Positions 1 to 64,000 of a DNA stretch of 64,000 bases are shown here, piece by piece. Location: assembly GCF_029229925.1 (NCBI RefSeq), contig NZ_CP107254.1, forward strand, positions 496,001-560,000, in the 5' to 3' direction. The notes under the pieces are model-generated. The model was not told where the DNA came from, searched no databases, and saw only the letters and a program-made list of their open reading frames with translations. The translations under genes were made by a program, and so were the position numbers. Each line of letters begins with the position of its first letter. The stretch's first letter is position 1. Source of the stretch: Halorhabdus sp. BNX81. GTDB lineage: Archaea; Halobacteriota; Halobacteria; Halobacteriales; Haloarculaceae.

Positions 1-156
1 GACTCCTCGCTCGCGCTCTGTGTGACCGGCGCCGGCTGGCTGTTCGGTATGCTTACAGCGGGTATCGGGGGCGCACACGTGCGTGTCCCTCGGCTGATGT
101 TTCTACTGGTAATCATTCTTGCCGCCGCCGCTCATCTCTCCTGCCGGGACCGATAA
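1..156 (+). CDS. C-terminal end of a membrane protein (5' truncated)
   Basis: A frame open from the first base of the window ends at TAA 154-156 and encodes 51 residues. They are strongly hydrophobic (a Gly/Ala/Leu-rich segment, then a run around VIILAAAAH) and end in the basic tail SCRDR, which looks like the last one or two membrane helices of a polytopic protein. The start lies outside the window and no family can be named from this fragment. The next gene (510-2924) lies on the opposite strand and converges on it. Coding is inferred from the uninterrupted frame at the edge and the membrane-helix composition. Confidence 0.5.
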   Translation, partial: DSSLALCVTGAGWLFGMLTAGIGGAHVRVPRLMFLLVIILAAAAHLSCRDR

Positions 157-509
157 AGTGACAATAATCCGTTGTATCGGTGGATAGGGATGGAACCTCT
201 CTGTACCCTTCTTTCGGTCGGTGAGGGCAACATCCACTCATAGGTTCAGACACTGGCACGTCTGTTTTTGTATCCCTGTCCCGACAGTGTCTTGAACCGA
301 TACCCCAGCCGGAATCTGACTCTTCCAGTTTATTCTCTCGTGGGGACCCCATCTCGGAATCATAATTTTCCATCAGGTATGTTCCCCGCACAGGGCCGCC
401 AAAGGTGACTGGGATGTGTTGGCACGTCTCTACGGATCGTCTCGCCGATGCACGACAATCGCTGCTGCCGATTTCCGGGCGCCCACTCGCTGGCCCCTTT
501 GTGGGGCGG
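157..509. other. Intergenic region without a recognisable gene
   Basis: This 353-base gap lies between two converging genes. A minus-strand open frame of about 138 codons crosses it, but its residues (many Arg, Ser, Pro, Cys) look unlike the acidic haloarchaeal proteins around it and resemble no family I know. A 42-codon plus-strand frame from ATG 414 runs into the tail of the STT3 gene and is equally unconvincing. I see no tRNA, no clear terminator hairpin and no insertion-sequence ends. Confidence 0.5.
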
Positions 510-2924
510 CTACTGGGTATACCCCTCATCGTGGAACGCTGAACGACGCGTCCCGTTTTGAACGTCGTCCTCGGAAACGGTTACGCTGGTGCCTTCAGCT
601 TCGTAGGTTCCTGGCAGTGGGACTGTTTCCCGATAAACACCGTCCGCATCGACGTCCGTCTCCATCGTGATCGAACGCGACTTTCCACCGATCTCCGCTG
701 ACACCGCTATCGTCACTGTCGAATTCGCCGGCGCAGGCCCCGTCAACCGGGCCCCAGGGACGAGCGTGAACACTTGCAATGAATCTTCCGAATCAGTCCA
801 CACCGCTTGATAATGGCTCGTCTCGATCCCGAACCCGTCACTCCAGAGCTGGTCGTAGATCGTCCCGGCCTGCCCGCCATTGGACATGTCCCCCTCTTGA
901 ACAACAACGAACCCGGCGCGATCCTTTAGTCGCTCGTACCACTCTTCGCCATTTTCCGACGCCAGGAACTCCCCGAAGTTCGACTGCGCGTACCCGTAAC
1001 TCCGGGCTTCCCCGTTCACGAACCAGTTGTACACCCGATTGCGCCCCCACTGGCTGAACACGTAGTTCTCGGGATACTCCCACTCTCGCTCCGCAGAATA
1101 CTCCCGCATGAACTGCGCTGCCTCGTACATCGACTCGTCGATCAACAATTGCGAGTGCTTGATCGGCGTGTTCAAAATACCGAGTGACCCGACACCCAGT
1201 CCGAGCCCCAGCAACGACAACGCCCGACGTCGTTCCGGCATCTCGAGATCGTCCGTCTCCTCGACGTCTTCACCCGAAGCCAACCCCCGACTCCCGGACT
1301 CTTCCGACCCGCTGAACGGCCGTGGATACGCCCCCAGATCCACCCACGCAGCCACGTGCACGAACCCCAATCCACCAAAGACCGCCGCAAACAGCGCCAA
1401 CTGTCCGGCGAACCGAATCTGGATCACTGACAGCAACAGGAACCACCAGCCGTAGACGCCCACGAGCAACCACGCCGGTGCGAATTCCCGGGAACTCCGC
1501 CAGAGCGCCCAGCCCATGTATGGCAGCGCGAGGAAGAGCGCGAACCCGAACAGGAAGATCGGCCCGACGATCGACCCCAGCTCACCCGAGACGATCGATG
1601 TCGTCTCGGCGATCCCCTCTGTCGAGACCAGGAAGTCCACACCACGCCCGAGTTCGTCGACGAAGTCCGGGAAGAGCGTCCAGACCGCCGCGAACCCGAC
1701 TCCGCCGATCAGCACTTCACCGCCGAGCAACGACCGGGCCGACACTTCGAACCGCCGGGCGGCTTCCCCCAGTCCAACGAGCACGACGCTCCCGCCCACC
1801 AACAACACGGGCGCGAGCGCGACCACCCGCGTGTGCCAGCCCCACTGGGTGTGGGCCGCCAATACCACCAGCGCGGCCAACGCCAGCCCGCTCAGGAAGC
1901 CCGCCGCCTCACGAGCGGGCGATCGCCCTGCACGCACCCACGACGGCACTGCCAGCGCCACAAACACGCCCAGCGGCGCGACCAGCAACGGCCCGGCATC
2001 CCAGGCGAGCGTCTGGCCCGCCACACCGATCCCCAGGGCCAGCCCCCACGCCCACGTCCGCCAGTTGCGAGTGTCCACCCGATCGCGACCCACCAGCGAC
2101 ACCACCGCCAGCGCCGTCAACGCCAGCCAGGGATAGTCGAAGGCGTGGTGATCCGCGAACCCGAGCCCGGTCCGGAAGGCGTGGCCGGGCATGATCGCCA
2201 GCAGCGCCACGGCGGCGATACCGACGCGACGGTCCTCCGTCAATCGCACCGCAAGCACGTACACCAGCAACGCCGTTAGGACCGCCGAGACCACGGGGAA
2301 CCACGCCAAGACCCCGCCGACGGCCGATGTCCCGCCGAACAGCGTCGAGGCCCACGACACCATCGCGATCATCAGCGGCTCGCCATGGGCGACCTCTTCG
2401 GGCAACGACGCGAACACCGAGAAGTCCACCGGCCCGCCACTCGCCTCTATCAGCTGATGCACTAAATACCGGTAGTAGTATGGATCGTTTCCCGAGAGGA
2501 CGACGTCTTCGCCGCGGAACACCGCCGGCCAGGGTAGCACCCGGAACAGAACCACCAGCGTGAGCGCCCCGACCAGCCCGAGCGTGGCCACCGGCCGCTC
2601 GACGCGCAGGTCCGACAGTGACACCTCCTCGAAAATACCCCCTGATCGGTTGCCCGGAGAAGTCCTCGCCGTCCCCTTGTCAGCCTCCTGCTCCACACCG
2701 AGCGCCCGCCGAACCCCCTCGCGATCCGCGAACGTGTACTCCCCCTCGCGCTTCTCGACGATACCACGCGAGACCAGCTCGCCGAACGTCCCCGAGTCGA
2801 ATGGCACGTCCTCATAGGTCCAGGTCTCTGCAGCGGCGTCCACGTCGAGAAGTTCTTCCAAATCGTCCGCAATATCCGGCTTCTCCGCGAGGAGTTCCGT
2901 AGTCGTCGCCTCCACGTCAGTCAT
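510..2924 (-). CDS. STT3/AglB-like oligosaccharyltransferase homologue with N-terminal winged-helix-like domain
   Basis: About 804 residues. The family moves lipid-linked glycans onto Asn of exported proteins at the outer face of the membrane. Family features seen: a GNDPYYYRYL motif after the first helix (DxD-like, first loop), a GFADHHAFD motif in the second acidic loop, a row of about 11-13 membrane helices, and a soluble C-terminal domain. The first ~85 residues are soluble and look like a winged helix, which is not usual for STT3. The C-terminal acceptor-binding motif WWDYG is absent; the matching place (about 1020-1062) reads FSQWGRNRVYNWF. I chose ATG 2924 over an upstream GTG at 2960 because the protein then begins MTDVEATT, a typical acidic haloarchaeal start. 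It is therefore probably a paralogue of AglB, with uncertain activity. Confidence 0.78.
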   Translation of the reverse strand: MTDVEATTTELLAEKPDIADDLEELLDVDAAAETWTYEDVPFDSGTFGELVSRGIVEKREGEYTFADREGVRRALGVEQEADKGTARTSPGNRSGGIFEEVSLSDLRVERPVATLGLVGALTLVVLFRVLPWPAVFRGEDVVLSGNDPYYYRYLVHQLIEASGGPVDFSVFASLPEEVAHGEPLMIAMVSWASTLFGGTSAVGGVLAWFPVVSAVLTALLVYVLAVRLTEDRRVGIAAVALLAIMPGHAFRTGLGFADHHAFDYPWLALTALAVVSLVGRDRVDTRNWRTWAWGLALGIGVAGQTLAWDAGPLLVAPLGVFVALAVPSWVRAGRSPAREAAGFLSGLALAALVVLAAHTQWGWHTRVVALAPVLLVGGSVVLVGLGEAARRFEVSARSLLGGEVLIGGVGFAAVWTLFPDFVDELGRGVDFLVSTEGIAETTSIVSGELGSIVGPIFLFGFALFLALPYMGWALWRSSREFAPAWLLVGVYGWWFLLLSVIQIRFAGQLALFAAVFGGLGFVHVAAWVDLGAYPRPFSGSEESGSRGLASGEDVEETDDLEMPERRRALSLLGLGLGVGSLGILNTPIKHSQLLIDESMYEAAQFMREYSAEREWEYPENYVFSQWGRNRVYNWFVNGEARSYGYAQSNFGEFLASENGEEWYERLKDRAGFVVVQEGDMSNGGQAGTIYDQLWSDGFGIETSHYQAVWTDSEDSLQVFTLVPGARLTGPAPANSTVTIAVSAEIGGKSRSITMETDVDADGVYRETVPLPGTYEAEGTSVTVSEDDVQNGTRRSAFHDEGYTQ

Positions 2925-2977
2925 TACACCCACACGTTCCGCCGGAGTCAATAAAGCCACGGGTCGGGGCGAGTTCG

Positions 2978-3344
2978 CTACAGTAGTGTCTCGATCTCGT
3001 TTAACCCATACAGCGACCAGTTCTCGCCAAGCTCGTCCGGGAGCCCGTCGACGAACCCGCTTTTGGAGAACAGCGCGAACGCCTCCTCACGCGTCTCCGG
3101 CCCCCATCGCACACGCTCGGCTTTCTCCCGGAGCTGTGATGCGAGTCCGTGACCGACTGGCTGCGCTGTCCACTTACATTCCGCAAAGAGGATCCGATCG
3201 TCCCCGGGAGCGAGTCCGACGATGTCGATCTCGTCTTCGCCGTACCACCACCGCCCGACGTCGGCGTAGGGTCCGAGTTCACCACGGCGATGCAAACGCT
3301 GTCTCGAGAGCATCGAGTTCCGCCGTCCGGTCGTAGAAGGTCAT
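2978..3344 (-). pseudogene. Remnant of an archaeal DUF234-type ATPase (internal deletion)
   Basis: Two pieces of one protein lie next to each other in different frames. From ATG 3344 the sequence reads MTFYDRTAELDALETAFASP, the usual N-terminus of the haloarchaeal ATP-binding proteins with a C-terminal DUF234 domain. Just after it, in another frame and ending at TAG 2978, lies a C-terminal DUF234-like piece: WWYGEDEIDIVGLAP, then ILFAECKW, a PD-(D/E)XK-like pattern, through to NEIETLL. Everything between (Walker A, Walker B and sensor regions, several hundred residues) is missing. The gene cannot make an ATPase. The 111-codon C-terminal frame has no credible start of its own. Confidence 0.75.
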
Positions 3345-3502
3345 ACTCTCGATAATGATTACTGCGATAATTTCTTCTAGCTTATTGCTGGTCTCGACGC
3401 CAGGTACGTTTGGCGGTATCCCGGACTGATCCAGCCCGCTGTCTCGACGAGCGACACCGCAACTGTGTCGAACGCCCACCGACGGAAAGACTTATGCAGG
3501 TA

Positions 3503-3523
3503 GTTACTCACTTCATGAGTAAC
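3503..3523 (+). promoter_or_regulatory. TrmB-like palindromic operator at the start of the epimerase operon
   Basis: A perfect inverted repeat, GTTACTCA at 3503-3510 and TGAGTAAC at 3516-3523, ends two bases before the ATG at 3526. It contains TACT (3505-3508), eight bases, then GAGTA (3517-3521), an exact match to the TACT-N7-8-GAGTA element reported for the Halobacterium sugar regulator TrmB. A weak TATA-like stretch (cttatgca, about 3491-3498) lies upstream, so a bound protein would cover the transcription start of a leaderless mRNA. This predicts repression by blocking the promoter. The regulator itself is not in the window. Confidence 0.65.
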
Positions 3524-3525
3524 AC

Positions 3526-4704
3526 ATGACGATCATCGTCACCGGCGGCGACGGACACATCGGCTGGCCGACAGCCCTGCGCATCGCGACGCGAACCGAC
3601 GACCGCGTGCTCCTGGTCGATAACTTCGCACGACGGGAGTGGGTCGAGGAGGTCGGCTCCGTCAGCGGCGTCCCGATCACCTCGATCGACGAGCGCATCG
3701 AGGCCGCCGAGGCGGTCCACGGGATCACGAACCTCTCGTTCGTCGAGGGCGACCTCGTCGAGAAGTCCTTCGTCGACGAACTCCTGGCCGTCCACGAACC
3801 CGACACCATCGTGCACACGGCCGCCCAGCCGTCCGCACCCTACAGCCAGATCAACGGCGAGCGCGCCAACTACACCCAGCACAACAACATGCAGGCCACC
3901 CGGAACCTGCTGTGGGGCCTGGAGGAACACGACCTCACCGACACCCACTTCATCGAGACGACGACGACCGGCGTCTACGGCGCGCCGGAGTTCCCGATCC
4001 CCGAGGGCGGCGCGACGATGGAGAACCAGGGCGAAGAAGACGAGGTCCCGTTTCCGGCGATGGCGGGCAGCTGGTATCACCTCACCAAGAGCCACGACGC
4101 GGCGAACATGCGCCTCGCGCACTCGCAGTTCGACATCCCCATCTCGGACGTGCGGACCGCGATCACCTACGGCACAGGGACCGAAGAGACCGAGGCCGAC
4201 CCGCGACTCGCGACGCGTTTCGACTTCGATTACTACTTCGGCGTCGTCGCCCACCGCTTCGCCGCCCAGGCCGTCGCCGGCTACCCGATGACCGTCTACG
4301 GCAAGGGCGAGCAGCGCAAACCCTTCATCGCGATGGAGGATGCCGTCGAGGGACTCGCAGAACTCGCGCTTATGGACCCCGACGACCGCCCGGACGACCA
4401 CGTCGTCTACAACCAGGTCACGCGCGCGATCTCGATCGTCGAGGTCGCCGAGACCATCGCCGACGTCGCCGGCGAGTTCGATCTCGACGTCGACGTCAAA
4501 CACTACGACAACCCCCGCGACGAGGACGAGACCCACAAGATGGAGATCGAGAACGACCGCTACGCCGACCTCATCGACGGGCAGGGCACGACCTTCGAGG
4601 AGGGCGTCCGGTCGATCCTGGGAACCCTGGTCGAACACGACGACCGGATCACGGCCCACGAGGATCGGTTCCTCCCGGGTGTGCTGACAGACGACGAGGA
4701 CTGA
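3526..4704 (+). CDS. UDP-sulfoquinovose synthase homologue (SQD1/Agl3-type extended SDR)
   Basis: 392 residues. Family enzymes convert UDP-glucose plus sulfite to UDP-sulfoquinovose, the sulfonated sugar donor for sulfolipids and some archaeal N-glycans. The match to SQD1 is close along the length: TGGDGHIGWPTAL (NAD-binding Gly loop, residues 6-18), VDNFARR, PITSIDERI, QPSAPYSQINGERANYTQHN, WYHLTKSHD with the catalytic Tyr/Lys pair, GTGTEETEADPRL and MTVYGKGEQRKPFI. A Thr-rich ETTTTGVYG supplies the catalytic Thr. It is the first gene of an operon with two further epimerases (9-bp gap to the next) and lies directly behind the TrmB-like operator. The family assignment is firm; the exact product in this organism is inference. 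Confidence 0.85.
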   Translation: MTIIVTGGDGHIGWPTALRIATRTDDRVLLVDNFARREWVEEVGSVSGVPITSIDERIEAAEAVHGITNLSFVEGDLVEKSFVDELLAVHEPDTIVHTAAQPSAPYSQINGERANYTQHNNMQATRNLLWGLEEHDLTDTHFIETTTTGVYGAPEFPIPEGGATMENQGEEDEVPFPAMAGSWYHLTKSHDAANMRLAHSQFDIPISDVRTAITYGTGTEETEADPRLATRFDFDYYFGVVAHRFAAQAVAGYPMTVYGKGEQRKPFIAMEDAVEGLAELALMDPDDRPDDHVVYNQVTRAISIVEVAETIADVAGEFDLDVDVKHYDNPRDEDETHKMEIENDRYADLIDGQGTTFEEGVRSILGTLVEHDDRITAHEDRFLPGVLTDDED

Positions 4705-4713
4705 CCGACTGTC

Positions 4714-5661
4714 ATGGATGTCCTCGTGACGGGCGGAATGGGATATATCGGCAGCGCCCTGCTGCCGCTGCTCGCCGACGCCCCCGACGTCGATCGGATC
4801 GTCGTGCTCGACTCGCTCGCCAGCGGGTCGCCACGCCATCTACTCGAAGCGCGCGTCGACGGCGATCTGGACTTCCGGCGCGGCGACGTCCGGGAGTACG
4901 GCAACGTCGAGAACGCGATGGGCGGCGTCGACACCGTGATCCACCTCGCGGCGATCACCGGTGCGGCGAGTACCCACGACCGCCGCGCGGAGACGATGGC
5001 GGTCAACTTGGAGGGCACGGAGAACGTCGTCAACGCGGCGCGGAAACTCGATGTCGGGAACCTCGTCTTTGCCTCCTCGTGTAACAACTACGGCCGCGCG
5101 GCGACGACCGACATCGACGAGACGACCGAGCCCGATCCGCTGAATCCCTACGCTGAGGCGAAAGTCGCCGCCGAGAACATCGTCGCCGAATTCGCTGGGG
5201 CGAACGGCGCGAACGCGACTTCCCTCCGGATGAGCACAAACTACGGGTTCGCCCCCGGCGTCCGGTTCAACCTGGTGGTCAATCACTTCGTCTTCCGGGC
5301 GTTGACCGGTCGGCCGCTGACGGTCTACGGCGACGGGTCGAACTGGCGGCCATTCATCCACGTCCGCGACGCAGCGCGGGCGTTCGCCCACGCAGCACGC
5401 AACCCCGAATCGTGGTCCCGGGACATCTACAACGTCGGCAGCGAGGCCGGCAACTATCGCATCAGTGAGATCGCCGAGATCGTCAGCGAGGAGGTTGCAC
5501 CTGTCGACGTGACGTATCTCGAAGACGAACATCCCGGCCCCTCCTATCACGTCAACTTCGACCGCCTCGAAGAGACCGGGTTCGAGCCCGAATGGACGCT
5601 CCGTGATGGCGTTGGCGATCTTGCCACCGTCCTTCGCGACCGTCAGGAGATCGATGCATGA
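4714..5661 (+). CDS. NAD-dependent epimerase/dehydratase (extended SDR)
   Basis: 315 residues, the full length of the family. The N-terminal TGGMGYIG loop binds NAD(P); HLAAITG and the SSCNNYG segment give the catalytic Ser, and Y-AEA-K (PYAEAKVAAEN) gives the Tyr-xxx-Lys pair. LTVYGDGSNWRPFIHVRD is the conserved C-terminal substrate-domain motif of nucleotide-sugar epimerases. The start is 9 bases after the previous gene, and the stop overlaps the next start (ATGA, 5658-5661), so the three are co-transcribed and translationally coupled. The substrate is unknown; a UDP- or dTDP-hexose 4-epimerase or dehydratase is likely. Confidence 0.8.
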   Translation: MDVLVTGGMGYIGSALLPLLADAPDVDRIVVLDSLASGSPRHLLEARVDGDLDFRRGDVREYGNVENAMGGVDTVIHLAAITGAASTHDRRAETMAVNLEGTENVVNAARKLDVGNLVFASSCNNYGRAATTDIDETTEPDPLNPYAEAKVAAENIVAEFAGANGANATSLRMSTNYGFAPGVRFNLVVNHFVFRALTGRPLTVYGDGSNWRPFIHVRDAARAFAHAARNPESWSRDIYNVGSEAGNYRISEIAEIVSEEVAPVDVTYLEDEHPGPSYHVNFDRLEETGFEPEWTLRDGVGDLATVLRDRQEIDA

Positions 5662-6656
5662 CCGAGAATGACTCCTTCGACCCGGACGAACCGCTCTCGA
5701 TCGCCGTCACCGGCGCGGCGGGCTTCATCGGCTCGCGCGTCCTCGACCGCCTCCAGGCGGCCCACCCGGAGTGGGAACTCACGGCGATCGACAACTTCTA
5801 TCTCGGTGACGTTCGGGAAGTCGGCGACGTCACCGTCGAACACGTCGACGTCCGGAACCGCGATCGCCTCGCGGACGCACTCGCGGGGAGCGACGTCGTG
5901 ATGCACCTCGCGGCGATCAGCGGCGTCGACGACTGCACCGAGAACGCCGACCTCGCCTACGAGACCAACGTCGTCGGGACGCACAACGTCGCGTGGTTCT
6001 GTCGCCAGACCGGGGCCGCACTCGTCTTTCCCTTCAGCATGGCCGTGCTGGGGGACCCCCAGTCGTTCCCGATCACCGTCGAGCAGCCACGCGACCCGAT
6101 GAACTGGTACGGCCGGACGAAAGTGCTGGGCGAGCAGGCCATCGAGACCTACGCCGACGGCGCGTTCCCGGCCCACCTCTTCCTGAAGTCGAATCTCTAC
6201 GGCAGCCACCAGGTCGGCGAGCAGACGGTCTCGAAGGGGACGGTCATCAACTTCTTCCTGGGCCGACTCTTCGACGGCGAGACGCTCACCGTCTACGAGC
6301 CGGGAACCCAGGCGCGCAACTACATCCACGTCAAGGATATCGCCCGGGCGTACGTCCGGAGCGCCGAACGCCTCGAAGAACAACTCGCCGCTGGCGAGAC
6401 CGGCGTCGAGCGCTACGAGATCGCCAGCGACGAGGATCCAAGCGTCATGACCGTCGCCGAACGGATCCAGTCGATCGCCGGCGAGTACGGCCTCGACGCC
6501 GATGTCGAACTCGTCGAGAACCCGCGTGCCGGCGACGAGACGCTCGTCTCGGAGTTCGGCGTCGACACGAGCGCCGCTCGCGAGCGACTGGGCTGGGAGG
6601 TCCGTCACACCATCGAGGAGACTGTCCGGGAACGACTCGACTCCCGGCTGTCGTGA
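5658..6656 (+). CDS. NAD-dependent epimerase/dehydratase, third SDR of the operon
   Basis: 332 residues. TGAAGFIGSRV is the dinucleotide-binding loop, HLAAISGV follows strand 4, PFSMAVLG holds the catalytic Ser and WYGRTKVLGE the Tyr-xxx-Lys pair. LTVYEPGTQARNYIHVKDIA is the conserved substrate-domain motif. About 13 extra residues precede the Rossmann fold. It overlaps the upstream gene by ATGA. The best guess is a nucleotide-sugar 4-epimerase or 4,6-dehydratase; I see no feature that fixes the substrate. A 68-base gap separates it from the xylanase gene, which may be in the same transcript. Confidence 0.8.
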   Translation: MTENDSFDPDEPLSIAVTGAAGFIGSRVLDRLQAAHPEWELTAIDNFYLGDVREVGDVTVEHVDVRNRDRLADALAGSDVVMHLAAISGVDDCTENADLAYETNVVGTHNVAWFCRQTGAALVFPFSMAVLGDPQSFPITVEQPRDPMNWYGRTKVLGEQAIETYADGAFPAHLFLKSNLYGSHQVGEQTVSKGTVINFFLGRLFDGETLTVYEPGTQARNYIHVKDIARAYVRSAERLEEQLAAGETGVERYEIASDEDPSVMTVAERIQSIAGEYGLDADVELVENPRAGDETLVSEFGVDTSAARERLGWEVRHTIEETVRERLDSRLS

Positions 6657-6724
6657 CCCTCGATAGGTCGGCTGTCCGGCACTTTCCCCAATGACTTTCT
6701 CCCCTCGCTTCGACTGATAGGGAG

Positions 6725-7711
6725 ATGGAAAGCGACAAGACGCTTCGCGAACTGGCCGACGAGAACGACCTCACGCTCGGTGCAAGCATCACGGCAGACG
6801 CATTCAGGACGTACCCCGACGATCCGGCGGTCGCACAGACGCTCACGCGGGAGTTCAACGCCGTCACGACCGGCAACGCACTCAAGATGGGGCCGTTGCG
6901 CCCTGAGCGCTACACCTACGATTTCGAGGATGCCGACGCCATCGTGAACCTCGGAGTCGCAAACGACCTGCTGGTTCGGGGCCACGCGCTCGTCTGGCAC
7001 AACCAGACCCCGGGGTGGTTCTACCCCTGGGAGTACACCGACGACCAGCTTCGGACGTTCCTCCGGGACCACATCCACACCGTCGCGGGACGCTATCGCG
7101 GGAAGGTCGACGTCTGGGATGTCGTCAACGAGGCCGTCGCCGACGACGGTACCATGCGCGAGACGGCGTGGTACGACGCGATGGGCGAGGAGTACATCGA
7201 CCTGGCCTTCCAGTGGGCCAACGAGGTCGCGCCCGATGCCGACCTCTTCTACAACGACTACGGCATCGACGAGATCAACGAGAAGGCCGACGGGGTCTAC
7301 GCACTCCTCGAACGCCTCCTCGACCGCGGTGTCCCCATCGACGGCGTCGGCCTCCAGATGCACGCCTTCCGTGCCCAGGAGTACGTGACGCCCGAGGCCC
7401 TCGGCGAGAACATCCGGCGGTTCAAAGACCTCGGGCTGGACGTCCACGTCACCGAGATGGACGTCGCCTACGATCGGGAGAACGTCCCCGAGGACCACCT
7501 GGAACACCAGGCCCAGTACTACCGCGACATCCTGGAGGCGTGTCTCGACAACGGCTGTGACACGCTGGTCACCTGGGGGGTCCACGACACGGCCTCCTGG
7601 CTGCGAAACTACGACCAGACGATCACCGACGACCCGCTGCTGTTCGACGAGGACTTCGATCCCAAGCCCGCCTACTTCGCGATCAAGGACCTGCTGGAGA
7701 GTCGGGTCTGA
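6725..7711 (+). CDS. GH10 endo-1,4-beta-xylanase, no signal peptide
   Basis: 328 residues covering one complete GH10 (beta/alpha)8 barrel. It hydrolyses internal beta-1,4-xylosidic bonds by the retaining mechanism. The acid/base Glu is E136 in WDVVNEAV and the nucleophile is E244 in HVTEMDV. Other GH10 landmarks are FNAVTTGNALKMGPL, RGHALVWHNQTPGW, NDYGID and VTWGVHDTASWL. There is no Sec or Tat signal, no linker and no binding module, so the enzyme should be cytoplasmic and act on imported xylo-oligosaccharides. It follows the epimerase operon by 68 bases on the same strand. The first ATG (MESDKTL) fits the start of the barrel; the upstream bases give no better choice. Confidence 0.92.
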   Translation: MESDKTLRELADENDLTLGASITADAFRTYPDDPAVAQTLTREFNAVTTGNALKMGPLRPERYTYDFEDADAIVNLGVANDLLVRGHALVWHNQTPGWFYPWEYTDDQLRTFLRDHIHTVAGRYRGKVDVWDVVNEAVADDGTMRETAWYDAMGEEYIDLAFQWANEVAPDADLFYNDYGIDEINEKADGVYALLERLLDRGVPIDGVGLQMHAFRAQEYVTPEALGENIRRFKDLGLDVHVTEMDVAYDRENVPEDHLEHQAQYYRDILEACLDNGCDTLVTWGVHDTASWLRNYDQTITDDPLLFDEDFDPKPAYFAIKDLLESRV

Positions 7712-7827
7712 GCGAATCAGGTCAGCAACATCCCTGTGTTATCGGGGCCTGCGATCGCTTGCGGAAGACGCACGCTGGGGCCTGAACATGTCGGTTGTGT
7801 CTGTTTTGAGCCCAACAACTAAACCCT

Positions 7828-7845
7828 GTCAACGCCAACGTTGAC
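7828..7845 (+). promoter_or_regulatory. Palindromic operator in front of vapBC
   Basis: GTCAACG (7828-7834) and CGTTGAC (7839-7845) form a perfect 7-bp inverted repeat around CCAA, six bases before the antitoxin ATG at 7852. VapB or VapBC complexes usually bind such palindromes and repress their own operon; assigning this one to VapB is inference from its position. Confidence 0.5.
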
Positions 7846-7851
7846 GTAACA

Positions 7852-8100
7852 ATGGCCACCGCTGACGAGCAGATACGAGTGAGCGACCGGGTGAAGCGAG
7901 AACTCGACCGCCTCCGGCGGGAGAACGAGAGCTACAACGATGTGCTCGAGCGAGTCCTTGACGAGGAGAAGCTCGGTGACTTCTACGACGGGTTCGGTCG
8001 ATGGTCCGACGAGGAAGCCGACCGCGTCCGTGAGGCCCGCCGCAAGTCAAAAGAGAAGCGAAAGCAGCGACTGCGAGAGCGAGCTGTGGACACGGCATGA
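7852..8100 (+). CDS. vapB: VapB-type antitoxin
   Basis: 82 residues. The N-terminus (QIRVSDRVKRELDRLR) reads like a short ribbon-helix-helix DNA-binding segment. The C-terminal part is a long charged helix (EEADRVREARRKSKEKRKQR) of the sort that wraps around a PIN toxin. The stop overlaps the toxin start by ATGA (8097-8100), the usual translational coupling of antitoxin first, toxin second. Its role is to neutralise the PIN nuclease encoded next and, with it, repress the shared promoter through the palindrome just upstream. Confidence 0.8.
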   Translation: MATADEQIRVSDRVKRELDRLRRENESYNDVLERVLDEEKLGDFYDGFGRWSDEEADRVREARRKSKEKRKQRLRERAVDTA

Positions 8101-8513
8101 AGGTCCTCGACGCGACTTTTCTGATCGACTATCTGGACGGCGTCGAAGCGACCAAAGCGTTCTATGAGGCACATGGGGGCGAGAACGAACGCTGGGTGAT
8201 GCCCGTTCCGGCCTACGCTGAGGCACTCGTCGGCGAGGGGAACCTGCCGAGTGGCGACGTCGACGGTGCTCGTGGAGCCCTCTCGTGGGGTGAGACGTAC
8301 GCCGTCGACGAGCGGACGGCCGTGACAGCGGGGGAGATCGCGGACGAGGTCGGATCGAGTGGGCCGTATTTGGACGGCCTTGATGCGCTGATTGCCGCCG
8401 TCGGCAGGGAACTGGATGCGCCAGTGGTCTCCGGCGACAGTGACCTCACGCACCCAGAGACGAAGCACGTGATCGACGTCGAAGAGTATCGCGAGCCCGA
8501 ACACGACCACTAA
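8097..8513 (+). CDS. vapC: VapC-type PIN-domain ribonuclease toxin
   Basis: 138 residues, a normal single PIN domain. The acidic metal-binding residues are in place: D5 (VLDATFLIDYL), E42 (AYAEAL), D93/D96 (YLDGLDALIAA) and D114/D116 (SGDSDLTH). PIN toxins cut RNA, often tRNA or rRNA, when the labile antitoxin is lost. It is translationally coupled to the antitoxin. The tRNA-Pro gene with a duplicated 3' end lies only about 270 bases downstream, so the pair sits beside a likely integration hotspot. Confidence 0.85.
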   Translation: MKVLDATFLIDYLDGVEATKAFYEAHGGENERWVMPVPAYAEALVGEGNLPSGDVDGARGALSWGETYAVDERTAVTAGEIADEVGSSGPYLDGLDALIAAVGRELDAPVVSGDSDLTHPETKHVIDVEEYREPEHDH

Positions 8514-8644
8514 CTCGTCTCGGCTACTTAGTTACTCACTTGGGCAATCAGCAAGCGGATTTTTGGCTTCGGACAGCTCAGCCACGTTACTCTCCCCCGA
8601 AACCGGCCGCTACGTGTCTATGAATCCGGGAAAAGCCGATATAC

Positions 8645-8792
8645 GTAGTGGGCCGGCGCGAATGTCGAACTCGGGAAGACGGTCGCGCTCACTTCGCTCG
8701 CGCGCTGCGACTTCCCTGCTCGAATTCGCGCGGCTACACGGACTTCCCGCTCACGAGTTTGTTCGCGGGAAAGGTAGTGGGCCGGCGCGAAT
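8645..8792. repeat. 19-bp direct repeat of the tRNA-Pro 3' end (att-like)
   Basis: The 19-base sequence gtagtgggccggcgcgaat is present at 8645-8663 and again at 8774-8792. The second copy is the last 15 bases of tRNA-Pro (read on the minus strand) plus four flanking bases; the first copy is an isolated fragment. The 110 bases between hold hairpin-forming arms, including gggaag 8673-8678 with cttccc 8711-8716. A duplicated tRNA 3' end is the mark left by integration of an element with a tyrosine recombinase. No integrase is left here, so this would be an excised or decayed element. Confidence 0.65.
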
Positions 8793-8850
8793 TCGAATCG
8801 CGGTTACGGCCACCCGAAGGCCGAAGGATACCAAGCTACCCCACCGGCCC
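8778..8850 (-). tRNA. tRNA-Pro (anticodon CGG)
   Basis: 73 bases on the minus strand fold as a complete tRNA. The acceptor stem is GGGCCGG (from 8850) paired with CCGGCCC, with discriminator A at 8778. The D arm contains AGCTTGGTA. The anticodon stem CGGCC/GGCCG holds the loop TTCGGGT, which puts CGG at 34-36. The variable loop has five bases and the T arm is CGCGA-TTCGAAT-TCGCG. CCA is not encoded. The anticodon reads CCG codons, which are common in this GC-rich genome. No intron is seen. Confidence 0.93.
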
Positions 8851-8971
8851 GCGCTCTATAGTTGCCGAGGTTTGCCTTTAACTCTTGCGAGACTGGCCGA
8901 GTCGGGCGAATCAGCTATCGTGGCGTGTTGACGCTGCAACACTTATCCCCGCCGGGCACCTTTTACCCTGT

Positions 8972-9259
8972 ATGCCCGAAGAAGTCCTCTTCGAAACCGA
9001 GCAGTCAATGTCCCGCGCAGACATCGCCACGTACCTCCGCACCGTGGCCGACAACCTCGAGGGCGGCGACGCGATCACGCTGGAAGCCGGCGACCAGTCG
9101 GTGACGCTCGAACCACCCGCCCAGCCGACCTTCGAGGTCAAAGCCGAACGCGAGGGACCGGTCGATGGCTCCGGGGAACTCTCCATCGAACTCGAACTCG
9201 AGTGGGACGAGAACGCCGACGGTGGGACCGAGGGAGACGGCGAACTCCGGATCGAGTAA
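8972..9259 (+). CDS. Amphi-Trp domain protein
   Basis: 95 residues, very acidic. The sequence EVLFETEQSMSRADIATYLR, then TLEAGDQSVTLEPP and ELSIELELEWDE, is the amphi-Trp domain pattern found in many haloarchaea, a short domain in which amphipathic strands end in a conserved Trp. The function is not known. ATG 8972 gives MPEEVLFE, the usual start for the family; a TATA-like cacttatc near 8939-8946 sits at the right distance for a leaderless mRNA. Confidence 0.85.
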   Translation: MPEEVLFETEQSMSRADIATYLRTVADNLEGGDAITLEAGDQSVTLEPPAQPTFEVKAEREGPVDGSGELSIELELEWDENADGGTEGDGELRIE

Positions 9260-9286
9260 GCTCCCTCACTAACGACGTGCGATCGA

Positions 9287-9883
9287 TCAATAGCGCTCGT
9301 AGCCGTCGGTATCGAGATAGTTGTGGACGACGCTGATCGCGTGATCGGCGTGGATCGCGTTCGGCCCGAGACTGACTCGTTCGGCGTCTAACTCATCGAG
9401 CAATGCTTGCTCTTCCGCGGTGAAATCCCGGTGATCCGAGAGGACGAAAACGGGATCCTCTGGGGGTGCCGACTCGACAATCGGCCTTCCGTCCTCATGA
9501 AGCTGGAGTAGCGTCCCCTCCCCGGCGGCGTCCCGGAGGGCGGCCTCGACGCCCCGCCGGGAGAGAGAGATTCCGGGCGACGTCTCGACCGCCTGGTGGC
9601 CGATCGCGCCCTCGCGCTGTTCGAGCGCGCTCCGAACTCGGGCGGCTGTGCTCCGCTCGTCGGGGTTGAGTCCCTGCAATTTCGCCCCCTCGAAGCGAAG
9701 GGTGAACTCGTCATCGAGAATCAGCCGAAATCGAACGTCCCCACGAAGGCCGTGCGAGCGGAGCAAGGCCGCAGTGATCGATCGGCTGAGCAGATCGAGG
9801 CGGCCGGCCCCACCCGGCAGATCATCGAGCGGAAAGTCGGGCGTCGTCGGCGCTTCGTGTCCGATCACGACGAACTGGCGCAT
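9287..9883 (-). CDS. trmY: tRNA (pseudouridine-54-N1)-methyltransferase TrmY
   Basis: 198 residues. TrmY is a SPOUT-class methylase that turns pseudouridine 54 in the T loop of archaeal tRNAs into N1-methylpseudouridine using S-adenosylmethionine. The family start MRQFVVIGHEAPTTPDFPLD is present, followed by GRLDLLSRS and the knot region VFVLSDHRDFT, then VSLGPNAIHADHAI and HNYLD. ATG 9883 is preferred over the upstream ATG because it gives this conserved N-terminus and the usual family length. It is divergent from the membrane-protein gene at 10006. Confidence 0.92.
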   Translation of the reverse strand: MRQFVVIGHEAPTTPDFPLDDLPGGAGRLDLLSRSITAALLRSHGLRGDVRFRLILDDEFTLRFEGAKLQGLNPDERSTAARVRSALEQREGAIGHQAVETSPGISLSRRGVEAALRDAAGEGTLLQLHEDGRPIVESAPPEDPVFVLSDHRDFTAEEQALLDELDAERVSLGPNAIHADHAISVVHNYLDTDGYERY

Positions 9884-10005
9884 GGACTGGGATGGGACGT
9901 AGCGATGCTTACGTGCGTCGGTTGTCTGTCCTCCGCAGCTTCCTCTTGGGTCGAGTCGAAACCGGAAGGAAAACCTACATTGCCCGCCCCATCTCACCCA
10001 TCCTC

Positions 10006-10488
10006 GTGAAACAGTGGCAGCGTGGCCTGCTCGTCCTCGGGCTCGTCGGACTCCTCGTAGGCATGGGCGTCCACTACGGCGCGGCCGAAGACGACCACTG
10101 GCCCTACCCCGACGAAGACGACCTCGCCGGTCAGCCGGCCGAACACGTCGGCGAGGAGGTGTTCCTCTTCGGGACGGTGACAGCCGTCGACGCCGACGCG
10201 GGGACGGCGACCATCCGCGTTGAGGCCGATTCGGGTTCGTTCTCGCTGTCGGTCCAGTCGTTCGACCGGACCGTCCAGCCCGGTGGCGTCGTCCAGGTGC
10301 TTGGCGAACTTACGACTGAGCGCACTGTCGACGCCGAGCGCGTCGTTGTGGTCAACGCCACGGGTGGTGCGGAGTGGTACAAGTACGGCGTCTCCGTGAT
10401 CGGCGCAATCCTCGTCCTGCTCGCGTTCTTCAGATACTGGCGCGTCGATACGGACACCTGGACCTTCGAGGTGGGCCACGATGGCTGA
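10006..10488 (+). CDS. Membrane-anchored OB-like protein
   Basis: 160 residues from GTG 10006. Layout: an N-terminal membrane helix (VLGLVGLLVGMGVHYG), an acidic beta-rich domain of about 80 residues with an OB-like pattern (VFLFGTVTAVDADAGTATIRV through GGVVQVLGELT), then a second helix (VSVIGAILVLLAFFRYW) and a short tail. The middle domain should face outside. GTG 10006 (VKQWQRGLL) puts the start just before the first helix; the longer reading from 9892 overlaps the TrmY promoter region. It overlaps the next gene by 8 bases. Function unknown. Confidence 0.7.
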   Translation: MKQWQRGLLVLGLVGLLVGMGVHYGAAEDDHWPYPDEDDLAGQPAEHVGEEVFLFGTVTAVDADAGTATIRVEADSGSFSLSVQSFDRTVQPGGVVQVLGELTTERTVDAERVVVVNATGGAEWYKYGVSVIGAILVLLAFFRYWRVDTDTWTFEVGHDG

Positions 10489-10975
10489 CCTGCTGTCGAC
10501 CGTTCTCGTGACCTACGCGGCGTTTACGGTCGCCAGCTGGCGAATCGATGGACTGGACCGCCGCTGGATCGTCGTTGCGATGGGCGGGGCCGCAATCCCC
10601 GATCTCGTGAAGGTTCAAATACTCGTCGACGCAGATGTGATCGGGAACGCACTCGGCGTTCCGTTCTCATATTCACCAGTGGCGAGTATCGCAGGCGTGG
10701 TGGTCGTCGCAGGTATCATCGCACTCTTTTTCGGCGAGCAGTGGCGACGGCAGGCTTACGCCGTTCTGCTTGCCAGTGGGGGTTTCTCGCTCGTGATCGA
10801 CGGCCTGCGTGTCTACGCCGATGGGTTCGCGAACTTCTACCTGTATCCGCTGTGGATCCGCCCGCCGACGCCGGGACTGTTTGTCTCCGCAGACCCTGCT
10901 GTGCTGGTCGTTGCGTTGCTGGTGAGTGGGGTCACGTTCGGCATCGACCGATGGCTCACGACAAACCCGTCCTGA
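10481..10975 (+). CDS. Polytopic membrane protein, YdjM/DUF457-like
   Basis: 164 residues with about five membrane helices. GGAAIPDLVKV after the first helix resembles the H/D-containing motif of the YdjM/DUF457 membrane hydrolase-like family, but the His residues of that family are mostly absent, so activity is doubtful. It overlaps the preceding OB-like gene by 8 bases and is probably translated with it. The function is not known. Confidence 0.65.
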   Translation: MADLLSTVLVTYAAFTVASWRIDGLDRRWIVVAMGGAAIPDLVKVQILVDADVIGNALGVPFSYSPVASIAGVVVVAGIIALFFGEQWRRQAYAVLLASGGFSLVIDGLRVYADGFANFYLYPLWIRPPTPGLFVSADPAVLVVALLVSGVTFGIDRWLTTNPS

Positions 10976-11074
10976 TTCGCCGACGAACAGTTTCGGCGGT
11001 GGTCGTCCGGGAATCCTCGCTGGGCGAGGACAAAACGCAGAGACACAATGTACCACCGCAATCGTTCCGGCACT

Positions 11075-11203
11075 TCAGTCGTCGGCGGCGGTGTCTACTG
11101 GGGGCTCACGCTGCTCGCTCATCGTCTCCCAGATCTCCGCACAGCCACACCCGTCCTCGACATCGTCGAGATGGTCGTCGTCGGCGTCGTGTGTCTCGCT
11201 CAT
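11075..11203 (-). CDS. Small acidic protein with a CGC motif (42 aa)
   Basis: A 43-codon frame on the minus strand from ATG 11203 to TGA 11075. The protein starts MSETHDADDDHLDDVEDGCG, continues CAEIWETMSEQRE and ends TAADD. The strongly acidic, Asp-rich composition is that of a real haloarchaeal protein and the frame shows no Arg/Pro shadow bias. The DGCGCAEIWE segment could bind a metal or undergo thiol chemistry. A TATA-like atatatat (11244-11251) and a perfect inverted repeat over the start codon (11203-11229) support expression and control. Function unknown; I recall similar short acidic CGC proteins in haloarchaea but cannot name a family. Confidence 0.65.
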   Translation of the reverse strand: MSETHDADDDHLDDVEDGCGCAEIWETMSEQREPPVDTAADD

Positions 11204-11229
11204 GTGTTACTCAGATCCTTAGTAACACA
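11203..11229 (-). promoter_or_regulatory. 27-bp palindromic operator overlapping a start codon
   Basis: TGTGTTACT (11203-11211) and AGTAACACA (11221-11229) form a perfect 9-bp inverted repeat with a 9-base centre. It has the TACT-N9-AGTA layout seen in the TrmB-like site at 3503, although the right half reads TAGTA instead of GAGTA. It overlaps the first base of the small gene's ATG and lies just inside its TATA-like box (11244-11251), so a bound protein should repress it. Confidence 0.6.
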
Positions 11230-11349
11230 ATTTGACGACAGCAATATATATCTTTCGGGAGCTCGATCGGTCGAGTCCGTCGGCTGCCGGGGCGCTGCTC
11301 GTGGACCGAAGCTTCGGTGGGGGAGAGAAAACCAGCCGTCGGGGCCGAC

Positions 11350-11967
11350 TCAGAAGAACTGAAAGAGGTCGTCGCGCTCGGCCTCGTGTAGGTGCTCCCG
11401 GACAGCTTCTTTGAGGGGGCCGATCGAGCCGCGTTTGGCGCTGATCGGGGCGATCGTCCCCTGCCATTGTTTCCAGGGGGGATGAAGCCCCAGCCGGTCG
11501 CACAGTTCGTTCAGGCGTTCGTCCCGGTCGTCGACCTTGTCCATCTTGTTGACGGCCACCACGGGCGGGATCCCAACGTCTCGCAGGAAGTGAAACAGTT
11601 CCACGTCGTGGGGAATCTCGTCGGGACCGGAGTGACGGTCGATGATGTCGATGACGCTCTTGCCATCGACGACCAAGACCCCGACGAGGATCGCGTCGGC
11701 GTTGGCTTCGACGTATCGGACGACGTCGGTTTTGATCTGCTCGCGGACCTCGTCGGGGACGCCTTTCATGTAGCCGAATCCTGGCAGATCCGTTAGCACG
11801 AAGTCCTCGCTCGTCCAGTCGTAGTGGTTGGGTTCCTGCGTGACCCCAGGGCGCTGCCCGGTGTCGAAGGTGTGGCCGGTAAGCTCGCGCATGAGGGTCG
11901 ACTTGCCCACGTTCGACCGTCCGGCGAGGACGACCTCCGCGCTCCGGTCCGGTCGTGTCTCGAACAT
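11350..11967 (-). CDS. engB: EngB/YsxC-type GTPase
   Basis: 205 residues. EngB GTPases assist large ribosomal subunit assembly in bacteria; the archaeal proteins are presumed to act similarly. All G motifs are visible: G1 GRSNVGKS (residues 16-23), G3 DLPG (60-63) in the typical [11 protein letters not shown]4 NKMD (140-143) and G5 SAKRG near the end. Thr residues in the PGVTQEPN segment form switch I. It is a complete, single-domain protein with an ordinary start. Confidence 0.9.
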
Positions 11968-12109
11968 ACCGCTCCTATCCTGTCGAGCGCGAAAAGGCTG
12001 TCCTGTTACTCTCAGGGGTGCGCCCGGATGATAGGGGTCTGCCGAATGTTTCGAGTCGGACAGCTTTTCCCCAACTGCCGATCCTCTTTGTCAAACGCGG
12101 CGCTGCATC

Positions 12110-13168
12110 TCACTCCCGGAGGAAAATATCGATCATGACGGCACTGATAATGACCACACCGGTCAGTGTCTCTTGGATATCCACCGACATATTGTTCACG
12201 ACGAGTAGGACCGGGATGACGCCGATCACCAGCGACCCGATGAACATTCCGGAGATGCTGCCTTCGCCGCCAAAGAGGTTCGTCCCGCCGATGACGACGG
12301 CGGCGATGATCAACAGCTCGAATCCCCGACCAGCGGACCCGAACATTGCGCCGTAGTAGGATATCGCCAGCACGCCGGCAAAGGCTGTGACGGTGCCGGT
12401 AATGACGAAGGTCGCGATCTTGACACGGTCGGTGTCGATCCCGCTTCTGTCCGCGGCGGACTCGTCGTCACCGGTCGCATAGACGTGATGGCCAAACCGT
12501 GTCTTCTGAAGGATCAATCCGAAGACGATGAGCAACCCGAGCATCCAGAACACCTGATAGGTAATCTCGACACCGGCGACCTTGATCGAGCCGCCAAAGA
12601 GGTCGAGCCACCCGAGTTCAATCACGCCGAAGGGATCGATATCCGGGAGGCCATCGGGGAGTTGTTGGGAGCCACCGGCGGTAAGCATGTAGGCTACCCC
12701 CCGGAGAATACTCATCATCCCGATGGTCGTGATGAGCGAGGGGATACCGATCTTGGTCACGATGACGCCGTTTGCCAGCCCGACGGTCGCGCCGATGAGG
12801 AGGACGGCAACCAGTGCCGCCGGCACCGTCAATCGGTACTCGGTGAGCAACATCGCGAAGGTCAATCCACCCACGCCGTACAGTGCCCCGACCGAGAGAT
12901 CGAACTCGCCACCGATCATGAGGTAGGTCATCCCGATCCCGATGATCACGTACGGGGTCGCCTGTCGCAGCAAGCGGGAGACAAGCCCGCTAAAGCTCCC
13001 CCAGTTGAAAAACAGGTCCGGTTGCGTCACGCCGATGAGTCCAAACAGGAGAAGAAAGCCCATCAGGACGCCGATCTGGCGGCGCTGGAGGAGTCCCTTG
13101 AGCCGTGAGCCGGTTTCGCGACTCACGGTTCTATCCGTCGAGCCGGTCTCCTCTGGGTTCTCGCTCAT
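12110..13168 (-). CDS. Sugar ABC transporter permease (RbsC/FrcB type)
   Basis: 352 residues with about ten membrane helices, the BPD_transp_2 family. TYLMIGGEFDLSVGALYGVG is the conserved motif of this CUT2 group (ribose, fructose, xylose, AI-2 type permeases). The first ~30 residues are soluble and charged. The ATG overlaps the stop of the ATPase gene by four bases (13165-13168), so the two are translated together. With the lipoprotein and ATPase upstream it forms a complete importer for a monosaccharide, exact sugar unknown. Confidence 0.88.
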   Translation of the reverse strand: MSENPEETGSTDRTVSRETGSRLKGLLQRRQIGVLMGFLLLFGLIGVTQPDLFFNWGSFSGLVSRLLRQATPYVIIGIGMTYLMIGGEFDLSVGALYGVGGLTFAMLLTEYRLTVPAALVAVLLIGATVGLANGVIVTKIGIPSLITTIGMMSILRGVAYMLTAGGSQQLPDGLPDIDPFGVIELGWLDLFGGSIKVAGVEITYQVFWMLGLLIVFGLILQKTRFGHHVYATGDDESAADRSGIDTDRVKIATFVITGTVTAFAGVLAISYYGAMFGSAGRGFELLIIAAVVIGGTNLFGGEGSISGMFIGSLVIGVIPVLLVVNNMSVDIQETLTGVVIISAVMIDIFLRE

Positions 13169-13974
13169 ACCGGGGCCTCCTCGTCGGACGCCGCGATATC
13201 GAACTCCGCGACGGCATCCTCGTCTTTGGCGCCCATCATCAGGGCGATGATCTCGTCGCGTGTCGCCGACTCCGCGTCACGGACGCCCATCAACCGACCC
13301 TGGGCGAGCACGGAGATCCGGTCGGCGACGGTGAGGACTTGCCGGATGTTGTGACTGATGAGGATGATCGCCAAACCCTGCTCTCGGAGTTCGTCGATGA
13401 CCTGAAGGACGTTGCGTGCCCCCTCGATCGAGAGGGCACTGGTCGGTTCGTCGAGAATGAGGATGTCCGGATCGGACTGCAGCGCACGGGCGACCGCGAC
13501 TGCCTGCTGTTGGCCCCCGGAGAGGTCTTGGACTTTCGCGCCGGGATCGACGGGAATTTGTACCCGGTCGAGGCTCTCCCGGGCTCGGTCATACATCTCT
13601 TTCCTGTCGACGACGCCGAAGTATTTCCCGAGGAAGTCCGACCGAACCGGCTCGTGGCCCAGGAACACGTTGGCGGCGACTGTCTGTTGTTCGGCCAGCG
13701 CCAGATCCTGATAGACTGTTTCGATCCCCCGCTCACGGGCGTCGCTGTAGTCCTCGAATTCGACAGTCCGGTCGTCGATCAGGATCTCACCGCTCGTCGG
13801 CTGGTGGACGCCACAGAGCATCTTGATGAGTGTCGACTTCCCGGCCCCGTTGTCGCCGACGATCGCCATGACTTCCCCGTCACGAAGAGCGAAGTCCACG
13901 TCTTCGACCGCGACGATGTTTCCGAAGTGTTTCGTGAGCCCGACAGTGCGCAGTAGTGAATCGTCTTTGGACAT
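13165..13974 (-). CDS. Sugar ABC transporter ATPase, single-domain (FrcA type)
   Basis: 269 residues from ATG 13974. It powers the CUT2 importer. Walker A is GDNGAGKST (40-48), Q-loop in TVYQDLAL, signature LSGGQ (151-155), Walker B ILILDEPTSA (171-180), and the switch His in ILISHN. Classic RbsA or XylG proteins have two fused ATPase halves (about 500 residues); this has one complete half, as in FrcA, and so should act as a homodimer. I chose ATG 13974 over 14013 because the earlier start would add an unconserved CSAAETATHTAT stretch. Confidence 0.88.
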   Translation of the reverse strand: MSKDDSLLRTVGLTKHFGNIVAVEDVDFALRDGEVMAIVGDNGAGKSTLIKMLCGVHQPTSGEILIDDRTVEFEDYSDARERGIETVYQDLALAEQQTVAANVFLGHEPVRSDFLGKYFGVVDRKEMYDRARESLDRVQIPVDPGAKVQDLSGGQQQAVAVARALQSDPDILILDEPTSALSIEGARNVLQVIDELREQGLAIILISHNIRQVLTVADRISVLAQGRLMGVRDAESATRDEIIALMMGAKDEDAVAEFDIAASDEEAPV

Positions 13975-14005
13975 AGTTGCCGTGTGGGTGGCTGTTTCGG
14001 CAGCG

Positions 14006-15169
14006 CTACACACCGTGGTAGTTCAGTAATTCGCCCCAGTTGCGCCGTTCGAGGGCGAAGTCGATCACGTCCTGGTCGATGATCTCCGCGCCGGTCAGGT
14101 ACTCCTTGGGCGGCATGCCCCGTTCCAGATACGCGAACGCCTGGAGGACGGGGAAATACCCCTGGCTGTAGGGGTCCTGGCCGGTCGTATAGTTCATCAC
14201 CCCATCCTGGATATACTCGAGCGTGTTCTGGTCCAGATCGAACCCACCGATGATCATGTCCTCCGCCATGCCCTGCTGGTCGGCGGCCTGGCCGATGAAC
14301 CACGAATAGACGCCGCTGCCGACCATGCCATCCAGGTCTGGATTCGCCGTGAGGTGGTTTTCGACCGCCGAGACGCCGTCGCTGGCGGCATCGCCGTACT
14401 CGACTCGTTCGGTGAGTTCGATGTCTGTCCGCTGTTTGATGGCGTCCTCCGCGCCGTTGGCACGCGAGACCATCCCGCTATGGCCTTGGTCGGCCAGCCC
14501 GACTGTGACTTTACTCGCGTCGTCCGGCAGTTTCTCTACGAGCGCCATCCCGTTGGCATACCCCGAGGAGTACTGGTCTTGGCCGACAAAGGGCAATGCG
14601 CGACCGAACTCATCGCGCATGAACTGTCGGCCCTCCCCGCGAAGACTGTTGGTGTTGAACGTCAACACCACGATGTCGTTGTCCAGGGCGTCGTTGATGA
14701 CGGTATTGTATGCTTGCGTGTTGGTGACCGTCGTGATGATCACGTCCGGTTGAGAGGCGACGACGTTCTCGAGGATGTTGACCTGCCCTTGCGCATCGAA
14801 TCCACCGGAGGGGCCGGTAAAAGTGGCGTTCCATCCCAGCTGGGTCGCCGCGTCGTGAAGCCCGCCGATCGCGGGGTTCCAGAACGAGATCGCGCCGTTG
14901 TGACAGACCATCGTTACGTCTCGCTCCGGCGGATCCCGTGTGAAATCCAGGTCCGTCGGCGGCGGGTTCAGATCGATCCGCTGATACGAGGGCGCGGCCC
15001 CATCACCACTTCCATTCCCTTCTCCGTCAGTTTCCGCTTCAGTATCTCCCTGCTGGAGGCACCCTGCCAGCCCGCCGACAGCTGAGAGTGCCCCGAGTTG
15101 TTGCATCACCCGGCGACGTGAGATACCTCTTCCAGCACTGATACGCACCTGATTGTCATCTGTTGGCAT
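14006..15169 (-). CDS. Sugar-binding lipoprotein of the ABC importer
   Basis: 387 residues, a periplasmic-binding-protein-4 type receptor for a monosaccharide. The start holds a Tat signal (SRRRVMQQL) followed by the lipobox LAGC, so the protein is exported folded and anchored by a lipid on Cys37. A short acidic linker leads to the two-lobed domain: VTMVCHNG, QPDVIITTVTNTQAYN, VVLTFNTN, AENHLTANPDLDGM-like second lobe and IIGGFDLD. It is the first gene of the operon; the ATPase follows after 31 bases. A TATA-like box 27 bases upstream and nested palindromes indicate a controlled, leaderless mRNA. Confidence 0.9.
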   Translation of the reverse strand: MPTDDNQVRISAGRGISRRRVMQQLGALSAVGGLAGCLQQGDTEAETDGEGNGSGDGAAPSYQRIDLNPPPTDLDFTRDPPERDVTMVCHNGAISFWNPAIGGLHDAATQLGWNATFTGPSGGFDAQGQVNILENVVASQPDVIITTVTNTQAYNTVINDALDNDIVVLTFNTNSLRGEGRQFMRDEFGRALPFVGQDQYSSGYANGMALVEKLPDDASKVTVGLADQGHSGMVSRANGAEDAIKQRTDIELTERVEYGDAASDGVSAVENHLTANPDLDGMVGSGVYSWFIGQAADQQGMAEDMIIGGFDLDQNTLEYIQDGVMNYTTGQDPYSQGYFPVLQAFAYLERGMPPKEYLTGAEIIDQDVIDFALERRNWGELLNYHGV

Positions 15170-15203
15170 GACAATTGTTGTCCTAACGCCAGGATATAAT
15201 ATC
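15152..15203 (-). promoter_or_regulatory. Promoter and nested palindromes of the sugar ABC operon
   Basis: A TATA-like stretch (ggatataatatct, 15192-15204 on the plus strand) is centred about 27 bases upstream of ATG 15169, which suits a leaderless transcript. Between it and the start codon is GACAA-TTG-TTGTC (15170-15182). A second, wider palindrome, ATTGTCAT (15152-15159) with ATGACAAT (15168-15175), crosses the start codon. These are good candidates for binding sites of a sugar-responsive repressor. Confidence 0.55.
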
Positions 15204-15428
15204 TATTGATTGTTCATTATGTATTGTATGTCTCTCGGGTTGTCTTTGCACCGTCCCGGTGTCTCCCCGCAGATTCGATGGATGCCACGGGGCGATCTCA
15301 TGGTTCGGCCAGTGACGGACCGGTCGGTCGTCACTGACGGACGCAGTGTATTACCCGTTGCCAGCAAATACGACAGTCCAGGTATTCTTTCGTCTCCCGG
15401 TTTCCGGTGGTCACGCGCTCAGCCTCGC

Positions 15429-16103
15429 TCACCGCGTGCCATCCAGGGCGGCCAGCGCCTCGGCGGCCTCGCGGGCGGCTTCGAGCGCGTCTGTGGCACG
15501 GCGGGGATCGTCGGTCGCTTCGGCCTGCCGGGCGAAGGTAGACAGCGTGGCGACGAGTGAATCCCGGGCATCCTGGAGGTCGCCAGCATCACGGGTGGGC
15601 TGTGGACTCGCCCCGGGTTCGAGTCCCGGTACGTCGACACGCTGGTCGTGTTGGGGACCAGTCTCGCCCCTAGCGTGCCCTGGCGTCTCGGGTTGGGGTG
15701 GCTCTTCGTGCGCTGGACTCGTTGGCGACTCGACAGGCGGCTGGGCCGATGCTTTGGCCGTCTCTGGCTCCGACTGGGGTTTCGTGTCTCCCGTCTGGGC
15801 CCCTGACTGGGCACCTGTCTGGGCCCCTGCGTTCGTCGTTGCGTCCTGGGTTTCGGCCGTGCCGTCCGTGGCTTCGGCCTCACTGGCCGCGTTCTCGCCG
15901 GCCGATTGCTGACAGGTTGGACAGAACTCCTGGCCGTCGTACCGGAAGATGGGATCACCACACCGCTCGCAATGGGTGTCCGTCATCGTCGCCCCCTGCA
16001 ACAGCAACTCGCTCATCTGTTCAGTTGCCTCGCGTTTCTTTCGATCGTGCTCGAACTGTTCGCGGAGCCGTTCGCGTTCGGCTTCCTCGTCGAAGTCGCT
16101 CAT
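15429..16103 (-). CDS. Autoantigen p27 (SSSCA1)-type zinc protein
   Basis: 224 residues. The N-terminal ~75 residues are the conserved part: a charged helix (DEEAERERLREQFEHDRKKR), MSELLLQGATM, then a zinc ribbon HCERCGDPIFRYDGQEFCPTC with two Cys pairs. This is the Sjogren/scleroderma autoantigen 1 family, common in archaea with no settled function. A disordered middle holds an imperfect repeat (GAQTGAQSGAQTG) and many Pro/Glu/Gln residues, and the C-terminus is an Ala-rich helix. ATG 16103 (MSDFDEE) is the usual family start. Confidence 0.85.
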   Translation of the reverse strand: MSDFDEEAERERLREQFEHDRKKREATEQMSELLLQGATMTDTHCERCGDPIFRYDGQEFCPTCQQSAGENAASEAEATDGTAETQDATTNAGAQTGAQSGAQTGDTKPQSEPETAKASAQPPVESPTSPAHEEPPQPETPGHARGETGPQHDQRVDVPGLEPGASPQPTRDAGDLQDARDSLVATLSTFARQAEATDDPRRATDALEAAREAAEALAALDGTR

Positions 16104-16177
16104 GTGTCTAGAGGGCCGGTCAATGGACAAAGACGTTGCGACCGACTCCCAGTCGGCTCAGAACCGGTTCGAACTAC

Positions 16178-17482
16178 CTACGGTGATAGCGTCAGGGATT
16201 CCTCGTCCAGCGCGACCTCGTAGTACCCGTGGGTGTTCCAGTCGAGTTCGGTCCCGTTCTGGGACAGTGTCCCGCCGTCGACGGTCACACGCAGGTGTCG
16301 GCCTTCCGGGAAGTCCTCGGGCACTGTCCACTCCCAGACAGTTTCCTCGCCTGATTCGGTGACATCGGCGGAGGCGAACAACTGTTGACCGCGCCAGTAC
16401 GCGCCGACGGTAGCGAGGGTGTCGATCCAGACGTCGCCGGCGGATTTGGCGTGTTCGATACTGTCGATGATCGCATCGATCTCGACCGGCGCGTACCACT
16501 CCTGAGTGGTCGGCGTGATCGAGTGAAAGACGAGTATCTGCCACTCACTGTTTGCCCGAGCGCCATCGATCAGGTCGATGAAGGTCTCGGCGGTGTCGCC
16601 CTCTTCGGCCACGTAACACGGCAGGTCGTACGGGTCGCTGTTGTCGTTCGGGCTAATCTCACCGCCACCAAGCTTTCGGTTGAGGAAGAGATCGGACTGC
16701 TCGGCCGGCTCGATCCACTCGCTGTCGCCGTAGGGCGCTGCCATCGTCCAGACGTCTTCCTGTCCCAGCGTGTCGATGATGTATTGGTTACACTGCTCGA
16801 TCTCGGCTGCTGGATCCGAAAGTGGCTCGCCGAAGGAGCTCTCGGTCATATCGCCGTACGGATGGCTGACGGTTTGATTTCCGAGCTCGTGGCCATCCTG
16901 GCGGGCTTGCGTCCACCCCTCCTCGAACCCCGCGACGTCCTCGTTGACGTTGATTGCGAGATAGAACGACATGTTCATCTCTGTCCCCGCGAGTGCATCG
17001 TAGTGTTCGAGCTGCGAGGGTTGGCCGTTGTTGTATGAGTAGGTGACGGCCCCGTTGAATCCGGCCCAGTCGAGCACTTCCAGGCCTCCTGGGTCGCCGG
17101 TCGGCTTCGGGACCCCGTTCCGGTCGGGCGTCGGCAGCGGCGCCAGGGGCCCGTTGGCCGACTGCGGGACATCCGGGTCCAGTTCCGTCTCGGTCTCCGT
17201 CTCCGTTTCTGTCTCCGTGTCAGTTTCCGTCTCGGTCTCCGTTTCAGTCTCTGTTTCGGTCTCCGTGTCGGCTTCCGTTTCAGTCTCGGTTGGCGTCTCT
17301 GTCCCTATATTCACCATCCCCGATTGGTCCGGCGTAATCGTCCCATCCGGCGGTGTCTCTCCCTGGTTGGACGTATTGTCCTCTTGACACCCGGCCAGCG
17401 TCGTCAGTCCAGCTGCCCCCGCGATCGTCAGAAATCGACGACGGTCGATTACGGATCGTTCCCCCGTATCCTGGTCAGTCAT
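16178..17482 (-). CDS. Polysaccharide-deacetylase-like lipoprotein, active site lost
   Basis: 434 residues from ATG 17482. Tat signal DRRRFLTIAG and lipobox LAGC (Cys32), a Thr-Glu repeat linker (about residues 61-100), a NodB-like domain, and a C-terminal beta domain. NodB enzymes need two Asp in motif 1 and two His in motif 2. Here motif 1 reads TYSYNNG (N151, N152) and motif 2 reads GNQTVSH (Q203 in place of the first His; H207 kept). The tandem paralogue at 17569-18819 keeps all of them. The protein is therefore probably a non-catalytic, sugar-binding relative. It is 87 bases downstream of the intact copy. Confidence 0.85.
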   Translation of the reverse strand: MTDQDTGERSVIDRRRFLTIAGAAGLTTLAGCQEDNTSNQGETPPDGTITPDQSGMVNIGTETPTETETEADTETETETETETETETDTETETETETETELDPDVPQSANGPLAPLPTPDRNGVPKPTGDPGGLEVLDWAGFNGAVTYSYNNGQPSQLEHYDALAGTEMNMSFYLAINVNEDVAGFEEGWTQARQDGHELGNQTVSHPYGDMTESSFGEPLSDPAAEIEQCNQYIIDTLGQEDVWTMAAPYGDSEWIEPAEQSDLFLNRKLGGGEISPNDNSDPYDLPCYVAEEGDTAETFIDLIDGARANSEWQILVFHSITPTTQEWYAPVEIDAIIDSIEHAKSAGDVWIDTLATVGAYWRGQQLFASADVTESGEETVWEWTVPEDFPEGRHLRVTVDGGTLSQNGTELDWNTHGYYEVALDEESLTLSP

Positions 17483-17568
17483 GCACGGTCCCAAATTCAG
17501 ACTCACTCTATTTGGGCTTTAGTATTTTGTCTATATTTGTCAGCCGCCTCGCGCGTCTTTTGATCCCC

Positions 17569-18819
17569 CTACGTCGACAACGTCAGGGACGCCTCGTCCA
17601 GGTCGACCTCGTAGTACCCGTGGGTGTTCCAGTCGAGTTCGGTCCCGTTCTGGGACAGTGTCCCGCCGTCGACGGTCACGCGCACGTGTCGACCCGCCGG
17701 GAAATCCTCGGGCACTGTCCACTCCCAGATGGTTTCCTCGCCCGACTCCGCAACCTCCGCGGATTCGAGGAGTTGGTGACCGCGCCAGTACGCGCCGACG
17801 GTAGCGAGGGTGTCGATCCAGACGTCGCCGGCGGATTTGGCGTGTTCGATACTGTCGATGATTGCATCGATCTCGACCGGCGCGTACCACACCTCGTCGG
17901 TCGGCGCGATCGTATGAAACAGGAAGATCTGCCACTCGCCGGCCTCGCGAGCGTCGTCGATCAGATCGGTGAAGGTCTCGGCGGTGTCACCTTCCTGGGC
18001 CATGTAACACGGGAGATTGTACGGATCGGCGTCGTCGTCCGGAGTGACGGCTCCGCCACCGACCCCTCTGCTGAGGAAGAGATCGGACTGCTCGGCCGGC
18101 TCGCTCCAGCCGGTGTCGCCGTAGGGGGCTGCCATCGTCCAGACGTCCTCCTGGCCCAGCGTCTCGATGATGTACTGAGAACACTGCTGAATCTCCGTCG
18201 CTGTGTCCTCGACGGGCTCGCCGAAGGAACTCTCGGTCATATCGGCGTACGGATGGCTGACGGTGTGATTCCCGAGTTCGTGGCCGTCCTGAGCGGCCAG
18301 GGTCCAGCCACCTTCGTATCCATCGAAGTCTACGTTGCTGGTGAGATAGAACGTCATGTTCATCTCGGTCGCCGCGAGCGCGTCGTAGTGCTGGAGGTTC
18401 GAGGGTTGGCCGTCGTCGTAGGTGTAGGTGACGGCCCCCTCGAATCCGGCCCAGTCGAGCACTTCCAGGCCCCCTGGCTCGCCGGTCGGCTTCGGAACCC
18501 CGTTCCGGTCGGGCGTCGGCAGCGGCGCCAGGGGCCCGTTGGCCGACTGCGGGACATCCGGGTCCAGTTCCGTCTCGGTCTCCGTTTCTGTCTCCGTGTC
18601 GGTCTCTGTTTCCGTTTCAGTCTGTGTTTCCGTTGTTGTTTCCGTGTCGGTCGTTGTTTCCGTCGGCGTCGACGTATCAGTCGATTCCGTCGGTGTGTTC
18701 TGACCTTCTGTCGTCGCTTCCTCACAGCCAGCGAGCGTTGTGAGTCCAGTCGCCCCCGCGATCGCCAGAAACCGCCGACGATCGACCGCCGTCGGTTCCC
18801 CCGTATCTTGGTCTGACAT
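17569..18819 (-). CDS. Polysaccharide deacetylase lipoprotein, intact motifs
   Basis: 416 residues. Tat signal (DRRRFLAIAG), lipobox LAGC, a Thr-Glu rich low-complexity linker (residues ~42-84), NodB-type domain, then a C-terminal beta domain ending DLDEASLTL. Catalytic and metal residues are present: TYTYDDG with D135 and D136, and GNHTVSH with H185 and H189. Family members remove N- or O-acetyl groups from polysaccharides; here this would happen at the cell surface. The segments flanking the linker are nearly identical in DNA to the downstream paralogue, a recent tandem duplication. A TATA-like gataaac near 18847-18853 suits a leaderless start at 18819. Confidence 0.85.
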   Translation of the reverse strand: MSDQDTGEPTAVDRRRFLAIAGATGLTTLAGCEEATTEGQNTPTESTDTSTPTETTTDTETTTETQTETETETDTETETETETELDPDVPQSANGPLAPLPTPDRNGVPKPTGEPGGLEVLDWAGFEGAVTYTYDDGQPSNLQHYDALAATEMNMTFYLTSNVDFDGYEGGWTLAAQDGHELGNHTVSHPYADMTESSFGEPVEDTATEIQQCSQYIIETLGQEDVWTMAAPYGDTGWSEPAEQSDLFLSRGVGGGAVTPDDDADPYNLPCYMAQEGDTAETFTDLIDDAREAGEWQIFLFHTIAPTDEVWYAPVEIDAIIDSIEHAKSAGDVWIDTLATVGAYWRGHQLLESAEVAESGEETIWEWTVPEDFPAGRHVRVTVDGGTLSQNGTELDWNTHGYYEVDLDEASLTLST

Positions 18820-19054
18820 ACAACAGTCCGAATTTTCGGACCCGTTCGATAAACATTGTGGTATTTTATCTTCATAGTTCTACAATAGTAATTTTTCGAC
18901 AACACTTTCGAGATTATATGATCGATATAGGGGTCTACTGACGTTCGGCCGAGGTTCTGACGGGGGCTGGCCCCCGATATGGCACGTGGCACGATCGAAC
19001 GAAGCGACCGTTCCGACAGTTTTTCAATCCCCTCTGTGCAGGTAGGCGACAGGC

Positions 19055-20647
19055 ATGGGTAACACGGAGTCAGTGGACGAAACCGACTCGCTCGTGGAGT
19101 ATGGCATCGAAGACCGACCGCCCCTTACCCGTTCTCTTCTGCTCGGTGTCCAGCATTACCTGACGATGATCGGCGCGAACATCGCCGTGCCCTTGATTCT
19201 CGCCGGAACGATGGGGATGCCTGGCCACGTGGAAGCGAAGTTCGTCGGCACCTTCTTCGTCGTCAGCGGGATCGCGACGCTGGCACAGACCACGTTCGGG
19301 AATCGGTATCCCATCGTGCAGGGCGCACCGTTCTCGATGCTCGCGCCCGCGATCGCCATCGTCGGGGCAAGTCTTACACTCCCCGGAATGGCCGATTGGA
19401 ACGCCAAACTCCTCTTCCTGCAGGGTGCAATTATCAGTGCCGCGGTGGTCGAGGTGGCCATTGGCTACTTCGGGCTCGTGGGGAAGATCCGGGAGTACAT
19501 CTCCCCGGTGGTGGTCGCGCCGGTCGTCACGTTGATCGGGCTGTCACTGTTTTCGGCACCACAGATCACTGACGTCAATGCCACCGTCCCGGGTGCACAG
19601 CAAAACTGGTATCTCCTTCTGTTGACGCTCGTGTTGATCGTCCTTTTCTCACAATATCTCAAAAATCGGAGTCGTCTGTTCAGTCTCTTTCCGATTTTGC
19701 TCGGCATCACGGTTGCGTGGCTGGTCGCGGCGATCGCGTCGGTCGCCGGGATCATCTCGTCAGGAGCGCCGGGTTTTGTCGATTTGGCGGCGATTCAGGG
19801 CGCGGATCCGATCCTGGTGCACTATCCACTGATGTGGGGCCTGCCGCGATTTGAACTGTCCTTCGCGATCGGGATGTTCGCGGGCGTTCTCGCGTCGATC
19901 ATCGAGTCCTTCGCCGATTATCACGCCGTCGCCCGACTCTCGGGGGAGGGCGCGCCGTCGAAACAGCGGATCAATCACGGCATCGGGATGGAGGGGCTCG
20001 CGAACGTCTTCTCCGGGCTGATGGGGACCGGCGGATCGACCTCCTACTCCGAGAACATCGGCGCGATCGGGCTGACTGGCGTCGCCTCCAGATACGTGGT
20101 TCAGATCGGCGCGGCGGTCATGATCCTGGCCGGGTTTGTCGGGTACTTCGGCACGCTCGTCGCGACGATTCCCGACCCGATCGTCGGCGGGCTCTACATC
20201 GCCATGTTCGGCCAGATCGTGGCTGTCGGGCTCTCGAACCTGAAGTACGTCGATCTGGATTCCTCGCGAAACCTCTTCATCGTCGGGATCGCCATCTTCG
20301 CCGGGATGGCGATCCCCGCGTATATGGGCAACATCGACGCCGCGGCGGCCTCGATGGAGATTTCCGGATTCGAACTCTTCCGTCAGGGACTGATCGATGT
20401 CCCGCTTCTGGGGCCCGTCTTCGGTACCGAAATCGTCTCACAGACCGTCTACATCATTGGTGGCGTCCACATGGCCGTTGGCGGGATCATCGCGTTCATT
20501 CTCGATAACACGGTGCCGGGGACACGCGAAGAACGTGGCCTGGTCGCCTGGGAGGAGATGACTGAGAGCGACGACTCGTTCACGTCGGCAATCGAACGTG
20601 CCTCCGATCGTGTGGGGAGCGACCGCTGGCCGTTTTCCGGGGATTGA
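19055..20647 (+). CDS. Xanthine/uracil permease (NCS2 family)
   Basis: 530 residues, about 14 membrane helices. LLGVQHYLTMIGANIAVPLI at the first helix is the classic NCS2 motif, QTTFGNRYPIVQGAPFSMLAP is the substrate-region loop, and the GTGGSTSYSENIGAIGLTGV segment matches the family's helix-10 motif with a Glu that contacts the base. It is a proton symporter for uracil, xanthine or related purines; which one cannot be told. An acidic N-terminus precedes the first helix. It converges with the MFS gene with 18 bases between. Confidence 0.9.
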   Translation: MGNTESVDETDSLVEYGIEDRPPLTRSLLLGVQHYLTMIGANIAVPLILAGTMGMPGHVEAKFVGTFFVVSGIATLAQTTFGNRYPIVQGAPFSMLAPAIAIVGASLTLPGMADWNAKLLFLQGAIISAAVVEVAIGYFGLVGKIREYISPVVVAPVVTLIGLSLFSAPQITDVNATVPGAQQNWYLLLLTLVLIVLFSQYLKNRSRLFSLFPILLGITVAWLVAAIASVAGIISSGAPGFVDLAAIQGADPILVHYPLMWGLPRFELSFAIGMFAGVLASIIESFADYHAVARLSGEGAPSKQRINHGIGMEGLANVFSGLMGTGGSTSYSENIGAIGLTGVASRYVVQIGAAVMILAGFVGYFGTLVATIPDPIVGGLYIAMFGQIVAVGLSNLKYVDLDSSRNLFIVGIAIFAGMAIPAYMGNIDAAAASMEISGFELFRQGLIDVPLLGPVFGTEIVSQTVYIIGGVHMAVGGIIAFILDNTVPGTREERGLVAWEEMTESDDSFTSAIERASDRVGSDRWPFSGD

Positions 20648-20665
20648 GCTGTCGCCCCGTCGCCG

Positions 20666-22045
20666 TTAATCGCCGACGCTGATGTTTTCGCGCAGGTCGT
20701 TCTCGATGGCTTCCAGCGTCCGCCCTTTCGTTTCGGGGACGAGCCCGTAGGTGAACGCGAACGCGACCGCGCTGAAGACGCCGAACAGCCAAAACGTCAC
20801 CGACGGGCCGACGTTGGCCGTCAGGACCGGAAACGACAGCGCGACGGCGAGGTTCGCAACCCAGTTGGTGACCGTCGCGACCCCTTCGGCAGATCCGCGA
20901 ACGGCCAGCGGATAGATCTCCGAGATGAGCAACCAGAAGACCGGCCCCAGCCCGATCGCGAAGAAGGAGATGTACAGCATGAGACAGACTGTCGCGGTAA
21001 TGCTGAGCACCCCCGAGAGGCCCGGCAGGTAGAAGACGACCCCGAGGATCGCGAGCGTGACGGTCATCCCAGCGGTCCCGACCAGGAGGAGTGCTCGCCG
21101 GCCGACCCGGTCGATATAGGCGATCGCGACGACAGTCATCACCACGTTGACGACGCCGATCCCGACGGTCGCGAGGATCGAGGCCGCGCTGTCGAAGCCG
21201 GTCGCCTCCAGGATCGTCGGCGCGTAGTACATCACCGCGTTGATGCCGGTGATCTGCTGGAGGATTGCCAGACCGATCCCGACGATCAGGGCGGGGCGAA
21301 GCCACGGTTCGAGCAGTTTTCGGAGTCCAGCTTCGGTCTCACGTTCGACGGTCTCTTTGATCTCTTCGAGTTCCTCCTCGACGCTTCCCTTCCGGGTGCG
21401 CTGGAGGACGGCTTTGGCGCGTTCGCGCTGCCCGTGGCTGTAGAGCCATCGTGGACTTTCGGGCATCTTGAGGACACCGATCCCGAGGATGACTGCGGGG
21501 ATCATCCCCGCGCCGAGCATCCACCGCCACGCGCCGTTGCCGGCGAAGAGGTAGTTCACGAAGTAGGACCCGAGAATACCGATCGTGACCATTAGCTGGT
21601 GCATCGAGGTCAGCCCACCGCGGATCCGCGGCGGTGCGATCTCGGAGATGTACAGCGGCCCAACGACTGACGCGAAGCCGATCGCGAGGCCGTCGATGAG
21701 TCGCCCCGCAACGAGCACGGGCACGGTCGGCGCGACCGCCATCAGGAACGAGCCCGTGAAGAAGACGCCCGCCGAGAGCATGATGAGCCGACGTCGGCCG
21801 ATTTGGTCGGCGAGCCGTCCGCCGAGCGCCGCGCCCGCCGCCGCGCCCGCCATCGCCCCGCTCACGACGATGCCCTCGACCAACGCCGACATCTGGAAGC
21901 TCTCGTTGATGAACAGGATCGCCCCGGAGATGATGCCGGTGTCAAAGCCGAACAGGAGGCCGTTCAGCGCGGCCATCGCCGAGACGAGATAGACGAATCG
22001 GTCCCCGTCGCCACTCAACACGTTGGTTACTACGGATGTCGACAT
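20666..22045 (-). CDS. MFS sugar porter (SP family)
   Basis: 459 residues, 12 membrane helices. The sugar-porter signatures are all here: NGLLFGFDTGIISGA in helix 1, GGRLADQIGRRR between helices 2 and 3, PESPRWL in the central loop, QQITGINAVMYYAPTIL in helix 7, DRVGRR between helices 8 and 9, and PETKGRTLE at the end. It is a proton-coupled uptake system for a monosaccharide such as xylose or glucose. ATG 22045 (MSTSVV) is preferred to the upstream ATG at 22096. With the GH10 enzyme and the CUT2 importer it fits life on plant or algal sugars. Confidence 0.92.
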   Translation of the reverse strand: MSTSVVTNVLSGDGDRFVYLVSAMAALNGLLFGFDTGIISGAILFINESFQMSALVEGIVVSGAMAGAAAGAALGGRLADQIGRRRLIMLSAGVFFTGSFLMAVAPTVPVLVAGRLIDGLAIGFASVVGPLYISEIAPPRIRGGLTSMHQLMVTIGILGSYFVNYLFAGNGAWRWMLGAGMIPAVILGIGVLKMPESPRWLYSHGQRERAKAVLQRTRKGSVEEELEEIKETVERETEAGLRKLLEPWLRPALIVGIGLAILQQITGINAVMYYAPTILEATGFDSAASILATVGIGVVNVVMTVVAIAYIDRVGRRALLLVGTAGMTVTLAILGVVFYLPGLSGVLSITATVCLMLYISFFAIGLGPVFWLLISEIYPLAVRGSAEGVATVTNWVANLAVALSFPVLTANVGPSVTFWLFGVFSAVAFAFTYGLVPETKGRTLEAIENDLRENISVGD

Positions 22046-22275
22046 ACACCCAGGGGCTCGCCAGTTGCCACGCAAAAGCGCTACGGCAATTCCCACAGGC
22101 TACTGCGGGGAACAATGCTGTCAGTTTTCCATTCGCGGAACCGTCCGAAAAATCAAATCGCTCGGTGGACATTTGACCGGTTCTCAATACCCTTGCGAAC
22201 CCCTCTCAGTGCCGTTTTGGGCCGTCTTTCGGATTCGGCGGGCCCGCGCGACGAGCCGATTTCGGTGGTTCGCCG

Positions 22276-23868
22276 CTAGTCCTCTGAATCGCTTCCGATC
22301 AATCCCTGTAATGTTGTCAGGCGCTCCCTCAGTGTCGGGCGCTCCTGGTCGTCTGCTTCCCCTGGCTCGTCAGACTCCTCGCTGTCGGCCCCTACAGGAT
22401 CGGCAGATTCCGCCTCGCTGTCGGACTCTCCATCGTGCTCAGATTCGCCGGGCTCATCAGCCTTGTTTTGCCTGTCAGGCTCCTCGCCGGCATCCGGCGG
22501 TCCTTCGCCGTCGGCGTCCGCCGGCTTGTCGGGTTCGTCATCCCGGTCGGGTGCTGTCTCACTGCCGGCGTCTGCTGACTCATCCGCGGCTTCATCGCCG
22601 TTGGCGTCCACTGGCTCGTCGGACTCTGTACCCATGTCCGGATCTCTCTGTTCGTCGGCCGGTTGTTCACGGCCGGATTCGCTTTCAGCGTCGAGTTCGC
22701 CGAGGGGCTCGGTCGTGTCCCCTTCGCCGGCACTGAACGGACTGTGGGACGCGACTCTTTCGACGAGTGGGTCCCGATGTTCCCGTTCCCGATCGGGTTT
22801 CGCCGGCGGTTCGAACCGGAACCGCTGGCCGTCGGCAAACACGTAGAACGCGCCCGTTCGCGTGTCCTCGATGACGCGGCTGTCGGTATCGATCGCGACG
22901 TTGACGAGTCCCGCAAGCGAGTCCGTCTCGGCCGTCGCCCCGCCGCGGGCGCCGGTACTGACCGCGCCGGTCGAGATCCACTCGTCGAACGACGCCCGGT
23001 CGGATCGGAACGCGAGCCATTCCCGTTCGCGATCCGAGATCGAAAGACGGCCCGTTCGAGTGGCGTACCCGAGTCCGAACACGCCCACCAGCCCAGCGAT
23101 GAGCAACACAGGACCACCCATTTTTCGAAGCGGCCCGTACGTCGCCTGGACAGTGACTTCCTTCCGTTCTTTATCCGACTTCCGGACCGTCCCGGGATCC
23201 TCGATACCATAGACACCGCCGCTCGGATCGATCGGCAGGCGATACGTTCTGGTGGTGTTGACCTCCTTTCCGTTTCTGGTCCCCGAAAGCGCCACCTCGG
23301 CGACGACTTCGAGTTCGAGCTCGCCCGGTGTTCCGCCGAGGTTCTCGTCGATGCGCTCGACCTCGGCGGCGGCCCCACTCACGTTCAGCGAAAACGGGCT
23401 CTCGATCGTCTCGCCCGGGGATAGCGAATATCGGTGGTCCCGGTTCAGCTGTCGGTTTATCTCCCAGTAGACCGTTTCGGACGCCTCCCGTTGACTCTCG
23501 GCCGATCGGAGCTCCAGAGCTGTCCTGACTGTCACACTCAGGTCACCGCCGTCGGTTGCGGTGTACGTGTACGTCAGCGCCCCCGCCAATCTGGGTGTCG
23601 TCTGCGTAAAGTACGCCGATCGGTTTTCGAGCCTTTCACCCGTCTCAAACGCCGCTGTTCCGTTCACGACGGTCGCGTGATGGTGAAACTCGCCGGCCGA
23701 CTCCCATTCGGATACCGTCTCCGTCACGGTCTCCGTCCCGGGCTTGGCATGGGTCGTATACGTGAGATACCCCCCCACAGCACCGACCATCACCACCACA
23801 GCGACGACCAGCGTGAAATTGTCGGCGATACCCCTCCGGATCCGAAGCCCCCGCCCCCGATCGCGCAT
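22276..23868 (-). CDS. DUF5305-type membrane protein with long acidic tail
   Basis: 530 residues. A basic N-terminus, a membrane helix (residues ~18-40), an extracellular beta-rich domain with an HHHATVVNG start and YTYTATDGG strands, a second helix near LLIAGLVGVFGLGY (~residue 255), a cytoplasmic domain (DREREWLAFRSDRASFDEW ... FYVFADGQRFRFEPP), and about 170 disordered, very acidic residues rich in Asp, Glu and Pro. This matches the haloarchaeal DUF5305 family, which I recall lying near signal peptidases. A TATA-like ttatatcat about 29 bases upstream suits ATG 23868. Function unknown. Confidence 0.75.
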   Translation of the reverse strand: MRDRGRGLRIRRGIADNFTLVVAVVVMVGAVGGYLTYTTHAKPGTETVTETVSEWESAGEFHHHATVVNGTAAFETGERLENRSAYFTQTTPRLAGALTYTYTATDGGDLSVTVRTALELRSAESQREASETVYWEINRQLNRDHRYSLSPGETIESPFSLNVSGAAAEVERIDENLGGTPGELELEVVAEVALSGTRNGKEVNTTRTYRLPIDPSGGVYGIEDPGTVRKSDKERKEVTVQATYGPLRKMGGPVLLIAGLVGVFGLGYATRTGRLSISDREREWLAFRSDRASFDEWISTGAVSTGARGGATAETDSLAGLVNVAIDTDSRVIEDTRTGAFYVFADGQRFRFEPPAKPDREREHRDPLVERVASHSPFSAGEGDTTEPLGELDAESESGREQPADEQRDPDMGTESDEPVDANGDEAADESADAGSETAPDRDDEPDKPADADGEGPPDAGEEPDRQNKADEPGESEHDGESDSEAESADPVGADSEESDEPGEADDQERPTLRERLTTLQGLIGSDSED

Positions 23869-23921
23869 ATAAGTTCAATTTCCGATGACTATGATATAAT
23901 GGTTGGGGATGGATCGGGGTT

Positions 23922-25064
23922 TCACCGGCGGGAAAGAACGCGTTTGAGCCGGGACGGCGTCTCGCGGGATCGGGAGCGAACCCGGCCCGAGGCGACCACG
24001 ACCGTCCCGAGCAGGTACAGCGATCCACCGAGCAGGAGATCGATTGCGACGATCGGCGCCCACGGATGGAACGCATACAGGGTGGCGATCATCCCTTCCG
24101 GGAGGACGAGCAGGTACCGATGTTCGACGAGGTAGTGACGATAGTAGCCAGTTTCGGGCGGGGCCGAGAGGCGAAGCGTCGCGTTGACGGTCGAGTGCCC
24201 CCCGATGACTGTCCGCTGTGGCTCGATATCGATCCTCTCGCTTGTCGGTTCGATATACGTTACCATCGGTACGAACCCCCCATTCCCGAGTTGATATCTG
24301 GTTGATTCGGTCGTGTTCTGCTCGATGACTCGTATCCCTGGGGCGTCGCTTTCGGCGCTCACGACGCCGAACTCCTGTGGACCGGCGGGCAGAACCATCG
24401 TCGCTGTGGCCGACAGGACCACGGCGGCTGCGAAGATCCCCACGATCAATCTGACGTCCACACCCGTCTTTCGGGACGTGTCACGTCCCGACGATCGGTC
24501 GCTGCCCACGAGTACGTCGGCCACGTAGCCGAGTACCGATGCGCCGGCCAGCAGATAGGCCAGTCCCTGCGTCCCAAGCAGCGACCGGATGCCAAGGAGC
24601 GTGGCGAGGTGTCGTTGGAGTGTCCCGAGGACGTGCTGGATCGTGCTCACGGCCGTGCCGATAGCAGGGATCGAGAGAACATTCCCGCCCGGTTGCCACG
24701 CGGTGGCGACGATCTGTGTCTCGCTGACTACCGGCTCGTTGCCGTCCTGATCGGTGAACGGGTTGGCGTCGCCACGGGTGATATATCCCCGGTCAGTTTT
24801 CTCGACGACGCGATGGGTCGCAAGTCCGCCACCCTGGATTGTTTCGGCCTGGAATGTAACGACATCTCCCTTTTCGACCGGTCCGGCAAGCGCCGACGGG
24901 ATGGCCACGAACCCGTCCCCCGGATCGAGTGTCGGTTCCATGCTCCCCGTCGTGACGTATCCCAGTAGCACCGGCTGGCCGAGCACCTGCCCGGCGACCA
25001 TCGCGACCAGGAAGATCGCGATGACTGCCTTTCCCACCCCCGCTAGCACCCCCCGCAGTCCCAT
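23922..25064 (-). CDS. Signal peptidase I (archaeal type) with C-terminal extension
   Basis: 380 residues from ATG 25064. It cleaves signal peptides of exported proteins. After one membrane helix comes the catalytic Ser in TTGSMEPTL (S41), the GDVVTF box, the archaeal/eukaryotic-type His in GLATHRVVEK (H84) and the acidic GYITRGDANPFTD. The catalytic domain ends near residue 150. The rest is unusual: two helices, an outside domain of about 120 residues (FGVVSAESDAPGIRV through YYRHYLVEHRYL) and a last helix. The start is placed at 25064 rather than 25085 because a TATA-like tattttat (25089-25096) is then about 29 bases upstream. SipW-type dedicated peptidases would fit, but no substrate is seen nearby. 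Confidence 0.85.
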   Translation of the reverse strand: MGLRGVLAGVGKAVIAIFLVAMVAGQVLGQPVLLGYVTTGSMEPTLDPGDGFVAIPSALAGPVEKGDVVTFQAETIQGGGLATHRVVEKTDRGYITRGDANPFTDQDGNEPVVSETQIVATAWQPGGNVLSIPAIGTAVSTIQHVLGTLQRHLATLLGIRSLLGTQGLAYLLAGASVLGYVADVLVGSDRSSGRDTSRKTGVDVRLIVGIFAAAVVLSATATMVLPAGPQEFGVVSAESDAPGIRVIEQNTTESTRYQLGNGGFVPMVTYIEPTSERIDIEPQRTVIGGHSTVNATLRLSAPPETGYYRHYLVEHRYLLVLPEGMIATLYAFHPWAPIVAIDLLLGGSLYLLGTVVVASGRVRSRSRETPSRLKRVLSRR

Positions 25065-25296
25065 TGTCGAAGGCTTGCCCCTCATCCTATAAAATAGTTG
25101 GTGCACGGACACGATATCGATGGGTGTGTCCGGCCGATGTACCACCTCGATCTATTCTCTGGATGCTGATATGCTCACGTATCGGGGAACTCACGGCCCG
25201 GCCCTGCTTTCACTGAGCAGATGGGTGGCCTATGACGCGTGCCTGGGGGGACCGCAATGGCTCGGGGACACGACTTTCGGGCCGACTGACAACCGG

Positions 25297-25632
25297 TCAG
25301 AACCGATTCCGACGTACGCCGTTCCTCTTTGCCGAACGATTCGATCGTCTGAACCGATTCAGGAGGGAGCCAGCCACCGACTGGACACCCAACCCAAGGA
25401 CAGTCGTCATGTAGACCCCAGTCAGAAAGTACCACGGCTTTCGGCTAATCCCGCCCCAGCCGATGTGTGCGGCGTTTCCGAACGCGAAATACACGCCGAA
25501 AAATAACAGCCCGTACGCGATTCGCTTGTCGTCCCTGTAGGCGAAAACCACGAGCAGTCCGAGAAGGACGCCGAGCTGAAACGTGTGAATATCCATATAC
25601 GAACTGAATATCTCGCCCAGGATTTCGACCAT
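25297..25632 (-). CDS. Small membrane protein, unknown
   Basis: 111 residues with three likely membrane helices (FQLGVLLGLLVVFAY, IAYGLLFFGVYFAFGN and WYFLTGVYMTTVLGLGV) and a very basic C-terminus (NRFRRSNRSAKRNGVRRNR), which should lie in the cytoplasm. I do not recognise the family. A TATA-like cttttatcc about 28 bases upstream of ATG 25632 supports a real, leaderless gene. It lies between the signal peptidase gene and the divergent ABC operon. Confidence 0.6.
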   Translation of the reverse strand: MVEILGEIFSSYMDIHTFQLGVLLGLLVVFAYRDDKRIAYGLLFFGVYFAFGNAAHIGWGGISRKPWYFLTGVYMTTVLGLGVQSVAGSLLNRFRRSNRSAKRNGVRRNRF

Positions 25633-25942
25633 TCGTCAGTCACAGGTCGCCGAACTACGGATAAAAGCCCTCTGCCGTTATTATTGATTCCGATAATGCA
25701 ATCGATTTTTGGATGATATACTCATTACATCTTCATATTCGGTTCTGACTCCAAAATAATATGTTTGAAGAACAATATCCAATTATATAATGATTTATAT
25801 TGGGTCCGGTGGGCTGGGATCGCCGTCAGCTTCAGCACCCGCCCACTCGTCATACCCCACAGCCACACCGCTTTCGCCTTCCGGGCTGGTCGTGACCGAT
25901 CTTTCCATACAATTGATATTGGAGCGGGACGGAGTATGGACT
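25633..25942. other. AT-rich divergent promoter region
   Basis: 310 bases between the small membrane protein and the ABC operon, much richer in A and T than the genes. It holds the TATA-like box of the minus gene near 25655-25663 and, for the plus operon, a weak ttgatattgg near 25912-25921 about 27 bases before GTG 25943. An open frame from ATG 25790 runs into the ATPase, but its first ~50 residues (Ser/Pro-rich) do not look like the protein and I leave them out. No other gene or hairpin is clear. Confidence 0.5.
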
Positions 25943-26632
25943 GTGTCTGGAACCGTCTTGGCCGCGACGGATCTGCGGGTGAGACGCGGGAGTAGTGACG
26001 TGATCGCTGGGCTCTCGTTGACTGTTCGAGATGGCGAGACGGTTCTCATACAGGGAAAAAGCGGGAGCGGGAAGTCGACGCTGTTCGAGGTATTCGGCCT
26101 GTTGTCCGATTGTTCGTCGGGTGAACTCCACATCGACGGCGTCGACGTACGGGACCTTTCGAGACGGGAGCGAGCGCTCTTCCGGCGGGACCGACTCGGG
26201 ATGGTGTATCAGGATTTCCAACTGGTCCCCGACCTGACCGCCCGTGAGAACGCCCGTCTCCCACAAAGTCACGGGGGCGGACACGATCCTGCATGGCTGG
26301 AGACGATCTTCGAGCGCCTGGAGATCGGCGGGATCGGCGATCAGTATCCCGCTACGCTGTCGGGTGGCGAAAAACAGCGGGTCGCGATCGCCCGTGCGGT
26401 CGCCAACAAGCCCGGGATCGTCATCGCCGACGAACCCACCGGGCAACTCGACCCGGAAACGACCGATCGCGTCATCGCGCTGCTGTTCGAGGCCCAGGAA
26501 CTCGCGGGGACGACGTTGTTGACTGTGAGTCATGACCGACGAATCACTTCCCGTTTCGAGCGTGTCTATCGACTTGCCGAAGGCACGCTCCATCGACTCG
26601 AGACGGGCGAGGAGAAACCGGGTCTGGAGTGA
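25943..26632 (+). CDS. ABC transporter ATPase of the LolD/MacB/FtsE type
   Basis: 229 residues from GTG 25943, the normal size of the family. Walker A is GKSGSGKS (38-45), Q-loop MVYQDFQLVPDLTARENA, signature TLSGGEKQRVAIARA, Walker B IVIADEPTGQLD, switch His in LLTVSHDRR. LolD-type ATPases drive FtsX/MacB-like permeases that act mechanically on periplasmic or envelope partners and do not import solutes. It overlaps the permease start by ATGA at 26629-26632. GTG was chosen because the upstream ATG would add about 50 residues outside the domain. Confidence 0.85.
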   Translation: MSGTVLAATDLRVRRGSSDVIAGLSLTVRDGETVLIQGKSGSGKSTLFEVFGLLSDCSSGELHIDGVDVRDLSRRERALFRRDRLGMVYQDFQLVPDLTARENARLPQSHGGGHDPAWLETIFERLEIGGIGDQYPATLSGGEKQRVAIARAVANKPGIVIADEPTGQLDPETTDRVIALLFEAQELAGTTLLTVSHDRRITSRFERVYRLAEGTLHRLETGEEKPGLE

Positions 26633-29583
26633 TGAGTCACAGACGCCAGTTGCTGGCGCGGTATTCGCGCCGCGATCGGCTGTCGATGGTTGTCATCGGC
26701 GTCTCGATCGCGTTTCTGACCGGGAGCGCGTTGCTCCTCGTGAGTGCGACCGACCAGTTGGGGACGATCGCTGCCGACTTCGACACGACGGGCTACGTGA
26801 CCGGGTATCAGTCGATCGAGTCGGCGGCCCGAACTGCCGGGAGTGACGCGGTGTTTCCGATCGCGACGGTACCGATCGACGGCACGAACGTGACTGTCCT
26901 GGGTGTTCCACCGGGGGCCAACGAGACGATCACCGCGGCGACGCCGGATGCCGGTCTCGCGAGCGCCCTCACGAACGGTCCACGGACCGTCGAAGTCCGG
27001 GGAACGACCGTGAAACAGATCCAAATCTCGGGGAGGCCGAGCATCGGGATGATCCCCGACAGCTGGTACCTCGCCGAGAGCACCCTCGTCGAACAGTTCA
27101 CTACCGACGGCGCTGTCGTGGTCGAGACCGGTGCCAACGCCGTCGAGCGGACGGGCGTCCGTGGCGGATCGATCCCGCTACGCGGGGCCGCACACTTTTT
27201 CGTCAGTGGGACGCGGGACGCCCTCTCGCTGTTCGGCGTCATCGTCGCCGGCGTCGCCGGCCTGGTGGGCGTGATCGTCTTCAGCGTCACTCGCATGAGC
27301 GTCCGGGACCGGGCGAAGACGATCCGGGTCGTCCGGGCAACGGGCGGAACCCCGCGGGCGGTCCGCGCGCTGTTTACGGCCCGGGCCACGATCGTGACGC
27401 TTGTCGGGATCACGATCGGCTATGCGGTCGGGCTCATCGCCGCTCGCGTTGCGGTCAACGTCTCCGTCTTTCTTGGGGTCCCCGTCTCGTTGAACCTCTC
27501 GCTTTCCTGGCCGGTACTGCACGTGTTGGTTCCCCTGTACGGGGGCGTCTTGCTAACGGGTGCACTGGCCGGGTATCTCGCGTCTCGACCGGTCAGCCGA
27601 CTGGCGCCCGTTCAAATCCGCTCGTCAGGTGGCGATGCCCCCACTACTGGTCGCGGGGTTCGTGACCGACTGCCGGGCTGGCTCCGTCCGACGTTGCTGG
27701 GCTTTCGGGCGGTGATCCCGACGATCGCGACGATCACCGTCTTTCTGACACTGCTGATCGTCCTCGTTTCGGCGGGCACGGCCATGGCCCCGATGGTCGA
27801 TTCCGAAGCCGCGACGATCGCCGAGCCGGGTTCCAGTCATCCCGTCGCAAGCGAGGTTCCGGAATCGTTTGCGACCGTCCTTGAGGGCCGGGGCATCGCT
27901 GCGAGTCCGGAGATCTTGCTGTTCTCGATCGCCGATGGGAAACCGACGCTGATGCGTGGCGTCAATTTCTCGTCGTTCGCAACTGTCTCGGACGCGTCGC
28001 TGGTGACCGGTCGCGCCCCGCGGTCGTCGGACGAAGCGGTCGTCGGTGCGGCCATCGCCGCGCGGCGAAATCTCTCGGTCGGCGACACCGTCCTGCTGGG
28101 TGGCAGCACGCGGTCGGCGTTTACCCGAACGACGATCGTCGGGGTCTTCGATGCGCCGGGGTTCTACGGGAGCCAACTGCTGGTTTCGCTGTCGACCGGA
28201 CGCACCCTCAGCACACGCGGGCCACGCCAGGTCCACGTCGTCCGGGCCTCCCGGCTGCCGGACGTAACCGGCAGCGGGATCGAAGTCGTCGACGTCTCCA
28301 CGCCGGGGACCGTCGTTCAGGGCCGGGACTTCCGGACGAGCATCACCGCGATCAACCTCGGCCGGACGAACGCAACGCGGTCGATCACGATCCGGGTGGC
28401 GAACGCGTCCCGGAACGTCACTCTGTCCGTCCCGCCGGGTGGTCGAACGGAACGATCGGTGACGTTGTCGATCGGACGACCCGGTTCGTGGTCGCTTGTC
28501 GTCGGATCCACGAACCAGTCGATCACGGTCCAAAAACCGGACGCACTTCGGGTCTGGTTCCCCGAGCAGGTCCGCGTCGGGAGCACACCACGGGTCGAAG
28601 TCGCCACTGCAACCGGTGAGCCGGTTGCCAATGCGACCGTGACACTGGGGAACCGAACCGTTCGAACGGATTCGGCTGGCGTCGCCCGGATCACGGTTCC
28701 GCCCGGCGGGACTCACCTTTCTGTGACCGCCGGGAGCCGAGAGGTGACCGAACCCGTCACGGGACGTAGCGACCGATCGGGGGGCGAGGACCCACTTCTG
28801 GCTGCTCTCTCGATCGAACCCGAATCGCCCGGCTTCCGGACTCAACCGACTGCCAGCGTCCGGCTCGAAAACCCCTGGAATCGGACACTCTCGACGACGC
28901 TGACGATCCGGGGGCCGACAACAAGCCACCAGCGCGCGGTTACGCTCGATCCCGGGGCCACGACGACGGTCTCGGCACAGCTATCACGACAGCCGCCGGG
29001 CGAATACGCCGTCACAGTCACCGACGAGGCGGGGGCTGTACTCGCCCGCCGGTCGATGGTCGTAACGGGTGACGAGCGACTCGTGGCCGCGCTTGCAACT
29101 CACGGCCAACAGGGGAGTACGCCGTTTTCACGCGCCGTGTCGCTGTTATTTGGGAATCTCACGCTTCTCGTCGGCGCGATCGTCAGCCTGGGTGCACTCA
29201 TGACTGTCGGTGGGCTAACGGCGATCTTCTCCCGGGGCATTCATGCCCGACGGCGGACGATCGGCATCTACCGGGCGACCGGGGCGACGCCGCGACAGGT
29301 TTTCACGCTCGTGGTCCGTGACGCCGTCGTGATCGGCACGGCCGCGCTGGGAGTGGCGTTTCCGCTGGCCTATCTCGTCCTCACGGGGCTCACCTGGACC
29401 GACGTGCTGACGGTGTTCGGCGTTTCGATCCGGCCGCTGTTTGTCCCCTGGGTCGTTGTCATGGGCATGGCAATTGTTCTCAGTCTCGTGGTTTTCGGTG
29501 CGGTCCTCGCCACGGCGACACTCCTCAGGGCACCCCCGGCGAGGGCACTCACTGGCGAGCGGACGGGAGGGGACGGTCGATGA
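26629..29583 (+). CDS. Giant FtsX/MacB-type ABC permease
   Basis: 984 residues. Two FtsX-type units flank a very long outside region: helix 1 (VVIGVSIAFLTGSALLLV), an outside domain, helices from ~residue 195 to 320 including the FtsX motif RAKTIRVVRATGGTPRAVRAL, another unit from ~365, then about 400 outside residues. These include CARDB- or Ig-like stretches (NATRSITIRVANASRNVTLS, VANATVTLGNRTVRTDSAG and TTLTIRGPTTSHQ). The last helices carry RRRTIGIYRATGATPRQVF. Typical FtsX or MacB permeases have 300-650 residues. It is translationally coupled to the ATPase before it and overlaps the next gene by ATGA. Substrate unknown; envelope protein or lipid handling is likely. Confidence 0.82.
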   Translation: MMSHRRQLLARYSRRDRLSMVVIGVSIAFLTGSALLLVSATDQLGTIAADFDTTGYVTGYQSIESAARTAGSDAVFPIATVPIDGTNVTVLGVPPGANETITAATPDAGLASALTNGPRTVEVRGTTVKQIQISGRPSIGMIPDSWYLAESTLVEQFTTDGAVVVETGANAVERTGVRGGSIPLRGAAHFFVSGTRDALSLFGVIVAGVAGLVGVIVFSVTRMSVRDRAKTIRVVRATGGTPRAVRALFTARATIVTLVGITIGYAVGLIAARVAVNVSVFLGVPVSLNLSLSWPVLHVLVPLYGGVLLTGALAGYLASRPVSRLAPVQIRSSGGDAPTTGRGVRDRLPGWLRPTLLGFRAVIPTIATITVFLTLLIVLVSAGTAMAPMVDSEAATIAEPGSSHPVASEVPESFATVLEGRGIAASPEILLFSIADGKPTLMRGVNFSSFATVSDASLVTGRAPRSSDEAVVGAAIAARRNLSVGDTVLLGGSTRSAFTRTTIVGVFDAPGFYGSQLLVSLSTGRTLSTRGPRQVHVVRASRLPDVTGSGIEVVDVSTPGTVVQGRDFRTSITAINLGRTNATRSITIRVANASRNVTLSVPPGGRTERSVTLSIGRPGSWSLVVGSTNQSITVQKPDALRVWFPEQVRVGSTPRVEVATATGEPVANATVTLGNRTVRTDSAGVARITVPPGGTHLSVTAGSREVTEPVTGRSDRSGGEDPLLAALSIEPESPGFRTQPTASVRLENPWNRTLSTTLTIRGPTTSHQRAVTLDPGATTTVSAQLSRQPPGEYAVTVTDEAGAVLARRSMVVTGDERLVAALATHGQQGSTPFSRAVSLLFGNLTLLVGAIVSLGALMTVGGLTAIFSRGIHARRRTIGIYRATGATPRQVFTLVVRDAVVIGTAALGVAFPLAYLVLTGLTWTDVLTVFGVSIRPLFVPWVVVMGMAIVLSLVVFGAVLATATLLRAPPARALTGERTGGDGR

Positions 29584-31304
29584 CTGGTCCCGATGGTGGC
29601 TCGCCGGCCGACGCAACCGTCACCGGGGCGCTCGCCCGTCCCTCGAAAGTCCAGTATGTCCTCGGGCTTTTCGCCGTGTTCAGCGTCGCGGTTGCCCTTC
29701 GGATGGGGCCGTTGTACCGGTCGCCGCTCCCGTTCAACCCCGACGGCATTGTCTACGCTGGCCTCGTCAGGGAGACGATCAGTACTGGTTCCCTGCCGAT
29801 AGATGGACTCCCTGCTGATAGCGTTCATTTCACGGCGATGCTCGCTCTCTGGGAGACGGTCGTCGGCCACCCGGCCAGATATCTCTCACAGCCGATGATC
29901 GCCATCGTCGGGGCAGTGCCCTCTCTCGTCGGGGCTGTCTTCGCGCATCGACTGACCGGCCGATTCGCCTGGTCGCTTTCGGAACGCCGGCTAGCCGGCT
30001 TGCTCGCCGGCGTCCTGCTCGCGGTCGATGGCGTCTATCTCCACCGGTCGATGCCCGTCGACGAACAGACGATCGGGCTCCTGGTCGTCCCGCTCGCTGC
30101 ACTCGTCCTGGCTCGGTCGGTCCAGACTGCAAACCGCCGTTGGTATCTCGTTCTCGGGATGCTCCTCCTGAGTTTGCCGCCGTTGCACAATCTCGATAGC
30201 GTGGTCGCGCTGTTCGTCCTCGTCCTGTTCGTCGTTGTTCGTCGACTCAGCGCTCGCAATCTCGGCGTCGGGAGCCTGATTGCCGTCGTCTTTCTGGGCT
30301 ACTTCGTCGGCTATTCGTGGGGCATCCCCGCGTTCACGCCGGCAACCGTTATCCAGTCACAGCGGGTCAGCTATGCCCCCGGACTGTTACTCGCCTGGCT
30401 GCTTCTCGTCGGCCTGGTGCTGGCACGCTTTGCCCGTCTCGGAAGCCGGACACAGCGATTGTTGCTCTCCGGGGCCTTCGCGAGCTTCGTTGTGATCGCG
30501 GCTGTCAACGCTGTCCAGCCCGTGTTTCCGGGTATGGGGACGACGCCCGAGACAGTCGTCTTGCTGGTGGCCCCCCTGCTGGTTCCACTGACGATCGCGG
30601 CCTGGGCGGTCCCCCTGGGCGACCGCTCGGCCCCGGAATGGGTCGCGCTGTTGGCACTGCTCGGTGCCGGGTTCGCCATCGCGGGGATGTCCTTTACGGC
30701 GGCGCTCACCCCCGAATACTACAACACCGCGTATCGTGTCCAGACGTTCCTTCATCTGCCGATAGCCGTCTTCACTGCGGTCGGGACCGGGACACTCCTG
30801 CGTCGTGCGGCTGTGAGCGTATCGTCCCCGTCGTGGCGACAGGTGTTGACGACGGTAATGGTCGTCGGGGTCGTCGGCTGTATGGCGCTTTCCATCCCGG
30901 TCGCGTTCGGTGGTTTAGAGTATCTCCCGTACAAGGGCGTCACGACCGCCGGGGAGTTCGATGCCGCGACATTCAGCGTCTCGTCGCTGCCGGAGTGGGC
31001 CAGCGACGATCACATCTCGCGTGTCTCCCGGTACTTCACGCCCCACTCATCGGGCGCGAACGCGGCGGTCCGCCGCGTCACACCGGTCTTCGACTGGATC
31101 ACGGGCGGGCCCCCGCCAGACTGCCCGACAGTCGTCCAGTCCTCCTGGACAACGACCGGCGCACAGGTGTTTCCCCAACAACCGGTCGTGATCGATCCAT
31201 CCCGACTCTCGACGTTCCTGCAGGTGAACGATCGGATCTACAGTAATTCGGCACCGGATCCGATCACGATCGTCCGTCCGCCCGGCCCGTCGAAAACCTG
31301 TTGA
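29580..31304 (+). CDS. Polytopic membrane protein, GT-C-like
   Basis: 574 residues with around 12 membrane helices. After helix 1 the loop has PFNPDGIVYAGLVRETI, similar in place and style to the acidic first-loop motif of GT-C glycosyltransferases. A later loop has SMPVDEQTIG. A C-terminal outside part of ~120 residues follows the last helix (VTTAGEFDAATFSVSSLPEW onward). The start overlaps the stop of the giant permease (29580-29583), so it belongs to the same operon and could modify or hand over what the ABC system moves. I cannot assign a substrate; an unrelated membrane protein is possible. Confidence 0.65.
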   Translation: MTGPDGGSPADATVTGALARPSKVQYVLGLFAVFSVAVALRMGPLYRSPLPFNPDGIVYAGLVRETISTGSLPIDGLPADSVHFTAMLALWETVVGHPARYLSQPMIAIVGAVPSLVGAVFAHRLTGRFAWSLSERRLAGLLAGVLLAVDGVYLHRSMPVDEQTIGLLVVPLAALVLARSVQTANRRWYLVLGMLLLSLPPLHNLDSVVALFVLVLFVVVRRLSARNLGVGSLIAVVFLGYFVGYSWGIPAFTPATVIQSQRVSYAPGLLLAWLLLVGLVLARFARLGSRTQRLLLSGAFASFVVIAAVNAVQPVFPGMGTTPETVVLLVAPLLVPLTIAAWAVPLGDRSAPEWVALLALLGAGFAIAGMSFTAALTPEYYNTAYRVQTFLHLPIAVFTAVGTGTLLRRAAVSVSSPSWRQVLTTVMVVGVVGCMALSIPVAFGGLEYLPYKGVTTAGEFDAATFSVSSLPEWASDDHISRVSRYFTPHSSGANAAVRRVTPVFDWITGGPPPDCPTVVQSSWTTTGAQVFPQQPVVIDPSRLSTFLQVNDRIYSNSAPDPITIVRPPGPSKTC

Positions 31305-32312
31305 CTAGCTTTTCGACGAGGGCTCGACTTCGTTGTCCTGCCGGTGTTGGGCCGTGTCATCCGGCTCCGCTACGTCCGTCACCGGCACTGACTCCAGAAG
31401 CGAATCGATCACTGCATCGATGCTTCGATCGGTCAACTCGGCGTCCGTGCTGCGGATCAAACGATGGCGCAAGACCGGCTTGGCGAGTTGCTTGATGTCG
31501 TCGGGGAGGACGTACCCCCGGCCGTGAATCGCTGCGCGAGCCTTCCCGGCGTCCATTAGTGTAAGCGTGGCTCGTGGTGACGCCCCGATGTCGATGTCGG
31601 GTGAGGACCGGGTGGCTTCGACGATGCCGAGAATGTACGCCTTGACGGTGTCGTCGACGTACTGCTCGGTCACTTGCTCACGGAGCGAACGGATACGTTC
31701 CTCGCTGATGACCTGCTGGATACGGTCTGCATCGAGCAGCGGGTTCGCATCGAAGCGATCGAGCAACTTTCGCTCGTTGTGCTGATCGGGTATATCCACG
31801 AGCAATTTAAACTGGAAGCGATCGCGCTGGGCTTCCGGGAGTTCGAACGTCCCTTCCATCTCGATGGGGTTCTGGGTCGCAATCACCATGAACGGATCCG
31901 GCAGGGAGAGGGTGTCGCCGTCGATCGTCACGTGGCTCTCCTGCATGGCCTCGAGCAGTGCGGACTGTGCCTTCGGCGTCGCCCGGTTGATCTCGTCGGC
32001 GACGACGATGTTCCCGAAGATCGGCCCCCGCTGGAGTTCGAACTCGCCGGTCGGTTCGCGATAGATCCGTGTCCCCGTGATGTCCGCCGGGAGGATGTCC
32101 GGCGTCATCTGGATGCGTTTGTACGTCAATCCGCTGGCTTCCGCAAACAGATTCGCGATGGTCGTTTTGGCCACGCCCGGGACCCCTTCGAGTAGCACGT
32201 GACCACGCGTCAGCAACGAGATGGTGAGCCGCTCGACGATCTCTTCGTTCCCGACCAGGACAGTCCCGATTTCCTCACGCAGCGCATCATATACTGCCTC
32301 CGCGTCACTCAT
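31305..32312 (-). CDS. MoxR-family AAA+ ATPase
   Basis: 335 residues. Walker A GVPGVAKT (43-50), Walker B NIVVADEINRATPK, sensor 1 ATQNPIEMEGTFELPEAQRDRF and sensor 2 SPRATLTLMDAGKARA are all in place. MoxR ATPases act as chaperones for the assembly or metal loading of VWA and other complexes, and they are nearly always encoded with DUF58 proteins, as here (37989-39422). It ends one base after the plus-strand gene 29580-31304 and is divergent from the DUF4129 gene. Confidence 0.92.
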   Translation of the reverse strand: MSDAEAVYDALREEIGTVLVGNEEIVERLTISLLTRGHVLLEGVPGVAKTTIANLFAEASGLTYKRIQMTPDILPADITGTRIYREPTGEFELQRGPIFGNIVVADEINRATPKAQSALLEAMQESHVTIDGDTLSLPDPFMVIATQNPIEMEGTFELPEAQRDRFQFKLLVDIPDQHNERKLLDRFDANPLLDADRIQQVISEERIRSLREQVTEQYVDDTVKAYILGIVEATRSSPDIDIGASPRATLTLMDAGKARAAIHGRGYVLPDDIKQLAKPVLRHRLIRSTDAELTDRSIDAVIDSLLESVPVTDVAEPDDTAQHRQDNEVEPSSKS

Positions 32313-32342
32313 TGTCTACAGTTCTGTTGAGATGACAGTAAT

Positions 32343-34580
32343 ATGTTTGCCATCCGGCGTGGCGCGTACATCGCTGACCGAACGGGCGAAACAAACAGGG
32401 TGTCAGAACCAGTGTATTCGAGTGTGACTGCACACGCCCGGTGGATTGCCGTTGTCTGCTGTCTCATCATTGGTGTCAGTGGGATGGCTATCACTGTCGG
32501 GGCGGCAGCTACCGGGGATGTCACGGCGGCCCAGCCGGTCGCGGAGCAATCCCCGTCGTTCGGGACGATCGTACAGCAATCACCCGCCGGGGAGGCGGAA
32601 AACGGCACCAGCGAGAATCGGACCGACCATCACAGAAACCCGACGAACGTGTCCGGGGACGGGTCCCCGTCTGCAGTCAAACGCTGGCTCGCCGGATCGA
32701 TGGCGGGACGGCTCGAAGGCAGCGCGATCAATTTGAGTCAGGGCAACTACCAGCTGGCGAGTTCGGTGCTAGGCGAGGGGTTCGGTGACGACCTGGACCG
32801 GTACGTCAACGTTGCGGGTGACACCGATTCCCGCCAGGACGATCAGGTCGCGAGGACGTTCAACGAGACTCACCAGACCCAAAAACAGTATACTGCGCAA
32901 GTCAGCGAGTTCGAACGGTTGTCCGCGGCGTATCAGGCTGCCAGAGAGGCGGGTGAGATTGAGCGGGCCCGTCGACTCGCAAAGCGACTCGCACGACTGG
33001 CCACAGCAATCAACGAGACCGGCCGGACTCTCGTTGGGCGATACGACGCATTATCGAATGCCACTGGGGCTTCACTCGACGACGGACGGCAGGCTGTTTT
33101 GGACACAACAAACCGGACGGTAGCAGACGCCCAACGGGTGGTAGATCTCTCCCTGGTCCGGACGGAGCTTCGAATCACGTCGGTTTCGCCGACAGCGTCC
33201 TACGACGAGCCACTCGTAATTACGGGGCGCTACGTGGCGGCCAACGGCACAGCCGTCGGTGACACCGCGGTCGCGCTGGCTGCCCCCGGTCCCGGCTCCC
33301 AGACGACCACGGCGGCAAATGGGAGTTTCCGACTCACCCATCGTCCGACCGACCTCGAAACTGGCGTCCGGAACCTCACGGTCACTGCCACCCCCGACGA
33401 CGCCTCGGTGTATCTCCCCGCTACCACGTCGATCTCCGCCGATATCTCCTCGATCGAGCCACGGATTACATTCGCTGCCGTCTTCGACCGGATCGCGTAC
33501 GACGAGTCGCGAGCAGTCGCCGTCGATGTCACCGTGAGTGATCGCCCCGCCGGTGGCGTGCCAGTCGAGATCACGCTGGACGGAACGACACTTGCAACCG
33601 GCCGAACGACCGAATCCGGGACGTTTCAGTCCACTGTGGGACTCCCGGCAACCGTCCAAAACGGGACGATAGAACTCACCGCCCACGCTGGGGCGGCCGG
33701 ACAGGCACTCTCCGAGGTGAGCGCGACTCGGAGGGTCGTCGTCGAACCGACGCCGACGACGCTGTCTCTCGATACGGCCAACGGCAGCGTGATTCGCGTT
33801 CAGGGCAGACTGACGACTGTCGACGGTGGTTCGGTCCCGGACCAACCCCTGGATCTCAGCGTCGACGGAGTAGTGGTCGAGACCGTCCGAACCAACGCGT
33901 CAGGTTGGTTCGCCGCCTCGACCGACGGGAACGGTGTAGCGATCGGGGACGCAGTGACCGTCACCGCCGTCTACGACCAACCGACCACGAACCTGGGACC
34001 ATCGCAGGCGAGCGCTATCGGTGAGCGGACACCGCGGGGACTGAACGGACAGGAAGGGGCTGCGGGGCCGAATGATTCGGGCGGCGGGCTAGCCGGACTA
34101 CCGTGGGGTCGCCTCTTGAATCCGATCGTCGTGGGTGCTGGCGTCGTTTCCGTCGCGAGCTTGCTCGTCGCCGGGTATTTCTGGCGTCGGCGTTCGCCAA
34201 CACGGGCGGAACCAGCGCCACAGTCCGATCAATCCGGGACGGAGACCACACAGTCACCGGCACCGACCACGGTGACCTTAGCGGACGTCGAGACGGTGCT
34301 GGAACGCGATGGGGCCGACGCAGCCGTCGTCTCTCTGTACACGGTTGTCGGCCAATACGCTTCCGCGGACACGCGTCCGGACCGAACGCCGCGCGAGCGC
34401 TATCGTGCTGTCAGGGACACACTGTCAGCCGAGCAGTCGAGTACTTTCCAGCGGGTGACTGCCCTATACGAACAGGCGGTGTTCGCCCCGGAAACCGTCT
34501 CCCCGGACCGGATCAAGGATACGATCGCCGCGGTCAGGCAAGGATTCGTCGACGACGGCAACGCGCCGGCCGACGACTAA
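32343..34580 (+). CDS. Exported membrane protein with DUF4129-like C-terminus
   Basis: 745 residues as drawn. A signal-type helix (WIAVVCCLIIGVSGMAITVG) is followed by a long outside region: a Gln/Arg-rich helical part with likely coiled coil (about 180-250), then Ig-like beta domains (SYDEPLVITGRYVAANG, VTVSDRPAGGVPVEITLDG, LDLSVDGVVVE). Then come a second membrane helix (VVGAGVVSVASLLVAGYF) and a cytoplasmic domain, DVETVLERDGADAAVVSLY through IKDTIAAVRQGF, of the DUF4129 type found in MoxR/DUF58 clusters. In-frame GTGs at 32400 and 32424 are possible starts, since ATG 32343 leaves only 30 bases for two divergent promoters. Confidence 0.75.
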   Translation: MFAIRRGAYIADRTGETNRVSEPVYSSVTAHARWIAVVCCLIIGVSGMAITVGAAATGDVTAAQPVAEQSPSFGTIVQQSPAGEAENGTSENRTDHHRNPTNVSGDGSPSAVKRWLAGSMAGRLEGSAINLSQGNYQLASSVLGEGFGDDLDRYVNVAGDTDSRQDDQVARTFNETHQTQKQYTAQVSEFERLSAAYQAAREAGEIERARRLAKRLARLATAINETGRTLVGRYDALSNATGASLDDGRQAVLDTTNRTVADAQRVVDLSLVRTELRITSVSPTASYDEPLVITGRYVAANGTAVGDTAVALAAPGPGSQTTTAANGSFRLTHRPTDLETGVRNLTVTATPDDASVYLPATTSISADISSIEPRITFAAVFDRIAYDESRAVAVDVTVSDRPAGGVPVEITLDGTTLATGRTTESGTFQSTVGLPATVQNGTIELTAHAGAAGQALSEVSATRRVVVEPTPTTLSLDTANGSVIRVQGRLTTVDGGSVPDQPLDLSVDGVVVETVRTNASGWFAASTDGNGVAIGDAVTVTAVYDQPTTNLGPSQASAIGERTPRGLNGQEGAAGPNDSGGGLAGLPWGRLLNPIVVGAGVVSVASLLVAGYFWRRRSPTRAEPAPQSDQSGTETTQSPAPTTVTLADVETVLERDGADAAVVSLYTVVGQYASADTRPDRTPRERYRAVRDTLSAEQSSTFQRVTALYEQAVFAPETVSPDRIKDTIAAVRQGFVDDGNAPADD

Positions 34581-34595
34581 GGTTGATTCCGGCGA

Positions 34596-35708
34596 TCAGG
34601 GGTCGTCGTCGACGGGTTCTTGGTGTCCGGATCGCCGCGCAGCGAGCTGTGTGGCGATCCGGGTGACGCGATCGCGATCCCAGTCCGGGTGTCGCTTCGA
34701 AACGAGGTCGACGATTTCCGATTCGGTGAGCTCGATGTCCTCGACCGTCGGTGAGCGCCGACCGAACCGATCGCGGATGTCCCGTCCACACTTGCGTAGC
34801 AGGACGACGCCACCGACGAGCGCCGTTCCGAACAAGAACTGTGCGAGTGGGCTCGACCGGATCACGTCGAGTGCCTGGACGAGCGGGGGCACCTCGCCGG
34901 AGTGAGTGTAATCGAACCGCACCCGCTCGCTCGCACTGAACAGCGCCTGTGCGAACGCCCGGTTGTCCCCGCGATCGAGCATCGAGTTGATGAACACGCT
35001 TGGATCGCTGAGGGTCAGGACAGTCCCGTTCTCGAGGGACTCTCGCGTGAGGATCGGATACGCTCGCATCGACTCCTCGTCGTCGAGGTCACCGTCCCGG
35101 TTCTCGTCGGCGTAGGCGTACGCTGAGGTCTCCGCCATGATAGCTCCATCGGTGCCGTTCGGCATCACCACCCACGAGGGGTAGTTCAACGCGAGTTCGT
35201 CGACACCATCGATCCCGCCCTCGACGCCGTCGACTCTGCCCTCGGCCGACTCACTGACGGTCGTCGCCAGCGGGAAGGCCGGCGAGCGCCCGTGATTGCG
35301 CTCGTCACGGAGTACGGTCCCATCGATCCGGGCCGTAGCCTTGATTCCGGCGAGCAACTCGTTCGCGCCGGGTCCGAAGTCTCCACTGACGAGAAGGGTT
35401 CCGCCACGTCTGACGAAGGCGTCAATCCGTTCGAGTTCCGCAGACGTGTAGGGCTCGCTCGGGCCGAGGACGACTGCGAGCGTCCCATTCCCCGGCAATC
35501 GGTCGTACGTACTCGTGTTCCCGAGGACGGCACTGTCGGTGGTTGCATCGGCGACCGCTCGAAGATCCGCCGTCCCATCCCAGCCGTAGTTGAACGCGCC
35601 GAAGGCTGTCGCTGACGTCGCGGCGCCAAACAGAATCACAACGACAACGGCGATCGTCAGGGCCAAAGCGACGGCTTCCGGAACGGTGACGTTACGCAAG
35701 CGTTTCAT
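34596..35708 (-). CDS. DUF4350-type membrane protein
   Basis: 370 residues from ATG 35708. One N-terminal helix (EAVALALTIAVVVVILFG), an outside domain with the DUF4350 pattern (a GATase-like fold: LAVVLGPSEPYTSAELERI, FVRRGGTLLVSGDFG, NYPSWVV, ILTRESLENGTVLTLSDPSVFINSML), a second helix (FLFGTALVGGVVLL) and a charged cytoplasmic tail. Genes of this family lie with MoxR and DUF58 genes in many genomes. The ATG overlaps the stop of the 92-aa gene upstream by four bases. The start at MKRLRNV directly precedes the helix and is better than 35810. Confidence 0.78.
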   Translation of the reverse strand: MKRLRNVTVPEAVALALTIAVVVVILFGAATSATAFGAFNYGWDGTADLRAVADATTDSAVLGNTSTYDRLPGNGTLAVVLGPSEPYTSAELERIDAFVRRGGTLLVSGDFGPGANELLAGIKATARIDGTVLRDERNHGRSPAFPLATTVSESAEGRVDGVEGGIDGVDELALNYPSWVVMPNGTDGAIMAETSAYAYADENRDGDLDDEESMRAYPILTRESLENGTVLTLSDPSVFINSMLDRGDNRAFAQALFSASERVRFDYTHSGEVPPLVQALDVIRSSPLAQFLFGTALVGGVVLLRKCGRDIRDRFGRRSPTVEDIELTESEIVDLVSKRHPDWDRDRVTRIATQLAARRSGHQEPVDDDP

Positions 35709-35983
35709 CGGAACACCCCCTGTGGGAGGACCGCGAGAACCCGTCTGAACACGAGATACGTGAAAACGACGAGGCCGAGCAGGATCACCCACCTGAGTCG
35801 GGTTCGCCACCGCGGCGTGAGATTGAACGGGGCGGTGAGTGCAGTCACGACGAGGACGCCGATCAGCGTGAGGACGAAGTACAGCTCATAGGAGAGTGAC
35901 TGCAACGTCACGAGGACGAGCAGCACGCTCACTGCCCAGGCGAGCACGCCCACGAGATACTGTTGCCGTCGCCTCGTTGTCAC
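35705..35983 (-). CDS. Small three-helix membrane protein
   Basis: 92 residues with three membrane helices (YLVGVLAWAVSVLLVLVTL, LYFVLTLIGVLVVTAL and VILLGLVVFTYLVFRRVL) and basic ends. I do not recognise a named family. It is translationally coupled to the DUF4350 gene by ATGA (35705-35708), which ties it to the MoxR/DUF58 membrane complex. Confidence 0.7.
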   Translation of the reverse strand: MTTRRRQQYLVGVLAWAVSVLLVLVTLQSLSYELYFVLTLIGVLVVTALTAPFNLTPRWRTRLRWVILLGLVVFTYLVFRRVLAVLPQGVFR

Positions 35984-36087
35984 GATGGGACCAGCGTGGC
36001 GCGACCGGTTAGATGCTGCGATTCAAATCATCTCGAAATCTGTGCAAAAACCAAGAGCTTTCAATCGGGATGCCGGCTTCAATAGTA

Positions 36088-36645
36088 ATGTGGCCGTGGG
36101 GACACGCAGCCGTCGGATATCTGTGTTACGTCGGGATCGCCACGATCACCGGCGACCGTCGGTACGGACTGCCGGTTGTGGCCGTGCTGATCGGGACCCA
36201 GTTTCCCGACCTCATCGACAAACCGCTTGCCTGGACGGTTCCGTTGTTGCCGGCCGGTCGTTCGCTGGCCCACTCGCTGCTCACGACCGGGCCGGTTCTC
36301 GTTGGCGTGCTGGTGATCGCACTTCGCCTTGCCGTCAGTCGGTCTCAACTGGTGGCCGTCATCGGATTCGCGCTGGGTCACGTCACCCACGTCCTCGGGG
36401 ATGGGCTCTATCCGTTTGTCGACGGCGTCTACGGCGACCTTTCGTACCTGGCCTGGCCGGCTCTTCCACTGCCGGAATACGAGACTGGCCGGAGCTTTCT
36501 CGCGCACTTCCAGCAGTTCGAGCTGACTGGCCCCGTCCGCTTCGAGTTCGCCCTCGTCGCCCTCGCGGCCATCGTCTGGGCGATCTTGCGGGTCCGGTCG
36601 GATTCCCGCTCCGCCTGGCTCCAACGGCCCTCGGAGCGCAATTAG
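36088..36645 (+). CDS. Membrane-bound metal-dependent hydrolase-like protein (YdjM/DUF457)
   Basis: 185 residues from ATG 36088. The family's His/Asp motifs appear in order: WPWGHAAVGYL in helix 1, GTQFPDLIDKP after the second helix, GRSLAHSLL in the third and GHVTHVLGDGL in the fourth. The His and Asp residues would bind metal at the membrane face. The substrate is unknown. The first ATG of the open frame (36013) would add 25 residues of unlike composition, so ATG 36088 is chosen. The end overlaps the converging gene by four bases. Confidence 0.8.
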   Translation: MWPWGHAAVGYLCYVGIATITGDRRYGLPVVAVLIGTQFPDLIDKPLAWTVPLLPAGRSLAHSLLTTGPVLVGVLVIALRLAVSRSQLVAVIGFALGHVTHVLGDGLYPFVDGVYGDLSYLAWPALPLPEYETGRSFLAHFQQFELTGPVRFEFALVALAAIVWAILRVRSDSRSAWLQRPSERN

Positions 36646-37520
36646 TCGACCGCGTCGGGACGGTCGCTTCTGTCTCCCCAGACACACCGCACGATCCCGT
36701 CGGCAGCGTCGGGAAACTCGATCCGCACCGGCTCCTCGAGATGTCTCGTGAGCCCTGTTGCAAGCAGCGAGACGACTGGTTGGTCGAACGCCCCGACGTG
36801 ACCACACGTACTCCCCGCGATCTCGAACCGCGCCTCGTTTTCCGCCGGGCGGATCGTCGCTTCGACGCGTCGTGCCAGCCCGAACTGCTCGACGACGGCA
36901 TCGCCCAGCTGGGTCGTGAACTGTTCGAGATCCGCTGTTTCGGCTGCTATCGTTTCGAACTCCTCGTAGAGTGGTCCCCCAGTCGGGTGCAGCGAAACGC
37001 CGCGCTCGCGTTCGTCGCCGGTCACGACGAACACCGACCGGAGGGCCTGTCCGTCGGGGATCGTATAGTGGCGGTGAGCCGGGACGTACAACCGCGTGTC
37101 CCGTTCGCCGAGGGGCACGTAGAGGCGTGTCTCCTGGAGCCCGAGTTCCGTGACGATACTGGCCCCGTTCTCGGCAGTCGCGTCGAAGATCCGCTCGGTG
37201 ACGCTGGCCGCGTGGAACGTTTCCGGCGTGATGAATCGGGTCAGGACTGCCGCGAAGATTCCAGTGGCACCGAACGCAGCGAGAACCGTCTGCACATTCG
37301 GGAGCAGCAAAGCGCCACCGAACGAGACGAGCCCAATCCCAACGAACGCGATGGCGGTTCGACGATAGGTGGTCCGTTTGGCCTGCTGGAACTGTTCACG
37401 GAGCCGGTCGTTCTCGGCTCGCAAGACCGCCAGTTCGGCCTCACTAACTCTGTCAGACTCGCCACCGTCGTCAGATTGCCTGCTCGGTTCGACCGTGTCC
37501 TCCGGTGTGTGCATACTCAT
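36642..37520 (-). CDS. Coiled-coil membrane protein, unknown
   Basis: 292 residues. An acidic disordered start, a coiled coil (VSEAELAVLRAENDRLREQF), two membrane helices (IAFVGIGLVSFGGALLLP and VLAAFGATGIFAAVLTRF), then a soluble alpha/beta domain of ~190 residues (FDATAENGASIVTELGL, TRLYVPLGERDTRLYVP, LEQFTTQLGDAVVEQFGL). It is the third gene of the DUF58 operon, its start overlapping the stop before it (37517-37520). The soluble part faces the cytoplasm if the coiled coil does. No family name can be given with confidence. Confidence 0.72.
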   Translation of the reverse strand: MSMHTPEDTVEPSRQSDDGGESDRVSEAELAVLRAENDRLREQFQQAKRTTYRRTAIAFVGIGLVSFGGALLLPNVQTVLAAFGATGIFAAVLTRFITPETFHAASVTERIFDATAENGASIVTELGLQETRLYVPLGERDTRLYVPAHRHYTIPDGQALRSVFVVTGDERERGVSLHPTGGPLYEEFETIAAETADLEQFTTQLGDAVVEQFGLARRVEATIRPAENEARFEIAGSTCGHVGAFDQPVVSLLATGLTRHLEEPVRIEFPDAADGIVRCVWGDRSDRPDAVD

Positions 37521-37999
37521 CCTGTCTCACCGTCGACGAGCCCCAGCGCAACGAGCTCGTACCGATGGATGGCGTAACTACTCGTGGCGACGACCGCAAA
37601 GAGCGCACCCGCCGCGACGAGTACCGACTCGCTCCAGACGAACGCCACCAGTGTTGTGCCCGAGAGGATAACGCCGAACCCCGTCCCGGTGAGTATCGTG
37701 TGGATCGAGAGTCCCTGTTCTGCGAGCACTGCCAGGACCAGGAGTATTGGTCCACTTTCGATGATTGCAATCATTCCAAGCGGGGCGTTCGGAGCGACGA
37801 CTCCGACACCGACTTGTGTCAGTGCAACCGCCGCGATCCGTGCGTCGAGCATCCATAGGAGGATTCCAACACCGAGCGTTGCCACCGCGAGCACGGGGCT
37901 GCCTGATCCCAGCCCCAGCCCAGTAGCGAGCCAGCCGAGTGTAGCCAGGATTGCGGCAAGCCCGGGAATGGTCGCCCCGGGAGTTTCGCTATGACTCAT
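37517..37999 (-). CDS. Polytopic small membrane protein of the DUF58 operon
   Basis: 160 residues from ATG 37999, about five hydrophobic helices with short loops (PGLAAILATLGWLATGLGLG, VLAVATLGVGILLWML, MIAIIESGPILLVLAVLAEQ, VILSGTTLVAFVWSES and VAAGALFAVVATSSYAIH). No catalytic motif is visible. It overlaps the DUF58 gene by 11 bases and the next by four, so all three are translationally linked. Confidence 0.72.
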   Translation of the reverse strand: MSHSETPGATIPGLAAILATLGWLATGLGLGSGSPVLAVATLGVGILLWMLDARIAAVALTQVGVGVVAPNAPLGMIAIIESGPILLVLAVLAEQGLSIHTILTGTGFGVILSGTTLVAFVWSESVLVAAGALFAVVATSSYAIHRYELVALGLVDGETG

Positions 38000-39422
38000 G
38001 GGGGACCTCCTGGCTCCGTCGTGAGCGGCCGGCACGCAATGTCGCGTCGAGCCGATCACCCGGCACAACCTCGAACGCTTGGGTCCGTGGGTATCGGTCG
38101 AGTTTCCCTCGGAACTCCTCGAAAGCGACGTATCTCCCGTAGGTCGTTTCCATCTCCGCGAGTGCGTACGCTTCGAACAGTGCGTTCGGGGTCAGAAAGG
38201 CCATGACCTGATTGCCGCGCTGGACCGCGAGTTTCACGGCCTCTTGCAGTTCTTCTCGATGCGTGTCGTCAGTCGCGATCACGAACAACCGCGTCTCTTC
38301 GGTGTTGCTCACTTGATTGACTGCCCCGAACAGCGGCTCGTCAGTGACCCGTTCGACGTGTGCTTTGCGTGAGGCGTAATAGGGCCGGAGCGTCGTTCCA
38401 TACGTCGTTGTGTCGCCTTCAAGCACCGCTCCGACCGTGTTCGCCTGTCTTGTGGCTCGGTGTTTCCGGTCGCTTGGGGACTGTCGTTCCGACGGCGTGA
38501 GTTCGTACAGTCGGGTTCGGATCGACTCGTACTGATCTCGTGTGAGTGATGGAGTGGCCCGTGCGGTGATTCCGCCCTCGTCGAGCGTCGTGAGTCCGAT
38601 CGGATCGTCGAGTCGCTCGGCGACGTCGGTCATCGCTACCAGTATCGTCCGCAAGTATTCGAACTTCGTCCGGCCCTCCTCGCCATCGGCAAGCGTGGCG
38701 CGGTGATCGACGACCAGCATCGTCTCGCGGTCGGCCTGGGCCTCGAACTCCCGAACGTACGTCTCGTTGAGTCTGGCGGTTGCCTTCCAGTCGATCCGGT
38801 TCGAGGGGTCGCCGGGGACGTACTTCCGAAGTCCCGCCGGATCGAGACCACTCCCGCCGCGTCGGGCACGACGGCTGCCGTACGTTGCGGCGATTTCGCT
38901 CCCGCCGGCACCGACCCGGAGATTCCGGGGAACGTGTGGATCAACGACGAGTTCGGGTGTGGCTCCGATCGAAACCGTCTCTTCGAAGCGGCCATGCCGG
39001 TCCCGGAGCGTGACGGTGGGTGCAGGGAGTGTGAACGTCCCGGCGACCGGCCAGGCAAGCTCGAACGTGGCTGTGATTTCGCTGTCGGTTGGGGCTACGG
39101 TGTGTCTCCCCGGCTCACCTCGCACCCCGGTCGGGGCTTCGGGCGCGATCTCCATCTCCAGCGCCGTGAACTCTCGCTGGACGCGGAGCGTGACTGTCGT
39201 CGATGCGTTGACCGACTCGCGATGCTGGGGGAGTATCTGGTCGACTGTCGTCGTCTCGACCGTGCGTGCGAGCCGGCGGGTAAAGCGGTACTGCTCGGTC
39301 AGGAGCCACGCCGAAAGCAGGACAGCACCCGAAAGTAACGTCGGCGCAGCGAACACGACCGCCAGTGCTGGGAGGATGGCGATCGTGGCACAACTGGCAC
39401 CAAAGCGACGCGTGGCTCGCAT
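37989..39422 (-). CDS. DUF58-domain protein
   Basis: 477 residues. Two N-terminal helices (ATIAILPALAVVFAAPTLL and GAVLLSAWLLTEQY), a beta-sandwich domain of ~150 residues with extracellular-type strands, and the DUF58/VWA-like domain with its signature RKYVPGDPSNRIDWKATAR then VREFEAQADRETMLVVD. These proteins are the partners of MoxR ATPases. The C-terminal half continues as a VWA-type fold (LFVIATDDTHREELQEAV). It is the first gene of a three-gene operon. The ATG lies beside a TATAAT sequence, so the true start could be a little downstream, though the first helix supports 39422. Confidence 0.88.
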   Translation of the reverse strand: MRATRRFGASCATIAILPALAVVFAAPTLLSGAVLLSAWLLTEQYRFTRRLARTVETTTVDQILPQHRESVNASTTVTLRVQREFTALEMEIAPEAPTGVRGEPGRHTVAPTDSEITATFELAWPVAGTFTLPAPTVTLRDRHGRFEETVSIGATPELVVDPHVPRNLRVGAGGSEIAATYGSRRARRGGSGLDPAGLRKYVPGDPSNRIDWKATARLNETYVREFEAQADRETMLVVDHRATLADGEEGRTKFEYLRTILVAMTDVAERLDDPIGLTTLDEGGITARATPSLTRDQYESIRTRLYELTPSERQSPSDRKHRATRQANTVGAVLEGDTTTYGTTLRPYYASRKAHVERVTDEPLFGAVNQVSNTEETRLFVIATDDTHREELQEAVKLAVQRGNQVMAFLTPNALFEAYALAEMETTYGRYVAFEEFRGKLDRYPRTQAFEVVPGDRLDATLRAGRSRRSQEVPHES

Positions 39423-39653
39423 TATACTGCAGTTGTCGGAGACGACATTGAAAGTGTTGGTGGAGAATCAATCGCGCCCGTCACGTTTTCCCGTGCGATG
39501 CGCAACCGCTCTGGGCTATCCGGGGCTCTGATTCAGATTGCGATAGATTCACTCAGCCGCTGGCGAGCGCTTGCCACGATCAACTGCTCTCAAAACCAAT
39601 CAACCAGTCTGGAAGATACGAATGGCAAATCAATAGAACTAATTGTCCAACTG

Positions 39654-40472
39654 ATGACTAACCCGGTAATGGTGCAGGTTGCCGTTATCATTCCGTATAG
39701 TCCGACACACACCGCACCTGAACAGTTAGCCCGCGCGACGCGATCTGCATCACAGCAATCGGTTTCGACGGAACTGTACGTTGTTCACGATCTCGAACAG
39801 CAGGGGCCTGCGTGGGCTCGAAACAAAGGGTTGGATGAAGCCACTGAGCGCTATATCGCCTTTCTGGATGCTGACGACGTCTGGAAACCGAACAAACTCC
39901 AGCGCCAGCTTGATCGACTCGGCGAGACCGATGCAGGCCTCTGTGTTGAGGGACCGCCGATCTCACAGCGGGCGTTCGTCCGGGGGGTTCTTTCCAACGA
40001 GATACTTTCACTTACGTCGTCTATCATTATCGACAGCGACCAAGTTGCTGTTCGCTTTGATGAAGGCCTCGACCGTCGTGAAGACCATCTGTTCATGCTA
40101 GGGGCAACCAGCCAGGGCGGAGTCTGCTTTGTCCCGGATCTCGTCGAGATCAACAAGCACGGCCGTGGCCTGACCAACGAGACGACCTTCGAGATGCACA
40201 TCCGGTCAGGTCACGAACTTGCCGAGAAAATCGAAGCTCAACTCCCCGAATTTGCGGAGTATTTACCATCTCTCCGGCAAGGGCTCCGGTTCGCTGTCGC
40301 CCGCCATGAGTTTATCGACGGCTATTATCTCCGTGCATGCCGTGGGTTTCTTTCGGCGGCGGCGATCGATCCACGTTCTCCGAAGGCAACGAAAGCACTC
40401 GCAGCAAGCCTCCTCTCGCTCGTTGAGCCCATTTTGCGGCAAGTTGGCCTGAGTGTGTGGTCGCCAGAGTGA
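39654..40472 (+). CDS. GT2-type glycosyltransferase
   Basis: 272 residues from ATG 39654. It shows the GT-A core: VAVIIPYSPTHTAPEQLARA, ARNKGLDEATERYIAFLDAD with the DxD metal site (DADD) and WKPNKLQRQLDRL, then EDHLFMLGATSQGG with the second acidic site. It should add one sugar to a lipid carrier or growing glycan in the cytoplasm. The longer frame from 39498 has an unlike N-terminus; ATG 39669 is also possible. It is followed after 7 bases by the flippase gene, the start of the surface-glycan island. Confidence 0.82.
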   Translation: MTNPVMVQVAVIIPYSPTHTAPEQLARATRSASQQSVSTELYVVHDLEQQGPAWARNKGLDEATERYIAFLDADDVWKPNKLQRQLDRLGETDAGLCVEGPPISQRAFVRGVLSNEILSLTSSIIIDSDQVAVRFDEGLDRREDHLFMLGATSQGGVCFVPDLVEINKHGRGLTNETTFEMHIRSGHELAEKIEAQLPEFAEYLPSLRQGLRFAVARHEFIDGYYLRACRGFLSAAAIDPRSPKATKALAASLLSLVEPILRQVGLSVWSPE

Positions 40473-40479
40473 TCTATCC

Positions 40480-41913
40480 ATGAACGTCCCCCGAACAATC
40501 AGCAAACTCTTTGGCTGGTCAGTCATTGCGAACATTGTCTCACTTGCTGGCATTACGTACTTCGCCGGTCAACTGGGGAGTGCAGGTATTGGTTCGTTTT
40601 TCCTTTTTCAATCCCTGATCCAACTCGCGGCGCTTGCCGGCGGCTTCGGTATTAATATCGGTGTCGAGAAGGAGATCGGCCGGGGCCGGCCCGTTCATAT
40701 CGTTTTTCCCGCGGCACTTGTGATCGTTGCCGGTATTCTGGTAGTGATGGGCGTGGTCTTGTTTTTTACTGCCCCCTATCTCGATTCGTACCTCGGCGTT
40801 TCGGTTGTCCCGGTGCTCTTTCTTGGGATTGTCCTCCGACAATTGTTTGCCGTACTACAGTCAGCGTTGCGTGGTGCGCAACTCGTCGAAGAGACCGCTG
40901 TGTTCTCCGCGCTCCGAAAAATCGTTTGGATCGTCGGTGGCATTGGATTTTTGGAGGGAGGATATTCGGTCCGTGCACCGATTTATTCGAGTATACTCGG
41001 ACTTCTCTGCGTAGTTGGGATTGCTGTATATCGGTTACGTCCACGAATGCAGCGGCCAGAACTAGCGGACGTGAGATCGGTTGCATCAGTCGCGAAATGG
41101 GCGTGGATAAGTAGTGTCGGCGGTGCGGTCTATAATTGGATGGACGTCACTTTACTCGGAGTATTCCTAGGTCCCGCTGCCGTTGGGGTGTACGAAGTGG
41201 TGTGGCGGGTTGCCAGCGCAACGTTATTGTTTACCCAGGCAGTCCGACGGACGGCGTTCCCTCGCATTGTTCGGGCGGGTGGGAATGCCGATTTTGCGTC
41301 GGTGGAAGCGTTGATCACGCGCTTCATGACTCCTTCCCTCTATTTCGTATTGCCTGGTTTTGTCGGTACGCTTGTTGTCGGCCGGGAATTACTTGGGATC
41401 GTGTTCGGTCCGGAGTTCGCAGCAGGAGGCCTGATATTGGTCATTTTGATGGTAGAGAAGATCCAGCGGGCGGTATCGGTTGTCCTCATCGGGCCGGTAT
41501 ATGCGATTGACCGTGAGGATATTGATGCAAAATCAACGGCAGCAGGTATCGTCTCCAATCTGATATTAAACCTGGCATTGATTCCGGTGTTCGGAATTGT
41601 GGGGGCCGCAGTGGCGACGATGCTTTCGGAAACGCTAAACTTTGGAATCCACGCGTGGTGTCTTCGAAAATACGTGTCATTGCGGATCCCGTGGCGGGAA
41701 ATTGGCTCCTGCCTTGGTGCAGCTGGTATCATGGGGATCGTCATTTGGGGTGTGAAGCTGATGTATCCGGTTGAAACAATTGTTTCGCTCACAGCCGTTA
41801 TCGGACTAGCTATTGTGACATATGTGAGCGTGACTGCCTTCGATCCAGTCTTGCGTTCGAAAGGCCGAAGCAGTATTGCGTCAGTCCTGAACACGGAACA
41901 AGATGCCCAATAG
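40480..41913 (+). CDS. Wzx-like polysaccharide flippase (MVF superfamily)
   Basis: 477 residues with about 12-14 membrane helices, from ATG 40480 (MNVPRT). The layout (KLFGWSVIANIVSLAGITYFAG, GINIGVEKEIGRG, GAVYNWMDVTLLGVFLGPAAVGVYEVVWR) is that of Wzx/RfbX oligosaccharide flippases that turn lipid-linked glycans to the outer face. Compared with neighbours the DNA is clearly richer in A and T (many att, aat and tat codons), a sign of transfer with the island. Function by family and neighbourhood. Confidence 0.85.
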   Translation: MNVPRTISKLFGWSVIANIVSLAGITYFAGQLGSAGIGSFFLFQSLIQLAALAGGFGINIGVEKEIGRGRPVHIVFPAALVIVAGILVVMGVVLFFTAPYLDSYLGVSVVPVLFLGIVLRQLFAVLQSALRGAQLVEETAVFSALRKIVWIVGGIGFLEGGYSVRAPIYSSILGLLCVVGIAVYRLRPRMQRPELADVRSVASVAKWAWISSVGGAVYNWMDVTLLGVFLGPAAVGVYEVVWRVASATLLFTQAVRRTAFPRIVRAGGNADFASVEALITRFMTPSLYFVLPGFVGTLVVGRELLGIVFGPEFAAGGLILVILMVEKIQRAVSVVLIGPVYAIDREDIDAKSTAAGIVSNLILNLALIPVFGIVGAAVATMLSETLNFGIHAWCLRKYVSLRIPWREIGSCLGAAGIMGIVIWGVKLMYPVETIVSLTAVIGLAIVTYVSVTAFDPVLRSKGRSSIASVLNTEQDAQ

Positions 41914-42171
41914 CGTTTAGAACACCTCCCACGAAATCGTAAAACCCCTGCTTACCGCCGACTCGACCTACTGTTTTCTTGGTGCCACGTAACCGACTCT
42001 CCCGTAGAACCAGTTTCCTGTTGGTTTTTTTATTAAATCGTGCTACTACAACTGGTGGTACTCCCCTACATAGCAGATATATTTTTATGACTTCACGTTA
42101 ACGCCTATATTATGAGATAAAAAACATTTAGCACCATCAAAAACATCTATGCCTGCTACTTTGTTTGCTGG
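41914..42171. other. AT-rich gap
   Basis: 258 bases with runs of T and A (for example a T-rich stretch near 42023-42036 and tatatttttat near 42078-42088). No gene, hairpin or repeat is convincing. It probably carries the terminator of the flippase gene and the promoter of 42172. Confidence 0.4.
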
Positions 42172-43059
42172 ATGACCCTCACCTCCTACGTCGAAGTCGG
42201 GGCCAATATTTTCGACGAGGAATGGGATTTAGCGATCATCCTGGATGGCTGCCGTGTCGACGCCTTAGAGCAAGTCGCGGACGAGTATGCGTTTCTTACC
42301 GACATCCAGACCGCCACATCACTCGGCTCGTCGTCGAAAGAATGGATGGTGAATACGTTCCAGGAAACCCACCGAAGTGAGATCGCTGAAACGATCTACA
42401 TCACTGGCAACGGCTGGGAGAACGATGTCCTCCGGGAGGACGTCCCGTTCTCCAATTGGACGGTCACGAAGGGAACGTGGGCCAACGACAATCGATTGGT
42501 CGACCGATTGCTTTACCGTCCAACCGCCACCGAGGCGGATTTCGAGCACCTCATTCATCAGCAACTGACAGACATCAACGGTGTCGACGCGTTCTGCCCG
42601 AAAGAGCTGACTGACTTGACAATAAAGGCGGGCAGGGAAAACGACGCGGAACGCGTGCTCGCCCATTACATGCAGCCTCACCAACCGTATATCCATCGCG
42701 CCGCCGCCGGGAATCCGGCCACTGAAATCGACAGCGATCCGTTTGGACACCTCGGTGAGGGCAACGACGATGCCGTCTGGGAGGCGTACCTCGACAACCT
42801 CCGGCATGCCTTAGATCAGGTAGCCGTTCTACTGGCGAATTTCGACGGCGATGTCCTCATCACCGCGGATCACGGCGAAATGTTCGGCCGACCACCGTTT
42901 GCAGGCCATGGTGAAGGGATCCCTCACCCGGCATTGAAACGTGTTCCCTGGGTGAAAACGACAGCTAGCGATCAGTCGACCCGGCAGCCGGACGTCGAGA
43001 TGTCAACAGAGCAGATAGACAATACAGCGGAGCGACTTTCGGCTCTTGGATATCTGTAG
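42172..43059 (+). CDS. Sulfatase-like alkaline-phosphatase-superfamily protein
   Basis: 295 residues. The metal-binding start ILDGCRVDAL is followed by SLGSSSKEWMVNTF, where a Ser stands at the usual nucleophile position instead of the Cys of true sulfatases, then HYMQPHQPYIH, and the late sites LITADHGEMFG and AGHGEG. There is no signal peptide, so it acts in the cytoplasm on a glycan intermediate or nucleotide sugar; the reaction (sulfo- or phospho-hydrolysis or transfer) is unknown. It ends in RLSALGYL, the same tail as the two related proteins of this island. Confidence 0.8.
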   Translation: MTLTSYVEVGANIFDEEWDLAIILDGCRVDALEQVADEYAFLTDIQTATSLGSSSKEWMVNTFQETHRSEIAETIYITGNGWENDVLREDVPFSNWTVTKGTWANDNRLVDRLLYRPTATEADFEHLIHQQLTDINGVDAFCPKELTDLTIKAGRENDAERVLAHYMQPHQPYIHRAAAGNPATEIDSDPFGHLGEGNDDAVWEAYLDNLRHALDQVAVLLANFDGDVLITADHGEMFGRPPFAGHGEGIPHPALKRVPWVKTTASDQSTRQPDVEMSTEQIDNTAERLSALGYL

Positions 43060-43107
43060 TGGACTTCTCACGGATCGTCGACTCGAGCGCGTCTCTACGA
43101 CGGTACA

Positions 43108-44655
43108 TCAATTACAGAATTCTAACGATATAGCCCCCGCTGAATAGATTTTGTGATTCCGTCGCTCTGCAATGGGGGGTGCTTCTTCACGATCGACGCG
43201 ATAGCCTTGGCAAGTGTCTGTCTCGCTGATCGCCCGAATGTCATCCGTAGCGAACTTCCAGAGTCCGGACTCCCAGACGTAGATCGCGTGGCTTTCATAT
43301 GCCGAGATCCACTCGCTTGCCGACCATTGTTGTCGGGTGTAGTGGCCTTCAGTAACAGATGTCCGATCCGGGTTTGAATACATCACCCAGGGGGCGATCG
43401 ACGCTACCTGTGTGACAATAAACAGTATTGCGAGGAGACTGATTAGCAACGTTTTCATCGGTCTGCGGTCTGCCGATGTGTATATAACGCCGACTGCACT
43501 CGCGGATAGTGGAATGAGGAGAAACGAGAGAAACCGGATCGGATCGACCGCGGTCAAACGCCCCATCGACAGCGAGACGGCGTAGAGAATCGCCACCACG
43601 CCGGCTGCTGCTCCTAATCCTTGTACCCACCCGGGGAGCCTGCGTTTTGATACGATTCCACACGCGATGATACTCGCGAAAAGACCGAGAACGACTATTG
43701 CCATCGACGCAATCGTTTCGCGGACGCCGCCGGCACTCCCACTAATCCCTGCCACCTCGCCGCCAGTCGACGTTACCACCGACTTGATTACGCTCACGAT
43801 TATCCATTCGGAGAAATCCAGTGTCAAGAAAACAAAAATCAGGGTGAATGAAAGTATCCCAAATATAACGAACGGGCCAACACTTGACCGGGGTTGAGTA
43901 ATTGTCTTCAGCCGGTCCGGAGTCAAGCCAAATGCACCGATACTAACCGCAAGAGACCAGCAAAGCAACGAAATCAACAACATCGAAATCGATAGATGAT
44001 GAGTGAGTGTGACCGCACAAATGAATATAAACCCCAGGAGATCGGTTCGCTTCGACCGACTCCACACTGTGAGCATGATGACTAGGGCAACGAAGACAAT
44101 TCCGAGCGATTCGGGGACGAATTTCGACTGAAACCCGATCAGCGTTCGTGTCGAGCCGAAAATGAGTGCCCCCAAGCCCGCTCCGGACGAGGAAATCACA
44201 TCCCGCAACGCCAAAAACAGGGCAACGGGAGCTATGAGACTAACTAACGGCACATACTTTGCAGCCACTTCCAGGGGGATGAAATTGGACAGGCCGGCAG
44301 TTAGCATATACATTAGCGGATACGAGTAGTTGTGTTCAAATGTACTATATCCGGGAGTATGCTCCAGTAACTCCGTTGTAAGCAGCAGATTATTATACGG
44401 ATCATGTCCGTAGAGGCCGATCTCAACCGGGTCCACGACGATCAACTTCGCGAGAAGTACAGTCAAGAGAATCAGCGACAGGATCTGAACATCGGTGAGT
44501 CGGCCGATTGAAACTGCAAGCGTTGTCCAAGCGAATATCCCCACGAGAAGAATGTACCCTAGCCACAGGTTCATTTGAGGTCTGAAGACTATGAAGGTGG
44601 CAATCGCCAATAAGGAAAAATATATCGAGAAGACGCTACGTGCTGGAATCCGCAT
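43108..44655 (-). CDS. GT-C-like polytopic membrane protein
   Basis: 515 residues with around 12 membrane helices. In the first outside loop, VVDPVEIGLYGHDPYNNLLL resembles the acidic first-loop motif of GT-C transferases such as STT3, PMT and ArnT. A helix later reads YSTFEHNYSYPLMYMLTAGLS. The C-terminal ~90 residues are soluble and outside. Such enzymes use polyprenyl-phosphate sugars outside the cell. A TATA-like tattttaaaat about 28 bases before ATG 44655 supports a leaderless start. The DNA is AT-rich like the flippase gene. Confidence 0.7.
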   Translation of the reverse strand: MRIPARSVFSIYFSLLAIATFIVFRPQMNLWLGYILLVGIFAWTTLAVSIGRLTDVQILSLILLTVLLAKLIVVDPVEIGLYGHDPYNNLLLTTELLEHTPGYSTFEHNYSYPLMYMLTAGLSNFIPLEVAAKYVPLVSLIAPVALFLALRDVISSSGAGLGALIFGSTRTLIGFQSKFVPESLGIVFVALVIMLTVWSRSKRTDLLGFIFICAVTLTHHLSISMLLISLLCWSLAVSIGAFGLTPDRLKTITQPRSSVGPFVIFGILSFTLIFVFLTLDFSEWIIVSVIKSVVTSTGGEVAGISGSAGGVRETIASMAIVVLGLFASIIACGIVSKRRLPGWVQGLGAAAGVVAILYAVSLSMGRLTAVDPIRFLSFLLIPLSASAVGVIYTSADRRPMKTLLISLLAILFIVTQVASIAPWVMYSNPDRTSVTEGHYTRQQWSASEWISAYESHAIYVWESGLWKFATDDIRAISETDTCQGYRVDREEAPPIAERRNHKIYSAGAISLEFCN

Positions 44656-44862
44656 GGTACTGAGTTAATGTAGATCGATTTTAAAATAGTATTGGTTGTC
44701 CATATGTAACGTGCTTATTGGGATGTTGGATCAGCAGTCCTCATCGCGCGACGGTCATCTCCATGGTGGTCGGCGCCAGCTCCCACCCCGTTGTTCAATA
44801 TCGTCCGGGAGCAAGAGGAAGAGTTACAGTCATTGAATCTACCTTTTTGATTGAGTGGTTCC

Positions 44863-46038
44863 ATGAACGTCGCATTCGTCACCGCTGAATACCCGCCGAA
44901 GAATATTGGGGGTGCGGGCATCAGCAGCAAACTCATCGTCGATGAACTACGGCGGCAGGATGTCTCTACTGACGTCTTTGTTCTCAACGGGGACGACCGG
45001 CAAGTGAACCGGATCTCATCAAACCGGTACGAACATCCAAGCGGTGGGGCCTATCCCGTTCCCGAGGAGATCGGGGAGAACCTGAGCGTCCTTCATACAC
45101 TTTCAGACTTGGCGGAGTATGATGTCGTTCATTCCTATAACACCGGTCATCTTCCCGCCGTCGTCGCACGCGCTTCCCCGCCAGTCGTAGCCACCATCAA
45201 CAACCACATGTGGGTCTGTGTCGACCCGACACAGTTTTTGAAAGACGGGTGTCCACCGTCAAATCCGCGGCAAGTGTATCGATATGCGGGGACGGCCGGC
45301 TATTCCGGGATCCGACGGATCGGGCGGGTTGGCCTTGAGTACCTCGGTCGGTCCATGGCGAAACGGGCCGATGCGATCACTGTTCAAAACGAGGGTATGA
45401 AACACGTTCTCAGCCGGTGTGGCTACGCTGTGGATACCATCTCCGTCATTCCCAATTTAGTCGATCCCCAGTTCTTCGTCGAGAACGATGGGACGGAGGC
45501 CGACGAGAAGCGGACACTCGTCTTTTTGGGACGACTCGTCGAAAACAAAGGTCCAGTGCACGCGGCGAACGCCTTCGTTGATCTTCCCCGGGACATTCAT
45601 CGCAACTGGGAATTTCACATCTACGGGCAGGGCCCACAAGCGTCCACAATCGAACGACTGATTGACACCAGCCCGGCGGAGGTCGATATCGAGCTCAAAT
45701 ACTCGCCATACCCGGAATTACCCGCTGTGTATCGGAGTGCAGATGCCCTCTTTCATGCTTCGCGATACACTGAACCCTTCTCACGGACGTGGTTAGAGGC
45801 GATGGCGTCGAACACGCCGATCATCTGTTCGAGGAATCCGAGCTCGGAAGCAGTCTTGTCCGACGTGGCAGTGCTGTATGACCTCTTCGACGAGGGTGAG
45901 CCACAAGCGACGTTGGCCGACGTATTGAGGCGAGACGACCTTCAGCGCCTCGCGCGGAAGGGGAGAGAACTGATCGAACGCTATCGACCTGCCGTCGTTT
46001 GCACCGAGTATATCGACCTCTACGAGGACGTGATCTGA
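44863..46038 (+). CDS. GT4-type glycosyltransferase
   Basis: 391 residues with the GT-B fold. N-lobe: VAFVTAEYPPKNIGGAGISS with a Gly-rich loop, and VVHSYNTGHLPAV. C-lobe: LVFLGRLVENKGPVHAANAF, FHIYGQGPQAS and the EPFSRTWLEAMAS segment that holds the GT4 Glu-x7-Glu motif for the sugar nucleotide. It should transfer a sugar in the cytoplasm. ATG 44863 gives the conserved start. It overlaps tail-to-tail with the next GT4 gene by 19 bases. Confidence 0.9.
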   Translation: MNVAFVTAEYPPKNIGGAGISSKLIVDELRRQDVSTDVFVLNGDDRQVNRISSNRYEHPSGGAYPVPEEIGENLSVLHTLSDLAEYDVVHSYNTGHLPAVVARASPPVVATINNHMWVCVDPTQFLKDGCPPSNPRQVYRYAGTAGYSGIRRIGRVGLEYLGRSMAKRADAITVQNEGMKHVLSRCGYAVDTISVIPNLVDPQFFVENDGTEADEKRTLVFLGRLVENKGPVHAANAFVDLPRDIHRNWEFHIYGQGPQASTIERLIDTSPAEVDIELKYSPYPELPAVYRSADALFHASRYTEPFSRTWLEAMASNTPIICSRNPSSEAVLSDVAVLYDLFDEGEPQATLADVLRRDDLQRLARKGRELIERYRPAVVCTEYIDLYEDVI

Positions 46039-47084
46039 TTTTCGCCATTTTGGGATCGCCCGGCATAGACGGTTGTCGTGCGACCGGCGACCGATTCCCA
46101 GGAGAACTGCCGGGACGTCTGGGCGAATGCATCTATGACGCGCCTCTGGACCTCCCGCTCGGAGTCGAACTTTCGAATTCGATCGGCCACTGCGCTCCCA
46201 TCCCTCTCGGCTAGAAAGGCGTCTTCACACTCGATCATGTGCCGGAACGCGGGACAATCCGTCACGATCGCCGGGACGTGCCAGCTAAGCGTGTGGCTGA
46301 GTATTCCGGACATCGACGTATGGTGTTCGTAGGCGAGCACTACCACGTCCGCCTCCTGAAATGCTTCGAATAAGGTTTCCTCCGGGACGAACTCCGTAAC
46401 CCATTCGATCCGGTCGTTGACTCCAAGCTGGTCGGCTATGGACCGGATTTCGCGAAAATATTCCTCGTTCCCGATGCCCCCGACGATTCTCAGTTCGACG
46501 TTCTCGATGGACGGGAGTGCACTTATCACAACCTCGTGTCCCTTTATGGGGCGAATCCCGCCTGGCAAGAGGATCGTGTCGATCTCCCGTGGATGTCGAT
46601 CGACGTTGTCGCGTGCGACGACTCCGTGTTCGATAACGGTCACTTTCGGGTGGTGTCGCTTCCAGATCAGTTGCTTTCGACCGTCCGTATGTACGATGAC
46701 TGTATCGACAAAGCAGTACAGCAGTTGATGATACAGGAACAGCAGCGTTGGGGCAGGGAGGTTGTCGAAGCGTTCGTGTTGTGTCATTACGACCCGGGTC
46801 CGCAACAGGATGCAGATACCCAACAGCAGCGGGAACGAGAGCAGATATCGACCGAAGGCGTACTGCACGTGGACGACATCGCGCCTGAACAGATTGCTGA
46901 GCAGCGTTCGATTCAACAGCGCGATCCCGCTTCCTCGGAGATGAATCGGCTCGTTGTCCCACGGGACGACTGCAACGTCGCATGAGTTGCGGAGCTTTGG
47001 AACGAGAGCCCGGCTGTAGGTTGCCAACCCGCCATTCCGATTCCAGGGGGAGATAAACGTAACTGTCGGTGGCTCGCCAGTCAT
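46020..47084 (-). CDS. GT4-type glycosyltransferase
   Basis: 354 residues, GT-B fold. VTFISPWNRNGGLATYSRAL is the N-lobe start, VHVQYAFGRY and VVMTQHERFD follow, and the C-lobe has ILLPGGIRPIKGHEVVISAL, RIVGGIGNEEYFREI and ADVVVLAYEHHTSMSGILS. The last is in the Glu-x7-Glu place but has Ser and Gly variations, which is common in this subfamily. It starts at the stop of the sulfatase gene (one base shared), so the two form one operon. Confidence 0.85.
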   Translation of the reverse strand: MTGEPPTVTFISPWNRNGGLATYSRALVPKLRNSCDVAVVPWDNEPIHLRGSGIALLNRTLLSNLFRRDVVHVQYAFGRYLLSFPLLLGICILLRTRVVMTQHERFDNLPAPTLLFLYHQLLYCFVDTVIVHTDGRKQLIWKRHHPKVTVIEHGVVARDNVDRHPREIDTILLPGGIRPIKGHEVVISALPSIENVELRIVGGIGNEEYFREIRSIADQLGVNDRIEWVTEFVPEETLFEAFQEADVVVLAYEHHTSMSGILSHTLSWHVPAIVTDCPAFRHMIECEDAFLAERDGSAVADRIRKFDSEREVQRRVIDAFAQTSRQFSWESVAGRTTTVYAGRSQNGENQITSS

Positions 47085-48346
47085 TATTTATACCCGAGCG
47101 CTTCGAGTCGTCGCTCGATGTTTCCATCAACGTTTTCAGACGGACGCTTCCCATCGCCAGTCTCCCGTCGGATCCGCTCTTGGACGTGCGTTTCAAGTTC
47201 GGAACGCAATCCCTGATCGGCACAGTCCGCGTACTCGACGGCATTGGACCCACAGTCACGCTCGCACCTGCAGGTTTCCTGGTGTGTCCGTACCGCATAT
47301 CGCTTGAGATGGCTGTGATTGTCTTCCCCCTGAACCTGAAGAAAGACGGGCCGATCCCCGTCTCGGTCCGCAAGCGCTGATTCTCCCGGGAGATCGGCGT
47401 CCCTTCCAATCATATCCAGTATCGTGGCTGCGATATCAAGTGTACTCGTCGGCGCTTCGAGCACGCTGGCTTTGTTCCCGGGCGGTTGCACGATCATCGG
47501 CACGTGTGTGAGTTCGTCATGCAAATACCGGGGATGCCCATAGCACCCATGTTCCCCGAAGGCCTCCCCGTGATCGGCTGTGATGAGGACGATCGCATCC
47601 TCCAGTAGCTCACGCTCCCGAAGCGACGCTAAAAACCGTCCGATATATTCGTCGTTGTATTTTATCTCCCCATCATATAGGTCAATCAAAAGGCGTTGCT
47701 CATCGTCAGTGATCGATTCCGGGTCGTTGATAGCTCGCTTGTAGAGACGTTGTGCTTCCCGTCCGGAGATCTCACGGTCGGCGTACAGCGTTGCGTATTC
47801 CGCTGGTGGATTATACGGTCCGTGTGTGTCCAGGTAGTGGTTCCAGAGGAAAAACGGCTCCCCGGTATCGATGGAGTCGAGCCACGCAAGCGCCCGTCGA
47901 TTGATTTCTTCCGCTCGCGCGTAATGCCGGTTCCGGAGCTTATCAAGTGCCCGCTGAGCGAGCGCAATGATTTTGTGTTGTCCCAGGTAAAGGTCGTCGT
48001 CAAACGTGTCGAATCCCCGGTCGAAGTTGTAGGACCGAGACAGGTATGGATTCGAGTGAAAGCCGGCGGTTGCATACCCGTGTTCCGAGAGCCTCGATGC
48101 GATCGTATTCGACACGAGGTGGTATTTCGAATCGATCGCGACATCCGGGTACTGGCCGGTCATCAACGCGGGGACTGCTTCTCGGGTGTGGGAACTCACG
48201 CTATACGCGTTCCTGAACCGCACCGATCCCTGTGCAAACTCGTCGAGTTCCGGCGTGGTGTTTCGTCTGTACCCATAGCAGCCGAGGTGATCTGCTCTGA
48301 GAGCGTCACATGATATGAGTATCACGTTGTTCGAGGACCCGGTCAT
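47084..48346 (-). CDS. Sulfatase-family protein (Ser-type)
   Basis: 420 residues. Metal-site start LISCDALRADHLGCYGY, nucleophile region VSSHTREAVPALMTGQYP (Ser where classic sulfatases have Cys or Ser in C/S-x-P-x-R; here Ser-His-Thr-Arg), then FFLWNHYLDTHGPYNPP and VLITADHGEAFGEHGCYGHP with the later metal ligands. No signal peptide. It ends IERRLEALGYK, like the proteins at 42172 and 49725. A TATA-like taaataaat about 28 bases upstream suits ATG 48346. Presumed to act on sulfated or phosphorylated glycan intermediates. Confidence 0.85.
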   Translation of the reverse strand: MTGSSNNVILISCDALRADHLGCYGYRRNTTPELDEFAQGSVRFRNAYSVSSHTREAVPALMTGQYPDVAIDSKYHLVSNTIASRLSEHGYATAGFHSNPYLSRSYNFDRGFDTFDDDLYLGQHKIIALAQRALDKLRNRHYARAEEINRRALAWLDSIDTGEPFFLWNHYLDTHGPYNPPAEYATLYADREISGREAQRLYKRAINDPESITDDEQRLLIDLYDGEIKYNDEYIGRFLASLRERELLEDAIVLITADHGEAFGEHGCYGHPRYLHDELTHVPMIVQPPGNKASVLEAPTSTLDIAATILDMIGRDADLPGESALADRDGDRPVFLQVQGEDNHSHLKRYAVRTHQETCRCERDCGSNAVEYADCADQGLRSELETHVQERIRRETGDGKRPSENVDGNIERRLEALGYK

Positions 48347-48532
48347 TTGAACTATCCTATTGTTGGTTGTGTGATTTATTTGTTCTTTTTGATTTAGGAG
48401 AATTCAGTATGGCTCTTTTATCTGGCCCCACTATCCCGGCTGCAACGCAGAGGAGGCATCGCCCCGATCTTGACAAGTTACTGTACTTTCATAGGGTATA
48501 TCAAACAGTGCTGAAATACTGTACGTACTCAG

Positions 48533-49669
48533 ATGCGCATCCTGATGATCAACAAGCGCCCGCCCTATCGGAACACGGGCGCCGAGAAGGTATTATGGGG
48601 GATCGCCCGGAAACTGGTTGAGGCGGGCCATTCCGTGACGATTTTTTGTCCGACCCCTGCAGACCGGGAGAGCGAAACACATCCCGAAATCGACTTCCGA
48701 TATGTGTCTACAGGCGGTGGCCCGGACAGAAGCATGATCGAATTCTTCCTGAAAGGCCCCCGGACGTATCCATCGGTATACCGCGACGTTTCTCCGGATC
48801 TCGTCTACGACAATCCATCGCCGTTTCCGTTCCACCTTGCCCACCTCTATGGGGACGCCCAGCGAATTACAAAGCTGCATGGGATCTATCGACGTCTCGC
48901 GTTCTCCTGTAAGGATCATCCGCTGGTGAAGGTCGGCACAGCTGTCGGTGATGAACTGTATCGGCTCTTTCGCGGTGAAGTTATCACGACAAACTCACTC
49001 TCGACAGCCCACCGAGCCAGACAGGTCTTTACTACTGACTCGAATCGTATCATCGCGAATCCGATCGGTATCGACGCTGCTGAATATACGTTCTCGATCC
49101 GATCCGATGAGAAACACGTGCTGAGTCTCTCGGAATTGCGCACCAGAAAACAGATCAACGTGCTCCTCAGGGCGTGGAAATACGTTGAGTCGGCCCACCC
49201 GGACGCCAGATTGACCGTCGCCGGTGACGGCCAGCAGCGGGACTCCCTCGAACGATTGGCAACCGACCTTGATTTGGAAACCGTCACTTTCGAGGGATGG
49301 GTCACGGAGGAACGAAAGCACGAACTGTTGGCGTCCGCAGCGATTTATGCGCTTCCGACGCTCTACGAGGGGTTCGGGTTGGCTAATCTCGAAGCGATGG
49401 CGTCCGGTTGTGCTGTCGTGAGCACTGATACATGGGGGGTCCGGGATTATCTTCGGGATGGGGAAAACGGGCGGCTCGTCCCGACAAAAGACCCGCCAGC
49501 GCTCGCGACGGTCATTGATTCATTACTGAGTGAGCCTGCACAGATCGAACGACTCGCAACCGCCGGCCGCGAGACTGCGGCCGAATATTCGATGGCGGAG
49601 AGCATTACTCGGGAAGTCCGACTCCTCGAACAGATTCACGAAGACGGAGATATGTTCGCCGAAGCGTGA
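48533..49669 (+). CDS. GT4-type glycosyltransferase
   Basis: 378 residues, full GT-B fold. RILMINKRPPYRNTGAEKVL opens the N-lobe; RITKLHGIYRRLAF and IIANPIGIDA lead to the C-lobe: VLSLSELRTRKQINVLLRAW, LTVAGDGQQRDSLE, and ALPTLYEGFGLANLEAMASG with both Glu of the GT4 motif (EGFGLANLE). Cytoplasmic retaining glycosyltransferase; donor unknown. It is 55 bases before the phosphodiesterase gene, which has its own promoter. Confidence 0.9.
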   Translation: MRILMINKRPPYRNTGAEKVLWGIARKLVEAGHSVTIFCPTPADRESETHPEIDFRYVSTGGGPDRSMIEFFLKGPRTYPSVYRDVSPDLVYDNPSPFPFHLAHLYGDAQRITKLHGIYRRLAFSCKDHPLVKVGTAVGDELYRLFRGEVITTNSLSTAHRARQVFTTDSNRIIANPIGIDAAEYTFSIRSDEKHVLSLSELRTRKQINVLLRAWKYVESAHPDARLTVAGDGQQRDSLERLATDLDLETVTFEGWVTEERKHELLASAAIYALPTLYEGFGLANLEAMASGCAVVSTDTWGVRDYLRDGENGRLVPTKDPPALATVIDSLLSEPAQIERLATAGRETAAEYSMAESITREVRLLEQIHEDGDMFAEA

Positions 49670-49694
49670 TCGCCTGGGTGATGAACCGGATGGG

Positions 49695-49705
49695 TTTTTA
49701 ATTTA
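49695..49705 (+). promoter_or_regulatory. TATA box of the phosphodiesterase-like gene
   Basis: The stretch tttttaattta is centred about 25 bases upstream of ATG 49725, in an otherwise GC-rich gap, and is the best-placed leaderless archaeal promoter in the window. Confidence 0.5.
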
Positions 49706-49724
49706 GGCCGATAATGGGTTCGTA

Positions 49725-51269
49725 ATGACACGTACAGTTGTCATCGGGCTGGATGGCTCCAACTGGCCGCTCGTCCAGCCCTGGATCGATGCGGGTCGAC
49801 TCCCGAACTTCGCCACCCTACAAAGCGAGGGGTGCCACGGCATTTCCCGCTCGCATCTCCCCCCGGTAACCTGCCCGAACTGGAAGTGCTACGCTTCGGG
49901 CAAGAACCCAGGTAGGCTCGGCGTTTACTGGTGGGAACGCATTGACACGGAGGATCAGGCGATGCAGCTTCCGGATGCAACGGACTTCATTGCTCCGGAG
50001 ATCTGGGACTACCTCAATGACGAAAACGAAACAGCCGGGGTCATCAACCTCCCGATGTCCTACCCACCGCGGGACATAGATGCATTCATGATCGCCGGCG
50101 GTCCCCGATCGAGGGAGCAACACTACACGATACCCGAGACCTTGGAGGCGGAGATCGAAGAGCGGTTCGACTATCGCGTCCATCCCGAGAACGTACTGAC
50201 GACGAACGAAAACGCGGACGCGGAAGTCGAGATGGTCTATGACTTACTGCGGACGCGGCTCCGTACGGCACGGACACTCCTCGAAGAACGCGACCTCGAG
50301 TTTCTTCACGTCACACTCTTTCATCTCAACGTTCTCCAGCATTACTTCTGGGACGCACAGGAGACCAGGCGGGCCTACGAGATCATCGACGAAGAACTGG
50401 AACCGTTTCTCGACGGTGAGTACAATCTCGTCCTGCTGTCGGACCACGGGTGTACCGATATCGATACCGTCTTTTACGTCAATACGTGGCTTGCGGAACA
50501 CGGGTATCTTTCGACAAAAACCAGCGTATCGTCCAGACTTCACGATGCGGGTCTCACACAGGAACGCATCGCGAACATTATCCGAACGGTAAACCTCGAA
50601 AAGTACATCCGGCCGCTCGTTCCACGGTCGATCATCGAGCGATTCCCGACCGACGACGGCGTCGTTCGTGAAGCGAAACTCAACATGGTGGACTGGGGGA
50701 ATACAACGGCGATCGGTAGCGGCCAGGGACTGATCTACGTGGTCGCGGACACCGACCGGGAACGGGAACGTATTCTCTCCGACCTGGAAGCGGAGCTATC
50801 GGCTGCCACGGCGTTGAACGGGGAAGCGATCACACGGGCGGTTCACCGCCGAGAGGATGTCTATGAAGGTCCGCACGTAGAGACGGCCCCGGACCTGATC
50901 TTCGATCAGCGCCCCGGCGTTCACACCAGTGAGGCGATGGGGCGGGACGAAGTCATGTCCGAGCCGACGAATTGGCGTGGCGAGAACGTCCCGGATGGCA
51001 TGGTTCTGTTCCACGGTGAGGATATTCAGGCGGGTGAACTCGATCCGGTCCGGATAACGGACATCGCGCCGACGATCCTTCACTGGATGGGGCACCCTGT
51101 GCCAACCGACATGGACGGTGGGGTCGTGGATGCCGTGTTTACACCCGACAGTGACCCTGGAACACGTGATGTCACGCACCGTCCGCCGTTGCGTACCCAG
51201 GACGGGGCAAGCGAAGCGCTCACCGACGACGTGGAGGACCGGCTAGCGCAGATCGGCTATCTGGAGTAG
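49725..51269 (+). CDS. Phosphodiesterase/nucleotide-pyrophosphatase-type protein
   Basis: 514 residues of the alkaline phosphatase superfamily, type I phosphodiesterase branch. VVIGLDGSNW gives the first metal Asp, PPVTCPNWKCYASGKNPGRLG holds the Thr nucleophile, FLHVTLFHLNVLQHYFWD and LVLLSDHGCTDID give the next metal ligands, and VLFHGEDI the last. These enzymes split nucleotide sugars or phosphodiesters; no signal peptide, so a cytoplasmic glycan intermediate is a likely substrate. It ends DRLAQIGYLE, similar to the two sulfatase-like proteins here. The 3' end overlaps the converging deacetylase by 13 bases. Confidence 0.85.
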   Translation: MTRTVVIGLDGSNWPLVQPWIDAGRLPNFATLQSEGCHGISRSHLPPVTCPNWKCYASGKNPGRLGVYWWERIDTEDQAMQLPDATDFIAPEIWDYLNDENETAGVINLPMSYPPRDIDAFMIAGGPRSREQHYTIPETLEAEIEERFDYRVHPENVLTTNENADAEVEMVYDLLRTRLRTARTLLEERDLEFLHVTLFHLNVLQHYFWDAQETRRAYEIIDEELEPFLDGEYNLVLLSDHGCTDIDTVFYVNTWLAEHGYLSTKTSVSSRLHDAGLTQERIANIIRTVNLEKYIRPLVPRSIIERFPTDDGVVREAKLNMVDWGNTTAIGSGQGLIYVVADTDRERERILSDLEAELSAATALNGEAITRAVHRREDVYEGPHVETAPDLIFDQRPGVHTSEAMGRDEVMSEPTNWRGENVPDGMVLFHGEDIQAGELDPVRITDIAPTILHWMGHPVPTDMDGGVVDAVFTPDSDPGTRDVTHRPPLRTQDGASEALTDDVEDRLAQIGYLE

Positions 51270-52105
51270 TCGGTCCCGTTCGGCTGTAAGCTATCCGCAA
51301 GTCCGTCGAGTGTTTCGAAGGCATACCCGGCCTGTCTACTGCGTCGGAGAAATCGATCCAGCAGCTCGAACCCATGGTCGTTCCGCGCATAGATCGTCTT
51401 GTACAGCGGTGACAGCTCGCTGTAGGAGGGGGGCGTCACCAGGTCGTGCATGTGAACGTTGAAGATCAGCGTCCGCGGTGGCCTGCGTTCGAGGAGTACG
51501 GCAAACGGTTTGCCGAGGACTCGGACGTACGAAAGGGCCGTCGGGATCCGAACGGAATCAGCGTATACCGTAAACGGGATCTCGACGAGTCCAACGTCGG
51601 GGAGTACATGCGGTCGGGTCGGGAGATCGGTGTTGTCGAAGTGATTCGGCCGCCACGACGGAAACACACTCGCATCGAACCGGTACCCGTGGTCGGCCAA
51701 CAGTTCATAATCGGCCGGTGTGATGTTCCCGTTCGGAAACCGATAGCCAGTCGGTTGCTCCCCGAAGAACTCCACGTAGCGCTCCGTACTTCGTGTGAGT
51801 TCCGTGCCGATCGATGTTTCCGACCGTGGTCTGTGCGTGTGGGAATGTGGGTGAAACGCCACCTCGGTTTGACTCGTCTGTAAGGTCTCAACCACGTCCG
51901 GCTTGACCTGGAGGAGTTCGGTCTGGACGAACGTTGTCAGCGGGACTCCGTGTGTTTCGAGCAAGTCAACGAGCCGATCAACGTGTTCGACGGCTCCATA
52001 CCGGTTCTCCGATAGCGCCGTGCCGAAATCGCACTCGAAATCGAGCGTCAGATAGACTGTCTGTTCGTGTGGCCAGTCGCGAAGGTCACGCTCAGTCTCA
52101 CTCAT
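51257..52105 (-). CDS. Polysaccharide deacetylase (NodB type), cytoplasmic
   Basis: 282 residues. Motif 1 is YLTLDFECDFG (acidic pair in place), motif 2 is FHPHSHTHRP with two His for the metal, motif 3 YRFPNGNIT, and TLIFNVHMHDLVTP gives the late His. No signal peptide, unlike the lipoproteins at 16-19 kb, so it should deacetylate a cytoplasmic glycan intermediate. It is 15 bases after the GT2 gene 52121-53464 and in the same operon; its 3' end overlaps the phosphodiesterase gene. Confidence 0.87.
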   Translation of the reverse strand: MSETERDLRDWPHEQTVYLTLDFECDFGTALSENRYGAVEHVDRLVDLLETHGVPLTTFVQTELLQVKPDVVETLQTSQTEVAFHPHSHTHRPRSETSIGTELTRSTERYVEFFGEQPTGYRFPNGNITPADYELLADHGYRFDASVFPSWRPNHFDNTDLPTRPHVLPDVGLVEIPFTVYADSVRIPTALSYVRVLGKPFAVLLERRPPRTLIFNVHMHDLVTPPSYSELSPLYKTIYARNDHGFELLDRFLRRSRQAGYAFETLDGLADSLQPNGTDYSR

Positions 52106-52120
52106 ATCGTCTCGGTGCGT

Positions 52121-53464
52121 TTAATCGAGGTGCTGGTTCAGCGAGTGTAAGATAATCGCCGTAAATGAAGCGAAGACGCCTGCCAATCCGAAGAACACGG
52201 ATGCGATTGCGATCCCCATCGGAAACGTTCCGGTGGCGATATAGTTCGAGAATGTCCAGTAGCCGAACCCGATGCCAAGCAGCGACAGACAGAATCCGGG
52301 GATCCCCAGAATCGTCACCGGCCGGTCCTGCTCGATGGTCCGTAGAATGTTCATCACGAGCGTGATCCCATGTGAAATCGGGTTGATGTTGCTCGCGTCT
52401 TCGACGTCGTAGTTCACCTCGGCCCCCGCTTCTTCGATATCGAAGTTATTGTGGTGGGCATGGTACAGGATGTCCGTACTTGCACTCATCGTGTCGCCGA
52501 TATCGTCAGCGTCCGCCAGGCTGTCGATCGCGACGCCTGAATACAGCCGGAACCCGCTCTGGGTATCCGTGATCCAGGACGCCGGTCGAACCACGCCCAG
52601 GCTCAGGTTTGTCAATATGTTTACGACGCCGAGTCCGAAGCGCCGGTATAGCGGCGCATCGGTCCAGCCTCCGTCGGAAAATCGACTGCCGATGACGATT
52701 TCCGCGTCGGTTGCCTGTTGTGTTTCGACCAGCGCCGGAATCTCCTCCGGGTCGTGCTGTCCGTCGGCATCGACGATCACGAGCGAGTCAGCGTTTACTC
52801 GCGACGCGTTCTCGAAAATCGTCTTCAGCGCGCCACCGTAACCCTGGTTGGTTTCGTGTTCGATAACTGTCGCCCCGGCGCTGTCCGCCCGTTCCACCGT
52901 TCGATCGTCGCTTCCATCGTCGACGACGAGTACGTCATCGGCGTTTGGTTGTGCATTCGCGACCACATCGGCGATCGCCTGTTGTTCATTGTAGGCCGGG
53001 ATTCCGACCAGAACGTGTGGCTCAGGGGGGAGCGGCGGTTCGTATGACGCTTCGATAACATAGTCTGCTCCGGTCTGCAGTCGTTGGGCACTTCTCTCGA
53101 AGTCAATCCTGTATTCGAGATCATCTTTGAGCAGGACTCCAGGATAGCCCGTCGTCCGTGCAAACAACGTAACGAGGTCGACAGGGTCCGCATCTGCTCG
53201 TTTCTCCGGTTGGATCACTGGCACCTCGAGTTGGGCAATGATGTCCTTGATCAGGTCAGGAATCGTTACCGAGGAGTAGATAATCACGTCGTGGTTTGCC
53301 TGCTGGGCCCGTAGAATTGAGCCGGCAAGCCGGTCCAGGTCGGTGGTCTTCCTGAATTGAATGCCAACAACGGGGCTGTCAGTCGTTGTCTGTTCCTGGG
53401 AGAAGGTATCGACGATCGAATCGGGGCTCCCCGCTTCGTGCTCGGATATATCCTGGAATTTCAT
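52121..53464 (-). CDS. GT2 glycosyltransferase, DPM1/polyprenyl-phosphate type, with two C-terminal helices
   Basis: 447 residues from ATG 53464 (MKFQDISEHE). About 160 N-terminal residues form a separate alpha/beta domain (VVGIQFRKTTDLDRLAGSIL, GVLLKDDLEYRIDF). Then comes the GT-A domain: VLVGIPAYNEQQAIADVV, DDVLVVDDGSDD, ADSLVIVDADGQHDPEEI with the DxD site, IVIGSRFSDGG and TDTQSGFRLYSG. Two membrane helices end the protein (FCLSLLGIGFGYWTF and MGIAIASVFFGLAGVFASF). DPM1-like enzymes load a sugar onto dolichyl phosphate, which the GT-C enzymes of this island could use outside. The N-terminal domain is unusual. Confidence 0.87.
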   Translation of the reverse strand: MKFQDISEHEAGSPDSIVDTFSQEQTTTDSPVVGIQFRKTTDLDRLAGSILRAQQANHDVIIYSSVTIPDLIKDIIAQLEVPVIQPEKRADADPVDLVTLFARTTGYPGVLLKDDLEYRIDFERSAQRLQTGADYVIEASYEPPLPPEPHVLVGIPAYNEQQAIADVVANAQPNADDVLVVDDGSDDRTVERADSAGATVIEHETNQGYGGALKTIFENASRVNADSLVIVDADGQHDPEEIPALVETQQATDAEIVIGSRFSDGGWTDAPLYRRFGLGVVNILTNLSLGVVRPASWITDTQSGFRLYSGVAIDSLADADDIGDTMSASTDILYHAHHNNFDIEEAGAEVNYDVEDASNINPISHGITLVMNILRTIEQDRPVTILGIPGFCLSLLGIGFGYWTFSNYIATGTFPMGIAIASVFFGLAGVFASFTAIILHSLNQHLD

Positions 53465-54194
53465 TGTTTCTCGTGTGCAGTCACTGGGGTCTCTGTTTTC
53501 GGACACCGCCTTTTGATAATATTGACAAATATACCGCTTTAGAAAGGCGACTGGTCGACCCAACTGCCCCGCGACGATCTACTGGCAACACGATGTCATT
53601 GATTCGGTCTTGCGTTGCTGGCTGTTGGTACTGTTTTCCGAGCAGCAGCCGGGTTTCACTTGGCTTGTGTTGCCCGATACTTCTCCCGTAAACAACCGAT
53701 AATGGCTCTCTCTGACCGACTCTCGGCGTCAGGGGTGCACGACATTGTGACCGACTGAACGTCGGATCTCGAGTTGAGCGGGGAGACCAACTCATTGACG
53801 ATATGTTAGTAATGAATGTATTTAGTACTTGTTCTATAGTGGGGTATTTGCCAGAATACACATACTCTAATTTCACGTGATAGGACTTGTATACGAAATA
53901 TGCCAATATCGGATTTAAATATCAATTCGTCTATTTGGGGGATGGGCGCAAACGATCGCTTGCATGTCAACCGAGGGACTACGTCGGCTTGATGGGCCGA
54001 TCACGTTTCGGCGTCCGGGGTCACTGATCGGCACGCTTCGTCCCGATTCCTGTCCGATCAACTGCATCTCGAACGCGATCAATCCGCTCTCATACGTTAC
54101 AGGATCTCACAATGTGGGCCGCTGGTCGGTTCGTTCAGTTCCGGGTAGCCGGACAACCGACCATCTTATTTACGTTCACCGAGTTCCTTCCGGT
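53465..54194. other. 730-base stretch without a gene
   Basis: The first part (to ~53950) is AT-rich in places and carries no frame with haloarchaeal protein composition; a minus-strand frame of 141 codons over it resembles nothing I know. The last part is GC-rich, and the frame in phase with the DUF1616 gene upstream of ATG 54195 is unlike a protein. A TATA-like tcttatttacg (54165-54175) lies about 25 bases before that ATG. No insertion-sequence ends or tRNA are seen. It may be decayed DNA at the island edge. Confidence 0.5.
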
Positions 54195-55277
54195 ATGGTA
54201 TCACGTTCGGACTGGCGGTTACTACTGCCCGAGCGAGTCCGACGCCTTCCGTTCGATCTGGCGTTCGTCTTTACGTCCGTCGTCGCGGTCAACGTGGTTG
54301 TCTTTCTCCCCTTTCTGCGGGAGACACCACTCGTTGTGTTCGGGGTTCCGTTTGTTCTGTTTGTTCCCGGGTACGCGTTCATCGCGGCACTGTTCCCGGA
54401 ACGTAGTCAGCGGCCTGCGGAGGGGAGGGCCGAGACGCCGGACGGATCTCGATCCACGACTGACCGGGGGATCGACGGAATCGAACGTGTCGTCCTCTCC
54501 GTTGGATTGAGTACCGCGGCCGTTCCGCTGCTCGCACTCGTGCTCAACGTTACGCCGTTCGGAATCCGTCCCGTTCCGATCATGGTGACAGTCAGCCTGT
54601 TCACTGTCGTGATGACAATCATCGCCGCGTACCGACGCCGGAAGCTTCCACAGGAGCAACGCCTTCGAGTCCCGTACCGCCAGTGGACCGAGCTGGCCAG
54701 AACGGAACTGTTCGCTCCCGACAGTCGGACTGACGCCGCGTTGAACGTCCTCCTTATCGTGAGCATTCTGCTCGCGACAGCCAGTGTCGCCTACGCCGTC
54801 GCCGTCCCCAAACAGGGCGACGGGTTCACTGCAACGTATTTGCTCACGGAATCCGACGACGGCGACCTCGTCGCCGACAATTACCCGACGAACTTCACGG
54901 TCGGCGAGCCACAGTCACTGATCGTCGGTGTCTCCAACCACGAACACGAACGGACCGACTATACGGTCGTGGTGGAACTCCAGAACGTGACGCTGCTCAC
55001 GAACGAGTCGGCCCAGGTCGATCGGATCCGACAGAATGCGACTCGATCGGGTGCCGTGTCGATCCACGTGGATCGGACCGTCGAACTCGACCGATTCACA
55101 GTCCCGCTCTCTCACAACGAGACCTGGCACCACGAGCACGCGGTCACGCCTCCGTTCGCCGGGGACGACCTTCGGCTGACCTATCTGGTGTATCGCGGCG
55201 ATCCACCGGCAGATCCATCGACGAAGTCGGCCTATCGGTGGCTCGCACTTCGGGTCGATGCCGCCCCTGACACGTAG
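54195..55277 (+). CDS. DUF1616 membrane protein
   Basis: 360 residues from ATG 54195. Four membrane helices: FVFTSVVAVNVVVFLPFL, VVFGVPFVLFVPGYAFIAAL with the DUF1616 signature RETPLVVFGVPFVLFVPGYA, VVLSVGLSTAAVPLLALVLN, and IMVTVSLFTVVMTIIAAY. A fifth helix (LNVLLIVSILLATASVAYAV) leads to an outside beta domain with EHERTDYTVVVELQNVTLL. DUF1616 proteins occur in archaeal surface-glycan loci; function unknown. The ATG is placed by the TATA-like box ~27 bases upstream. Confidence 0.85.
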   Translation: MVSRSDWRLLLPERVRRLPFDLAFVFTSVVAVNVVVFLPFLRETPLVVFGVPFVLFVPGYAFIAALFPERSQRPAEGRAETPDGSRSTTDRGIDGIERVVLSVGLSTAAVPLLALVLNVTPFGIRPVPIMVTVSLFTVVMTIIAAYRRRKLPQEQRLRVPYRQWTELARTELFAPDSRTDAALNVLLIVSILLATASVAYAVAVPKQGDGFTATYLLTESDDGDLVADNYPTNFTVGEPQSLIVGVSNHEHERTDYTVVVELQNVTLLTNESAQVDRIRQNATRSGAVSIHVDRTVELDRFTVPLSHNETWHHEHAVTPPFAGDDLRLTYLVYRGDPPADPSTKSAYRWLALRVDAAPDT

Positions 55278-55457
55278 CGAGCGCACGCCCACCCGAGGGG
55301 TGGAGACCGTCAAACCGCGTGTGCGGTTGCTCCCCGACGCTACACAGCTATCCGCTCCATACCCAACGTCTATGTAGACCGAAATCTTGTTAATTGATAA
55401 TGAGGATACTATGTCCGGATCAGTGACTGTCGGGTGTCCATCCACGGGGTATCGAAC

Positions 55458-58025
55458 ATGAGCGTACTCAAACAAGTTGCTACCGTCGTCGTGGCGATCG
55501 TGATGGTCCTCTCGATCGCCGGGGCGAGCGCCGCCTTCGCGGTCAATGGGACGATTCTGAACAGCGATCACATCGCCGGGACGTTCGAGGACGAGGGTGT
55601 CTACGAATCGGTGGCGGCGGACGGCCGCGAGCGGATCAGCGGGGACCTAGACGACACGTTCGAACAACGAGCCGACGATATTCCGGCGGGGATCACCTTC
55701 GATATCGACGGTCAAGCCGCCGCCGAGGCGGCACTGACGGAGGCGTACGTCGCCGGGGAGTTCGCCACCAACATCGACCAGTTGCTCGCCTATCTGAAGG
55801 GTGACACCGCGAAGCTCTCCCTCCAGGTCGACCTGGTTCCGGTCAAAGAGTCGCTGGGCGAGTACGTCGCGAACGACACCATCACCGTCGACACGGTCGC
55901 CCTGGCGAACGAACGGGGGATCAACGTGACGACGGCCGGGGTGACGGTCGACAGCGAGCTGCTCGCCCGGCTGAACGAAGACCGGGCGGGCTACGAACAG
56001 ACCCGGATCCAACTCCGATCACAGGCTGTCGAGGGGGCGGACGTTCCGGTCTCTCTCGATGCCAACGGATCTGTCGTAGTCGATACTGCCACGTTCCTTC
56101 GACAAACGGCGTTCGACGCGGAACAGGACGGTGTCACGGTCGACACCGCGATGCTCCTCCGGATGAATGCAAACCAGTCCGGGTACGCCCACGCCCGGGT
56201 CGATATTCGATCCCAAGCACTCCGACAGACGGATATTCCCATGACAATCGCCGACGACGGCAGCGTTGCGGTCAATACAGTCAATATCAGCCAGGAGGTT
56301 ACTTTCACGTCGAGTCAGGACGATGTGGCGATCGACGACGGGATGATCGCCCGGCTGAACGCAAACCAGTCCGGGTACGACGCCGTTCGTGTCGAGGTCC
56401 GCTCACAGGCACTTACGGCGTTCCCCGTCGACGTCGACGGCAACGGCACGGTCGTCGTCGAGACGGTCGACATCGCCCGGGAGATCGATTTCGAGTCCGA
56501 CACTGCCGACATCGACGTCACTAACGACATGATCGAGCGGCTGAACGACGGGTCGGACGGATACGCGGCGGTCCGGTCGGACATCCGTGACCAGGTCCGG
56601 GACGAACTGCCACCGATGGCGACGTCCGCTCAGGTCGATTCCGCCCTGCGGGAGATCAATACCGAACTCACGGCGAGTGCGACCAGCCAGGCCCGTACTG
56701 ACTACGGGGATAACGTCACCGAAGAGACGCTCGATGACATTATCGCGTTGCAGAACACGGTCATCGATGGGCTGACCGATCCCGATCTCACCGACTACGA
56801 CGACTATGCAACCCGACGCGACGACAACGAAGCCACGCTTTCGGATTCGTTCGGTCGCGAACTCGACGATGGGCTCCGGGAGGCCAACGACGCGATCAAG
56901 ACGGACGCCGCCGAGCAGGCCCGTACTGACTACGGGGACTCAGTCTCGAACGAGACGCTTGGTGACATCGTTGCCCTCCAGAATACAGTCATCGACGGCT
57001 TGACCGACCCTGATCTTGCGGACTACGAGGCGTACGCAAACCAGCGCGATGCCGACGAGACTGCCCTGGAGGAATCCCTCACCACTGAGTTAGAAGACCG
57101 GCTCGGAGATGTCAACGAAGAGATCAAGGCGGACGCTGCCGCGGAGGTCCAATCCGAGTACGGGGACGACGTCTCCGCGGAGACGCTGGCAAACATCACC
57201 GCATTGCAACATACCGTCATCGACGGGCTCACGCGACCAAATCGGACGTACGACGAGTACGCAAGCCAGCGTGACGCCGACGAAGCTGCCCTGGCGGCTT
57301 CGTTCGACCGTGAACTCGACGACAAACTCAGAGACGCCGGGACAGAGGTCAAAGAAGATGCCGCAGATCGGATCCGGAATGAGTACGGCGATGACGTGTC
57401 AGGGGACACCCTCGATGATGTCATCGCGCTGCAAAACACAGTCGTCGATGGATTGACTGACCCTGATCTCACGTACGACGCGTACGCCAGCCAGCGTGAC
57501 GACGCCGAGGCTGCCCTGGAAGCGTCACTCGCCGCCGAACTTCGCAACCGGATCGACGACCAGGTCGACGATCGCATCGCACTCGGGAACGTCACCGGCG
57601 AGGGGGCCGACGCGCTCTCGACTGTCCGGAGTGGCGTCGGATTGGTCGGCTCGCTCGGACTCGTCCTGGGACTCCTCTTTTTGGCACTGGTCGGCGTCGT
57701 CTACGCCGTCACCCGATCGATCCATCGGACGGTCTCGACGGCGGGGTATTCACTGCTGGTCGCCGGCATTGTCGGCGTTGCCGTCGGGATCCTCGCGAAC
57801 GCTCCGGTACTGGATCTCGTCGATACCGCCCTCGAATCGTCCGAGGACGAGCTGTCCGGCACCGGCGTCGGCGAGGCGATCCGAAGCATCATCGAGAGCC
57901 TGTTCGGTGCGCTGACGATGCAATCGGCCGTGCTTGCAATCGTCGGCGTCGTGCTCGTCGCGTTCGTCCTCGCCGACAGGCGTGGCAATCTCGAGGCACT
58001 GAAAGAGCGGGCGCGCGGTTCCTGA
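55458..58025 (+). CDS. Large membrane-anchored repeat protein
   Basis: 855 residues from ATG 55458. A signal or anchor helix (VATVVVAIVMVLSIAGASAAF), then VNGTILNSDHIAGTFEDEGVY, then two repeat families. The first (~55910-56620) has units of about 60 residues with MIARLNANQSGYDAVRVEVR and VDIAREIDF. The second (~56640-57590) has four units of 75-76 residues with YGDNVTEETLDDIIALQNTV and DGLTDPDL. The C-terminus has three helices (LGLVLGLLFLALVGVVYAV, YSLLVAGIVGVAVGI and VLAIVGVVLVAFVLA). The repeats are acidic and mostly helical, probably an outside stalk. I do not recognise a family for the repeats; the two membrane ends resemble a group of membrane proteins also seen in actinobacteria. Function unknown. 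Confidence 0.8.
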   Translation: MSVLKQVATVVVAIVMVLSIAGASAAFAVNGTILNSDHIAGTFEDEGVYESVAADGRERISGDLDDTFEQRADDIPAGITFDIDGQAAAEAALTEAYVAGEFATNIDQLLAYLKGDTAKLSLQVDLVPVKESLGEYVANDTITVDTVALANERGINVTTAGVTVDSELLARLNEDRAGYEQTRIQLRSQAVEGADVPVSLDANGSVVVDTATFLRQTAFDAEQDGVTVDTAMLLRMNANQSGYAHARVDIRSQALRQTDIPMTIADDGSVAVNTVNISQEVTFTSSQDDVAIDDGMIARLNANQSGYDAVRVEVRSQALTAFPVDVDGNGTVVVETVDIAREIDFESDTADIDVTNDMIERLNDGSDGYAAVRSDIRDQVRDELPPMATSAQVDSALREINTELTASATSQARTDYGDNVTEETLDDIIALQNTVIDGLTDPDLTDYDDYATRRDDNEATLSDSFGRELDDGLREANDAIKTDAAEQARTDYGDSVSNETLGDIVALQNTVIDGLTDPDLADYEAYANQRDADETALEESLTTELEDRLGDVNEEIKADAAAEVQSEYGDDVSAETLANITALQHTVIDGLTRPNRTYDEYASQRDADEAALAASFDRELDDKLRDAGTEVKEDAADRIRNEYGDDVSGDTLDDVIALQNTVVDGLTDPDLTYDAYASQRDDAEAALEASLAAELRNRIDDQVDDRIALGNVTGEGADALSTVRSGVGLVGSLGLVLGLLFLALVGVVYAVTRSIHRTVSTAGYSLLVAGIVGVAVGILANAPVLDLVDTALESSEDELSGTGVGEAIRSIIESLFGALTMQSAVLAIVGVVLVAFVLADRRGNLEALKERARGS
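56640..57590 (+). repeat. Four tandem 75-76-residue coding repeats
   Basis: The codon for Tyr of the YGD motif occurs at 56703, 56931, 57159 and 57384: spacings of 228, 228 and 225 bases, or 76, 76 and 75 residues. Each unit carries a YGD-x-V/V-ET box, ALQNTVIDGL or a variant, an acidic YA-x-x-RD box and an E/DL-x-x-L-RD/D box. The protein copies have diverged, as have their DNA sequences, so this is an older duplication. Confidence 0.8.
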
Positions 58026-58120
58026 CCCCTCGCTTTTGAAGCACCGTCTCCGTCCCGAATACACCCCTTCCGGAACCCACCCGCCAAGAGTTAAGTAGCG
58101 TCCGGGGCGTCCTGCAAACG

Positions 58121-59248
58121 ATGACCGACGACCCCGAGGAGGGGATGCTCTCCTGGGACGAATCCGTCTTCCGGGACGAGCACGTCTTCGAGATCGACTA
58201 CGTCCCCGAGACGTTTCGCCACCGCGAGAGCCAGATGGAGAGCCTGAAATACGCCCTCCGGCCCGCGGTGCGTGGTTCCCGCCCGCTGAACGTCATCGCT
58301 CGGGGCCCGCCGGGGACGGGCAAGACGACGGCGGTCCAGAAACTCTACGGCGAACTCGGCTCCCAGACGGACGTCCGGGTCGCCCGCGTCAACTGTCAGG
58401 TCGACTCGACGCGGTATGCGGTGTTCTCGCGGCTCTTCGAGAGCGTCTTCGAGTACGAACCGCCGGCCAGTGGTATCTCCTTCAAGAAACTGTTCGGCCA
58501 GATCACCGAGAAACTCGTCGACGAGGGGGAGGTCCTGGCCGTCGCACTGGACGACGTCAACTATCTCTTCTACGAGGGGGAGGCCTCGGATACGCTCTAT
58601 TCGCTCCTTCGCGCCCACGAGGCCCACTCCGGGGCGAAGATCGGCGTGGTCGTCGTTTCCTCGGACCTGGATCTGGACGTTATCGAGGAATTGGACGGGC
58701 GCGTCCAGAGTGTCTTCCGCCCGGAGGAAGTCTACTTTCCGAAATACGACGAGCCCGAAATCGTCGATATCCTCGACGAACGCGTCGAGCGCGGGTTCCA
58801 CGAAGGCGTCGTCGACGCGCCGATTCTGGATCGCGTGGCCGAACTCACCGCCGAGCAGGGCGGGGACCTCCGGGTCGGCATCGACCTGTTGCGCCGGGCG
58901 GGGCTGAACGCCGAGATGCGTGCGAGCAAACACATCGAGGGAGAGGACGTCGAGGCGGCCTTCGAGAAATCCAAGCACGTCCACCTCTCCCGGCACCTCA
59001 CGGGCCTCTCCGACAGCGAGCGTACCCTGCTGGCGGTGATCGCCGATCACGAGGGCGAACTCGCGGGCGACGTCTACGAGACTTTCAACGAGGAGACTGA
59101 TCTCGGGTACACCCGGTATTCGGAGATCATCAACAAACTCGATCAACTCGGACTGATCGAGACCAGCTATACGAGCGTCGATGGCCGCGGGCGCTCGCGT
59201 GAACTTTCCCTACAGTACGAACCGGACGCCATCAAAGATCGGTTATAG
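58121..59248 (+). CDS. Orc1/Cdc6-family protein, divergent paralogue
   Basis: 375 residues, the usual size. Family members bind origin repeats and load the MCM helicase. Walker A GPPGTGKT (62-69) is intact. Walker B reads AVALDDVNYL (D144-D145), with Asp where most have Glu; sensor 1 reads VVVSSDLD with Ser in place of Asn. The lid continues DGRVQSVFRPEEVYFPKYDE, and a C-terminal winged helix runs from SDSERTLLAVIADHEGELA to QLGLIETS. I see no origin recognition repeats around it, so it may not mark an active origin. Confidence 0.87.
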   Translation: MTDDPEEGMLSWDESVFRDEHVFEIDYVPETFRHRESQMESLKYALRPAVRGSRPLNVIARGPPGTGKTTAVQKLYGELGSQTDVRVARVNCQVDSTRYAVFSRLFESVFEYEPPASGISFKKLFGQITEKLVDEGEVLAVALDDVNYLFYEGEASDTLYSLLRAHEAHSGAKIGVVVVSSDLDLDVIEELDGRVQSVFRPEEVYFPKYDEPEIVDILDERVERGFHEGVVDAPILDRVAELTAEQGGDLRVGIDLLRRAGLNAEMRASKHIEGEDVEAAFEKSKHVHLSRHLTGLSDSERTLLAVIADHEGELAGDVYETFNEETDLGYTRYSEIINKLDQLGLIETSYTSVDGRGRSRELSLQYEPDAIKDRL

Positions 59249-59295
59249 CCCACGACCGCTCTCCGGAGGGGCCGTCGGCTGTTGGTCGTCCCGTC

Positions 59296-59583
59296 TCAGT
59301 CCTCTACCGCAACGTCGACAGGGCTGTCAGTCTCTTCGGGTGCGTCGATGGCGACCTCGGGTTGCTCATCCTCGTCAGTGAGTGCCCAGGCGAGCACCGA
59401 AACGACGATCGACACCACGATGCTCGCGATCACGAGCCGACCGATCGATCGACCGTCGTCGGCGTCGGCAGCCTCGTCCGCGACGGTCGCTTCGGGTTCC
59501 GGTTCGTTCTCGTTGGCCATGCCGGGGCCGATTCTCGCGTTGTCGAGGTGGACCTCGAACAGTGTCAGGTTTTCTAGTACCAT
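59296..59583 (-). CDS. Small membrane protein, unknown
   Basis: 95 residues from ATG 59583. The start MVLENLTLFEVHLDNARIGP is followed by a disordered acidic stretch (NENEPEPEATVADEAADADD), one membrane helix (RLVIASIVVSIVVSVLAWAL) and an acidic C-terminal tail. The composition is haloarchaeal. No family is recognised. ATG 59583 was chosen over the upstream 59631 because the extra residues (RRARQVYTSP) are out of character. Confidence 0.7.
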   Translation of the reverse strand: MVLENLTLFEVHLDNARIGPGMANENEPEPEATVADEAADADDGRSIGRLVIASIVVSIVVSVLAWALTDEDEQPEVAIDAPEETDSPVDVAVED

Positions 59584-59690
59584 ATCGACACTTCGCCCGG
59601 GACTGGTATATACCTGCCGTGCGCGACGCACGTGCGCCGGTGGCGTGTCGACGACCGAACTGATCGGAAAGCGTGCGGGCCGGCCCCCGC

Positions 59691-62600
59691 TCAGATTCGG
59701 AGCCGGCGGACTGCTGTCGTTGCGTCGCTGAGGGAGTCGTCGCTCGCGGCGGCGACGATCAGTCGGCTCTCGCCGTGGTCTACGTCAAGCGTCCCCTCGA
59801 AGGTCCCATCTTCGACCCGGATGCGCGTCGAATCCACCGGGCTCTTGACTGCCACTACCTGCCCGTCGGTCTCGCCGAAGACCTCGATACTGTTGCCGCG
59901 AAACGTCGTTTCGACCCGCAGGTCGGGACGCTCGGCGTCGTGTAGGCCCCGCTCGCGGAATCGGTCGGCGACGACTTCGGGCGTCTCGACGGGTTTGCCG
60001 GCGTCGATACCGTGGGCCAGCCGGACGTACTGGGCCATCGCCCAGGCCAGCGGCGTCGCCGACCCGGTCCCTTCGCCGAACTCCCAGCCGTAGTCGGTTT
60101 CGACATCCCGGTCCCAGACCTGCTCGGCGATCATCCGCCCCTCGTTGGCGAAGGTGGCCATCGCCCGCAGGCACCCTGCCGCGCCGAGGTCCGTCTCGGT
60201 ATGGAGCTCGAACTCGCCGCGTTCGCCCGTCAACAGCGGCCATAGCCGCCCCTTCCCCGAGTGCTCGACCGACCAGGGGGCACCCTTATCACCCCGTTCG
60301 CGCTCGCCGTAGCCGTCGCCGTTGTACCGATAGAACCCGGCGGCCTCGCCCACGTCGACGCGGATCGTGTCGTCGACTTCCACGAGTGAGTTCCCGATCA
60401 CGGGATCGTCGGCGGGCGTGATGCCCAACCGGACGAGCTCCAGAAAGCCGGCGTCGAGGACGTCGCGTTCGTCCAGTGTGGGTCCGTCGTTGGCCAGCGT
60501 CCGGAGGTAGCCGGCGTCCGGGTCGCCGTCGGCCGTCACCCGCACGTAGTACGGTGTCGTCGTGTGCCGATCCGTCCCGGTCGTCGTCGCGGTCCAGGAG
60601 TCGACCGACCTCGCCCACTCGTCGGCGACCGCCTGCCAGACCAGCGCGTCGGCGTCGTGATCAGTCTCGGCAGCGAGCTGACTCGCACAGGTCAACCCGG
60701 CGATCTCGGCTGCGATCGACGACGGCGAGTATCCCGACTCTTCCTCCCAACGTTCCTGGGCGGAGTCGGGGCCGTTGCGGGCGACGTAGTCGGCCGACCG
60801 GGCAACGTTGACGTAGTCGTAATCGGTGTCGGCAAAGCCGATCCCCTGGTTGGCGAGCTGGTAGGCCATCACCTGCGGGAACGAGATGTTGTCCATCTGT
60901 TCGCCACCCCACCGCGTCCGCCCGTCGACGTAGGTGTTCTGGGGGATAAAACCACGTTCGTCCTGCTGGTACTCGTAGATGTACTCGAGTTGGGCCTGGG
61001 CGATATCGAGCGCACCGACGGCCTCGAAGACGGTGAACACCTGATAGAGATCCCGTGACCACACGAAGTTGTAGCCGTACCCTTTCGGTTCGTCGGCGGG
61101 GACGGCCTCGCCCCAGGGAACCGATGGCGAGGCGATCGACGCGCCGTGGAAGGTCTTGTCCTCGACGGCGTAGAGACTCATCAGCGACGTGCGGTACTGG
61201 GCGGCAAGCGTCTCGTCGTCCGCGACGGCCCCGGGGAGGGGCTTGTCCGCCACGAAAGTCCGCCAGGTGTCGTCGTAGGCCGTGCCGACGGTCCCGAAGC
61301 CGCGTTCGAGCGCGCCAGTGGCCTCACCGAGCGCGGCAGCCGTATCCGCGTGCCGGGCGAATCCGAGTGCGATCGTCCCGGCCGTTCGGGTGCCGGTCCC
61401 CAACCGGCCAACCAGGACGACGTTCTCGCCGTCGACAGTCTCTCGGGCCGGCGGTAACTCGCCGTCACGGTACAGCGCCCGGAGTTCCTCGCTGCCGGCC
61501 GTGGCGACTGTCGCCCACTCGAAGCGACTTGCCGCTGCCATCGCGATCGCCACCGAGTACGCCTCCCCATCGGCGTCAGCCAACAGCGTGCCGTCGGTCT
61601 CGCCGGTGTAACCCGTCGGATCGCGGGCGACCAGGTGATGGTCGCCCCGGTTGCCGAGTCTGATCCCCCGGTCGGCCACGGCCGTATTGGTGAGTGCGAC
61701 GTCCGTGACTGCGTAAATCTCGTATTCGGTGTCGTCGGTCGCCTCGAACGACACGTCGGCGACGAGGGCGTCGTGGCTGGGATCGGTGACGTACTCGACG
61801 GTGAGTTCCCAGGTATGGCCCTGGCCGTTGCCCCCCTCCTCGAAGACGTGACGGAACCGAAGTGATTCGTCGTCTATCGGCTCGACGCGTCGTTCTAGGG
61901 TGTCTTCGGAGCGACGGTCCTCTTTGTGGGTTCGGATCGTGTATTCGCCGTCCGCCGACCGGACCAGGAAATCAAGCGTCCGGACGTTCATGAGGTCGAC
62001 CCGCGGGAATCGCACTTCCGTGAGGGCTCCGCGGGTGAGTGTCGACCAGACGCGCGAGGGGTCGGCGGTATCGTGGTCGGCCGCGGTCACCAGCCCGAGT
62101 TTCTCGCCGGTCGTCCAGGTGGGTTGTTCGTCCGGTCCCTCGATCGCCGTTCGGGCCGGGAGTGCGGCCTGGTCGTCGAGCAGCGCTGTTGTGTGCAACC
62201 GCAATGCGTGTGCCCATCCCAGCGGTGCGGCGCTGTCGAGGTCGCCGCTGTCGAAGACCTGTTCGGCGAGGTAGCCCGCTTCCGTCGTTAGTGCCCCGTC
62301 CTCGTCGAGTAGCTCGTAGAGCTCGGCCGCCTGGTCGAGGAAGCGATCACCGTCCCGGTCGTGCGCGTCGAGCAGGACGGCCAGTTTCGCGGCGGCCACC
62401 GCCCCCCAACTCGTCGAGACCGACCAGATCTTCTCGTGGCCCTGGTCGTCACGACGCCACTGATCGCCTTCGTACCGGGCCAGACCAGCGACCGGACTCC
62501 CGTCAGGATCCCGATACAGCGTCCCGATCGTCGTCTCGACGTGAGTTTCGAGGCGATCGACCAACTCCTCGCCCAGGATCGTCCCCTCGACGTGATCGTA

Positions 62601-64000
62601 CGCGTCGACCGCCTCGACCAGCGCCAGCCCGGCGCTATCGAGCCGACGGTCGGGTTCGGCGTCGTCCAGCCGCATCACGTAGGCCCCCATCTCGTCGTCC
62701 CAGAGAGTCGAGAGCCCGGACAACACCGCTTCGGCTCCACTCAGTGCCCGCTCGCGGATCGGCTTTCGAATCGGTGCTCTGGCGACTGACGACAGCGCCT
62801 CGATATAGGTGGCCGCCGTGTGGAGTGACTGCCCGGTGGCGTCCTCCCAGAGTGTCTGACAGGGAGATGGCAACCCGTTGTCGTCGATGTCCCGCACCAG
62901 CGCGTCGACGGCTTCGACGATCGTTTCTCGGATGGAAACGGTCACGTCGTCCTCGAGGTCGCCCTGGCGCTCTCGAAGCAGCGTTGCCAGGAACGCCGTC
63001 ACGGAGGCGGTCTGGTCGGCCTGGTACTCCAGGGACTCGTCGTTGTGTTCGACGTTCGCGTTCGCCCAGCCCGGTGCTAGCGAGCCGTCCGAGGCCCAGA
63101 CGCGGTGGGGCCAGGTCCCGTCGGGAAGTTGCTGGCGGCACTGAAAGCGGGCGCTGCGCTGGAGTGCGTCGAGAACGTCCATCTGGAGGCGGTCCCCGGC
63201 CGCAAGCAGTCGGCGAGCGATCTCGGCGTCGTCACGGAACCAAACGTAGCCATAGCCTCCTGAATTGGCGAAGAACGTGTCGAACTCCGGGGCTGCGATG
63301 TGGCCCCCGTCTTTCGCTTCGAGCAGGTCAAGCACTCGCATGTCCGTCCGAACCAGCGACGAACGGGGCGTCTCCTGGGGCACGGTGACGAAGGTGCGGT
63401 CGCGGGCCGCTTCCCGGAGGGCGTCAGCGCTCGCGTGCTCGCGCGCACAATTGCGGAGATCCGCAAGCGCCGTCCCCCGGTTGATCTCGGCGTGATCGGA
63501 GAGCTGGCTCACCAGCGTCGTCCGGTTGCTCCGGCCGGCCCGTTTGAGGGGTGCACTCACCAGGAAGTCCCCGCTGAGGCGGGTCTGGTCGTAGGCCTGT
63601 GTCGCCGTCCCGCGCGGGAACGAAACCGGCTCATCCCCCAGGATCTCCTCGAACTGCTCGGGGCGCTGGCCCTTGATCGATTCGAGCCCCGTCGAGGCCG
63701 CCAGGTAATCGTGTTCGCGCCGGTGATAGACTTCCAGCGCCCGCGTGCCGTCGGGCCCGCCGTCGTCGTGGATCAACGCTCCGACGCCCCCCTCCTTGCC
63801 TTCCGGGGCCAGCGTGAGGAAGGCGACCAGGCTGGCCGCTTCCGGGACGGCACCCCGAAGTTCGACGTGGGTGACGTGGGCCCGCCCGAGTGTCAGGTCG
63901 TACTGGTGGACGGTGTAGGCACCCGCGTCGTATTCCGTCTCGACGAGCCTGGTGTCCCGGTAGTAATGCTGGCGGATCGTCTCCAGGTCGTCGAACCACT
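59691..64000 (-). CDS. GH15 glucoamylase/glucodextranase-type protein with two catalytic halves (5' end outside window)
   Basis: At least 1,435 residues; the frame stays open to the right edge, so the start is missing (the TTG near 63776 is internal). GH15 enzymes release glucose from the non-reducing ends of alpha-glucans with inversion. Both halves look like GH15. N-terminal half: GYGYVWFRDDAEI (~63216-63255), NDESLEYQADQTASV with the acid Glu, and LAEQVFD (base Glu, ~62248-62275). C-terminal half: GYNFVWSRDLYQV (~61040-61078), RWEEESGYSPSSIAAEIA (~60700-60755) and IAEQVWDRD (~60105-60135). Each half ends in an APLGWA/TPLAWA motif. A beta-sandwich domain (LRFRHVFEEGG, DVSFEATDDTEYEIY) lies between them. 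No signal can be judged because the N-terminus is missing. Confidence 0.85.
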   Translation of the reverse strand, partial: WFDDLETIRQHYYRDTRLVETEYDAGAYTVHQYDLTLGRAHVTHVELRGAVPEAASLVAFLTLAPEGKEGGVGALIHDDGGPDGTRALEVYHRREHDYLAASTGLESIKGQRPEQFEEILGDEPVSFPRGTATQAYDQTRLSGDFLVSAPLKRAGRSNRTTLVSQLSDHAEINRGTALADLRNCAREHASADALREAARDRTFVTVPQETPRSSLVRTDMRVLDLLEAKDGGHIAAPEFDTFFANSGGYGYVWFRDDAEIARRLLAAGDRLQMDVLDALQRSARFQCRQQLPDGTWPHRVWASDGSLAPGWANANVEHNDESLEYQADQTASVTAFLATLLRERQGDLEDDVTVSIRETIVEAVDALVRDIDDNGLPSPCQTLWEDATGQSLHTAATYIEALSSVARAPIRKPIRERALSGAEAVLSGLSTLWDDEMGAYVMRLDDAEPDRRLDSAGLALVEAVDAYDHVEGTILGEELVDRLETHVETTIGTLYRDPDGSPVAGLARYEGDQWRRDDQGHEKIWSVSTSWGAVAAAKLAVLLDAHDRDGDRFLDQAAELYELLDEDGALTTEAGYLAEQVFDSGDLDSAAPLGWAHALRLHTTALLDDQAALPARTAIEGPDEQPTWTTGEKLGLVTAADHDTADPSRVWSTLTRGALTEVRFPRVDLMNVRTLDFLVRSADGEYTIRTHKEDRRSEDTLERRVEPIDDESLRFRHVFEEGGNGQGHTWELTVEYVTDPSHDALVADVSFEATDDTEYEIYAVTDVALTNTAVADRGIRLGNRGDHHLVARDPTGYTGETDGTLLADADGEAYSVAIAMAAASRFEWATVATAGSEELRALYRDGELPPARETVDGENVVLVGRLGTGTRTAGTIALGFARHADTAAALGEATGALERGFGTVGTAYDDTWRTFVADKPLPGAVADDETLAAQYRTSLMSLYAVEDKTFHGASIASPSVPWGEAVPADEPKGYGYNFVWSRDLYQVFTVFEAVGALDIAQAQLEYIYEYQQDERGFIPQNTYVDGRTRWGGEQMDNISFPQVMAYQLANQGIGFADTDYDYVNVARSADYVARNGPDSAQERWEEESGYSPSSIAAEIAGLTCASQLAAETDHDADALVWQAVADEWARSVDSWTATTTGTDRHTTTPYYVRVTADGDPDAGYLRTLANDGPTLDERDVLDAGFLELVRLGITPADDPVIGNSLVEVDDTIRVDVGEAAGFYRYNGDGYGERERGDKGAPWSVEHSGKGRLWPLLTGERGEFELHTETDLGAAGCLRAMATFANEGRMIAEQVWDRDVETDYGWEFGEGTGSATPLAWAMAQYVRLAHGIDAGKPVETPEVVADRFRERGLHDAERPDLRVETTFRGNSIEVFGETDGQVVAVKSPVDSTRIRVEDGTFEGTLDVDHGESRLIVAAASDDSLSDATTAVRRLRI

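Follow-up and report, generated by a model that had tools for sequence, protein, structure and literature searches.

A C-terminal LGY tail shared by alkaline phosphatase-superfamily proteins and small ribbon–helix–helix-like proteins: a possible portable docking helix

Results

Three proteins of the glycan island

The window, a stretch of 64,000 nucleotides from Halorhabdus sp. BNX81 (NZ_CP107254.1, positions 496,001–560,000), contains three genes in one glycan island whose products, here called A, B and C (Table 1), are assigned to the alkaline phosphatase (AP) superfamily by fold or profile. B matches the Pfam family PF00884 (Sulfatase) at 3e-53 and its predicted model matches sulfatases with Z up to 37.8, C matches PF01663 (Phosphodiest) at 9e-34, and A is placed in the superfamily by a weak profile match alone (PF00884, 0.034, below the cut-off). 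The original prediction had given the endings of the three proteins as ERLSALGYL, RRLEALGYK and DRLAQIGYLE, and the ORF translations bear this out, with the terminal residues ..NTAERLSALGYL in A, ..IERRLEALGYK in B and ..DVEDRLAQIGYLE in C. The coding DNA of the C tail overlaps the 3' end of a convergent polysaccharide-deacetylase ORF (51257–52105, − strand).

Table 1. Proteins A, B and C and their tails (positions in the window)
Feature	Position	Strand	Remarks
Protein A, small AP-superfamily member, weakly sulfatase-like	42172..43059	+	295 aa
A tail, AERLSALGYL	43027..43056	+	C-terminus of protein A
Protein B, PF00884 fold, Thr54 at nucleophile column	47084..48346	−	420 aa
B tail, ERRLEALGYK	47087..47116	−	predicted helix 406–417, linker 400–405 before it pLDDT <50
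Protein C, PF01663 type I phosphodiesterase fold	49725..51269	+	514 aa
C tail, DRLAQIGYLE	51237..51266	+	C-terminus of protein C

B had been described as a Ser-type sulfatase, a description that gives way because its nucleophile column, taken to be column 54 from the motif spacing relative to the LLTG motif, is Thr in 69 of the 70 aligned relatives; a formylglycine (S1-type) sulfatase, which requires Cys or Ser at this position, was rejected for the same Thr. The other conserved residues of the alignment are D14, D258 and H259 (70/70 each) and H271 (69/70). Thr-type transferases and hydrolases of the AP superfamily (EptA, LtaS and NPP) combine a Thr nucleophile with conserved Asp and Asp–His metal ligands, and by its conserved residues B appears to fit this type; its matches to the EptA and LtaS profiles are weak, both lying below their cut-offs.

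The tail in the genome and across homologues

Eleven of the 14 AP-superfamily proteins found in this genome end in the tail, L006 and L009 being among those without it, and tail-bearing proteins are also encoded at several other sites outside the glycan island. The raw LxxLGY pattern near a stop is no commoner than in the reversed control (59 matches versus 54 in the whole-genome scan), and a stricter tail pattern gave 23 matches versus 14. The 14 in-frame C-terminal L..[LI]GY endings belong to 11 AP-superfamily proteins, one small ribbon–helix–helix (RHH)-type protein, one PAPS-reductase/CysD-like protein and one unclassified protein at position 1470105.

Across homologues, the consensus ending [R/K]LxxLGY(L/I/M/K)x follows a variable linker on three archaeal AP branches and on bacterial relatives. 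Among 79 closed B-related loci from archaea and bacteria (L057, an open ORF, was excluded), 57 end in the tail and seven more carry it internally with an extra stretch after it; L110 was scored as tail-less although the motif stands 23 residues ahead of its C-terminus. The tail stands at the end of 29 of 30 homologues in the A class, where L149 was scored as tail-less because a different ORF, with one stop inside, had been picked, and likewise of 29 of 30 in the C class. In five long bacterial proteins the internal tail is followed by TPR repeats (L089, L098, L108 and L111) or HEAT repeats (L081). Hydrophobic stretches ahead of the core occur in 22 of the 42 non-haloarchaeal tail-bearing B-related loci and lipobox-like motifs in 13, whereas the 15 haloarchaeal ones show one hydrophobic N-terminal stretch and no lipobox-like motif. 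A search for viral relatives found none.

The linker varies among homologues while the tail stays constant. In the AlphaFold model of B the confidence is below 50 for linker residues 400–405 and about 82 for the block 411–420; the tail helix is predicted with moderate confidence in B and with low confidence in C (about 64, from an alignment of 13). Most profile matches to solved sulfatases stop near profile position 410 of 434 and a few extend to 422–427; neither among these matches nor among the structure matches of the B model was a solved relative seen that covers the tail, a VIA match spanning model residues 5–419 having been set aside (rmsd 6.1). With a variable linker ahead of it and no solved relative seen covering it, the tail is not merely a piece of the usual fold. 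The original prediction had named, as what would overturn it, a tail that belongs to the fold in all family members, and L006 and L009, lacking the tail, also speak against such a fold.

Small tail-carrying proteins beside tail-less enzymes

The same tail ends small, weakly RHH-like proteins in all 60 loci read, and their genes stand mainly beside AP genes without a tail. Of the 22 tail-less B-like enzymes, 17 have an RHH-like tail gene no more than 6 kb away, against one of the eight tail-bearing ones (Fisher, 0.0025); with a 3 kb window the counts are 12/22 versus 1/8 (p = 0.09). Among phosphodiesterases, such a gene accompanies three of four tail-less members and none of 26 tail-bearing ones, a count to which L356 was added by hand (script, 2/4, p = 0.014; by hand, 3/4, p about 0.001) and from which L358 (antisense) and L360 (a fragment of an AP protein) were left out. 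As the members are related, the p-values of these tests are not independent. No RHH-like tail gene was in range of five of the 22 tail-less B-like enzymes and one of the four tail-less phosphodiesterases, and no small tail-carrying ORF was found in the flanks examined of the tail-less L063, L070, L085, L093, L102, L104, L109 and L113; at L078 the tail lies in another frame, a frame artefact.

Pairs of a small tail gene and a tail-less enzyme occur in bacteria as well (L054, L074, L096 and L105). These four, together with L304 and L305, are same-strand pairs; L307, L311, L314, L316 and L321 are divergent, and L306, L318 and L322 convergent. Frame-shifted halves of one gene were ruled out wherever the small gene lies on the strand opposite to the enzyme, and such pairs therefore do not come from simple splitting of the enzyme gene. 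Among the matches listed, 26 of 109 small-gene places lie within 15 kb of AP places, where about 1.7 would be expected. Of 59 genomes, 40 encode a 69-residue RHH protein at an identity of at least 78%; among the matches listed its gene is usually distant from AP genes, and where it falls near glycan islands this may simply reflect the order of genes on the chromosome. This family comes close to the RHH_1 threshold (7e-4, 19.9 bits, cut-off 20.5); the divergent small protein of L096 scores below the cut-off (0.11), and an RHH_1 profile search of the small proteins of L054, L105, L230 and L232 gave no match.

CysD-like and other carriers

CysD-like neighbours of tail-less sulfatases end in ..MERLRQLGYF or ..MARLRMLGYM, and occur at four of the 15 tail-less loci (two of the four from one MAG) versus none of the 64 others, as counted by hand. 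The CysD structure 1zun_A, ending in ..MEEKKRQGYF, resembles A, B and C in its C-terminus but has its own fold (PAPS_reduct, PF01507), and CysD proteins probably end this way as a feature of their own family. Beyond AP-like, RHH-like and CysD-like proteins, two of the 96 tail-ended ORFs in the 80-locus set remain (L047, 96 aa, and L054, 48 aa); in this count ORFs of at least 200 aa with a DHG, DHA or SHG motif were taken as AP proteins and not read individually.

Discussion

The closest known counterparts are Agl30 (VNG1056C) and Agl31 (VNG1057C) of Halobacterium salinarum, described in the accessible part of PMC11980604 as N-glycan sulfotransferases, which share with A, B and C, on the three features compared, the superfamily, the haloarchaeal glycan-cluster setting and the LGY ending. 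Cloning primers in that part translate to the ends ..HLEDLGYL (Agl30) and ..LEELGYT (Agl31), and a VNG1063H primer reads KELGYIE; the same part reports that Agl30 and Agl31 sulfate glycans with a tag fused behind the tail, that both are active in a foreign host and that Agl31 is soluble, and it does not remark on the tail (PMC11980604). By analogy, A, B and C are perhaps glycan-modifying, sulfate-transferring enzymes. The literature search returned no paper naming an LGY motif in sulfatases, and searches for RHH with AP or sulfatase, and for RHH with haloarchaea and glycosylation, showed nothing on the tail.

A tail acting between protomers has a precedent in choline sulfatase (SmCS), phosphonate monoester hydrolase and dimeric arylsulfatases, where, according to the accessible text of PMC5870055, the C-terminal tail extends to the other protomer, whose active site it shapes in the case of SmCS; the SmCS tail is folded and longer, about 60 residues (PMC5870055). 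In A, B and C, by contrast, a variable linker leads into a helix of about 12 residues, and such a tail can also be carried by a small protein of its own. The encapsulation or docking peptides of bacterial compartments are short amphipathic helices after a flexible linker, portable across unrelated cargo. The present tail resembles them in being a short helix after a linker on different proteins, but no shell or receptor gene was recognized.

The original prediction saw in the tail a signature of one glycan island and a docking signal for a common partner or the membrane. An island-specific signal does not agree with tails elsewhere in this genome and across bacteria. The docking idea is strengthened in part, since the variable, low-confidence linker, the unrelated-looking small carriers and the occurrence in trans beside tail-less enzymes suggest a docking-type module; a membrane anchor is disfavoured by the reported solubility of Agl31, and a need for a free C-terminus by the reported activity of tagged Agl30 and Agl31 and by the seven relatives with a stretch after the tail. 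Our preferred reading, held tentatively and at somewhat below an even chance, is that a broad class of AP-superfamily enzymes uses the tail as a portable docking helix, which may come in cis or in trans and is not specific to islands. Each working enzyme would need one copy, from its own C-terminus or from a small partner, and the helix would most likely dock on the catalytic assembly, on its own or a neighbouring protomer, near the mouth of the active site. A more general principle, possible but rather doubtful, is that of a split enzyme, in which an AP enzyme that modifies glycans cannot do without one LGY docking helix and small RHH-like proteins, regulators by appearance, lend it as dedicated trans subunits, the recipients being enzymes that lost the tail or never had one. 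As a bolder extension, the tail might imitate the CysD C-terminus and link AP enzymes that transfer sulfate with the machinery of sulfate activation.

The tail might instead be read by a common external partner such as a scaffold, a glycosyltransferase or a helical-repeat protein, a single receptor that would bring many different enzymes together, with the RHH-like protein as an adaptor for tail-less enzymes. A tail shared by three AP branches, by small proteins and by CysD-like proteins would suit such a partner, and by gene-fusion logic the TPR or HEAT repeats behind internal tails could be that partner; however, export-like and leaderless carriers would require one receptor in several compartments, the recurrent neighbours, judged by eye, are AP, glycosyltransferase-like, epimerase-like and other ordinary families with no shared receptor gene recognized, and Agl30 and Agl31 reportedly work in a foreign host. 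A common partner is on the unlikely side, and it is not needed, since docking onto the enzyme itself would account for all of this as well.

It is improbable that the tail is just a generic amphipathic helix that caps itself with a C-terminal Gly followed by Tyr, does no more than stabilize the C-terminus and owes its persistence to descent or convergence, not to a specific role. L-x-x-L-G-Y is plausible as a helix stop, and CysD (1zun) has a similar ending as its own family trait, but a passive cap would not be expected to follow a cis-or-trans pattern, nor to leave so few tail-ended ORFs beyond the three kinds of carrier. Less probable still is that the RHH-like proteins act as ordinary local regulators, controlling transcription of the AP genes next to them, and that their tail likeness is convergent and has nothing to do with the enzymes' tail. 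DNA binding is the usual role of RHH proteins, divergent transcription is seen in several pairs and the 69-residue family nearly reaches the RHH_1 threshold, all as regulators would have it; yet convergent and same-strand pairs are also present, the small gene favours tail-less enzymes and the divergent members fall below the RHH_1 cut-off or have no match.

What is new here is the finding of small RHH-like proteins that carry the tail of AP enzymes and are encoded mainly beside tail-less AP genes. If the docking-helix reading is true, a docking element has gone unrecognized in a class of 'sulfatases' that is very common among prokaryotes, and many genes for small RHH-like proteins specify enzyme subunits rather than regulators. 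The tail would then provide a sequence mark for matching orphan small genes to enzymes, as well as a direct handle on the assembly or substrate feeding of AP-superfamily proteins in the cytosol, among them Agl30 and Agl31, the newly identified sulfotransferases of haloarchaea.

Conservation of the C-terminal tail in the genome

The original prediction concerned three ORFs (A, B and C), which were reread and whose positions and C-terminal endings were confirmed. Profile matches place B firmly in the sulfatase family and C firmly in the type I phosphodiesterase family, and A is a weak match to the sulfatase family. The earlier description of B as a Ser-type sulfatase did not hold, as 69 of 70 relatives have Thr in the nucleophile column; Asp14, Asp258, His259 and His271 are near-invariant in the alignment of these relatives. 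The genome is a single 2.83 Mb contig, on which the window occupies positions 496001–560000. Profile searches (PF00884, PF01663), a search with protein A and scans for two tail patterns, after which the ORFs were read, yielded 14 proteins of the alkaline-phosphatase (AP) superfamily, 11 of which end in the tail. In a pattern scan of this genome the raw tail pattern gave 59 matches versus 54 for the control, so that there is no excess; the unusual feature of the tail is its in-frame C-terminal placement on one superfamily, not its raw frequency. The idea of a signal specific to the glycan island is unsupported.

Tail-related features of Halorhabdus sp. BNX81 (A, B, C and the tail DNA of C in window coordinates; all others as genome positions; RHH, ribbon-helix-helix)
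Feature	Position	Strand	Ending
A	42172–43059	+	ERLSALGYL
B	47084–48346	-	RRLEALGYK
C	49725–51269	+	DRLAQIGYLE
DNA encoding tail of C	51237–51269		overlaps 3' end of convergent polysaccharide-deacetylase ORF
AP protein	482551		tail
AP protein	673762		tail
AP protein	787774		tail
AP protein	1048553		tail
AP protein	1056926		tail
AP protein	2126448		tail
AP protein	2325288		tail
AP protein	2506348		tail
AP protein	483443		tail 24 residues before end
AP protein	408346		no tail
AP protein	40895		no tail
RHH-type protein, 69 aa	1920358		similar
PAPS-reductase/CysD-like protein	745822		similar
In-frame ending	1470105	-	LAGIGY, then stop

Among 36 aligned tails, picked for possessing the tail, the L, G and Y are invariant, the second L is nearly invariant, and a helix-like frame and an acidic start are held in common. 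The linkers ahead of the tail vary in length and sequence, and profile matches to solved sulfatases mostly stop ahead of it. In the AlphaFold model of B, a linker with pLDDT below 50 (residues 400–405) precedes a helix (406–417), with a mean of ~82 over residues 411–420; the tail helix of C reaches ~64, from only 13 sequences. Long proteins with an internal tail continue with TPR repeats in four of five cases and with HEAT repeats in the fifth.

Distribution in archaea and bacteria

Of 80 B-like loci found, the 79 with closed ORFs were counted (Thermoplasmatota L057 is cut): the tail is terminal in 57, internal in seven and absent from 15. According to record titles, tail-bearing loci include Halobacteria, Planctomycetota, Acidobacteria, Myxococcota, Omnitrophota, Deltaproteobacteria and others; all loci from other archaeal lineages are tail-less, that is, without the LGY ending (Thermoplasmatota L063, L070 and L085, Sigynarchaeota L102 and Bathyarchaeota L113). 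Homologues of A and of C carry the tail in 29 of 30 loci each. Among 42 non-haloarchaeal tail-bearing B-like loci, a hydrophobic stretch lies ahead of the core in 22 and a lipobox-like motif occurs in 13, and thus the tail is used by proteins that are likely to reside in different compartments. Eight tail-ended ORFs lie in one 19.5 kb region, L236 (G056:C1:1322000-1341500); one is of the RHH type and the other seven, judged by eye, are AP-like.

Small tail carriers and tail-less enzymes

A scan of the flanks of the 80 B-like loci gave 15 tail-ended ORFs other than ordinary full-length AP genes. Among these are four small RHH-like proteins (L054, L074, L096 and L105), the RHH label being provisional owing to weak Pfam support, and three CysD-like proteins (L075, L082 and L117); a fourth CysD-like protein occurs in L087. 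The latter CysD/PAPS-reductase-like genes end in [LM]xxLGY[MF] and adjoin tail-less sulfatase-fold genes; L075 and L082 also contain an arylsulfotransferase-like gene (Pfam for L075 only), and L117 a CysN-like GTPase (by eye). Haloarchaeal small RHH-like proteins are numerous, with the tail ending in all 60 loci read; small-protein matches mostly extend to the last residues, even at 29–48% identity, and a haloarchaeal and a bacterial member align along their length at 32% identity (3e-6, from a search of a small database).

Among the matches listed, 26 of 109 small-gene places lie within 15 kb of an AP place, against ~1.7 expected for a genome size set at 3.5 Mb, with related members counted. 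In the 20 small-gene regions read, the neighbouring AP enzyme tends to be tail-less; an AP gene was looked for and not found in L313, L317, L319 and L320, and is only partial, distant or unclear in L308, L310, L315 and L323. Among the B-like relatives of L314, 17 of the 22 tail-less enzymes have a small tail gene within 6 kb, versus one of the eight tail-bearing ones (p = 0.0025); at 3 kb the counts are 12 of 22 versus one of eight (p = 0.09). For phosphodiesterases related to L322, the corresponding counts within 1.5 kb on each side are three of four, one case having been added by hand, versus none of 26; L355 of this set is absent among the listed RHH matches. In bacteria, the small protein is paired with a tail-less sulfatase in L054 and with tail-less phosphodiesterases in L074, L096 and L105, where the sulfatase-type member of the run keeps its tail. 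Each of these three runs has a single sulfatase-type AP gene, two or three of the phosphodiesterase type and, last, the small tail-carrying RHH-like gene. The small gene and the enzyme gene occur on the same strand, divergently and convergently, and the latter two arrangements exclude a split gene as the origin of such pairs.

By eye, several tail-less enzymes of the L314- and L322-related sets end in another helix-like motif, ..ERERIxxAxxxL, which could be a partner-binding end. A C-terminal motif distinct from the tail, approximately (S/T)xERxxIxxAxxxL and likewise read by eye, seems to recur in two AP branches, on tail-less enzymes of these sets and on L063, L070, L085 and L102.

Discussion

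In PMC11980604, the Halobacterium salinarum AP-superfamily proteins VNG1056C (Agl30, membrane-associated) and VNG1057C (Agl31, soluble) are demonstrated to sulfate N-glycan sugars, and both with C-terminal tags gave sulfated glycans in Haloferax. Translation of the primers of that paper gives HLEDLGYL and LEELGYT ahead of the tag for VNG1056C and VNG1057C, respectively, and KELGYIE for VNG1063H; all three proteins studied there therefore carry this tail.

Choline sulfatase and its relatives (PMC5870055) form oligomers via C-terminal extensions, and in SmCS this extension helps to build the active site of the neighbour. On the basis of such extensions, the simplest proposed mechanism is that the tail docks onto the enzyme assembly; an external receptor that reads the tail follows close behind docking onto the assembly. 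The original prediction had proposed docking to a common partner or to the membrane; the membrane reading is unsupported, and the pattern behind the docking role proved stronger than first described, and unexpected. Leaving the binding target aside, a docking role of the tail is supported.

Follow-up and report, generated by a model that had tools for sequence, protein, structure and literature searches.

The window, a 64,000-nucleotide stretch of the Halorhabdus sp. BNX81 genome (contig NZ_CP107254.1, positions 496,001 to 560,000 of the forward strand), contains an open reading frame on the plus strand at positions 55458-58025, which encodes a protein of 855 amino acids (aa). An alternative GTG codon lies upstream at 55434, and the ATG at 55458 is preferred as the start because the orthologues keep MSVLK or MSLLK there. 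These orthologues, from two sister species of the genus, are 69 to 75% identical to the window protein and adjoin the same orc1 gene. Directly upstream is a gene for a DUF1616 protein (53964-55277, plus strand; PF07760, E value of 2e-109), an orthologue of which lies near the locus in the sister species that has five copies of each repeat described below (L032:12015-13112) and was not found in the segment examined from the sister species that has four of each. The Orc1/Cdc6-type gene (58121-59248, plus strand; AAA_16/AAA_22 and Cdc6_lid domains) begins 95 bp downstream, with syntenic counterparts in both sister species that are 92 to 97% identical to it. It is followed by a small gene (59296-59631, minus strand), whose 111-aa product has a single probable membrane helix and matches nothing in Pfam and which lies between orc1 and a GH15/glucodextranase-type glucoamylase gene (59691-63776, minus strand; 1361 aa or longer) that adjoins orc1 in L032 too. 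The first-pass annotation had remarked on the placement of the gene between the glycan island and Orc1; the position is right, although it is common to the two sister species only and carries no functional signal. No conserved functional neighbor was found, with synteny being limited to the genus (orc1, DUF1616, and GH15) or to apparent housekeeping genes.

Membrane topology and repeat units

From the N to the C terminus, the protein has a single membrane helix, four A repeats, four B repeats, and three more membrane helices. TM1 (55476..55541, aa 7-28), predicted by hydropathy as an N-terminal signal anchor, is kept across the family. It is followed by a membrane-proximal N-terminal ectodomain (55542..55865, aa 29-136), delimited in the family alignment, which is kept even in family members that lack the A and B units. 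Repeat and profile analysis places A1 at 55866..56057 (aa 137-200), A2 at 56058..56249 (aa 201-264), A3 at 56250..56435 (aa 265-326), and A4, the distal end of the A array, at 56436..56621 (aa 327-388). The B array begins at its distal end with B1 (56652..56879, aa 399-474), which packs with A4 in an AlphaFold2 (AF2) model, and continues through B2 (56880..57107, aa 475-550) and B3 (57108..57332, aa 551-625) to the membrane-proximal B4 (57333..57557, aa 626-700), which is orthologous to the last B unit of the other expanded members. TM2 (57648..57713, aa ~731-752), TM3 (57741..57809, aa ~762-784), and TM4 (57912..57977, aa ~819-840) are placed by hydropathy, with TM4 leading into a basic C-terminal tail that is predicted to be cytoplasmic; all of these features are on the plus strand. 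The hydropathic segments themselves span aa ~10-28 for TM1 and aa ~733-751, ~766-784, and ~821-839 for TM2 to TM4.

The earlier description of two repeat families between membrane anchors, ending in three C-terminal helices, is borne out by the anchor spacing, independent profiles, and hydropathy. The conserved A anchors fall at aa 171, 235, 299, and 361 (spacings of 64, 64, and 62), and the B anchors fall at aa 431, 507, 583, and 658 (spacings of 76, 76, and 75). The four B units, of 76, 76, 75, and 75 aa, are thus as first described, whereas the preceding units of "about 60 residues" are resolved into a family of four, of 64, 64, 62, and ~62 aa. At the DNA level, the repeat register is 192 nt and 225 nt. 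With profiles built from 39 independent single-unit relatives, all four A units match with E values of 5e-5 to 6e-7, and all four B units match with E values of 3e-9 to 2e-16. The DNA registers and the independent-profile matches to all eight units indicate that the repeats are not due to chance. The A and B profiles do not match one another, and each matches single-unit A or B regions elsewhere with 97 to 98% probability; this computation shows that the A and B families share no homology. The units are arranged as AAAABBBB and not as ABABABAB.

The TM3-TM4 loop is acidic, in contrast to the basic N terminus, TM2-TM3 loop, and C-terminal tail. On the basis of hydropathy and this charge pattern, both termini are predicted to lie inside the cell and the intervening ~690 aa outside. 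The ectodomain contains 13 N-X-S/T sequons, compared with 4.4 in shuffled sequences, an excess that is inflated by the repeats themselves. The positive-inside pattern and the sequons agree in predicting an exterior location, and the earlier suggestion of a stalk-like surface ectodomain is supported to that extent. The ectodomain is strongly acidic (156 D+E against 48 K+R), as had been noted for the units, which is normal for haloarchaea and nothing special; the accompanying description of the units as helical does not fully apply to A, whose units are not purely helical.

Scans against Pfam, NCBIfam, PHROGs, and PADLOC returned only subthreshold noise (Yip1, DUF4064, SpoVR, and a phage tail family). 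The Yip1 hit (PF04893) scored 18.2 bits against a cutoff of 28.6, covered the transmembrane region only, and did not recur in 14 relatives. Neither the window protein nor these 14 relatives match the EsaA or YhgE-Pip models of NCBIfam or Pfam, and no match to FtsX (PF02687) or MacB_PCD was obtained up to an E value of 1. The spectrin repeat gave no Pfam match, and a utrophin spectrin repeat ranked 50th, with an E value of 3.1, among the PDB fold matches. A PDB sequence search yielded nothing significant (annexin, E value of 0.09), and literature searches found no published description of the protein. The initial impression of a new-looking protein therefore stands, with no characterized domain family having been found for its repeats in Pfam, NCBIfam, or the PDB.

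Distribution of the family and numbers of A and B units

In profile searches, members were detected in 32 of 146 genomes from the host's family, 39 of 392 from the order, and three more from the phylum. This is an undescribed family, present in a minority of haloarchaea and in a few other archaea of the same phylum. Its members are mostly 400 to 600 aa long, and most have one A and one B unit (1/1). Two such members come from a family of the same phylum that lies outside the haloarchaeal order (L082:4108-5352 and L083:396-1646; G476 and G659). Within the genus of the window, a near-complete genome (G005) has no family member that we could see, and three congeners (G001-G003) have only a single-unit, nonsyntenic version. 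The relative from Halovenus carboxidivorans (L047) is 46% identical to the window protein and was the sole relative recovered by a scan of genome contigs; no family member was found in the plasmid and viral collections searched.

The units were counted with profiles made from the A and B segments of 39 single-unit proteins only, to which the expanded proteins contributed none; two truncated or short frames (G048 and G137) were excluded. Within Halorhabdus, the A/B counts are 4/4 in the window protein and 4/4 and 5/5 in the sister species. In the genus Halovenus, H. carboxidivorans has 2/2 and another member has 3/3, and 3/3 is also found in two genomes of a distant family. Three paralogues are 0/0, and all other full-length members examined are 1/1. 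The 0/0 paralogues (L056, L054, and L051; G133b, G147b, and G138) belong to the genus Halovenus and have long Q- or acid-rich tails that are predicted to be cytoplasmic. A closer profile detects the second A unit of H. carboxidivorans with an E value of 5.6e-18, and with it G146 is a clean 1/1 relative. In the distant 3/3 clade, each species has one weak A copy (E values of 1.4 and 0.23); when the two orthologues are aligned, every A copy reaches significance in one or both of them, so that the count is supported by both together. The number of A units equals the number of B units in all full-length members examined, for n from 0 to 5, and no unequal count was found among them. Two unrelated repeat families, separated in the sequence, thus change copy number in step. 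The comparison of copy number in relatives that the first-pass annotation had proposed revealed this equality, and its expectation of a variable copy number holds at the level compared here, that of species (four or five in the window protein and its sister-species orthologues).

A maximum-likelihood tree of the constant regions of 52 proteins implies at least seven changes in the number of A/B pairs (rungs), and at every one of these changes, A and B moved in step. The expansion in Halorhabdus and Halovenus (support of 98/97) is separate from that of the distant 3/3 clade (98/94). When the six distinct lineage counts were randomly re-paired, equality was obtained in 2 of 720 permutations, a rough test in that the lineages of the first clade share ancestry. 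In trees of the individual units, the A1 units of the expanded species are orthologous to one another, and so are their last B units, as would be expected of a base rung next to the membrane. In the 5/5 species, the extra A unit arose recently by duplication of A3 (DNA identity of 91% between A3 and A4 in the stretch compared). The extra B unit of this species falls among B2 to B4 (DNA identity of 86% between B3 and B4, again in the stretch compared), where apparent homogenization between B units masks the newcomer. Mirror-tree correlations exceed random expectation whether the register is taken as antiparallel or parallel and do not choose between the two.

Predicted fold and a nested-hairpin interpretation

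Structure prediction of the tandem array, also proposed earlier, gave a poor model for the full-length protein and a confident one for its center. The full-length AF2 model, made from a two-row alignment, has a pLDDT of 49.5 overall, with residues 350 to 690 mostly at 65 to 83; pairing of A1-A3 with B4-B2 is not seen directly in it. In its B array, where the pLDDT is about 70 to 80, helices of 19 and 46 residues alternate regularly, and the long helix spans the unit boundary. A 154-aa fragment comprising A4 and B1 was predicted as one compact module with a pLDDT of 92.4 and a pTM of 0.87, from an alignment of the A and B units of the window protein and H. carboxidivorans only and with no alternative partner in the fragment to choose. 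Foldseek searches with this module gave no significant match (best E values of 0.59 in the PDB and 0.31 in BFVD), and the best PDB matches of the full-length model had E values of 0.2 or higher. The two families had been described as successive segments; two arrays do exist, but their counts are coupled, and A and B are predicted to fold as one module.

Because the counts are equal, ordinary relatives have a single A and a single B, and A and B are predicted to form one module, the array reads best as a hairpin of nested modules. We estimate a probability of about two in three that the ectodomain is such an out-and-back hairpin of nested A+B modules anchored at the cell surface, its register and stalk length being the parts that go beyond direct observation; the stalk itself is well supported. 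The chain would exit via the A array, turn at the A4/B1 junction, and return to the membrane via the B array, with each rung being a compact module, mixed but mostly helical, made of an A and a B unit. A_i would pack on B_(n+1-i), giving A1[A2[A3[A4 B1]B2]B3]B4, in which the antiparallel register of the outer rungs is extrapolated. The stalk would lengthen solely by the addition of A and B in step, such that its length would depend on the number of paired rungs; at an estimated ~40 Å per rung ((46 - 19) residues × 1.5 Å), four rungs would span ~160 Å and five would span 200 Å. In 1/1 members, the chain would likewise go out via A and back via B, with the A|B junction as the tip. If copies of one domain are nested at this tip, each added copy necessarily comprises an A and a B, which accounts for the equal counts, for A^nB^n as the order of units, for the joint loss to 0/0, and for insertion at the junction. 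The junction does tolerate insertion, as expected of a tip, with one 1/1 branch carrying a separate conserved segment exactly there. This segment of ~80 aa, with the motif ...DYDP..YTEEEK..., occurs in L044:7461-9122, L040:7500-9011, L041, L043, and relatives and is a candidate alternative tip domain. The stricter "Russian doll" form of this interpretation, in which a single discontinuous A+B domain, with a fold that has no Foldseek match in the PDB, has been inserted into itself at A|B up to five deep, seems to us evenly poised between right and wrong.

Several other arrangements and roles were weighed against this hairpin. The A and B repeats each form a clean tandem array and could be two independent arrays in series, with their equal counts reflecting coincidence or shared ancestry; common descent within Halorhabdus and Halovenus does explain part of the agreement. 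The counts, however, match at every value from 0 to 5 and again in a separate clade, and the permutations rarely reproduce them, while the chain returns to the membrane at TM2-4 and A and B are predicted as one module, making independence very unlikely. Rungs formed between chains, with the A array of one subunit packing on the B array of another in a domain-swapped or oligomeric stalk, would select for equal numbers just as well, and oligomers are known among other hairpin membrane proteins with elongated ectodomains. A4 and B1 are nevertheless contiguous and confidently predicted to fold together in one chain, and in many 1/1 members A is joined to B by only a short linker; we consider such swapping improbable.

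With regard to function, we favor the inference that the protein is a surface spacer or display stalk, which would carry its tip close to the S-layer, through it, or above it. The S-layer of Haloferax volcanii surrounds a pseudo-periplasmic space and limits access to the membrane (PMC8640222). A role as a ligand-binding or adhesion receptor, for instance in cell contact or for a virus, with the rungs as binding repeats that set its valency and with length being secondary, is compatible with the hairpin structure. Variable surface repeat arrays are typical of adhesins and virus receptors, and the gene is patchily distributed (see the 32 genomes above), but no adhesin domain was found, and this role is rather unlikely as the primary one. 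The four membrane helices with a large TM1-TM2 ectodomain, as placed by hydropathy, also recall the topology generally known for FtsX and MacB, which would suit a length-tuned adaptor or transporter accessory, similar to these or to a membrane fusion protein, that couples the membrane to an outside partner. Against this, there is no FtsX, MacB, or HlyD domain match and no conserved ABC ATPase or export partner nearby, and such an adaptor is quite improbable.

Ordinary stalk proteins gain length by simple tandem duplication; when two separated repeat families change in number together, as here, this points strongly, and in a readily testable way, to a nested hairpin. If this hairpin interpretation is true, the protein would be a natural case of recursive domain self-insertion and a modular scaffold of adjustable length, for which nature already offers versions with 0 to 5 rungs, and the surface of haloarchaeal cells would have a new component that has no name yet. 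Two features look new, namely, growth by whole pairs of unlike repeat modules and a module fold for which no PDB counterpart was found.

Relation to known hairpin, repeat, and nested proteins

In EsaA, YueB, and Pip (YhgE), one N-terminal membrane helix is followed by C-terminal membrane helices. EsaA has an elongated ectodomain on a polytopic membrane protein (PMC9600267). The window protein shares with this group the order of an N-terminal helix, a large region predicted to be extracellular, and C-terminal helices, an agreement seen in hydropathy and charge, with its elongation suggested by the helices of a partly confident model. It differs in having three C-terminal helices rather than more and paired A/B repeats, and no T7SS genes were seen nearby. 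The cytoplasmic hairpin of methyl-accepting chemotaxis proteins (MCPs) evolves by symmetric heptad indels, which give length classes such as 36H and 40H in the classification of Alexander and Zhulin (summarized in PMC5907407). The window protein would share with it the design of a membrane-anchored, out-and-back hairpin whose length evolves by matched indels in the two arms, as described for MCPs (PMC5907407). The MCP hairpin, however, is a cytoplasmic coiled coil that changes by 7 residues per arm, whereas here whole units of ~64 and ~76 aa, unlike in sequence and fold, would be added in an ectodomain, and no sequence relation was found. The protein appears to work like a hairpin stalk, yet by sequence its family matches neither the chemoreceptors nor EsaA, and it is a member of neither family.

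In the model, the B array resembles the zigzag of spectrin-type repeats in that each long helix continues from one unit into the next and a short helix leads back between them. The B unit is shorter (76 aa compared with ~106 aa), has no sequence match or significant fold match to spectrin, and appears to need an A unit for a complete module. Nested domain insertions in general, in which a domain lies within a domain, repeatedly, have been described previously (PMC2662426). The domains nested there are of different folds, whereas those nested here are apparently copies of the same module.
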